IMG/VR virus record: IMGVR_UViG_3300025141_000376
Location: 1-34,558 of that record
Origin: a virus
Length of the DNA: 34,558 nucleotides
Reading direction: 5' to 3' (one strand)
The notes below the pieces were generated by a model, which saw nothing but the letters and a program-made list of their open reading frames with translations, did not search any database and was not told the origin of the DNA. This document shows, in pieces, positions 1-34,558 of the stretch (its first letter is position 1; the number at the start of each line of letters is the position of its first letter). The translations under genes were made by a program, and so were the position numbers.

Positions 1-692
1 GCCCCACCAACCCCGTCTGTAATAGCATGGTAACCAGGGTGGTGGAATATTAGCGGTGCCCTTTTCTTAGATTCTGCAATAGATACTCCAAGATTATTTT
101 CTACCCTGGAGTACGTTTCATGAACAGTTGCCGAGAGATCAATAGCCGATACATACTCCCAAATCCTCCCGCCCGTAGATTCGTCTAGATGGGCACCATC
201 GAAAGTTTGAGCAAGAGCACCTTGTCCACTGACTATACCAATAGCATCATCGCTGCCTACTCCAAATCTATCAGAATAGGCTTTAGCACAACCTCTATTT
301 ATAATCTCTAAAGCACCCTTTTCAGAACACGTAATCCCATCCAGGTGGATAGAGCCTATAGTACCGGAGGCAACAACTTCAATACATATAGGAAATCTAA
401 TATCTCTAGGTATAGAATCAATTGCGGTCTGTAAGTTAGTGAATATTCTACCATTACCCGTTTCATTAGTACCAGAAACAAGTAACGCCATCCCAGGAAT
501 AGACGAACCTCCATATCCTGTAGCTTTAGCCCAGAGGTATTCTGTTCTTTCCTCTAAATCATATAGAGGAAGATTATCTTGTTCCCAATTATAGAAAGAG
601 CTAGTGTCATACTTTGTAACAAAAGGATTCCAATAAGTATAGGGCGTAGCACCACCGACTACTGTGTAAATATCATCAGGATAAAAAGGCAT
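1..692 (-). CDS. Fibre/baseplate-type structural protein, 3' end cut by window edge
   Basis: The frame opens at ATG (692-690) and stays open to base 1, giving about 230 residues of a longer protein; the C-terminus lies outside the window. The N-terminus reads MPFYPDDIYTVVGG and is followed by a YNWEQDNLPLYDLEERTEY segment. I associate such openings with tail-fibre or structural proteins of large myoviruses, from memory only. Residues from about 75 (TNLQTAIDSIPRDIRFPICIE) look like the start of a beta-helix or pectate-lyase-like fold, with short strands and turns. It is the last gene visible in the leftward tail run and starts just 3 nt beyond the stop of the 196-aa adaptor gene. A host-recognition fibre or a short structural protein are both possible; the missing C-terminus would decide. 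Confidence 0.6.
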   Translation of the reverse strand, partial: MPFYPDDIYTVVGGATPYTYWNPFVTKYDTSSFYNWEQDNLPLYDLEERTEYLWAKATGYGGSSIPGMALLVSGTNETGNGRIFTNLQTAIDSIPRDIRFPICIEVVASGTIGSIHLDGITCSEKGALEIINRGCAKAYSDRFGVGSDDAIGIVSGQGALAQTFDGAHLDESTGGRIWEYVSAIDLSATVHETYSRVENNLGVSIAESKKRAPLIFHHPGYHAITDGVGG

Positions 693-695
693 AAT

Positions 696-1286
696 TTAAA
701 ATTGTAAAGTCCACTTGAAGACTAGCGAGAATGCGTTTGTCTTTGTTATTGCAGTAAAGGGTCTATATGCAACTAAGATAGGTGATTCTGCTGCTAAACC
801 TCTAGGGTTCCTCATAAAAATACCTACCTCGTTTAAATCCATACCAATTCCATTTGCTGTATTTCTATCCAAAATTAAAATAAACCTCACTGAAGTTTTT
901 GTTACTTTTTCAACATGATTAAAAGGTACTCTAACAAAAGGCGTTGTTGTTCCTAAAACAGAGCCATTCTCTATAGGTGCTAGGTACTCAAGAAATACCT
1001 CAGAGCCTGTTGATTGATATTGAACTTGTGATAAGCTAGAAGCTAACTTAAAACTTGAAACTCCAAATGTATTTATATCACCTGAGACTCCAACCTGAAA
1101 ATTGAGTATTTGAAAATTCTCTATGGAAGTCCCGCCTGACGCTGAAAATAGATGAGATAGGCCAACAGCCATACCTGAGGTTATTACATTTCTCTCATCA
1201 AATACAACCTCCTCTGTCCCATCTGGGTACAGCTTAACAATCTCCAAGAAGCCGTTTGGTTTTACAGTATCATTTGTCCTATTCAT
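696..1286 (-). CDS. Tail-fibre adaptor-like protein, minimal copy of a repeated module
   Basis: This 196-residue protein is almost entirely one module that recurs in the two upstream genes. It opens with GFLEIVKLYPDGTEEVVFDE followed by NVITSGMAVGLSHLF. It ends with LNEVGIFMRNP, ILVAYRPF and the terminal strand FSLVFKWTLQF. The 966-aa neighbour has matching segments ISELGLFMKNP, ILAAYR and FSVTIEWVFSF near residues 155-202, so the two are clear paralogues. The composition suggests a beta-sandwich virion protein that attaches fibres or lectins to the baseplate; that role is inferred from position. The start ATG is 26 nt after the stop of the 966-aa gene. Confidence 0.65.
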   Translation of the reverse strand: MNRTNDTVKPNGFLEIVKLYPDGTEEVVFDERNVITSGMAVGLSHLFSASGGTSIENFQILNFQVGVSGDINTFGVSSFKLASSLSQVQYQSTGSEVFLEYLAPIENGSVLGTTTPFVRVPFNHVEKVTKTSVRFILILDRNTANGIGMDLNEVGIFMRNPRGLAAESPILVAYRPFTAITKTNAFSLVFKWTLQF

Positions 1287-1312
1287 TATAATTATATACT
1301 TATTTTAAACAA

Positions 1313-4213
1313 CTAAGGCGTTATTTCCCATTGCAAGTCTTGTGATATAGGGTTCATTAGTAGTAAAGTGCCTTCGCCTGGGTTATGTTCCCATACAGGG
1401 TTCTCAAAATCGTCAAGAAAACTGGTAGCAGTATCACCCTCCTCCAGCTTGGCATGCGATAGTGCCACATATTTCAGGTGATCAAAAGATTCTAAATTAT
1501 CAATATCTCCAAAAATAATAATTGGATTTAATCTGGTTCCGTGATCATTACCGTTATCCTCATATTTCACTGTATGCGTAACTCTTTGCCAATCATTAAA
1601 CCCTTGAGTACATCCATCGCAAGTAAGTAATGTATTAGTATCTATCGTTGCAGCAGAGTATACCACACCATCAGCATTCGTGTGCGTCCCTCCGACACCC
1701 CAGTAGCCAGAGTCGGTTGCATACATAGCAAGGTTTACATTTACACTAGCTAGATTCGCTAGCTGGAAATACACTGAAAAGGTAAAAGTTTTATCAACTA
1801 CTGATCCAACTTCCGCTCTAGCCATAGCACGGTTATGGGCAAAATTTTCGTTAGTTTTGTCAAGTTTATATAAATAATCCCACAAGCCTCCCCCGTAAGG
1901 ATCTTTTTGTTCAGAAAATCCAGGGTAAGCTTGCCCATCATTTCTAATTATAATATTAGATTCACACTCTAGACAATCACCTGCTGCATTGGGGCATTTC
2001 GATCCAATGATCCAATTACCTGCATCCCCTGCCTCTGCTTGGCAAGGCCCACCAAAATCAAAAGGATCGCCTTTCTGCGCACCAGCCAGATAGTTATTGT
2101 TATATGTCCCACCCCCAATAGGAGTTGGATATCTGAACTCTTCTCCATTAACTATAACCTTACTAGGCTCATCAGGATATTGATGAAGTGTAACTCTCCT
2201 ATTTGTTTGTAACTTTCTCACAGGGGATCCGTCTATACCATAATGCTGAAATGATCCAATATTATTCATGGACGATAACACAGAAGATAAAGTTCCAGGA
2301 ACATCTCGGAAGTAGAAGTTAGCACCACCACAATTCTCTTCATCCCACTCAGTTGAAGACGGAGTAGCTAGAACATTAAATACTCTTTGTGTATCATAAA
2401 TACAAAACTCCCCACCAGTTGGAGTCGTTAAAACACTAGAAGCAAGATGATCCCACGCTGCATCAATGTACCGTTTTTCACCATTCCATCCCTGCAAATT
2501 ATCAAAACCATGTTTAGTGAACCCAGGGTCTGTTCGTACCTGCGATAAATAGTTTGGGTGATTCAAGCCACTTCCTTGCACCGATACAGGGTCATTTGGA
2601 TCCCCACCACCGACTCCCGGCTCCTTGACGCCACCGCTTGTTGCCCAAATATCAAACATGTTAATCCCACTTACATACTCTAAACTATCCTCTTCAGCGC
2701 CCCAGGATAAAACTAAAGGTATATGCCTAATATTTTTAGCTATAGATATTGCGGCAGAAACCTCACTTGTATCGTGTAAGAAAACAAACGCACTATTCTT
2801 ATGAAACTGTGGCATGTAGGAGGAAGCAGCCTCTATAGTTGCGCTAACTTCTAACTTATTACCAGCAATATCGCTCCAATTTGCCCCCGTATAGTTATCG
2901 TTGGTTTGATCATAAGATATATACTCAATCCTGCCCTGCCCAGAAGTCCAAAAGCGAAGTTTATCTTGTCGCGCAGGACTAGCCCTGAAAAAGTTTTCAT
3001 AGTTTAAACCATCAGGGCTTTCAGAAACTACTCCTGCCACCATAAAATCTTTTGTTGGATCTAGCAATTTAGACGCATAGACTATAGGAGCAACCCCTCC
3101 ACTAGAATGCCCCCACATATATATTCTGCTGTCATCAATGGGGTATTGGCTCTTCATCCAACTAACCGCAAGCTTTACATGACGTAATCCAGTCTCCTCC
3201 CATAACCCAAAAGCCTGAGCCTTATTACCAGCATCAATGGATGCTGCTGGTGGGTACGCATCTACTACAAGCGGATTTTTTCCAAGCCCTGGGTGAACCA
3301 TGAACCAATTGCTATCAAGCACTTTTTCAAGCAATAGACCTGAAGCATTACCAGAAACGGTTAAGTCTTGTACGGTAACACCTTCAGCGGCAGAAAGACC
3401 TAAACCTACTACATTATAACCATGAGTACCCACAACTAGAGGAGATCCATTAGGGTAAACATCATAACTTGCAGGAGTATTTACTATAAAGTATTCATTG
3501 TAATCAGTGCCCGTACCCATTGAAGCCAAGCTGCCTCCTGTACCACTTAAAACTTGTACTACGTAACTATAGTTCCTACCTGGAGTAGCCATAGAGTTAT
3601 CAGAACCAAAACTAAAAACCCACTCAATAGTGACGGAGAATTCTGCCGTTTTAACTATTGGGGTTTCTAAAGATCTATATGCTGCTAGAATAGTTCTGTC
3701 TGCTCCAGCAGCACCATCTGGGTTTTTCATAAATAACCCTAACTCGCTAATGCTTTTTCCATTACCACTATCTTCATCTAGAACAATCCTATGTCTGACA
3801 ACCTCGCTATTACCATAAGAACTATATGATTCTTTGTCCAACCTAGAAAAGACACCAGAAGAAACAAAATAAACAAGATCATCGGTATCCACAAAATTTT
3901 CTTTCACCATTACTTGTGGTGTAGTTTTTAAAAGGAAGGGGGATTCTGCGCCATAATCAGCCTCCGAAAACGCTGAACTTAAAGTATAAAAATTACTTTT
4001 TAAGAAAAAATTAACTGAAGATAGGTCTCTCCTACTATCCCCTAATTGAAAATATGCAACTTGATGATCTTCTATATCCGTTGAGCCGCCGTTTGTGAAA
4101 ATATTAACTAATGAATATCCTAAGCCATCAGTAACGATATTACTATCATCAAAAATAAGTTCTGAATCACCGTTTGAGTATGTTTTAGTTACTTTTACAT
4201 TGCCCCTAATCAT
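1313..4213 (-). CDS. Tail protein with adaptor module, serine-hydrolase domain and lectin-like C-terminus
   Basis: The protein has 966 residues in three visible parts. Residues 1-202 are the adaptor module shared with the 196-aa neighbour. Residues about 255-600 look like an alpha/beta-hydrolase of the esterase, PHB-depolymerase or S9-peptidase type: IYMWGHSSGG (364-373) contains a GxSxG elbow with candidate nucleophile Ser370. A candidate acid lies in SWGAEEDS (503-510) and a candidate histidine in TKHGFD (566-571). Residues about 760-930 form a jelly-roll/carbohydrate-binding-like module (TFSVYFQ at 811-817, KYVALSHAKLE at 914-924) also found in the 650-aa neighbour. A cysteine-rich stretch lies around 724-750. 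The start ATG overlaps the upstream stop as ATGA. A virion enzyme acting on a host surface polymer is inferred; the substrate is unknown. Confidence 0.7.
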   Translation of the reverse strand: MIRGNVKVTKTYSNGDSELIFDDSNIVTDGLGYSLVNIFTNGGSTDIEDHQVAYFQLGDSRRDLSSVNFFLKSNFYTLSSAFSEADYGAESPFLLKTTPQVMVKENFVDTDDLVYFVSSGVFSRLDKESYSSYGNSEVVRHRIVLDEDSGNGKSISELGLFMKNPDGAAGADRTILAAYRSLETPIVKTAEFSVTIEWVFSFGSDNSMATPGRNYSYVVQVLSGTGGSLASMGTGTDYNEYFIVNTPASYDVYPNGSPLVVGTHGYNVVGLGLSAAEGVTVQDLTVSGNASGLLLEKVLDSNWFMVHPGLGKNPLVVDAYPPAASIDAGNKAQAFGLWEETGLRHVKLAVSWMKSQYPIDDSRIYMWGHSSGGVAPIVYASKLLDPTKDFMVAGVVSESPDGLNYENFFRASPARQDKLRFWTSGQGRIEYISYDQTNDNYTGANWSDIAGNKLEVSATIEAASSYMPQFHKNSAFVFLHDTSEVSAAISIAKNIRHIPLVLSWGAEEDSLEYVSGINMFDIWATSGGVKEPGVGGGDPNDPVSVQGSGLNHPNYLSQVRTDPGFTKHGFDNLQGWNGEKRYIDAAWDHLASSVLTTPTGGEFCIYDTQRVFNVLATPSSTEWDEENCGGANFYFRDVPGTLSSVLSSMNNIGSFQHYGIDGSPVRKLQTNRRVTLHQYPDEPSKVIVNGEEFRYPTPIGGGTYNNNYLAGAQKGDPFDFGGPCQAEAGDAGNWIIGSKCPNAAGDCLECESNIIIRNDGQAYPGFSEQKDPYGGGLWDYLYKLDKTNENFAHNRAMARAEVGSVVDKTFTFSVYFQLANLASVNVNLAMYATDSGYWGVGGTHTNADGVVYSAATIDTNTLLTCDGCTQGFNDWQRVTHTVKYEDNGNDHGTRLNPIIIFGDIDNLESFDHLKYVALSHAKLEEGDTATSFLDDFENPVWEHNPGEGTLLLMNPISQDLQWEITP

Positions 4214-6162
4214 AAGAATTTAATTCTCCACACAATAGTTAGGTCCTGATACCCCTGTGCCCCAGGTAATAAGATGCTCTTATCATAAATTGCTGTTAAA
4301 GAATCTGATAATGTTCGTTTAGCAAAGAGTTTATATCTTAAAGGATTATTATCTTGTTTAAATCTAAATGGAGGGTATTCAACTTGCCCTGCAACAAAGT
4401 CTGTGGCTGTACTTGATCTTTCTAATTTAGCGTGAGATAAAGCAACATATTTTCCACTTTGGTAAAAATCAGCATTCCCCGTCCACGGGGTAGTTGCGTT
4501 ACTTTTTAAAACAATATGACCATGGATAGCACTTGTTCCTGGTGGAAATGTTGCCGTATGCGATACCCTAGTCCAATTATTAAGGACTCCATCTTCAATA
4601 GATCCAGCAGGCAACTCCGATAAAGTGCCTGTTTGTGTCCACGCATCACCATTCAATTTAGTCCCGTGATAAAGACTACCTTCTTCCCCGAAACCATGCC
4701 CTTCCCCTACCATGTGTAGTCCAACAGAATTGGTGGTAGCGTTCTGGTATCTCTGGAAGTATACAGAAAAAGTATAATCTACAGCATCTACAGAGGACGC
4801 AAATGTAACCTTTGCTACGCTGCTGGAATCCGCTCCCGCATGTGCCGCAGCCTGCCATGTATCGCCCCCATAAGGATCTCTTTGGTTTCCATAGCCCATC
4901 AATTGTAATCTATTGCCGATGTTAGCCCAGGCACCATATTTTTTCCACCCTGATGCGGGAAGGAAACGGTATGGGTTTCCAGAAGCTTCTGTAGTATTTG
5001 CATAATATAAAAGATTATCAGTTTCGGTATGTGATGTAGCACTTAATCCTGCTAATGTTTTCTCTAAATCAATAGTCCACAATCCTAATGTAGTGATGCC
5101 CCCATACAAGTTTGAGAACCCTAAGTCTCCTGACGCTATTTTTGTTACATATATAACCTCACATACACTTGAGGTAGATGGCCTAAGCGGAAGCCCTGTA
5201 TTTGTTCCTGCTGGTAAAGCAAACGCAGGTACGGCAAGGGGGCTTCCAACGGGGGAGCCAGGAGCCCCCTCTTCAGCAGACACCAATAATCCTGATCCCA
5301 TCCCAGTGTGAACATTTCCTCCTCCAACTATACCTCCCAACTCACCCAAACATAAGTTATACGCCTTAACAAAACCAGACATATCCATAGCAGCAGCGTT
5401 ATTGTATCCAGTAGAAGTCATAGCGATCCCTGAACCACCATAAATAATAGCACTTGCCCCTTCCTCAGTATCCTGTGCATTCGGGTAGATGGCTGCGCCG
5501 TGCCCATCATCATCATTAAGATGACCGTAGGTTAAAGAGCTTACAATAATAGCACTAGACCCTGTACCAGACACAGGCCAGCACCCCCTAAAAATAGAAG
5601 ACGCAGCAGTATCAAACGGAAGAACATTTAAGTTGTGTCCTACTGCTTCGTATTTTCCTGCCACCAAGTTTCCTAACTTATCATAATGAAACTCACCACC
5701 ACTAACATCAATAGCGGTATCTGTCCCAACCTCTAAAACAGTATCCATTGGAGTTGGGGGTGCAGGCAGCAGTATATTTCTTAATGGAGCTTGATAAGAA
5801 GATGCTAATAATTGAATATCATCTCCTTCCGTCCACACACTACTAAGTTCCTTCACACGCATGATTCCATCACTCTCTATACGACCAATTAAAGAACATG
5901 TTCCGTAATAGTTATTTGCGCTAGGTGCCCAGTAATGCCCATACTGCCTATACGCAGAGGCAGCTTTACCAAAACTAATTGCCTGTACAGTATAATTAGA
6001 AGTATCATTCATCCCAGACACAGAAGAAACAATTGAAGATGGGGTCATAAAAAGATCAACAATAGACTCTCCTGCCCCATCAACGATAATGTTTTCATCT
6101 GTGTAGAGGAGTTCCTGGGCGGGTTCTCCGAAGTTTTTATAAATTTCTACTATTCCAATCAT
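4210..6162 (-). CDS. Tail-fibre adaptor-like protein with inserted lectin-like module
   Basis: The 650-residue product begins with the same adaptor opening as its neighbours (VEIYKNF near 5, LLYTDENIIVDGAGESIVDLF at 18-38). The matching terminal strand (LTIVWRIKFL) lies at the extreme C-terminus, residues 641-650. The module thus seems split by about 500 inserted residues, unlike the 966-aa protein where it is contiguous. The insert has a Gly/Ala/Ser-rich beta part (about 140-330). It also has a carbohydrate-binding-like jelly roll (about 420-590) marked by QRDPYGGDTW, YTFSVYFQ (463-470), NWTRVSHTATF and KYVALSHAKLE (571-581). Its ATG overlaps the stop of the 2076-aa gene by one base (TAATG), and its stop overlaps the next ATG as ATGA. 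A structural baseplate-distal protein is most likely. Confidence 0.65.
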   Translation of the reverse strand: MIGIVEIYKNFGEPAQELLYTDENIIVDGAGESIVDLFMTPSSIVSSVSGMNDTSNYTVQAISFGKAASAYRQYGHYWAPSANNYYGTCSLIGRIESDGIMRVKELSSVWTEGDDIQLLASSYQAPLRNILLPAPPTPMDTVLEVGTDTAIDVSGGEFHYDKLGNLVAGKYEAVGHNLNVLPFDTAASSIFRGCWPVSGTGSSAIIVSSLTYGHLNDDDGHGAAIYPNAQDTEEGASAIIYGGSGIAMTSTGYNNAAAMDMSGFVKAYNLCLGELGGIVGGGNVHTGMGSGLLVSAEEGAPGSPVGSPLAVPAFALPAGTNTGLPLRPSTSSVCEVIYVTKIASGDLGFSNLYGGITTLGLWTIDLEKTLAGLSATSHTETDNLLYYANTTEASGNPYRFLPASGWKKYGAWANIGNRLQLMGYGNQRDPYGGDTWQAAAHAGADSSSVAKVTFASSVDAVDYTFSVYFQRYQNATTNSVGLHMVGEGHGFGEEGSLYHGTKLNGDAWTQTGTLSELPAGSIEDGVLNNWTRVSHTATFPPGTSAIHGHIVLKSNATTPWTGNADFYQSGKYVALSHAKLERSSTATDFVAGQVEYPPFRFKQDNNPLRYKLFAKRTLSDSLTAIYDKSILLPGAQGYQDLTIVWRIKFL

Positions 6163-9100
6163 TAGTTAGTAAAGTCTATGTCCGTTATTTGAAGGTAGTC
6201 AGCAGCCTGAGTTGATATGTTACCATCCCCCAACTTTTGGTAGGGGTGATACCTATAGTTTAATCTCCCCCCACCTGATGCATCCATTATCCCAGAAGTG
6301 ATAAAGGAATTTCTAGAGCCTAAATTATTTGTTAACTTATTAAAGTACCGAAGAAGAACAAGAAGTTCTTCTTTTTCTAAATCTACATAAGCTTTCTTAG
6401 GGGCTTTCACATAACTTCCCTGAGACTTATGAGTTATTGAAGTAAAGTTATTACCCGCAAGATCATTCGGCTTAAACATATCATCTAGATAGAAGAAGCC
6501 TGTGTAGTCATTGTGAGCGAAATCAACGGCTGATATTTGGGTGTTTAATTTTATTAAGGGCATATCCTGTGAATAGTTGGTTCTTACTGCGGTAGTAACT
6601 CTTCCTATCCTACCCCAACTCCCAACATCAGAGACTGCACTAACTGAAACATCACCAGTAAAAACATTACCCGAAGAATCGAGATAACAAAGCTCTTTAG
6701 GCTCCCTAACAATTGGTTTATCCCCGACAAATAGATCATTATCAAGATAGGAAAAATCATATATATTGGAAGAATCCCCCTCATGAAAAAGAGTTCCCCA
6801 AGCTTTCCAAGCAGAGGTAAAGGCAACAGTATTTCCTATAGTATCATGTTGATACCCATATGGCTTTACAGCTTGGATACTAACACGTAAGCCATGTACC
6901 TCCCAAGGTTTCTCTGTTCCAAACTTTTCTTTATTATCCCAGGGGCCTTGGTTAGTTGCTGAATCATATTCATCAGAATGAATCATCCAATTACTTCTCC
7001 ATTTTAATGAAACCCCAACCCTAAACCAACCATTACTTAATTTTTCAAACTTCCAGCAATTCTCTTCTGGAATTGCTGTATTCCAAACCTGCATACTAGA
7101 GGCATCCGTACCTGGGGTATACCTAAACGTAGCATAAGGTAAAGACTTAGCTGCATCCCAATGAGCAGTGTTTACATCATTTCCGTCATTTGGTCTGGTT
7201 CCATCAGCACCGCTAGGGCTATACCCAAACCAGCTTACAGGATGGTAAGGTCTTAAGTAACTTAAGGTTACTACAAAACCACCATAGGAATAAGTATTAG
7301 TATTTGTTACTGGATCAGTAGTAACTTCTGTATTTCCATCGCCTGTTTTTAAGTAAACAGAGAACGTATAATCTTGTCCGTCCACCAACTCATCATATTT
7401 TATATCTTGCCATATACCATTTGGTGGAACTCCCCCTGAGTGGAAATCTAGAGTTGCGTTCCGTCCCCAATCAGCAAAAGCATGAGGATCATTATCGAAC
7501 TTTCTTCTTGTTTCTATTCCAAAATAAGTCCCTGTAGGATCATAGATCGCATCCCGCCATGGGTACTGATCAATTAAATTAGTCCTCATATCAATTAAAT
7601 ATTGATCTCCTGGGGTAAATAGATCATTTCTATGCCATAAGGCTACATGCTCGGATAAAGCCTGCGACTCTGAGATACTAAAATGCTGCTCCCCCGCATA
7701 GTACTCGTCAGTTAACCAAGGAACAGGATAATCAGGAGTAGTTGTTCTGTAGTCTGTATTTTCTAGAGACATTACAGGAAATATAGTATCGGCTGCTCCT
7801 TCAGGAAAATCAATAGGTCTACTTGTTGCTGTATCTACAATTCTCTTTAGTCCTGAATTTCCGTTTGGAGCACCTCCTGCCCCATAAGATGGATATTCTA
7901 GAGGAGTACTCCAACCCTCAAAATATCTCTTGTGCAATACCTGCAACCAGGGCCAATTCGTACCTGGGGGTCCTTCAAAATAATAATCCCAAGGATAACG
8001 GAGGTAATGCCCCCACCGATCTCCATTATTACACCATGCACAGTCTAAAGGATTAGCCCAAGGCTCTGGGGTCTCAAACCAGTCTCCTTTGTACTCCTTC
8101 CAGAACTCTTGGTTTTCACTACTCATATAGTCTTCTACAGGGATATTGTAATCAAAATTAGGGTAGGAGTAATTTAATACTCCAGGTACAAGATTTTGTT
8201 CTCCTGTAAAGGAGCTTGCTGCATGTTTAATCCTTACTGCATTCTCTCTCCAAAAACTAGCAGAAACACCAAGATCTAAAGGTTCATCTTTTTTGGAAAA
8301 CTCAGGAACAGTAAAGTCTTCAACAATTCTGGCTCTATGCTTTTGTGTTATATCTGCAACACTTAAAGAATCGAAAAGGAAAGTTTTATCTTTCTGCGCC
8401 CCCCATGGATATACGAATACTTCTACAAAATACTTTTGATTAGGTCTATGCACCTGCTGCCCAGAAGAGGTGTCATTGGCATTTACGCTAAAGTATCGCA
8501 ATGGGGTAGCAATCTTTTGGTTGATTGTATCAAAATTTATTTTTATTGTTTGTAGCTCTTCTTCCCCCAACAAATTAAGAGTAGGTACATTAAAGGTGGA
8601 CTCCGTAGGAATTGATTCAGAACAATATGTTGTTTGTGTGCTATCTGGAGAAATCTCTTGAGATTCTATGCGTATGTTATGTGCCAACTCTTGTAAAACG
8701 GTACTTCTTCCAGAACTCTCGGTAACAGAAGAAGAGTCTATCATTCTCCAACTACCATCTGGCATGTAATTCCAAAAGACTTTATTATCATCAACATCGT
8801 TTTCTGCGTCTGTATGAATCCAAACACCCACATTAGCCCCCCCAATCTCAGGGATAGTATCCAGAAAAGGAATACACTTCAAAGTTAACTCAAAGGCATG
8901 ATCAGGAATAAGTACCCCACCGCTATTAGTAGAACTGAGCGATAATTTAATCCTAGGTAGTCCATGGCTTACTGATTTAGATAATATAATTTTATTATCA
9001 ACAAAGTACCTGTCTCCAGATAGTCTGGATAGAAGAGGATCTACTAGAATGGTAGAAAATTTATTTTCAGGATTAACAAGTATAGATGCTGAAGTGTCGA

Positions 9101-12100
9101 TTAATTCTACACCACTTACTATATGGGGTGTCCTATATTCAGGAGCTTGAACATACAAATCAATAGGCTGTTCATATAAAGAAACCCCTACGCTTGCTAA
9201 ATTACTAGTTACATAATCCTTACTTATATTTAAATCGAATTGTGAATCAAAGGATGATGCTTGTAGTAGTGAACTAGTAGCAAGAGCAGACCCATCTACT
9301 CGTAAATTTCCATTATAAAATATAGGCCCATAAACATGAGAAAGTAAGCTAGTTCCTCCATCCAAATGTGAGTCCAGTAACTTCCCGCCTAATCCTTTAG
9401 AGTAATAATGTGAAATATAATCTCTGTATAAACTATGCAATCCTGTGGAACGAATTTTGCTCAGGGTATTCTCAACATTTCTTTGGTCTAATCTCTTATC
9501 AAAAAACTCACTAAAATCAGATCCTAGATAAGTCTTTTGATTTTTTAAACTTTCTGCAACATCACACCACAGCGACGAAGTTTCAAAAAAGTCGGAATTT
9601 TCCTCCACCTCAATCCTTGCCTTTTCTGATTCCATCCTCTCAGTTAAAGCATGCAACACCTTGACGATATCAGAGATTTCTCCTCTTGTAATATAATTAT
9701 TGAGAGATGACGTATCCCATATAGGATCAAAACCCCTCACTGGGTATGTGTTACTTACAGGAACATTAAAATAACTGTTTATAGAGTCGATACTATTAGA
9801 AACATTATAAACACTTGATATATTAGTTACATCATCAACTGTTTTGAAATTAAGAGATGACGGTATAAAGCCTAAGATATCATAAGAAAAACTACTAACA
9901 GGAAAAGAGGAAGATAAGTTATAGTATATGGGCATACTGTCACCTCTTCTAGAATACCAATCTGACCCTTCTTGAAATAGTGTATTCTTAAAGTTTCGCC
10001 TTCTTATAGATTTTCGTGGAATATCAATTGCTGAAGTATGCGTCAGTAAATCGTGCCCATGGGTAGCGAGAATGGTTGGAGTAAAGGGCGTGTTTAACTG
10101 AGCACGTTTGAAACACGGTAACCCTGCATGGGCACTTTCTAGTGGGTTAGTGCTAAAAGAATCATTGAATCCAGGGAATAAACTTTCTCCTAACGCACCA
10201 AAGATACGCATTGATAAGCCAGAGTTTTCATATCCTGCAAAAGCCCCAGAGGCACAAGTATCCCCAGCCCCTGGTTCAGTGTCCGTCGCAAAATCAAGCT
10301 GAGGCATTAAATTGTTTAAATTTATTCTGTAAGATAAGGCAGTGTTACCTATACTACTTAAATAGTCGGTATTCCTTAAAGCAAAATCTACTTGAGGTTT
10401 AGTTTTTGCTGGAGAAAAGGAATCTACAATCCGTAAACTATCTAATATATCGTACTTGGAATACCGAGAATCAGTTAGATATAAAACATCAAAATTACCC
10501 CCAACAACTTCAAAATGAAATACTGAGGATTTTCCATTCCACATACTTATGTAATTATACTTATCCTTTTTATACTCACTAATTAGATTATCATAATTTG
10601 GAGGAAGGTTTAAAGAGGAGGTTAAAAATAAGAAACCAGATTCATGTGCCTTCGTTTTGGAGGACCCTCTGGCTGTATTAGTTAAAACAAAATCTTTGAA
10701 ATGTTTAGTTGATTTGAGGCCAACCTGAAAACAGCCCAACTCATTCTTTAAAAAAGTAAGTAATTCCTCGGTTATTGCCGTATTTTTATAATATCTTTCA
10801 TCTTCCCACGGAGGTATGTGATGCTCTCTTCCTCTATAAGTAAAAACAAAATTTGGATCAGCAGATAAAGTAAGGTACTCACTCCCTATGATGTGCGAAG
10901 CACCTGTCATCATTCTGCCATCAGGCATCAAGTGTGTTTCGCCAAACCAACCTTTACCGCTTTCGGTTATATTAACTCTAAAAGGCTCCTTCCCTATACG
11001 GAAAAGAGCAGGGAATGCAGCGACTGCTCTTTGAAGTAATTCATCTACTACATACTTAATATTAAGGTCTAAATCCTCAGGATCGTAGTCCATCACCCCT
11101 AAGGATTGCGCTTGTTCTAATGTCCATATGTTTAAACTCTCAAATAATGGAGAGTCCGTTCTCAAAAGATAGAAAAGCAAATTAGGGACGTAGGACTCGT
11201 AGAATTCAGATATAGACTCCTCAGGATCTAAAGGGTTGTTAGGAATTACAGAATTTAAAGCATCAATAAGCCCCTCCTTCGTGCCTTTTTTCTTGTACAA
11301 CGACATAGCATTCCGTAACTGCCTTCTCCAAGAATCCTCTATACTTCCATACAATCTCCACCCTATTAGGTCTGCTAAAAACGGAAGGTACTCTTTTGGA
11401 CAACTCTCAATGGAAGTTAAAAGTTTAATACTTTCAACCTCATTGTTTATATCGAACATAGTATATCCTACTGCCTTTAATAGCTTATGCAAAGGACCAT
11501 TCTCTACTACTTCATCTGAAAAGGTATTTAAATTTAAATAATTTTCAAAAGCATCCTTAACTAAAGTATTGTCTTTATCACTATAAAGAGGGGAGTATTC
11601 AATGTCAATTAAAGTTTTTAATTTTTCAAGGTTCTGTGTCCCACTGCTATACGAGCCAGTACCTGAGTAAAAATTGGCAGGAATTATATTTACATCGACA
11701 GAGCTAAGGGAATTGTAATTTCTCCATAGATATTCTTGATACATTTTGATTGCATAATCAAGGGTTATTGTTTTCCCTTCATAAAGCATATCTGTTAAGG
11801 CACTAAACACCAAAGATGATGGAGCGAATCCCACAACCTCTACAACCTCATTATCAACCACCGTATTACTTACAAGCCCTGAAGTATTTAAGAAATAAAG
11901 CCAACTTAGTGTGCTGGTTAGGTATTCATGAGTCCCTGATAAAGTATGATCAAACGCTGAAGCAGTATTACTTGCTAGATCGAAAGAGTTAAGCCTAATG
12001 GAAGGCAATAATGTTGCACTAACATAGGTAGAAAACTCCTCTTTGCTTTGATAGTTAGAAAAATTTACATTTAAAGGTTCTAAAATAGCTGTTTCAAAAA

Positions 12101-12392
12101 ACCTAGGAGAAATATTCGTTAGACCGTTTTGTTTTACAAAATATTTTGCAACACCGACAGGGTTATCTAAATTAGGGAGATTAGCAGTAGCAGAAAGTTG
12201 TAACCCGCTTAACTCTTTATCAGGCGTGGTATAGGTAATATATTTTGAAGAGATTATATGACTATTAACTAGCTGAGTGTTTATATCTGGAGCTAAACCC
12301 GCTAAAGAGATATCATCCCTTAGATACACTTTGGGGGTTATAATCTTTAGAACATCAACATAGTTTCTCTTAAAATATTTTCTTTCTCCCAT
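6162..12392 (-). CDS. Giant baseplate wedge protein with tail-protein-I (T4 gp7/P2 gpI-like) core
   Basis: The 2076-residue protein has a recognisable tail-protein-I core at about residues 300-385: LLKAVGYTMFDI, then CPKEYLPFLADLIGW (331-345), SWRRQLRNAMSLYKKKGTKE (354-373) and GLIDAL. This is the usual signature of the P2 gpI family, whose members are normally only some 170-250 residues. Its place directly after gp6/J agrees with the W-J-I order. The remainder is unusual. A tryptophan/tyrosine-rich stretch lies at about 1425-1500. A carbohydrate-binding-like module starts near 1670 (YTFSVYLKTG), resembling those in the two downstream genes. The C-terminal 150 residues are not recognised. The product probably joins the wedge to fibre-like decorations. 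The gp7/I assignment is confident; roles of the other parts are inferred. Confidence 0.8.
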   Translation of the reverse strand: MGERKYFKRNYVDVLKIITPKVYLRDDISLAGLAPDINTQLVNSHIISSKYITYTTPDKELSGLQLSATANLPNLDNPVGVAKYFVKQNGLTNISPRFFETAILEPLNVNFSNYQSKEEFSTYVSATLLPSIRLNSFDLASNTASAFDHTLSGTHEYLTSTLSWLYFLNTSGLVSNTVVDNEVVEVVGFAPSSLVFSALTDMLYEGKTITLDYAIKMYQEYLWRNYNSLSSVDVNIIPANFYSGTGSYSSGTQNLEKLKTLIDIEYSPLYSDKDNTLVKDAFENYLNLNTFSDEVVENGPLHKLLKAVGYTMFDINNEVESIKLLTSIESCPKEYLPFLADLIGWRLYGSIEDSWRRQLRNAMSLYKKKGTKEGLIDALNSVIPNNPLDPEESISEFYESYVPNLLFYLLRTDSPLFESLNIWTLEQAQSLGVMDYDPEDLDLNIKYVVDELLQRAVAAFPALFRIGKEPFRVNITESGKGWFGETHLMPDGRMMTGASHIIGSEYLTLSADPNFVFTYRGREHHIPPWEDERYYKNTAITEELLTFLKNELGCFQVGLKSTKHFKDFVLTNTARGSSKTKAHESGFLFLTSSLNLPPNYDNLISEYKKDKYNYISMWNGKSSVFHFEVVGGNFDVLYLTDSRYSKYDILDSLRIVDSFSPAKTKPQVDFALRNTDYLSSIGNTALSYRINLNNLMPQLDFATDTEPGAGDTCASGAFAGYENSGLSMRIFGALGESLFPGFNDSFSTNPLESAHAGLPCFKRAQLNTPFTPTILATHGHDLLTHTSAIDIPRKSIRRRNFKNTLFQEGSDWYSRRGDSMPIYYNLSSSFPVSSFSYDILGFIPSSLNFKTVDDVTNISSVYNVSNSIDSINSYFNVPVSNTYPVRGFDPIWDTSSLNNYITRGEISDIVKVLHALTERMESEKARIEVEENSDFFETSSLWCDVAESLKNQKTYLGSDFSEFFDKRLDQRNVENTLSKIRSTGLHSLYRDYISHYYSKGLGGKLLDSHLDGGTSLLSHVYGPIFYNGNLRVDGSALATSSLLQASSFDSQFDLNISKDYVTSNLASVGVSLYEQPIDLYVQAPEYRTPHIVSGVELIDTSASILVNPENKFSTILVDPLLSRLSGDRYFVDNKIILSKSVSHGLPRIKLSLSSTNSGGVLIPDHAFELTLKCIPFLDTIPEIGGANVGVWIHTDAENDVDDNKVFWNYMPDGSWRMIDSSSVTESSGRSTVLQELAHNIRIESQEISPDSTQTTYCSESIPTESTFNVPTLNLLGEEELQTIKINFDTINQKIATPLRYFSVNANDTSSGQQVHRPNQKYFVEVFVYPWGAQKDKTFLFDSLSVADITQKHRARIVEDFTVPEFSKKDEPLDLGVSASFWRENAVRIKHAASSFTGEQNLVPGVLNYSYPNFDYNIPVEDYMSSENQEFWKEYKGDWFETPEPWANPLDCAWCNNGDRWGHYLRYPWDYYFEGPPGTNWPWLQVLHKRYFEGWSTPLEYPSYGAGGAPNGNSGLKRIVDTATSRPIDFPEGAADTIFPVMSLENTDYRTTTPDYPVPWLTDEYYAGEQHFSISESQALSEHVALWHRNDLFTPGDQYLIDMRTNLIDQYPWRDAIYDPTGTYFGIETRRKFDNDPHAFADWGRNATLDFHSGGVPPNGIWQDIKYDELVDGQDYTFSVYLKTGDGNTEVTTDPVTNTNTYSYGGFVVTLSYLRPYHPVSWFGYSPSGADGTRPNDGNDVNTAHWDAAKSLPYATFRYTPGTDASSMQVWNTAIPEENCWKFEKLSNGWFRVGVSLKWRSNWMIHSDEYDSATNQGPWDNKEKFGTEKPWEVHGLRVSIQAVKPYGYQHDTIGNTVAFTSAWKAWGTLFHEGDSSNIYDFSYLDNDLFVGDKPIVREPKELCYLDSSGNVFTGDVSVSAVSDVGSWGRIGRVTTAVRTNYSQDMPLIKLNTQISAVDFAHNDYTGFFYLDDMFKPNDLAGNNFTSITHKSQGSYVKAPKKAYVDLEKEELLVLLRYFNKLTNNLGSRNSFITSGIMDASGGGRLNYRYHPYQKLGDGNISTQAADYLQITDIDFTN

Positions 12393-12396
12393 AACA

Positions 12397-14070
12397 CTAA
12401 ATTAATGCAAAGTTAATAGTTAAATTGTTTAGCTGAATAATTTCATTAAAAGAAATATCAATTACCTCAGGAATGTTATCAATAGTAGCATATCGTACCT
12501 GGGGTATGGTGTGTAGCAGCCTACCAATATTCTGGGAGACTAACCTCTTCCCAAAATCCGACTTGTCCACACTAAAATAATCCATTATTTTGGTGAAGGC
12601 TAATCCTTTAATTGTCCCTTCATCCTTCTGTAAGTTTTCATCTACGTGTAAAGTAACCACCAAGTCCAGGGTCCGTATAAGCCCATCTACTACAACAACA
12701 TCATCTGTTAACATTTTTTTACTTTCAATAGCCTTAAGCAATTCAGTTTTGAATTGTATGGTAGATCTTTTTAGTTGAGCAGGTGATGCTATTTCAACTG
12801 CATATAGGTCAATAACATTAGCAGAACTATAAGCCTTTCTTGTAGCAGCGGTTATTTTTGCGTTTGTTCCTGCTTGACTAACAAATCTATTACCAAAAGC
12901 CACATAATCCTCTAACGTAACTAACCTATCTTGGCGTTTAAAGTCCATTGGTCCGTATCGTTTTGCATGTGCAACTGTCTCTGCATTTGCCCCGCCCAAA
13001 GCAACACTTGTATTAACCACTTGTGAAGTTACAGTCTCATCAGAAAGAGAATTATGTGCAGGAACAGGAGCAAAGATACTGTTAGAATAAATATTGCCCC
13101 TTACCCCACCACCTGTTCTATAGTTTATTACATAGTTACTGTTAGTTGGTGGAGACGCGCCTAGCAGCCCGTCACCAAAAAGCAATATAGCGTTAAATTG
13201 CTCATCATAACTAATCTCAAACACTCTATCGTCAGGCCCAGAGGCTTGGAATAAATTCTGAACCCCGGTGTATGTACCAGATGCATCACTCCCCTCTGCG
13301 TTAACAAAAACTTGAACACTGTTTTCACATACTGGTCCTTTTAATAGTCTAACTTTTTTTATTAAATCAGTAGTATCAAAAGCTCCTTTTTGAACGCTTA
13401 AAGACCCTTCAACTAAAGCTAAATTACTCCAATTTTTAGAATTATGTATTGCATCAGGATCAGTAGTGCCTGAAGCAAGAAACTCATCTGACTCCGTGGT
13501 GTATAATTTTAAAGAGGATTCTGCATTTAAATCAGTTAACACTCCATCCTTAGTCTTATACAAGATAAAGGTTAGCGGAGATCCGTCTTCTGGGGAAGCT
13601 ACAGTAAAAACTCTGTCTGAAACATTAATTGTTAAATAATCATCCTCACTATAACTTCCAAACAAAGCAGGAAGTGTAAGTTTTCCGTTTGCTCCTGAAG
13701 AAATAGGACCCTTCATTCGTATACCAATAAGCTGTAAAAGCTTATTAACATTTTCTCTGTTTTGTGCAGTAGCAATAAAGTTTTCATTAGCAAGCATATC
13801 TACTTTCATTGACATTACGGAGCCCATATATGCAACAAGCTCTGCGAACATGATACCAAAATCGGATTCAGAATAATTTTGATAATCTAAAGGATATACC
13901 GCTTTTAAATATTTGATTAGAGACATTTTTAAAGCTAAAAAGTCAGTAGCAGCGTAATCAATTAAATCTTCTTTTCCTTTAAATGCAGCCCCAACGGGGA
14001 GAAGCTTTTCGAAATCAGATGCTGCTGTAGTAAAAGGTATTGAATCAGGTAATATATATGAATCAGTCAT
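12397..14070 (-). CDS. Baseplate wedge protein, T4 gp6/P2 gpJ family
   Basis: The 557-residue product shows Baseplate_J/gp6 hallmarks. The N-terminal ESDFGIMFAELVAYMGSVMS segment is followed by ENFIATAQNRENVNKLLQLIG. The central GANAETVAHAKRYGPMDFKR and RLVTLEDYVAFGNRF match the conserved 'GA..E....a...gp..f..q.RaVT..DY' region. T4 gp6 has 660 residues, so this is slightly short. In the family, gp6 dimers form the iris of the baseplate that opens on contraction. The gene overlaps gp25 upstream as ATGA and leaves a 4-nt gap to the gp7/I giant, giving the standard W-J-I order and probable translational coupling. Confidence 0.88.
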   Translation of the reverse strand: MTDSYILPDSIPFTTAASDFEKLLPVGAAFKGKEDLIDYAATDFLALKMSLIKYLKAVYPLDYQNYSESDFGIMFAELVAYMGSVMSMKVDMLANENFIATAQNRENVNKLLQLIGIRMKGPISSGANGKLTLPALFGSYSEDDYLTINVSDRVFTVASPEDGSPLTFILYKTKDGVLTDLNAESSLKLYTTESDEFLASGTTDPDAIHNSKNWSNLALVEGSLSVQKGAFDTTDLIKKVRLLKGPVCENSVQVFVNAEGSDASGTYTGVQNLFQASGPDDRVFEISYDEQFNAILLFGDGLLGASPPTNSNYVINYRTGGGVRGNIYSNSIFAPVPAHNSLSDETVTSQVVNTSVALGGANAETVAHAKRYGPMDFKRQDRLVTLEDYVAFGNRFVSQAGTNAKITAATRKAYSSANVIDLYAVEIASPAQLKRSTIQFKTELLKAIESKKMLTDDVVVVDGLIRTLDLVVTLHVDENLQKDEGTIKGLAFTKIMDYFSVDKSDFGKRLVSQNIGRLLHTIPQVRYATIDNIPEVIDISFNEIIQLNNLTINFALI

Positions 14071-14537
14071 AGCGTAGTTTGCACCTCAACAGATGATGAG
14101 TCATCATCTCGGATTTTAATAGAAAGTATAATGGTTATTCCAGGGATACCTTTGGACGAGTTAGTTTCATTACTCTGTAAAACAACAAGCTTTAAAATCT
14201 CCCACTCAGGGTGATTGATAGCTATTGATGTATAAACTTCTTCAACAATTTCTTCATGCAGAGTTGCGTCAAGGGGCTCGAAAAGAAACCGCTCCAAATC
14301 TATTCCATAGTTAGGAAGCATTGGGCGTTCCCCAGTTTGCGTATTTAAAAACTGGCTAATCATACTACCTAATAAAGCTCTACCAGTAGCTTTATTAAAT
14401 GCACCATAACCGCTATTAAGTGAAAAAGGATATTTTATACCTCGAATAGTCCTATTTCTTTTTAAAGAAGATATAGTTTCTTTAAATTCAACAGGTGTAT
14501 CAAAACCATAAGTTGTTGTTTCTGTTATCGTAGTCAT
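14067..14537 (-). CDS. 25: Baseplate wedge protein gp25 (GpW/gp25 family)
   Basis: The 156-residue protein carries the gp25 signature in its central part: ATGRALLGSMISQFLNTQTG, then GERPMLPNYGIDLERFLFEP (ERPM..yG..L..flFEP) and a helix HEEIVEEVYTSIAINHPEWE. In this family the ERPM-containing segment meets gp6 and the sheath-initiating face, and gp25 nucleates sheath assembly. It lies just upstream of gp6/J with an ATGA overlap, and its own ATG overlaps the stop of the 923-aa gene in the same way. The first 35 residues (TTITETTTYGFDTPVEFKE) are a phage-specific extension. The symbol follows T4 naming. Confidence 0.9.
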   Translation of the reverse strand: MTTITETTTYGFDTPVEFKETISSLKRNRTIRGIKYPFSLNSGYGAFNKATGRALLGSMISQFLNTQTGERPMLPNYGIDLERFLFEPLDATLHEEIVEEVYTSIAINHPEWEILKLVVLQSNETNSSKGIPGITIILSIKIRDDDSSSVEVQTTL

Positions 14538-17305
14538 ATTTTAATGTTCTTAAAGAATGCTTTTTGAGCCTTATAATTCTTAAGCACCTCCGTAGTATTT
14601 AGGGCTTTAGAGTAGAATTTCAAACTTCCAACATATCCATCTAAAGCACTTCTATATCCGTGTTTATTTGCCATAAATCCTCCTGTTGAAGCAGAAATCT
14701 TCATCCCATCAGTCCATCCACCGCCCACAATCCAAGGAGTATTCAAGCTACCCGTAGTAATATTATTATAGTTATTCGGACCTTCGTTAAATGCGCTTGT
14801 CCCTAATTGATTTACAGTCCCACTATAGTAATAAAAACTGCTGGTGGTAGCGTCTGCTGGGGAGACAAAGGTTGGAATTCTCGGCATTCTCCCTTCATCC
14901 ACACCAAAAACCTTAGAGAGTGCAGACGTAGCCATTAAATTTCCATCTAAATGTATTCTAACTTCATCAAGAGCAGGATCAAATGATACGTTAATATGAA
15001 TAAAGCCACCTGATACATCGTTAAATTTTACATTATTAACTAGTGTTGATGAATCTACTACCATTTTTAAATAAGTCGCTTGGTTAGAAGAATCCCCACT
15101 AGTAGATACAAACTCCACATCGGTTGAGTTAACAGATTGCGTAGTAGCTAAGAAGAAGCAGCTAGATAATGCGGTTGCGCTCACTGGCAAATCTAAAGCA
15201 GAAGCAGGGTCTACATCGCTTCCTGGAGTTACTCTTTCAGTAGAAACTATTTGTGGATCTCTAGAGAAGCCCATAACAAATCCCTTAGTAGCTCTACTAT
15301 TATTCCCCTCTAGCAACATACTAGTAGGCTCACCTAATAAAGTCCCACCCGTATTTTCACACGCTAATAATAACTTGTAATAGTTATAATCTGCCCAATA
15401 CCCGGAATCTGTGTCAACAACAGGGTCCGCTGAATCTCCGTAAACTTCTATACCGCTAAAAATAGATCCGTAATTTGGGATATGGACCCAAGTATCAATG
15501 GATGCCCCCTTTTGATTATATAATAAATTTTGGAAGTCAGGTGCATCGGGTAACTTAACGAAACTTCCTAAAGAACTAGTGTATACGGTGCTATTTGCAT
15601 ACCGTTGTCTAGTTATTCCCTTTAGTTTTGCTATGCCTAAACCTTTATCAAATACATCTCTAGAGTTCAAAGCTATCAATTGAGCGTTATTTTTTTTATC
15701 ATTTGAACAATTTAAAAGGTTATATTCATCAGAAACAACATCAACTAGGTCAGAATCTAAGAAATTGTAAATTGCAAATAGCTCACTGGTGATAATGTTG
15801 TCAGTTAAGGATAACACAGGCGGGTCTACAGAACTAAATTCGCCTATAGAGATTATTCCACCAACGCCAATAGAAGGTACTATTAAAGGAGGCACTAATG
15901 TTTTAGCTTCGGCTCTTGCTGCTTTTACAAATTTTGGTCGTATAGGCAGCACAACTCCTGCAACCTCTCCTTCCTCAAAAATTAAATCTCGCTGCTTTTT
16001 GATATCAACATCTAAATTAATTCCACTTAGATAAGAGAAATCATTGATCGGAATGTTTCCTAAGGAAAATACTTCATCAGATCCGAACATCGAACTTGCC
16101 ATCACCGCAACCTCAATTTGCTTCTTTCTCTTATTTATTTTAACAGTATGTCTATCAATTGCAGCAAAAATACTTTGTTTGAAGTTAACTACCAACGCCG
16201 AGTCACCCTCATAGCCTGATGCGATAAGGCTGGCTACATGACTAGAAAGATCATAAACTTCTTTACTTTTTTGATTCTCTAATACTTGAAGAAAATGATC
16301 ATGCTTATACTGAAGGAGAAGAGGAGGGGAATTATTTACTTTGTTAGGATCAAAAGTAGTGTTAACATATTTGCCAATCTCACTTAGAGCAATTGTAGTC
16401 CCTTTTCCACCTAAGTTAGGATCATGCTGTAATCCCCACTTATCCCCAGGCATCACAACCCCTAAATCAGCAACAGTAGGTACTGGGCTTCCATCTGCAT
16501 ACGTTCTGGTTTGCGAATCGTAGTATAAACCGTCTTTAGATAGCAAAAACTGTCCTTTTTTAGCAGCAGGAGGACCAAAAACAAGCCTAAAGATTGGTTG
16601 TGCTTCCTCTTCTGCTGCTACTTTAGCAGCTTCAATTTCCCGCTCAGAAAGGATCTCTGCAATAATGTTTAAAGAACTAGTGCATTTATTCGAAAAATCT
16701 ACCGCATTCTGGACTTGCTGCTTTACTACTAGAAATTCACCTTGTCTATTTTTTTGAAATGGAGTTTGGTTCGCTGAATCGGTAGGATCATTTGGATCCC
16801 CTCCTCCCCCTGGCCCACCTTCTAATGCTAATTGAGAACTTCCCGTCTCATCGCCATCTACCAATCTAAACCAAGCTTCCGTATCCTCAAAACACTTGTT
16901 AATGTCATTAATAATATCTTGAGCATCACCATAAAGGTCATTAAGGGCATCAGCTACCCCAAAAGCAAACCCTGCGTACTCTGCCCATTTTGCATCAATA
17001 CCATACCTAGAGCTAGAAGAAAGGAACTTTAATTTCCCCGTATCTGCGTCAACCTCTAGTATACCTAGATCTCTAAAAGCCCAAGCTAAGGCGTCTGCAA
17101 CTGCATTCTGTGCGGCTTCTTTTCCTTCTTGTATGCCTAAAGCAAAGCCCCCTAAAGTATTACCTGGAAGTAAGGAAAGAACATCTTTGCCTAATTCTAT
17201 CATACATTGGGGCATACCCCACTCCATAAGGTAGCCCTCAACTGGATTATCTAAATTTTGAATAAATAAGCCGTTCTTTAAGTCTAGTTTTGGGAAATTA
17301 ACCAT
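14534..17305 (-). CDS. Large baseplate-associated protein with LamG-like C-terminal domain
   Basis: The 923-residue product lies between the gp5-like spike and gp25, where T4 and P2 have no comparable large gene. The N-terminal 130 residues are not recognised. A glycine-rich linker (GGPGGGGDPNDP, about 168-180) follows, then a charged helical segment around 225-240 (ILSEREIEAAKVAAEEEAQ). The C-terminal third resembles a LamG/concanavalin-type jelly roll: SIDTWVHIPNYG (from about 595), GGFIHINVSFDPALDEVRIH followed by LDGNLMATS (about 760-795), and the typical ending LDGYVGSLKFYSKALNTTEV. Such folds bind glycans or decorate virions. The start was chosen at ATG 17305, 2 nt past the spike stop. 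A structural role is probable; whether it binds the cell surface is inference. Confidence 0.65.
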   Translation of the reverse strand: MVNFPKLDLKNGLFIQNLDNPVEGYLMEWGMPQCMIELGKDVLSLLPGNTLGGFALGIQEGKEAAQNAVADALAWAFRDLGILEVDADTGKLKFLSSSSRYGIDAKWAEYAGFAFGVADALNDLYGDAQDIINDINKCFEDTEAWFRLVDGDETGSSQLALEGGPGGGGDPNDPTDSANQTPFQKNRQGEFLVVKQQVQNAVDFSNKCTSSLNIIAEILSEREIEAAKVAAEEEAQPIFRLVFGPPAAKKGQFLLSKDGLYYDSQTRTYADGSPVPTVADLGVVMPGDKWGLQHDPNLGGKGTTIALSEIGKYVNTTFDPNKVNNSPPLLLQYKHDHFLQVLENQKSKEVYDLSSHVASLIASGYEGDSALVVNFKQSIFAAIDRHTVKINKRKKQIEVAVMASSMFGSDEVFSLGNIPINDFSYLSGINLDVDIKKQRDLIFEEGEVAGVVLPIRPKFVKAARAEAKTLVPPLIVPSIGVGGIISIGEFSSVDPPVLSLTDNIITSELFAIYNFLDSDLVDVVSDEYNLLNCSNDKKNNAQLIALNSRDVFDKGLGIAKLKGITRQRYANSTVYTSSLGSFVKLPDAPDFQNLLYNQKGASIDTWVHIPNYGSIFSGIEVYGDSADPVVDTDSGYWADYNYYKLLLACENTGGTLLGEPTSMLLEGNNSRATKGFVMGFSRDPQIVSTERVTPGSDVDPASALDLPVSATALSSCFFLATTQSVNSTDVEFVSTSGDSSNQATYLKMVVDSSTLVNNVKFNDVSGGFIHINVSFDPALDEVRIHLDGNLMATSALSKVFGVDEGRMPRIPTFVSPADATTSSFYYYSGTVNQLGTSAFNEGPNNYNNITTGSLNTPWIVGGGWTDGMKISASTGGFMANKHGYRSALDGYVGSLKFYSKALNTTEVLKNYKAQKAFFKNIKI

Positions 17306-17307
17306 GC

Positions 17308-18426
17308 TTACTCCTCATTAAGTCCCTCCAATGAGGCTTCATCAAAAAACTCATAATCACCGTTTTCATTTAACATTTGGTCATGATTGTTTAGTTGTAT
17401 ACTTATATCTGTAGTAATGTTGGATGAGGGGGGATTTAAATGGATCTTATCGCCAATAACCGTTGTATCATCTTCTGCTTCTATGTTGATTGCTTTGCCA
17501 CCTTTTATGTTTATATCTTCGTCAGCTTCTATATTTATCTCTCCTGCCGATCTTAAGCTAATTCCTTGAGACGCAAAGACACCAACATCACCCCTGCTAC
17601 GAACCTGAACCGTTGAATCCTTACCACCATGGTTATCTATAAAAACTCCACCTTCAACATCATAAGTTTCAATTATAATGTTGCCATTATCGGACATAAT
17701 CCTAATATTAGCTGAATTTTTGTTAAAAGGTGCCTTCCCGTGCTTTACACTTGATTTATTTACCAACTGTATCTCTTTACCGTTAGTTCCAACCTCTAAA
17801 ACGATGTTACCTTCCCTACTAACCATTGTTGAAGACCCTTTACATGCAGAATAAATGGAATTAGGTCCAACAGTACTCTCATTAACATTATTTTCTGTTA
17901 TTTTTATCCCCGCCATCTCATTACCAGTCTTAATTACGATAGAATCTACCCCAGGCGAATCGTTCAAAGCTACTACCTTGCCAGTTTGCGACTTTAACCT
18001 TATTCCAGTGTTCATTCTTTCTGCATTTCTGTCATCCTTTAGTAATATTTGGTTCTTTAGAGGGGTAGTTATTCCATAGGACATGGGAATAGGAGCAAAG
18101 TTATATAATTTTGAGTTAAATCCTAGATTTGTTGTAGAAACATAGTCCTCAAACGCGGGTCTTCCTTCAACTTCAGACATTGGTGTAGGAGCGGTGGTGC
18201 AGGAAAGGAAATGGTAGGATGTATCATTTTCAGGCTTGCAACAAAGCACCCTGGTCCCCTTTTCAGGAATCGCACCAAACCCAGAATGGTGTCCTCCTCC
18301 ATAAGGAGTGCCATACCATACCCATACCGAACCTGATTGGCCTTCTCCATCAAACTGTATCGCTATCATACCCTGTCTTGTTGGGTCTGCGTTACTTGTT
18401 ACTGTTCCTACTTTAATATTTTCCAT
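17308..18426 (-). CDS. Baseplate central spike, gp5/gpV/VgrG-like, no lysozyme domain
   Basis: The 372-residue protein opens with an OB-fold of the gp5/VgrG type (residues about 4-80: KVGTVTSNADPTRQGMIAIQ, SVWVWYGTPYGGGHHSGFG, PEKGTRVLCC). It ends in a needle-like beta-prism region (about 265-345), with short repeats such as GDVGVFASQGISLRSAGEIN and NIEADEDINIKGGKAINIEA. Members trimerise to form the membrane-piercing tip below the hub. T4 gp5 carries a lysozyme domain between these parts; here the middle has only beta-rich sequence and no recognisable lysozyme, so local cell-wall digestion must come from elsewhere or be unnecessary. The neighbours are the probable hub upstream (7-nt gap) and the LamG protein downstream. 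Confidence 0.85.
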   Translation of the reverse strand: MENIKVGTVTSNADPTRQGMIAIQFDGEGQSGSVWVWYGTPYGGGHHSGFGAIPEKGTRVLCCKPENDTSYHFLSCTTAPTPMSEVEGRPAFEDYVSTTNLGFNSKLYNFAPIPMSYGITTPLKNQILLKDDRNAERMNTGIRLKSQTGKVVALNDSPGVDSIVIKTGNEMAGIKITENNVNESTVGPNSIYSACKGSSTMVSREGNIVLEVGTNGKEIQLVNKSSVKHGKAPFNKNSANIRIMSDNGNIIIETYDVEGGVFIDNHGGKDSTVQVRSRGDVGVFASQGISLRSAGEINIEADEDINIKGGKAINIEAEDDTTVIGDKIHLNPPSSNITTDISIQLNNHDQMLNENGDYEFFDEASLEGLNEE

Positions 18427-18433
18427 TTTTTAC

Positions 18434-21400
18434 TCAATAGCTTTGTATCATCCCTGGGCTGGGTTTTGGGTGGGTATATCCTAATGAGGTCCAATAATTC
18501 ATGAGCGCGGCTTCCTCATACTCATTTAATTCAGTAGTTTTTCCTGAAAAGATAGACTCTGATCTAAACTTATTTATAAAATCTAAGGCTATTTCTACGT
18601 AATTATAATCAGATTTTACAATATTCCAATTTGTGTTTTCTTCAACCCAAGAAGCAACAAGATCGGACTCAGCCCCGAGATGTAAAGTTAGAATAGGGGT
18701 CATTGATCCTTCAAATGTGCCTGGGGCGTCTATATCCGCTCCAGGCCCCGCCCACTCATCAGGTGGCGAAGTTGGTGGCCCCCAAGCCCTAAATGGAGGA
18801 GGCTCCACATCTACAACGGACCTTGATCCACCAGTATCCTTATCAGGAGGTAGCGCATTAGGGCGAGAGCCCTCTTCTGGGGAGGGAGCGGAGAACTGAC
18901 CTTCAGAGATGTTGGGTCCTGGAATACCGGCCATAAACTCTGGGGTCCAGGGATCCCAAGAAGCCTTACCAAGCGGACTTGAGCCTTCCGGCAGCCTAGG
19001 ATCCTCGGCCATAGTCCTGGCTGCGAACTTCGCTGTGGCGAGCGAACTTTGTAAGCTCATATACGCGACATGCCATGGCACTCGTGCTGATTCTTCCTCC
19101 GCTTGTTGTAAGGGGTCCTTTATTAAAAGAAATTCTGAGTAGGCATCCTTACTTGAAAAAAAATGTCTAAAACCAAATATCTTATAAAGACCAGAATAAA
19201 AACTATTTGTAGGATTAAGGTTTGCTTGTCCATTATAAAGCTGCCTAACGTGGTTTAATCTGTTAACAAAGAGTAAACTAGGTCTGTTAAGTAGTGAACT
19301 ATCTGAATATTCAAACATTGGAAGTGTTTTTATTCGACCCGAAAATCTAAAATTAAACATCTTAAAAAAGAAATACAAAAACGACATTGTCGCAGACTTT
19401 GTGTATTTTTTGTGTACTTTACTCATTCCTAAACCGCTTTGAGTTGTTAATAATGTTTCTAAGTTTCTTGCTAATGCTCTGGGATCAATAGGTCCCTTAA
19501 GCATCAAAGCTCTAGCGGTATCCCAAAGAGGATCAGAACTACTATAATCCTTTAATAATTTTGTAAGCAAGGCAAGTACGTCTGCTTTAGTCAGAGTTGG
19601 GTTTGTCATTTTTATTTTCTTGTGAGGTACAGCGGCTACCTGTTGTGCTAATGACCACTGCATCTCACTAAAACTCATATTAAATAAAGCGAAAAAGCCT
19701 TCATCTGTCTTTATATTTAAATCAAGAACATTAGGATTTGAGGTATTACACCTAAAAATAGGAAGACCATAAGACACTATGCCTTCTTTAGCTTCTTTAG
19801 AATAGTTAAATTCATCAGGAACTTTATCAATATCTAAGTCTGGATCAAAGAAGCTAGTGGTTTTATATTTTTTATTAGCTATGCTAAGGATATATTGAAA
19901 AAAGGGTAGCCCTAATTCCTTATAGGGATTTAGATAATCATGAAATGCCTCGTATTCCTCAGACCCCGGATTGTTTAATTGCAGGATTCTATTCCAAAAA
20001 GGGTTATTACTTCCGATAGCAGGAACCCCATCTAAAAGAGAGGTTGTCGTTGCCCTTAGTAGTTTCCTTTGCATTCTCCGATCTTTAGCAGAATCATGAA
20101 CCACAATACCTGCTTGAAGATAATTTTTAATATACTTTCTAGCTCCGAAAACAAATATACCAGCCTCAGTGGATACAGGATAACTACCCCCAGAGATAAG
20201 CCTTGGTGAAGTACCTATCATTATTCTGTATGCATTAGCCAATTCAAGGTTACTTTCCCAATACCAATATGGTTCAATCAACTCAACAGAAGTAGATTTT
20301 GCTACTCTTTCCAACAAGTCCTTTATAGGAGCTAAGTGATTTCCATTTGCAATCTGAGTCTCAGTTGCAGCATCAATATCAAAAGTAACATAATACCGCC
20401 CAGCGTAGGGATTAACAGTAGATAAATCCAGATATTCCTCTTGATTTATTACAGGAGCATCAAAAACAGGACCCCCCTTTGCTTGAGAATCCTCAAATGC
20501 TACAATTTTAAGCCCTAGCGGCTCATATATATTTTTCGCCAAGTCTAAACCAACAGTACGAGCAGCAAGTCCAGTGGGGTCTGATAGCCCCTCCCGTTCT
20601 GCAAGCTTTTTTAGCCTATCCCATATGTCTGCTTTACTATTTTCTAAATATTGAGCCAGCATATAATTCATATCGGGGAGAACGACTAAGTGATTCGGGA
20701 TTCCAACAGCTACCAAGTAATGTGATATTAATTCCGTTAGAATCTTATCTATATCGAGAATGTTATTGGAGACTGGATCAGGAAGTCCCTTGGAGAAGAA
20801 AGTATCGCTATGCGGTCCCGTGTCAACCCAGGCGTAGGTGGTGCCCCCAGTGATTGGATCAAGGTGGGTAGCCCTCTCCTCTCTCTCATAGCCAAATAAT
20901 GGAACACGTACAGTCCACTGCCGTTGCTCCCCAGAATCCATTTTGTCAGGAGATTTTTTGAATAGAGTAGCTTCAGGGCTAGAAACAAAAGTGTACTTAG
21001 TTTTTTCTAACCCCCGCATAGTATTTACATAATTAATATCAATTAAAACTGATTCAAATGGCCCAGCCCAATGACCTAAATCCTCCCCTATACCATACAT
21101 TATGTAAACATGAGGAAAAAGCTTCGGCAAATCAGCAGCAAAATCTTTCAATATTCCTGCTTCTGTAAGTGGTGGGTCTACATCTATTCCGGGGTTTGCT
21201 GCTGATCCTCCTCCTGCGGTAGTAGTATCAATCAAGTACGTCGAACCAGTAAGAGTAGGGCTTGGTGTAGCTGCCTTTATTAAAGAATTCCTCCTTTCTA
21301 CTAATCTAGCTAATCTCTTCGACAAAGCCGTATCTAAAAAAGTTCTAAGAAATTGCAGTTCCGGCTCCAAAACTTCAAGTGTAACAGATAAAGATTTATC

Positions 21401-21622
21401 ATCATTGCCTTCACCGTAAGCTACTCTGTGATCTAAACTTAAAAAACTTTCATCCCTATTATTAAATACGGCTGTGTTAGGCACTCCCCGAGCACCTGTG
21501 TCTAATAATGTTTTAAACTCGCCTCGACTTTGATTTTGCGTAAATTTTTTGGCTAAACCTCTATCCAAGGTTACAATTACATTGTAAGTTGCAAGTGTTC
21601 TATCTGTAGAAGCTCTAGCCAT
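18434..21622 (-). CDS. Probable baseplate hub protein (gp27/gpD-position), greatly enlarged
   Basis: The 1062-residue product sits directly before the spike, the position of T4 gp27, P2 gpD and Mu gp44. Residues 1-110 include a beta-rich start with KSLSVTLEVLEPELQFLRTF. Residues about 740-830 (FRFSGRIKTLPMFEYSD, NPTNSFYSGLYKIFGFRHF, SEFLLIKDP) look like the closing barrel of a hub protein. Typical hubs are about 350-400 residues, so this is nearly three times larger. Residues about 848-967 are a Pro/Gly/Ser-rich, probably disordered segment encoded by DNA of about 58% GC, far above the rest of the gene; a folded tail of about 95 residues follows. Hub identity rests mainly on synteny; another baseplate protein is possible. 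Confidence 0.6.
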   Translation of the reverse strand: MARASTDRTLATYNVIVTLDRGLAKKFTQNQSRGEFKTLLDTGARGVPNTAVFNNRDESFLSLDHRVAYGEGNDDKSLSVTLEVLEPELQFLRTFLDTALSKRLARLVERRNSLIKAATPSPTLTGSTYLIDTTTAGGGSAANPGIDVDPPLTEAGILKDFAADLPKLFPHVYIMYGIGEDLGHWAGPFESVLIDINYVNTMRGLEKTKYTFVSSPEATLFKKSPDKMDSGEQRQWTVRVPLFGYEREERATHLDPITGGTTYAWVDTGPHSDTFFSKGLPDPVSNNILDIDKILTELISHYLVAVGIPNHLVVLPDMNYMLAQYLENSKADIWDRLKKLAEREGLSDPTGLAARTVGLDLAKNIYEPLGLKIVAFEDSQAKGGPVFDAPVINQEEYLDLSTVNPYAGRYYVTFDIDAATETQIANGNHLAPIKDLLERVAKSTSVELIEPYWYWESNLELANAYRIMIGTSPRLISGGSYPVSTEAGIFVFGARKYIKNYLQAGIVVHDSAKDRRMQRKLLRATTTSLLDGVPAIGSNNPFWNRILQLNNPGSEEYEAFHDYLNPYKELGLPFFQYILSIANKKYKTTSFFDPDLDIDKVPDEFNYSKEAKEGIVSYGLPIFRCNTSNPNVLDLNIKTDEGFFALFNMSFSEMQWSLAQQVAAVPHKKIKMTNPTLTKADVLALLTKLLKDYSSSDPLWDTARALMLKGPIDPRALARNLETLLTTQSGLGMSKVHKKYTKSATMSFLYFFFKMFNFRFSGRIKTLPMFEYSDSSLLNRPSLLFVNRLNHVRQLYNGQANLNPTNSFYSGLYKIFGFRHFFSSKDAYSEFLLIKDPLQQAEEESARVPWHVAYMSLQSSLATAKFAARTMAEDPRLPEGSSPLGKASWDPWTPEFMAGIPGPNISEGQFSAPSPEEGSRPNALPPDKDTGGSRSVVDVEPPPFRAWGPPTSPPDEWAGPGADIDAPGTFEGSMTPILTLHLGAESDLVASWVEENTNWNIVKSDYNYVEIALDFINKFRSESIFSGKTTELNEYEEAALMNYWTSLGYTHPKPSPGMIQSY

Positions 21623-21626
21623 TATT

Positions 21627-21932
21627 TTAAGAGAGGATAGGTATTAATATTTGGTCCCCACTATTAAAGCCCTCAAAAGGATCAGTAACTCCATTTATAA
21701 GCATTAAATACCACCAATATCCTGGAGTACCAAAAAATAAATTTGAAATCAGGTCTGGTCTGTGAGCATATCCAGCAGGAACTCGCCCAACCTTTGATGG
21801 AACATTGGGAATGTCCATGGTTAAAAAATCAAGTTTAGATCCCACAGAAGTTGTTATACTATGCCCCTTATGCTTTAAAGCACGAACTCCATGACCATAA
21901 CGACTAAGACTTTTTCTATTTTCTGATATCAT
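21627..21932 (-). CDS. gp53/LysM-like baseplate wedge protein
   Basis: I start this gene at ATG 21932-21930, giving 101 residues (MISENRKSLSRYGHG...). This start is 4 nt after the stop of the 325-aa gene. The longer open frame to 22034 would overlap that gene by almost 100 nt with unrelated residues. The sequence DLISNLFFGTPGYWWYLMLI followed by NGVTDPFEGFNSGDQILIP fits the T4 gp53 / P2 gpX-type LysM-like fold ('R.DL.s...fGt..yWW.l...N...dPf.....G..l.iP'). In T4, gp53 clamps neighbouring wedges; in other phages the LysM-like protein binds the inner tube end. Its place between the tape measure region and the hub agrees with either role. Confidence 0.72.
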   Translation of the reverse strand: MISENRKSLSRYGHGVRALKHKGHSITTSVGSKLDFLTMDIPNVPSKVGRVPAGYAHRPDLISNLFFGTPGYWWYLMLINGVTDPFEGFNSGDQILIPILS

Positions 21933-21936
21933 AATA

Positions 21937-22914
21937 TTAACCCGGTCCAGGAGGGACTGTATCGGTGGGGCCTTGGTAGTTGCCGACTTTCCCTCTTTCT
22001 GTAATTGCCATAGGATCAGTACTTTGAATCCCATTAATTACCGTCTCCCACCCAGTTATATTATCCCGCTCTATAGCGACCCCTGGTTGGTACTTTCCAC
22101 GAGATCCTTCTCTAACCTCTAAAAGGTCCATACTTACCCCAATAACTCTAGGAAGCATTGTTCTTTGATCATACCCTGCCTTATCATCTACTGCTATTCT
22201 ATAAGAACTACATACGCAAGGGATATCTTGATATAAAACTCCGTATGTAAGCCTAACGATAGGAGGCCCATAAAAAGGATTCGTGGAATTATTTAAAACG
22301 CTTGCTCTAATTAAATTAGCCCAGAAAACTATAGTATCAATTAATCGGTATTTTAATTTAACCCCCTCAGACCATTCCTGGGTAAGGACTTGTCCACCCC
22401 CTTCGAAGTCAGTCAAGGCTCCGTGCTGCTGCACTCCGAGAAGGGGGCTTGGTTCTGCCCGTGCTTTGAAAGCTAGTAATTGATATTCCTCTGTTTGCTC
22501 ATCAACCCCCAAAACATCTAACCACTTCTGTTCATACTTTATAGATTTAAATCCATCAACAGGATTTTTTTCATTACCTGTGAAATCAGGAAAGAATGAT
22601 TTCTGTAACTCTTCTACTGATTTACTTCTATAAGCTAGATTATTGGAGAGATTTGCAGTAGCTATACTTTCAATATTAGGTAAGGTCATATTGAAAGATA
22701 ATGCTAATTTTCTAGAATTGGCACCAGTATACCCAAAAGAGTTTGATGATCTTCCTATTGGGTTATACTTCACAAGGTTTGCTGTCTTACTTTCGTTAAC
22801 TGTAACATTCTCAAAAAAGGGCAGTATTCTTTTTTCGTCCGTTTTAGGACCAGGGAAAACAAAGACCAATCTCGCCCTGTCTTCTATGTGTGAATCTATT
22901 CTTTGTATAGTCAT
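21937..22914 (-). CDS. Tail tube/baseplate LysM-type protein (gp48/gp54 or Mu gp43 position)
   Basis: The 325-residue protein begins MTIQRIDSHIEDRARLVFVF. It contains the sequence NVTVNESKTANLVKYNPIGR followed by SSNSFGYTGANSRKLALSFN. That 'v.es...nw...nipGRs.p...Y..g..r.lsf.l.f' layout is typical of tail-tube-terminal LysM-type proteins of contractile systems. Lying directly after the tape measure, it has the position of T4 gp48/gp54 and of Mu gp43. T4 gp54 has 320 residues, close in size, but I cannot show homology. Residues about 145-180 (ARAEPSPLLGVQQHGALTDF) come from GC-rich DNA around 22381-22480 and may be a loop insert. It sits 4 nt after the tape measure stop. Confidence 0.55.
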   Translation of the reverse strand: MTIQRIDSHIEDRARLVFVFPGPKTDEKRILPFFENVTVNESKTANLVKYNPIGRSSNSFGYTGANSRKLALSFNMTLPNIESIATANLSNNLAYRSKSVEELQKSFFPDFTGNEKNPVDGFKSIKYEQKWLDVLGVDEQTEEYQLLAFKARAEPSPLLGVQQHGALTDFEGGGQVLTQEWSEGVKLKYRLIDTIVFWANLIRASVLNNSTNPFYGPPIVRLTYGVLYQDIPCVCSSYRIAVDDKAGYDQRTMLPRVIGVSMDLLEVREGSRGKYQPGVAIERDNITGWETVINGIQSTDPMAITERGKVGNYQGPTDTVPPGPG

Positions 22915-22918
22915 AATA

Positions 22919-24538
22919 TTAGTTTCCCCCTATTACAACATTAACTGCTTCACTGGGTTCCCGATAGACACCATCCCTGATATCCTCTAAGTAATCTACT
23001 ATTGCTTTTGCCAAATCTGCTCTCCTCATAGGATCTAAAACGTCAGGTCTAAACGCAACAGCTAGTCCTGCATCAGCAGAAATAGCCTTTGCCAACGCCA
23101 TGAAAGAATTTGTCCTCTCAGCAGTAGTTCTATTTCGCCTTTGCTCATCAAGATATTTATTTTTCTCAAGCGTAAGACGTTCTTCCTCTAGTTGTCCATT
23201 ATAAGCCAACGCAACACCCATAGCCGTTAATCCTGCTGCAATGCCAATCCACCCTGTAACTGGGATGGATGCAGTAAGAGCTAAAGTTGCACCCGCATTA
23301 CTATACAAGGCACCTGCCAAAGCAGCCATACCACCCAATATAGTGTTATTTTGCAAAAATCTAACTGCTGATTGTTTTATAGAAACAGCTAAAGCAAATG
23401 CAGCTTGGGCAATATACTGAGTTAATAGCCCAATTATTGCTGGGAATATTGCGGTAACTAAAAATCTAAGCGGAGTTTTAATAGCGTTTAGAATATTCAA
23501 TACAGGCCCTAATAAAGCAGCAAACCCCATTTTTAATGGTTCTACTATTTCTCCAAGTATGGTTGATAGTTGCTCAAACTGCTTAAGAAGAACAGTGTCT
23601 GGTCCCTCAGGAGCGGCAACGGCTCTATCCAATTGTGTGGCAAGCTGCCCTAAGCCACCTTCGCCTCCTGCAATCTTAAGTAATGCAGTGAATACTTCAC
23701 CTAATTCGCCACCCGCTCCCCCCGTTAGCGATTGAGTTCTTTCAGACCCTATCGCAATCGCCTCCGCTAATTTATCTTGCATTTGTTTGGGGGATAATTC
23801 TCCAGATGCCATCTCTTGGCGAAGCTCTAATAGGCCGAGTCTAGAAAGTAATGCAGAGCTAGTGGAGGGGGCCACTAGTAGTTTCGCAAACTCACCAATA
23901 GAGCCTCCAAACTGAGCACCCAGTTTAGCGGTTAACCCTTGTACTGCTTTACTCATTGGACCCGATATTCCCATCATACCAAAAGTCGCCATTTTTTCTG
24001 AAAGACCATTTACAGCACCAATTAAATCTGTAGTCGTAATATTGTATTGTGCTGAATTATAAAGTATATCTTCTGATAACGAGTTTAGAGAGTTTTCTGT
24101 TAATCCTCCCTGGTTAAACAGCATTTTATTCATTTGGAACAAGGCTTGTGAGCTTTGTCCTGTCTGCTTCATATGACCCGCAAGTTGCAGCGTTCTGGGA
24201 TTTAATTGATCAAACCCCGCTCTCCTCAAATCTAAAAGAGCTTGTGTATTTTCATAAAACCCTCCCGCTAAACCCCCTATAGCAGCAGTATTTCCCTTTG
24301 TTAATCCCGCAAGAGTTTTATTTATTGCAAGAGACTGACTCTGTATGACATTAGCTTGCTGAATATTCCTCGCCAGAACTTTTGCACCCTCAATAAGAGA
24401 GTTGAATGCGAGATTCGAAATCCCAAGTACATTTCGTAATGCATCAAGTGCTATATAAGTGAAATTTAGAGATTCATTTAATGTAGTATAATCGTATCGT
24501 CCCCCTGTGTTTGGTGGGGGTGTGGCTCCTCCTGCCAT
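22919..24538 (-). CDS. Tail tape measure protein
   Basis: The 539-residue protein is rich in Ala, Gly and Leu and is mostly helical. It has long amphipathic stretches (for example AFNSLIEGAKVLARNIQQAN and SAKMATFG-type helices) and two hydrophobic segments at about 355-390 (RFLVTAIFPAIIGLLTQYIA) and 400-446. This is the usual make-up of tape measures, which set tail length and help DNA cross the inner membrane. It lies upstream of the LysM-type tail, hub and spike genes, as in Mu and P2. With the common ratio of roughly 0.15 nm per residue it would give a tail near 80 nm; that is inference. Its ATG overlaps the preceding stop by one base (TAATG). Confidence 0.75.
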   Translation of the reverse strand: MAGGATPPPNTGGRYDYTTLNESLNFTYIALDALRNVLGISNLAFNSLIEGAKVLARNIQQANVIQSQSLAINKTLAGLTKGNTAAIGGLAGGFYENTQALLDLRRAGFDQLNPRTLQLAGHMKQTGQSSQALFQMNKMLFNQGGLTENSLNSLSEDILYNSAQYNITTTDLIGAVNGLSEKMATFGMMGISGPMSKAVQGLTAKLGAQFGGSIGEFAKLLVAPSTSSALLSRLGLLELRQEMASGELSPKQMQDKLAEAIAIGSERTQSLTGGAGGELGEVFTALLKIAGGEGGLGQLATQLDRAVAAPEGPDTVLLKQFEQLSTILGEIVEPLKMGFAALLGPVLNILNAIKTPLRFLVTAIFPAIIGLLTQYIAQAAFALAVSIKQSAVRFLQNNTILGGMAALAGALYSNAGATLALTASIPVTGWIGIAAGLTAMGVALAYNGQLEEERLTLEKNKYLDEQRRNRTTAERTNSFMALAKAISADAGLAVAFRPDVLDPMRRADLAKAIVDYLEDIRDGVYREPSEAVNVVIGGN

Positions 24539-25026
24539 TATTCTTCCTCCTCTACATTTTTAGCTATGTTTAATTCTAGCTGATTAATATTCCCATCAAT
24601 TCTATTTGTCATAAAAGTTCTGAAGTTAGATTCATGAAAAACTCTTTTTAACCCCTTCACTACTTTATATGTGAACAACATTCTTACTGGGAAACCTAGT
24701 CTTTCTGCATTTTTATATAGACCACTAAGTACAGTGACGATAAGTTCTGGGGTAACCTCATTGACCACAAAACCTGAAATAACTTTATTATTTTGCGGTG
24801 TATTGTAGACTCCTGATCCTCTTCTGGCACTAACAACGAATAGAAGTCTTTCCCTATCATTGTAGTGGAAGTATAAAAGATCTCCTGCATCAATGAGACT
24901 GCTGGCTTTAGATAGGAGAGTTGTGGCTTGAGATAAGCTCTGGCTTTCTGGACTTCTATCAGGGAATAGTGCCTGAGCTATCAGGCGTAAAAGAAATTTC
25001 AAGAAAGTTGTTGAGAATTTAGCCAT
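24538..25026 (-). CDS. Unrecognised tail-cluster protein
   Basis: The 162-residue product begins with an amphipathic, hydrophobic segment (FLKFLLRLIAQALFP, residues 8-22), followed by a mixed alpha/beta domain (DAGDLLYFHYNDRERLLFVV; PELIVTVLSGLYKNAERLGF). It ends in an acidic tail (NVEEEE). I do not recognise a family. It is the first gene of the left tail block, just after a strand switch, and is coupled by TAATG to the tape measure gene. An assembly helper or minor tail protein is therefore plausible. An exact TATAAATA motif stands 9 nt upstream of its ATG. Confidence 0.6.
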   Translation of the reverse strand: MAKFSTTFLKFLLRLIAQALFPDRSPESQSLSQATTLLSKASSLIDAGDLLYFHYNDRERLLFVVSARRGSGVYNTPQNNKVISGFVVNEVTPELIVTVLSGLYKNAERLGFPVRMLFTYKVVKGLKRVFHESNFRTFMTNRIDGNINQLELNIAKNVEEEE

Positions 25027-25035
25027 GTTTGTCTA

Positions 25036-25043
25036 TATTTATA
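25036..25043 (-). promoter_or_regulatory. Candidate T4-type late promoter (TATAAATA)
   Basis: On the minus strand the sequence reads TATAAATATAGACAAACATG, an exact match to the T4 late-promoter -10 word. It lies in the 35-nt divergent gap and 9 nt before the start of the tail block. If used as in T4, transcription would begin only a few bases before the ATG, giving an almost leaderless mRNA. Eight-base AT words also occur by chance at this base composition, and other copies lie inside genes, so position is the main support. Confidence 0.4.
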
Positions 25044-25061
25044 TATATAAAGAATTAAAAA

Positions 25062-25361
25062 ATGAGTAATACAGTAGACATTGAGTTAATTGATTTTCTA
25101 GACCTTCTAAATCATACGTTAAGTAATGATTTTACTGAAAAATGGAGATATAAGTATAGTGAAAAGTTTATTAAACATTTTCAGCTAAAAATACTCCATA
25201 CCATTAATAAAGGTAAAGTATTAAAAATGAATACTTTATACTTATATCTAACAAAGAAATGTAAGTACTCTGGTGATCAAGTGATCAATTTTTTTGATAC
25301 CATAGAGATAGATATCTATAGACCATTGTTAACAGGGAAATTAACAAAACACCTATCATGA
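25062..25361 (+). CDS. Small protein of unknown function
   Basis: The 99-residue product (start SNTVDIELIDFLDLLNHTL) is charged and helical. A central KVLKMNTLYLYLTKKCKYSG segment is followed by IDIYRPLL. No family is recognised. The size and the 'helix, then C-terminal hydrophobic IDIYRPLL' layout faintly recall small late-transcription co-activators such as gp33, but I cannot support that call. It opens the short plus-strand island, transcribed divergently from the tail block across 35 nt, and its stop overlaps the next ATG (ATGA), so the two are probably co-translated. Confidence 0.6.
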   Translation: MSNTVDIELIDFLDLLNHTLSNDFTEKWRYKYSEKFIKHFQLKILHTINKGKVLKMNTLYLYLTKKCKYSGDQVINFFDTIEIDIYRPLLTGKLTKHLS

Positions 25362-25636
25362 ATTTTTATAACTTTATTATATGGAGCTTGTTATGTTATA
25401 GCATTAGCTTTATTGTAACTAACAGTTCTCTATTTCAACCTCTTAGAGGAAAAATAGATAAACTAAGCCCCTTCCTAGGAGACTTAGTAACGTGCCCAAT
25501 GTGCTTCGGCTTCTGGGTAGGGATATTCCTAAACCTATCCCTGTATCCAATAACCACAAACTTCTTTTTCGACGGTTGTTTGGGGGCGGGTGTGAGTTGG
25601 CTGATTTACAAGTGGTCTAGCCACCCCTCTTGGTAG
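25358..25636 (+). CDS. DUF1360-like small membrane protein
   Basis: The 92-residue protein has an N-terminal membrane segment (about 4-21, FYNFIIWSLLCYSISFIV) and the motif TCPMCFGFWVGIFLNL (45-60). The CPxCxGFWVG motif at the start of the second membrane helix is the mark of DUF1360-type proteins, common in phages and bacteria and of unknown function. A third hydrophobic stretch (GCLGAGVSWLIY, 73-84) follows. The gene is coupled to the upstream 99-aa gene (ATGA) and its last 20 nt overlap, tail to tail, the 3' end of the nuclease gene on the other strand. It probably sits in the inner membrane. Confidence 0.72.
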   Translation: MNFYNFIIWSLLCYSISFIVTNSSLFQPLRGKIDKLSPFLGDLVTCPMCFGFWVGIFLNLSLYPITTNFFFDGCLGAGVSWLIYKWSSHPSW

Positions 25637-26384
25637 CCTCACTTAACCGTTGCGTAACAACACACCCTTCATTAAACTCTGTGCAGTAGCTTTTAAAGCT
25701 GCACCAATTGCAGAATTGATTCTGCATCGGAAGTAGATCTGCTTTTTTCGCTTTGCGAATCTTCCAAACGTCATCTAGTACGCTTTTGATGTGGACCCTT
25801 ATTTGGGCGTGATTATATTTTACCGTAACTAAGTTATCTGTTAGGGGGTAGTAGTGACCACCTGTGATGTTTTCTATAGGTACGTTAAATAGTTTATGGA
25901 CAGCGTACACATAACCTCTTAGTTGGCTATCTTGAAAGAGATCAATTTTGCTTTTTTCTCTTTTTGATGTTTTGTAATCTAAAACGAGATATCCCCCATC
26001 CTTTCCTTTTATGATTCTATCAATATAGCCATTAATAGTAATGCCTTCTGCAATTTCTAGATTAAAGTGTTGTTCAGTAAATCCTGTTTCTGCTAGAGAA
26101 GCGTTTAGTCTTAAGAAATTCTTTAAACATGGCTCAATTTTACTATTGTATTGTTTAGAGAACTTGTAGTCCTTTCTAAGAGTTTCCGAGATTCTCTTAA
26201 GTTCTTCTACATTATTACTTTTAACACCATCTTCAAATATTTTGTGGATATAGGATCCAAAATGCAGTGCGTCGGTGTTTAATGAATCGGGCTCAGAATA
26301 CCTATCTACATACTTGTAGCGATATTTGAGCTTGCACTGCTTAAATGTGTCTCGTTTCGAATTACTTATTGTATTTATAAACAT
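25617..26384 (-). CDS. PD-(D/E)XK nuclease, RecB/Cas4-like with four-cysteine Fe-S signature
   Basis: The 255-residue protein begins with SNSKRDTFKQCKLKYRYKYV, the usual 'S.s....f..Cp..y.y.y' start. It has FGSYIHKIF (His47), GYIDRI (Asp122), VLDYKTSK (Asp136, Lys138) and QLRGYVYAV (Gln154), the ordered motifs of the RecB-like exonuclease family. Cys17 together with Cys225, Cys228 and Cys234 (C-x2-C-x5-C) matches the Fe-S cluster pattern of Cas4 and AddB-type nucleases. In phages such enzymes act in recombination, DNA end processing or host DNA breakdown; the exact role here is unknown. The gene lies alone on the minus strand between plus-strand genes; its ATG shares the tetranucleotide CATG with the primase start. 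Confidence 0.85.
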   Translation of the reverse strand: MFINTISNSKRDTFKQCKLKYRYKYVDRYSEPDSLNTDALHFGSYIHKIFEDGVKSNNVEELKRISETLRKDYKFSKQYNSKIEPCLKNFLRLNASLAETGFTEQHFNLEIAEGITINGYIDRIIKGKDGGYLVLDYKTSKREKSKIDLFQDSQLRGYVYAVHKLFNVPIENITGGHYYPLTDNLVTVKYNHAQIRVHIKSVLDDVWKIRKAKKADLLPMQNQFCNWCSFKSYCTEFNEGCVVTQRLSEATKRGG

Positions 26385-27387
26385 GATAAATCCTCAGTAC
26401 ATTAAAGATTACCTCCTTGAAAAAGTGGGCAACGATTATAAAGAATCTTCCAATTACGCCGAACTTATTATACCCTCGTTTTTCATCGAAAATGACTATA
26501 AAAAACACATGAGCGTCAACTTGAGCACGGGGCTATGGCAGTGCTTCAAAACGGGGAAAACGGGAAATTTCATCCAATTATATGCGAATTTAGAAGGTAT
26601 TTCATATCGTAAAGCTGAGTCAGTGCTTTTGTTCCGTGAGTTAGAAAATAATAACTATGCAGCATGGGAAAGAACAGTATTTGTGGAGAATGAGCCTACG
26701 TCAACCAGCCTAGACATTGATGGATTTTTGCCCATAAACATTAATAGTTACGAAACAGATAACAAAGAAGTAACTAAAGCCTGGAACTTTCTTATAAGTA
26801 GAAAGCTCTTCGACACAGTTGAGTTTGAGGAGTCCCCCTTTTATCTAGCCACCAAAGGGAGATACAAAAACAGATTAATTATTCCTTTTACGAACTACAC
26901 AGGTAACATATTTTATTTCCAAGCAAGGGCACTTACGCCTGACATGCAACCAAAATATTTAAACCCTTCTGTTGAAGAAGGGGTTAAAGCAAGTAACATA
27001 CTTTACCCCTTCGATTACGATGTAGACCATTTAATAATCTGCGAAGGACCCTTAGACGCAATCACTTTAAACCTTCACGGATTTAATGCTACCTGTACAG
27101 TGGGAAGCTCGATCTCTTCAATTCAAATGCAAATGCTAAAAGAATTTACTGGGAGAATTATTCTAGCTTACGACAATGATAACGCAGGGGCGAGGGGATT
27201 AGAAAAATTCAACCGTTTAAGGAAGCAAGTTTTAATGCCGACCTTCCATGTAGTTTCGCCACCTGAAACCTACAAGGATTGGAACGAAGCTCATATAAAT
27301 GAAATAGATTTATCTTCCTGGATAAAAGAGAATACTTACGAGTACAATTATGAGAACTTAACAAAGAAGAAACTTCAAAGCTCTTAA
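26383..27387 (+). CDS. DNA primase, TOPRIM type (T4 gp61-like)
   Basis: I choose ATG 26383, giving 334 residues (MINPQYIKDYLLEKVG...). The longer frame from 26326 would run into the nuclease coding region and adds unconserved residues. The TOPRIM core is clear: LIICEGPLDAI (Glu221) and LAYDNDNAGARG (Asp263, Asp265). The preceding RLIIPFTNYTGNIFYFQAR (165-183) is the standard primase RNA-polymerase-domain strand. The N-terminal part (LWQCFKTGKTGNFIQL, 51-66) looks like a primase zinc ribbon in which three of four ligands are missing; only Cys54 remains. The protein should make RNA primers with a replicative helicase encoded elsewhere. It ends immediately next to, without overlapping, the stop of the convergent 181-aa gene. 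Confidence 0.82.
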   Translation: MINPQYIKDYLLEKVGNDYKESSNYAELIIPSFFIENDYKKHMSVNLSTGLWQCFKTGKTGNFIQLYANLEGISYRKAESVLLFRELENNNYAAWERTVFVENEPTSTSLDIDGFLPININSYETDNKEVTKAWNFLISRKLFDTVEFEESPFYLATKGRYKNRLIIPFTNYTGNIFYFQARALTPDMQPKYLNPSVEEGVKASNILYPFDYDVDHLIICEGPLDAITLNLHGFNATCTVGSSISSIQMQMLKEFTGRIILAYDNDNAGARGLEKFNRLRKQVLMPTFHVVSPPETYKDWNEAHINEIDLSSWIKENTYEYNYENLTKKKLQSS

Positions 27388-27933
27388 TTATAGTTTTAAG
27401 AAGGTAAGTTCAAATTCGGGGCAAGATTTAGACTTCGCTGCAAGACAGATATCGAAAATAGTGCTATTTACAGTAGTGGAAGTATCAAAAGCGGCATTGT
27501 AGGCTCCAGGCAATCTACATGCCCAAACATTATCATTAACACGGGTTTGGGTTTCATAATCATCCGCTCTAACTAGTCTTTGGAAATAACCAGCGTCTAC
27601 TGTTCTAATAGTACCGCTTAATCCGATCCCTCCCGTAGTTGAATCACTATTTAATTCAAGGGTGTGAGGCTTAAAAAAGTCACAGCCCGAAACTGTTATC
27701 CATAAGTGTTCTCTTGAAGCTTCGATTGTGTAGTTTGCCTCAATATAATTGAAATCTACAGTACCGTCCTCAGGCTTATACTGAGTCTTTCTTCTGTACA
27801 TTATTTCAATGTTTTGAATATGTATTCGCCAGTCTGCTGTAAGCCCACTAGGGCATGTATCAGTTCCAGAAGAAGCATACTGATTATTTGGGCGACCCCA
27901 TAAGGCGTTCCTCGCTTGTGTTGATATAGCCAT
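27388..27933 (-). CDS. Unrecognised virion-type protein
   Basis: The 181-residue product (MAISTQARNALWGRPNNQYA...) is beta-rich, with WRIHIQNIEIMYRRKTQYK, YTIEASREHLWITVSGCDFF and a C-terminal FELTFLKL strand. I recognise no family. It is preceded by the TATAAATA motif and a good ribosome site (AAGGAGA, 27942-27948), so high late expression is likely. It lies between the 344-aa structural protein and the replication island, with the chaperone and tape measure genes on either side of the block. A tail tube, tail terminator or decoration protein would fit the location, but nothing in the sequence settles this. Confidence 0.6.
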   Translation of the reverse strand: MAISTQARNALWGRPNNQYASSGTDTCPSGLTADWRIHIQNIEIMYRRKTQYKPEDGTVDFNYIEANYTIEASREHLWITVSGCDFFKPHTLELNSDSTTGGIGLSGTIRTVDAGYFQRLVRADDYETQTRVNDNVWACRLPGAYNAAFDTSTTVNSTIFDICLAAKSKSCPEFELTFLKL

Positions 27934-27948
27934 AAGATTTTATCTCCT

Positions 27949-27956
27949 TATTTATA
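27949..27956 (-). promoter_or_regulatory. Candidate T4-type late promoter (TATAAATA) before the 181-aa gene
   Basis: In the 43-nt gap upstream of the 181-aa gene the minus strand reads TATAAATAAGGAGATAAAAT, an exact late-promoter word running straight into a strong Shine-Dalgarno sequence. The ATG lies 15 nt downstream of the word. If the start point is 6-7 nt downstream, as in T4, most of the ribosome site would be lost from the transcript. The match could therefore be partly chance, or the start point could differ. Confidence 0.35.
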
Positions 27957-27976
27957 TACTGTGGTAATCCAATAAT

Positions 27977-29011
27977 TTAGTTAATTATTAGATAAAATAG
28001 GGGGCTAACAATATGCTCATCAAAAAGATCATAACTTACCTGAACTGAATACGTTCCTGTCCTTGATCCCAAATCATCGTTGTCGAAAGTAGCCTCAGTG
28101 TTGTGCTCTTCCCCGTCCCCATTCGTGAATTTTCCTATAAGTCCTGTAGCTGTATCCCAATTATAAACTATTGTGTTGTCAGAAGTTACATTAATTCCCG
28201 ATATACTTGACGCAACAAGGACTCTGGATGGAAGGTTTACGTCATCATTGTGCTTATGGATTAGTACTTCAACGTCAGATATAGCAGATCCCTTAAGCGT
28301 GTTTTTTACACTTTCATCAATATCCTTATTCTGTATTGTAATTTCAGTACCTACCTTTATATCAACCTTTGAGCCTAAACGAACCCTCTTATTAAACAAC
28401 TTATTTCTAGTGTGGACAATAAGGGGTTGGGTTATAGATACAAAGGTATCGGAGAATAACTCAAAATCATTAAATACTGTCTGCCATTCGGATTCCTTAC
28501 CAAACTTAACAGTCCAAACGTCTATGTATTTTCCCGTAGATGAGGCTGTATTTTGAACAATAAGCTGATTCTCTCTATCAAGCCCATAAACATTTCCTGC
28601 ATTTTTACCATCTAAAACAACGGCAAACTCTCCGGGATTTTCCTTTAAATTATAGATCCCACTAGTACCTGTGTTTGATTCGTCAGGTTCACCCTCTCCT
28701 AAAACAACACCTGTATAATCGCCCTCATCGAAATTATCATCCCCATCGGATACGTTTGTTTCACCATCTGCGAATTTAGGCCCAAAGGTCATAAGAGAGA
28801 TTGCGGCAGCCTCCGGGGATATCAATCCATCCTCTCCCAAAATAGTGTTCGGTGCCAGATTAGAAGTATAATGAAAAATATGAACAGAACGGATGGCGAA
28901 CGGATCTTTAGCAATTCCATCATCTAAAAAGAAGTTTCTAAGTAAAACCCTAGAAACTACGCTAGGTCTATTATGACGGTCGTTAACCGCTGTTTCGTTG
29001 ACGAATGGCAT
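27977..29011 (-). CDS. Virion structural protein of myovirus type, function unknown
   Basis: The 344-residue protein begins MPFVNETAVNDRHNRPSVVS, then RVLLRNFFLDDGIAKDPFAI. I associate this opening with conserved structural proteins of large myoviruses, from memory rather than from a search. The body is beta-rich, acidic in 85-115 (NVSDGDDNFDEGDYTG), and ends in strands TGTYSVQVSYDLFDEHIVSP with LFYLIIN. It follows the chaperone gene; its start lies inside the last 29 nt of the chaperone's -1 frame extension, so its translation may be coupled to frameshifted ribosomes. A tail, neck or fibre-attachment role is possible. Confidence 0.6.
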   Translation of the reverse strand: MPFVNETAVNDRHNRPSVVSRVLLRNFFLDDGIAKDPFAIRSVHIFHYTSNLAPNTILGEDGLISPEAAAISLMTFGPKFADGETNVSDGDDNFDEGDYTGVVLGEGEPDESNTGTSGIYNLKENPGEFAVVLDGKNAGNVYGLDRENQLIVQNTASSTGKYIDVWTVKFGKESEWQTVFNDFELFSDTFVSITQPLIVHTRNKLFNKRVRLGSKVDIKVGTEITIQNKDIDESVKNTLKGSAISDVEVLIHKHNDDVNLPSRVLVASSISGINVTSDNTIVYNWDTATGLIGKFTNGDGEEHNTEATFDNDDLGSRTGTYSVQVSYDLFDEHIVSPLFYLIIN

Positions 29012-29183
29012 CTTGTTCTCGCTCTTGCTCCTCCATTAAAAGATTGATAAATATAATTCTTTCCGACCTAGTTAGGTTCAAAACATCTCTGTAGCTTAAG
29101 CCTACATGCTTTATTAATATATAGGCTTCTTGAATAAGGTCCTTTAAAGTTAATCCATCAGCTAGTTCGGAGAGAAAAAATTT
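28983..29183 (-). CDS. -1 frame extension of the tail-assembly chaperone
   Basis: This frame has no stop between the slippery heptamer and TAA at 28985-28983. After Phe250 of the chaperone it would add 64 residues, starting FLSELADGLTLKDLIQEAYI and including YRDVLNLTRSERIIF and a charged helix MEEQEREQDAIRQ. The fused product would be 314 residues, in place of the 254-residue form that ends 4 residues after the slip point. The first in-frame ATG is deep in the extension (29036), so separate translation of the whole piece is unlikely. The short helical, charged composition recalls the T or E' extensions of tail chaperones in lambda and P2. It is predicted, not proven. Confidence 0.7.
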   Translation of the reverse strand, partial: KFFLSELADGLTLKDLIQEAYILIKHVGLSYRDVLNLTRSERIIFINLLMEEQEREQDAIRQRNSG

Positions 29184-29926
29184 GGCGTAATCGGCAAGCT
29201 AATTGCATTGTGATCATTGCAATTTGAACACACAAACTTTACATCTGTTTGAATGCCGTAATCAGACTTTGATATAGCATTCAGTATTGTGTGCAAATCG
29301 GCAATAGGTAATCGTTTGATCACTTTGGCAATTACGCCCTTATCTTTGCTGCCTCCTATCACTGGAACAAACCTCCAGATTTGGTCTAATAACTTTTCAG
29401 TATTAGCTAAATATTTTTCGTCATAGACTCTAGGTAATCTAACCCTACATGTTTTCTTAATCTTTTTTAACTCTATCTCCTGTGGATCCTCATAACTCTC
29501 AGGAACTGTGATATTTATTAACTTATCTAACTCAATGGACAAATTGTTCTCTGCCTTACACTTACTACATAAGCAAACAACTTTATATTCCGAGCCATAG
29601 GAAAGTTCCCTAATTTTTAGAATAAGAAATAATTTATCCATTAGAAGAAGGGCTTCAACATCAAGCCCCTCAACACATCTAGATAGTAGTAGATTGGCTG
29701 AATCTATTGCGACATCATTTTGTGCCGTAATGATTGCCTTCTCATCATCAAAAGTCATTGGTCGCACAGTTACTTTTGTTTCATCAAAATTTGATCCATA
29801 AAATTTACCCCTAGAAGGAACTTCCACTTGTATAGAAACCTCACTGGGAAGATTCTCAAGAATGTTACCAATTTCTTCTTCTTCTGATAGCGAGATTGCT
29901 TCTGGGGCCATTTCTTTATTATTCAT
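29162..29926 (-). CDS. Tail/baseplate assembly chaperone, T4 gp26/gp51-type
   Basis: The 254-residue product has the layout of the T4 baseplate-hub assembly family. A central VEVPSRGKFYGSNF is followed by KVTVRPMTFDDEKAI (51-65). Next come SANLLLSRCVEGLDVEALLL (76-95), then DKLFLILKIRELSYGSEYKV and two CxxC half-knuckles (Cys118/120...Cys123 and Cys233-Cys236), probably binding zinc. Proteins at this position fold the tape measure or hub before assembly and are absent from the virion. The gene begins a minus-strand unit, divergent from uvsW, with an AGAGGT ribosome site. Its 3' end holds the slippery sequence described separately. Assignment to gp26 rather than gp51 is unclear. Confidence 0.72.
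   Translation of the reverse strand: MNNKEMAPEAISLSEEEEIGNILENLPSEVSIQVEVPSRGKFYGSNFDETKVTVRPMTFDDEKAIITAQNDVAIDSANLLLSRCVEGLDVEALLLMDKLFLILKIRELSYGSEYKVVCLCSKCKAENNLSIELDKLINITVPESYEDPQEIELKKIKKTCRVRLPRVYDEKYLANTEKLLDQIWRFVPVIGGSKDKGVIAKVIKRLPIADLHTILNAISKSDYGIQTDVKFVCSNCNDHNAISLPITPNFFSPN
29177..29183 (-). promoter_or_regulatory. Predicted -1 ribosomal slippery heptamer A AAT TTT
   Basis: The minus strand reads CCA AAT TTT TTC in the chaperone frame, so A-AAT-TTT fits X XXY YYZ in the correct phase. It lies five codons (TTC TCT CCG AAC TAG) before the normal stop. A -1 slip enters a frame that is open for 64 further codons. I see no strong upstream ribosome-site stimulator and only a weak possible stem downstream. 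Confidence 0.7.
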
Positions 29927-29942
29927 TTTTTACCTCTAGACT

Positions 29943-29973
29943 ATTATAGGTTGTATGGAAATACAAGTATCAA
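29943..29973 (-). promoter_or_regulatory. Weak sigma70-like promoter candidate before the chaperone gene
   Basis: On the minus strand TTGATA (29973-29968) and TATAAT (29948-29943) are separated by 19 nt. The -10 box lies 16 nt before the chaperone ATG and is followed by AGAGGT as the ribosome site. The spacing is longer than ideal and the upstream half lies inside the start of uvsW, so this is only a candidate. Confidence 0.28.
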
Positions 29974-31325
29974 ATATTAAATCCAAATTAATAACGGATA
30001 ATCCAAAGTTACTCTCAGCCTTAATAAAATTATATACTTTCAAAGTTCCAGGCAGTGAGTTTTCGACTGCTTATAGGGCTAACAGATGGTCAGGGGATAA
30101 AAAATTCATATCAAATAATGGAGTATTTAGAACTGGGCTACTGCCAAGAATTCTTAGGGATCTTAGAAAAGTCGAATGTTCTCCTAAAATTAGGTACGAA
30201 AAAACAAAGTTTAGTGTTACTCCACATAATTGGCAAATTGAAGGTTTTACTTATTATGATTATCAGGAAGATTTAATTTTGAAAGGGCTTAATAAGCAAA
30301 GAGGAATCATTAAATCTCCCACGGGATCAGGAAAAACTCTTATTATGGCTGGGATCATCAAAGCTCTATTTGGCAAAAAAATGATAATCTTATTTAATGC
30401 TAAACAATTACTAAAACAAACCTACGAATTTTTGACCGATACTTGTGGGTTCACTGGAGTTGGGCTTTGTTTTGGTGAAGGATATGTCTATGGAGATATA
30501 ATGCTCTGCACTGTACAAAGCATAGATAAAATTCTAGATACTCACTTGAACAATGCAGAAGTTCTATTAGTTGATGAGTGCCATGAATTTGCTAACGGCA
30601 AGACAACCCTACCTGCTATTCAATCCTTTCCTGAAGCAGAATATAGGCTTGGCTTTACGGCAACTCCGATAAAAGAATCTATTCCGAAATATAATCTTGA
30701 AGGAGCCTTGGGTCCGATAATAGAATCAAAAAGTACTTCCGAACTAATTGATGAAGGAAAACTTGCAAAACCTATTATTCAATTAATTGAAAGGTCTTAT
30801 ACTGCAAGCGGCAATGATGAAGATATGTCTTACGCAGAGGTATATGACCAGTATATCGTAAATAATAATTTACGAAACAAAACTATAAGAGAGATAGTAG
30901 ATGACATCAAAAACAAAAACGAAGGAGCCCGTGTACTTATACTTACCAGATCACTTGATCATGGAAGAGCCTTGGAAAACTTACTTGGAGGCCAGTGCGA
31001 GTTTCTTGAGGGAGCGAACTCAATTGGAGAGAGGTATAAGGCTATATCTAGATTCAGAGGACATAGAGGACCTAGTATACTCATTGGTACTAAAATCCTC
31101 CAAACAGGGATTAACATTGAGGAAATAACACATTTCATTAATGCGAGAGGAATGAAGTCTGAAATTGCAACTCTACAAGCACTAGGGAGAGCTTTACGAA
31201 GGCACGACTCTAAAGAGCAAGTTTATGTGTATGATTTTCTCGATAAAGAGAAATACCTAAGAGATCACTCGTTAGCTAGAAAAAGATATTACAAAAAAGA
31301 AGGACATGAAGTTAAAGTACTATGA
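29955..31325 (+). CDS. uvsW: UvsW-like SF2 helicase
   Basis: The 456-residue protein has the SF2 motifs in order: YDYQEDLI (101-108), Walker A SPTGSGKT (121-128), DECH (207-210), GFTATP (233-238), and ILQTGINIEE with LQALGRALRRH in the C-terminal lobe. The N-terminal region (FSTAYRANRWSGDKKFISNN) precedes the motor as the small UvsW DNA-binding domain does in T4. UvsW unwinds R-loops and branched DNA and moves Holliday junctions, helping the switch from origin-dependent to recombination-dependent replication. The length is a little below T4 UvsW (about 500 residues). It is divergent from the chaperone gene and overlaps the next small gene as ATGA. Confidence 0.88.
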   Translation: MEIQVSNIKSKLITDNPKLLSALIKLYTFKVPGSEFSTAYRANRWSGDKKFISNNGVFRTGLLPRILRDLRKVECSPKIRYEKTKFSVTPHNWQIEGFTYYDYQEDLILKGLNKQRGIIKSPTGSGKTLIMAGIIKALFGKKMIILFNAKQLLKQTYEFLTDTCGFTGVGLCFGEGYVYGDIMLCTVQSIDKILDTHLNNAEVLLVDECHEFANGKTTLPAIQSFPEAEYRLGFTATPIKESIPKYNLEGALGPIIESKSTSELIDEGKLAKPIIQLIERSYTASGNDEDMSYAEVYDQYIVNNNLRNKTIREIVDDIKNKNEGARVLILTRSLDHGRALENLLGGQCEFLEGANSIGERYKAISRFRGHRGPSILIGTKILQTGINIEEITHFINARGMKSEIATLQALGRALRRHDSKEQVYVYDFLDKEKYLRDHSLARKRYYKKEGHEVKVL

Positions 31326-31549
31326 AAGATATAAAAGATATAAAGAAGCAGGTAGCAAAACTCTCTGAAACAGAACTAAATACTGTTAAATCTATTGCCA
31401 GTAATTTAGCAACTATACAAAAAAAGCCCATCGTATCAGAGGAAGGGCTTAGATTGTTAGAAAATTGCTTCTCCGAGTTAGAGATTTTTAAAAATAACTA
31501 TACTTGGCGAGTAATAAGACTATTAAAACAAAATCATATGATTGATTAG
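31322..31549 (+). CDS. Small helical protein in the UvsW.1 position
   Basis: The 75-residue product (MKDIKDIKKQVAKLSETELN..., ending NNYTWRVIRLLKQNHMID) is charged and helical. It starts inside the stop of uvsW (ATGA), so it is almost certainly translated with it. T4 has a 76-residue UvsW.1 directly downstream of uvsW, which is thought to work with the helicase; the position and size match, but I cannot verify sequence homology. Its last 4 nt overlap the stop of the convergent iscU gene. Confidence 0.6.
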   Translation: MKDIKDIKKQVAKLSETELNTVKSIASNLATIQKKPIVSEEGLRLLENCFSELEIFKNNYTWRVIRLLKQNHMID

Positions 31550-31920
31550 TTGTTACTTTTGTAGTCTTTTATTGCGGCTTTTATCGCGTCCTCTGCTAGG
31601 ACGCTGCAATGAAGCTTCACGGGAGGAAGGCTTAGTTCTTCCACGATTTGAGAATTTGTGATCTTGTTTGCCTCGTTTAACCTCTTGCCCTTGATCCATT
31701 GTGTGGCGAGACTGGAAGAAGCGATTGCGCTTCCACATCCGAAAGTTTTGAACTTGGCATCTACAATGAGGTCGCCTTCTACCTTTATTTGGAGCTTCAT
31801 TACGTCCCCGCATTCGGGTGCTCCTACCACTCCAGTCCCCACGCTGTTTTCCGACTTCGGGAAGCTTCCCACGTTTCTCGGATTGTTGTAATGATCTAAC
31901 ACCTTCGCGCTGTACGCCAT
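31546..31920 (-). CDS. iscU: IscU Fe-S cluster assembly scaffold
   Basis: The 124-residue protein is full length and very close to bacterial IscU: MAYSAKVLDHYNNPRNVGSF, VVGAPECGDVMKLQIKV, FKTFGCGSAIASSSLATQWI and LPPVKLHCSVLAEDAIKAAI. The three cluster ligands (Cys37, Cys62, Cys105), the key Asp39 and the HscA-binding LPPVK (98-102) are all present, so it could take sulfur from host IscS and pass clusters through HscA/HscB. The start is ATG 31920, which has AGGAG 7 nt upstream; a longer GTG start at 31950 adds unrelated residues. A hand count gives about 49% GC over 31561-31920, against about 31% in the adjacent 31321-31500, which suggests recent transfer from a cellular genome. Confidence 0.95.
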   Translation of the reverse strand: MAYSAKVLDHYNNPRNVGSFPKSENSVGTGVVGAPECGDVMKLQIKVEGDLIVDAKFKTFGCGSAIASSSLATQWIKGKRLNEANKITNSQIVEELSLPPVKLHCSVLAEDAIKAAIKDYKSNN

Positions 31921-31993
31921 GTCCTTTCTCCTGTGCCTGAACGGCACCACCTGTTATTAAGCAAAAGATTGCTAGTAAAATAAATTTTTTCAT
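31553..31993 (-). other. Signal-peptide-like ORF out of frame over iscU
   Basis: An ATG at 31993 with AGGGG 8 nt upstream opens MKKFILLAIFCLITGGAVQA, a textbook Sec signal peptide ending in a possible cleavage site before QEKGH. The frame then enters iscU one base out of phase and remains open nearly to its end (146 codons), giving Arg/Lys-rich sequence with no recognisable fold. The signal part is probably real coding ancestry. The rest is most likely an out-of-frame reading of iscU. It may be the leftover start of a secreted-protein gene joined to iscU. Confidence 0.3.
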
Positions 31994-32014
31994 AAGATAT
32001 CCCCTGTATGATAG

Positions 32015-32239
32015 TTAATCTGGAAGAGTTATTTCGGGGTTCTCCAGCTTTAACTTAAGTGCCCAATTTTCCATATCTCGCACGGTCCACTGGTCTTCTA
32101 ATTTCTGTTCTAATGCATCAAGCTTAAAATTAATCGAATTAAGTTGAGAACTAATCCAAACTACGCCAGCACATATTGTTATTACCATACCAAGAGGCAT
32201 TAGCGTGTCCTTGCCTATAAAACTTTTCTTACGTTCCAT
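32015..32239 (-). CDS. Small membrane-anchored coiled-coil protein
   Basis: The 74-residue product has one membrane helix (about 13-31, LMPLGMVITICAGVVWISSQ). A heptad-like segment (LNSINFKLDALEQKLED) and a C-terminal WTVRDMENWALKLKLENPEI stretch follow. This layout, with Trp-rich W..(D/E)M..W...L...NP near the end, is common in small phage membrane proteins placed near lysis or structural genes, and could be holin- or XhlA-like; the function is not established. Its ATG overlaps the stop of the C1q-like gene by one base (TAATG), so it is co-expressed with virion genes. Confidence 0.6.
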   Translation of the reverse strand: MERKKSFIGKDTLMPLGMVITICAGVVWISSQLNSINFKLDALEQKLEDQWTVRDMENWALKLKLENPEITLPD

Positions 32240-32946
32240 TATTTAATCCTTCTTAACATTAGATTAGACCCTGACTCCAGATGCCCAGTTTTAGATCCAC
32301 CGTCATCCATATGTAAAGTGACCGTAATGTAGTCACCCGCTACTGCGGTTAAGACTGAATGGAATGAGTTTTCATTAGGGCCTGTTGCCCCATATTGCTT
32401 TGGAGATATTATATGAACATCGACCCCGTTTTTCTTGGATGTAATCTCTAAGGGGTCTGATTGAGATCCTGAATCAAACGCAAAGTTTCCAATGATCTCA
32501 TAGGTACCTGTGGCACTTACTGTAAAATATTTCTCTGCATCATTCCAAGCTATATAACTACTATCTCCTGTCGTTACAGTAGTAGCTGCTCCAAGTGCAA
32601 AATCCTGCTCATTGGTTGAATCTGTTCCTGCCGCATCCATTTCTACATAAACAAATGGAGGGGGGTAAGGCATCCCATTAAATAAAACCCCAGAAACTGC
32701 TGTAGCGGAAACACTAGCAGCAGCAGCGTTAAAGGCAGGACCTATAAAAGTATCAGCAGTTATGGTAGTAGCAGAGATAGAAGGTGTACCTGAAATACCT
32801 CCAAGCAACTCAAGATGTCCACTTATGGAAAGAGATGAAGCTCCCACACGAGCCCCATCTGTTATTAAAATAGAGCTTGCTGGAAGCTCTGTTATAACAC
32901 TTGCAGCAGCAGTCCCCGATAGGACGAGAGGGCGGTAATCAGCCAC
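32239..32946 (-). CDS. Virion protein with C1q/TNF-like C-terminal jelly roll
   Basis: The 235-residue protein starts with GTG at 32946, preceded by GGGAGA. Its first 90 residues are Ala/Ser/Thr-rich with short periodic strands (ISGTPSISATTITADTFIGP), like a fibrous stem. From about 125 a compact beta domain follows: YFTVSATGTYEIIGNFAFDS, then SFHSVLTAVAGDYITVTLHM and the closing SGSNLMLRRI. This resembles trimeric C1q/TNF-type heads (F.v...G.Y.i......, d.i.v.......l...s...i.ri). Trimeric heads of this kind occur on phage fibres and receptor-binding proteins. It lies between the CxxC protein and the membrane coiled-coil gene. Confidence 0.62.
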   Translation of the reverse strand: MADYRPLVLSGTAAASVITELPASSILITDGARVGASSLSISGHLELLGGISGTPSISATTITADTFIGPAFNAAAASVSATAVSGVLFNGMPYPPPFVYVEMDAAGTDSTNEQDFALGAATTVTTGDSSYIAWNDAEKYFTVSATGTYEIIGNFAFDSGSQSDPLEITSKKNGVDVHIISPKQYGATGPNENSFHSVLTAVAGDYITVTLHMDDGGSKTGHLESGSNLMLRRIK

Positions 32947-32949
32947 GGA

Positions 32950-33408
32950 TTATCTCCCTCTACCACCTTTAAACTTATGCCCTGCGTCATCAAAACCATC
33001 ATCAAAAACAATGTCCTTGGCACCACAACGAAAACAGGAAAATATAAAATGAGGGCTCCATACGGCATTACTATTTGCTTTATCCACAATATTTTGGATA
33101 GAATCCTTCCCAGAACCGCTGTTTAATCTAGCACCAAACTTAGCAGAATTAGATTTTCTATCATGAATTTCCATAAATGTTCTATTGGAACTGTAAACAA
33201 AATGGGAAGTTACGTCCCACGATTTCGCCCCACGGTAAACACTGCTGTCCTTTATGGTTATCATAAAATAAGGTATACCGCCGCTTCTAACAATACATAC
33301 ACCATTTATGAATCTTTTTGCTGTAGACATGTGGCGACCCGTCTCTCCCTCGATAGTAGGAGTTCTTCTAGATAAGGGGTTTACAGTACCTAAGTTAACT
33401 ACTCTCAT
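32950..33408 (-). CDS. Unrecognised virion-cluster protein with one CxxC
   Basis: The 152-residue product (MRVVNLGTVNPLSRRTPTIE...) has beta-rich parts (INGVCIVRSGGIPYFMITIK; WDVTSHFVYSSNRTFMEIHD). A late SCFRCGAKD motif is followed by an acidic then basic tail (DDGFDDAGHKFKGGRGR). The single Cys pair could bind metal only as a dimer or form a disulfide. No family is recognised. It overlaps the upstream 203-aa gene as ATGA and stands 3 nt before the C1q-like gene, so it belongs to the same translated unit as the tandem paralogues. Confidence 0.6.
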   Translation of the reverse strand: MRVVNLGTVNPLSRRTPTIEGETGRHMSTAKRFINGVCIVRSGGIPYFMITIKDSSVYRGAKSWDVTSHFVYSSNRTFMEIHDRKSNSAKFGARLNSGSGKDSIQNIVDKANSNAVWSPHFIFSCFRCGAKDIVFDDGFDDAGHKFKGGRGR

Positions 33409-34016
33409 GGTGCCCAGTGTGCCTCCTGATCTTTCGTACTATTAGCGTTTTTAACAACACCATAAGTTAAAGCGAATATCCGCTTCTCTTCACTATGATT
33501 CCCAACTGTTACCATATTAAAAGGAATCATAGTGGCAAGTATTAAGGATGTTCCCATAGGACCAACCACACCTGGAGGGGCTGTTGCACTATCAACCGCA
33601 GAGGAAAAAAGTGGCCCTGGTGCCCAATGAGGGCCACTAGCTTGGTAACCTGCCTCGTCGGAAGCAATCCCTGCCTGAGGACCAACAACAAGACCAGATC
33701 CTTGCGTATATCCAACCCCAGAGGTATGCGCTTTGAATGTCCAATCAGTTCCAGAGTAACTTCCTGGTGTAAGTTTCATCCATGCAGTAGATCCAAGGCT
33801 AGAGGTTGATGCTATGTTTGGAATTGCATCTGCGTCACCCTCTCCATCTTCACCTAGCCCAACATTTACTGCGATACCACCTGATAAATCAATCAGGGTA
33901 GCATAAGTTGCTCTAATAGAAGTCCCACCTGTATCCTCTAAGTAAACTGGTTTTGTTGTACCAGAGGCCATTGTGAAGACTTTAGTTACAGGTAAAAGTA
34001 CTTCTCGTTGAACCAC
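33405..34016 (-). CDS. Virion-type protein, second copy of a tandem paralogue pair
   Basis: The 203-residue protein begins at GTG 34016 (MVQREVLLPVTKVFTMASGT...), whose first base overlaps the upstream TAG. It is clearly paralogous to the upstream gene: KPVYLEDTGGTSIRATYATL, DLSGG, TAWMKLTPGSYSGTDW, VVGPMGTSLILATMIPF, VTVGNHSEEKRIFALTYG and KNANSTKDQ recur there. The proteins look like small beta-sandwich virion components, for example decoration or fibre-base proteins; no family is recognised. Residues 48-75 contain an acidic insert (GLGEDGEGDADAIPN) absent from the other copy. Confidence 0.6.
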   Translation of the reverse strand: MVQREVLLPVTKVFTMASGTTKPVYLEDTGGTSIRATYATLIDLSGGIAVNVGLGEDGEGDADAIPNIASTSSLGSTAWMKLTPGSYSGTDWTFKAHTSGVGYTQGSGLVVGPQAGIASDEAGYQASGPHWAPGPLFSSAVDSATAPPGVVGPMGTSLILATMIPFNMVTVGNHSEEKRIFALTYGVVKNANSTKDQEAHWAP

Positions 34017-34060
34017 TACGGACCCCAGGGTTGTTGCTGATCTTTCGTACTATTAGCGTT
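33426..34060 (-). repeat. Tandem paralogue repeat with a 24-nt identical block
   Basis: The stretches 33426-33449 and 34037-34060 are identical over 24 nt and encode the shared NANSTKDQ end of the two paralogues. Weaker DNA similarity runs through the whole of both genes, showing a tandem duplication that has diverged. Confidence 0.75.
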
Positions 34061-34558
34061 CTTAATATTTCCGAAAGTTAGCGCAAATACTTTTTTATCC
34101 TCGCTGTGATTTCCTACTGTTACCTGATCGAAAGGAACCATAGTAGTAAGTACTAAGGATGTTCCATTAGGTCCAACCACTCCAGGGACTGATTTACCGC
34201 TATCAATAGAAGATGCGAATGTAACGGTCCCGTCTGGGGATCCTGGACCTCCGTGTTTGTAGGTATGATTAGCATTTACCGCAGAAGCCGCGCCTCCTGT
34301 GTACCCTACTCCTGAAGTTTCGTCTCCTGTGGATGTTTTATATCCCCAATTTGTTCCCGAAGGATGCCCTGGAACTAATCTCATCCATCCCGTTGTACCA
34401 ATATCAGCAGCAGGATGAGTAGGTCCTCCAGATAAATCTAATAAGGTAGCGTAGGTAGCATATACTCTAGTCCCAGTTGTGTCCTCCAAATAAATGGTTT
34501 GAGTGACTCCAGAAGCCATGGTAAAAACTTTAGTTACTGGAAGTATTACTTCGCGTTG
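34016..34558 (-). CDS. Virion-type protein, first copy of tandem paralogue pair, 5' end outside window
   Basis: An internal ATG at 34519 would give 167 residues. However, the frame continues upstream to the window edge as QREVILPVTKVFT, matching the start (MVQREVLLPVTKVFT) of the next gene. The real start is therefore almost certainly a few bases beyond base 34558. The protein shares most blocks with its 203-residue paralogue (TIYLEDTTGTRVYATYATL, VVGPNGTSLVLTTMVPF, VTVGNHSEDKKVFALTFG, KNANSTKDQ) but lacks the acidic insert and has an extra Gly/His-rich part (NANHTYKHGGPGSPDG). Its TAG overlaps the GTG of the next gene by one base. Confidence 0.6.
   Translation of the reverse strand, partial: QREVILPVTKVFTMASGVTQTIYLEDTTGTRVYATYATLLDLSGGPTHPAADIGTTGWMRLVPGHPSGTNWGYKTSTGDETSGVGYTGGAASAVNANHTYKHGGPGSPDGTVTFASSIDSGKSVPGVVGPNGTSLVLTTMVPFDQVTVGNHSEDKKVFALTFGNIKNANSTKDQQQPWGP

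Follow-up and report, generated by a model that had tools for sequence, protein, structure and literature searches.

A predicted programmed −1 frameshift giving short and long forms of a gp26/gp51-type tail assembly chaperone

The stretch of viral DNA analyzed here (34,558 nucleotides, IMG/VR record IMGVR_UViG_3300025141_000376, hereafter the window) contains a gp26/gp51-type tail assembly chaperone gene that, judging from its sequence and those of its relatives, very probably yields two products by a programmed −1 frameshift: a short form, TAC-N, of 254 aa and a long form, TAC-NC, of 314 aa. The ORF of the short form occupies positions 29,162–29,926 of the minus strand, and its 3' end reads CCA AAT TTT TTC TCT CCG AAC TAG. 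The slippery heptamer T_TTT_TTC (29,174–29,180, minus strand) lies three codons before the TAG, leaving a zero-frame tail of S, P, N and stop (TCT CCG AAC TAG; 29,162–29,173, minus strand). The −1 frame extension, TAC-C, which is of the gp51 C-terminal type (28,983–29,174, minus strand), comprises 63 codons and is open as far as the TAA at 28,985–28,983; the long product therefore counts 251 + 63 residues and has NFFLSEL as the predicted junction peptide after a slip at NFF. The next gene (27,977–29,011, minus strand) encodes a 344-aa protein without a match in Pfam and PHROG, and its ATG at 29,011 falls within the final 29 nt of the extension. The coordinates, the ORF and both product sizes given in a first-pass annotation of this DNA, as well as its placement of the next gene start inside the extension, were all reproduced from the sequence.

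The 254-aa protein matches the Pfam T4_baseplate family PF12322 (E 1.2e-17; 64.7 bits, cut-off 24.5) and phrog_150 (E 6.1e-22). It contains two CxxC pairs, C120/C123 and C233/C236, and all four cysteines are invariant in 17 sequences. The AF2 model of this body (pLDDT 85) matched gp26-like viral proteins, with the SP-15 'baseplate hub subunit' as the top viral match (E 2e-17); a Foldseek search of the same model against solved structures gave no significant match.

The relatives were collected by a search with the 254-aa protein, which gave 19 loci, and by a search with the alignment of these loci, from which the best 80 of 261 matches were taken; together they comprise 71 distinct nucleotide sequences. 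In all 71 of these (19 loci plus the best 80 of 261), T_TTT_TTY stands at one and the same position and is followed by an open −1 frame of 54–64 codons, and the zero-frame stop lies exactly three codons past the slip in 70 of them, the exception being L070 with one codon. Since these searches were seeded on the body, a second search was seeded on the extension alone; the heptamer was present at the junction in 58 of 58 distinct sequences and in-frame fusions numbered zero. Codon-level statistics were calculated for 49 representatives that are less than 85% identical. Over 50 codons past the slip, the −1 frame of these representatives contains no stops, compared with means of 7.4 in the zero frame and 4.6 in the +1 frame, and the codon-position entropy places the hypervariable site at the zero-frame wobble position before the slip and at the −1-frame wobble position after it. 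Comparison with the nearest relative, L036, gave dN 0.09 and dS 0.47 for the extension, which by these sequence measures is under purifying selection. Thus, the alignment of relatives that the first-pass annotation had proposed as a check shows a conserved slip heptamer, in the form T_TTT_TTY, a conserved −1 frame and coding constraint on the extension, and neither of the two sequence-level outcomes it had named as contrary, loss of the heptamer or stops in the −1 frame, was encountered among the 71 distinct sequences (again the 19 loci and the best 80 of 261). The window alone is unremarkable, with a p of about 0.007 for a 64-codon open frame under a first-order Markov model and with 16 occurrences of TTTTTTC against 15 expected; it is the relatives that, on this comparative evidence, put the arrangement far beyond chance. 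The nearest relative (L116/L036, QCKN01000003.1; protein 80% identical) lies on a 130,604-bp contig; the single-cell assembly it comes from bears the label Prochlorococcus sp. AG-409-P03, which hints at a host among the cyanobacteria or else at a virus sorted along with the cell.

The first-pass annotation had assigned the slip to A_AAT_TTT (29,177–29,183, minus strand), which overlaps T_TTT_TTC. Both heptamers are present in phase in the window, and the same junction peptide would result from either. Among the 49 representatives, the codon preceding TTT TTY is AAT in 28, GAT in 18, TCT in two and AGT in one; it ends in T in every case, and TTT without exception encodes the first Phe. Set against codon usage, the choice of wobble T and that of TTT have log10 P values of −9.1 and −6.8 (49 representatives), figures that treat the sequences as independent and are made too strong by kinship, with a clear direction nonetheless. 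A_AAT_TTT is unconserved because the preceding codon varies, AAT being present in only 28 of 49, and many relatives that keep the extension have GAT, AGT or TCT there, whereas T_TTT_TTY is found in all of them. The slip is therefore unlikely to occur at A_AAT_TTT, and the conserved slippery site, as the alignment indicates, is T_TTT_TTC, one codon downstream. In this respect, the earlier claim of an in-phase slippery site near the stop stands, but the heptamer it named gives way to T_TTT_TTY.

The same T run invites two other explanations. RNA polymerase might slip on it, so that a minority of transcripts with an extra U would encode the same fusion, and a run of at least six T is indeed present at the junction. 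However, the run is only six T long in 27 of the 49 representatives, which is short for productive transcriptional slippage, and the pattern fits the in-phase ribosomal heptamer X_XXY_YYZ; we regard this explanation as highly improbable. An error of sequencing or assembly within the T run, concealing one continuous gene of 313–314 aa, might be suspected, as homopolymers are error prone and as T4 gp51 and the chaperones of some bacterial injection systems are fused in frame; the frames are related in the same way, and a stop close by is conserved, in many contigs from different assemblies and in genomes of isolated cyanophages, which leaves such an error a negligible chance.

Programmed frameshifting also has to be weighed against the extension being a separate small gene, whose translation would start close to the upstream stop by coupling or re-initiation. 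Cyanophage gp51 is indeed annotated as a gene of its own in GenBank, and weak starts exist in some sequences. However, as the first-pass annotation had remarked, there is no early start in the extension: the window lacks ATG, GTG and TTG before extension codon 31, which is a TTG and is followed by an ATG at codon 46, and the coding constraint begins earlier. The extension of L010 contains no start codon anywhere, and a separate gene would leave the invariance of the heptamer without a reason. A separate gene is thus very unlikely.

The RNA downstream of the predicted slip was searched for signals. RNAalifold found no consensus fold there. A hairpin that starts about 8 nt past the slip and is more stable than after synonymous randomization was detected in about one third of the representatives, with a mean z of −1.0 overall compared with −0.57 to +0.21 for controls; just past the slip, a stable hairpin is present neither in the window (z +1.7 against synonymous randomization) nor in L036. 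In another observation, the synonymous sites of the codons GCC TAT ATA (window 29,118–29,126, minus strand), about 48–56 nt past the slip, are nearly fixed (45 of 47, 47 of 49 and 48 of 48 codons), a signal that exceeds that of the slip itself. In the window, this block is predicted to pair as one side of a hairpin, and the partner arm, as assessed by eye, is missing in several other sequences. The conserved GCCTATATA block might be taken for a promoter-like element; this reading was rejected, as the window shows no enrichment of the related pattern CYTATAWTA.

The extension is linked to T4 by the PHROG family 'baseplate hub assembly catalyst' (phrog_634), which is matched by five of ten family members with a best E of 2.1e-5 (E 0.039 for the window itself). 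Compared with T4 gp51 alone, the profile of the extension scores weakly (E 0.034 in a small set; hhalign 0.046), and it is the PHROG family search that settles the homology. In T4, PF12322 matches both gp26 and gp51, whereas phrog_634 matches only gp51, at about aa 147–247, its C-terminal part. Thus, these profile matches make the extension a homologue of the T4 gp51 C-terminal domain, and gp26 and gp51 the short and the long form of one family. The AF2 model of the extension consists of four helices (pLDDT 90). T4 itself uses no frameshift for the two forms of this same family, which are encoded by two neighboring genes of opposite orientation.

The Kyanoviridae cyanophages P-SSM2, Syn9 and S-RIM2 share with the window the T_TTT_TTC heptamer, the −1 frame and a homologous extension: their gp26 gene ends NNT TTT TTC NNN stop, and their 'gp51' is the −1 frame across this end. 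They differ in that the slip lies one codon, rather than three, before the stop, and in that GenBank lists separate genes 26 and 51. Cyanophage gp51 was described as being without the first ~200 N-terminal residues (Sullivan et al., 2010, PMC3037559), and frameshifting from gp26 would account for this absent N-terminus. In the phylogenetic tree, T4 gp26 and gp51 join each other (93/86) and then the cyanophages (90/79), with the frameshifting lineages outside. On long branches, this topology tentatively suggests that the two-gene arrangement of T4 was derived from one frameshifting gene.

Other phages were noted with the extension in various frames. It occupies the −1 frame at T_TTT_TTY in Stenotrophomonas phage RAS14 and huge phage LR756511, and a presumed counterpart occupies the +1 (or −2) frame in Bacillus phage SP-15, Listeria phage LIS04, Streptococcus phage GXN1 and huge phage LR756508 (loci L021–L023 and L026); the frame calls for RAS14, LR756511, SP-15, LIS04 and GXN1 are based on single sequences, likeness by eye and weak profile scores. 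SP-15, LIS04 and GXN1 share NCC CGA TTY ahead of the stop. A tblastn search of plasmids with the SP-15 protein found nothing.

A related arrangement is seen in the contractile injection systems of cyanobacteria. The extension matches Pfam DUF6760 weakly (E 0.19); in profile comparison, the phage extension matches DUF6760 with a P of 4e-5, and DUF6760 matches the C-termini of in-frame fused injection-system chaperones with a P of 4e-8. DUF6760 is thus a likely relative of the extension domain. It is encoded in 32 of the 386 cyanobacterial genomes searched, and in 29 of 29 loci (L136–L165) an invariant GGGGGA is present at the junction, with the DUF6760 frame −1 relative to the upstream frame. 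The latter is usually an ORF of about 100–130 aa, often with a zinc-ribbon end (in L141 and L162 it is not a long intact ORF), and its stop lies no more than one codon past GGGGGA in 27 of the 29 loci. The −1 frame of DUF6760 has no stops in 42 codons, compared with averages of 4.2 and 1.4 in the other frames, and most loci are without a usable start at the junction. Neighboring ORFs resemble tube proteins by eye. The GGGGGA junction thus looks like a second, candidate frameshift. DUF6760 may instead be made by re-initiation at an unusual start, since GGGGGA also looks like a ribosome-binding site. Our literature search found no paper on a DUF6760/GGGGGA frameshift. In other bacterial injection systems (L122, L123, L166 and L167), the chaperone is fused in frame to a C-terminus of the gp51/DUF6760 type, and these systems apparently have the long form only. 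Taking frameshifting as the reading of both junctions, we lean, with modest confidence, towards the view that contractile tails in general use a frameshifted chaperone of two forms whose C-terminal domain is of the gp51 type, that this scheme reaches the chromosomal injection systems of cyanobacteria (DUF6760, −1 at G_GGG_GAR), and that the two-gene arrangement of T4 and the in-frame fused versions would be later resolutions.

We propose that the phage is T4-type and contractile-tailed and that the two products of its tail assembly chaperone gene would arise as follows. Normal translation would give abundant 254-residue TAC-N of the gp26 type, and a −1 slip by a fraction of ribosomes on U_UUU_UUC, which lies three codons ahead of the stop, would give 314-residue TAC-NC, whose helical C-terminal domain corresponds to that of T4 gp51. 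What the sequences show is the anatomy of the locus, its conservation, the coding constraint and the homology; we infer the slippage and its efficiency, and by analogy with lambda G/GT the role in assembly, in which TAC-N would coat the tape measure protein and the few copies of TAC-NC would recruit tube subunits. Lambda gpG/gpGT, and the HK97-like systems, similarly involve one gene, a −1 slip near the stop and a minor extended chaperone, and their gene lies upstream of the tape measure gene; the window differs in its heptamer and in its chaperone body of the PF12322 zinc type, whose fold matches no solved structure significantly. The lambda heptamer is G_GGA_AAG. In phage P2, a U-rich heptamer directs the −1 extension of the tail chaperone E to E', and no sequence kinship is known between E/E' and the window chaperone. 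The lambda scheme of a tape measure coated by the short form, with tube subunits recruited by the rare long one, has been summarized (PMC5009743), and a list of hub assembly chaperones includes T4 gp26 and gp51, of which gp51 is required but does not occur in the final particle (PMC3004832).

The probable tape measure protein of the window, and hence the probable client of the chaperones, is a 539-aa protein (22,919–24,538, minus strand), a designation that we infer from its downstream same-strand position, its length and its hydrophobic segments (about residues 355–385 and 427). It has no match in PHROG at E 0.1, and profiles identified neither tape measure nor tube proteins in the window; its gene lies about 4.4 kb downstream of the chaperone. 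In SP-15 and LIS04, an annotated tape measure gene is located close behind the chaperone gene. The window also contains a NifU/IscU-like iron-sulfur scaffold gene (31,546–31,920, minus strand; phrog_8429, E 1.3e-39).

The abstract of a 2022 study by Vladimirov and colleagues reportedly describes frameshifting in several T4-like groups. G-T frameshifting had been called widely conserved 'except T4' (PMC5009743), and the T4-like tail assembly chaperones were then identified (Vladimirov, Gautam & Davidson, Virology 2022;566:9–15; cited in PMC10885494 and PMC12846349). Of the two citing papers, PRFect (PMC10885494) points to that study when it states that the short and the fused form have separate genes in some T4-like phages, and PMC12846349 when it mentions polyT slippery sequences within the TAC-N genes of this phage group. 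Given the 2022 identification of the T4-type chaperone pair, the present gene is not the first of its sort: frameshifted chaperones of the T4 type are already known in principle, and it is a further, well-supported case. Likewise, the proposal of the first-pass annotation that a frameshift would tie the gp26/gp51 family to the G/GT logic agrees with our reading, but as a new link it is preceded by that work (Vladimirov et al., 2022).

The relatives described here provide a large comparative base for a frameshift that is easily missed; an extension like that of the window would usually escape annotation, and cyanophage gp51 has been annotated as an oddly short gene. They also lend tentative support to T4 having split one frameshifting gene in two. 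If confirmed, the cyanobacterial junction would provide a function for DUF6760 and add a recoding step to the building of contractile injection systems.
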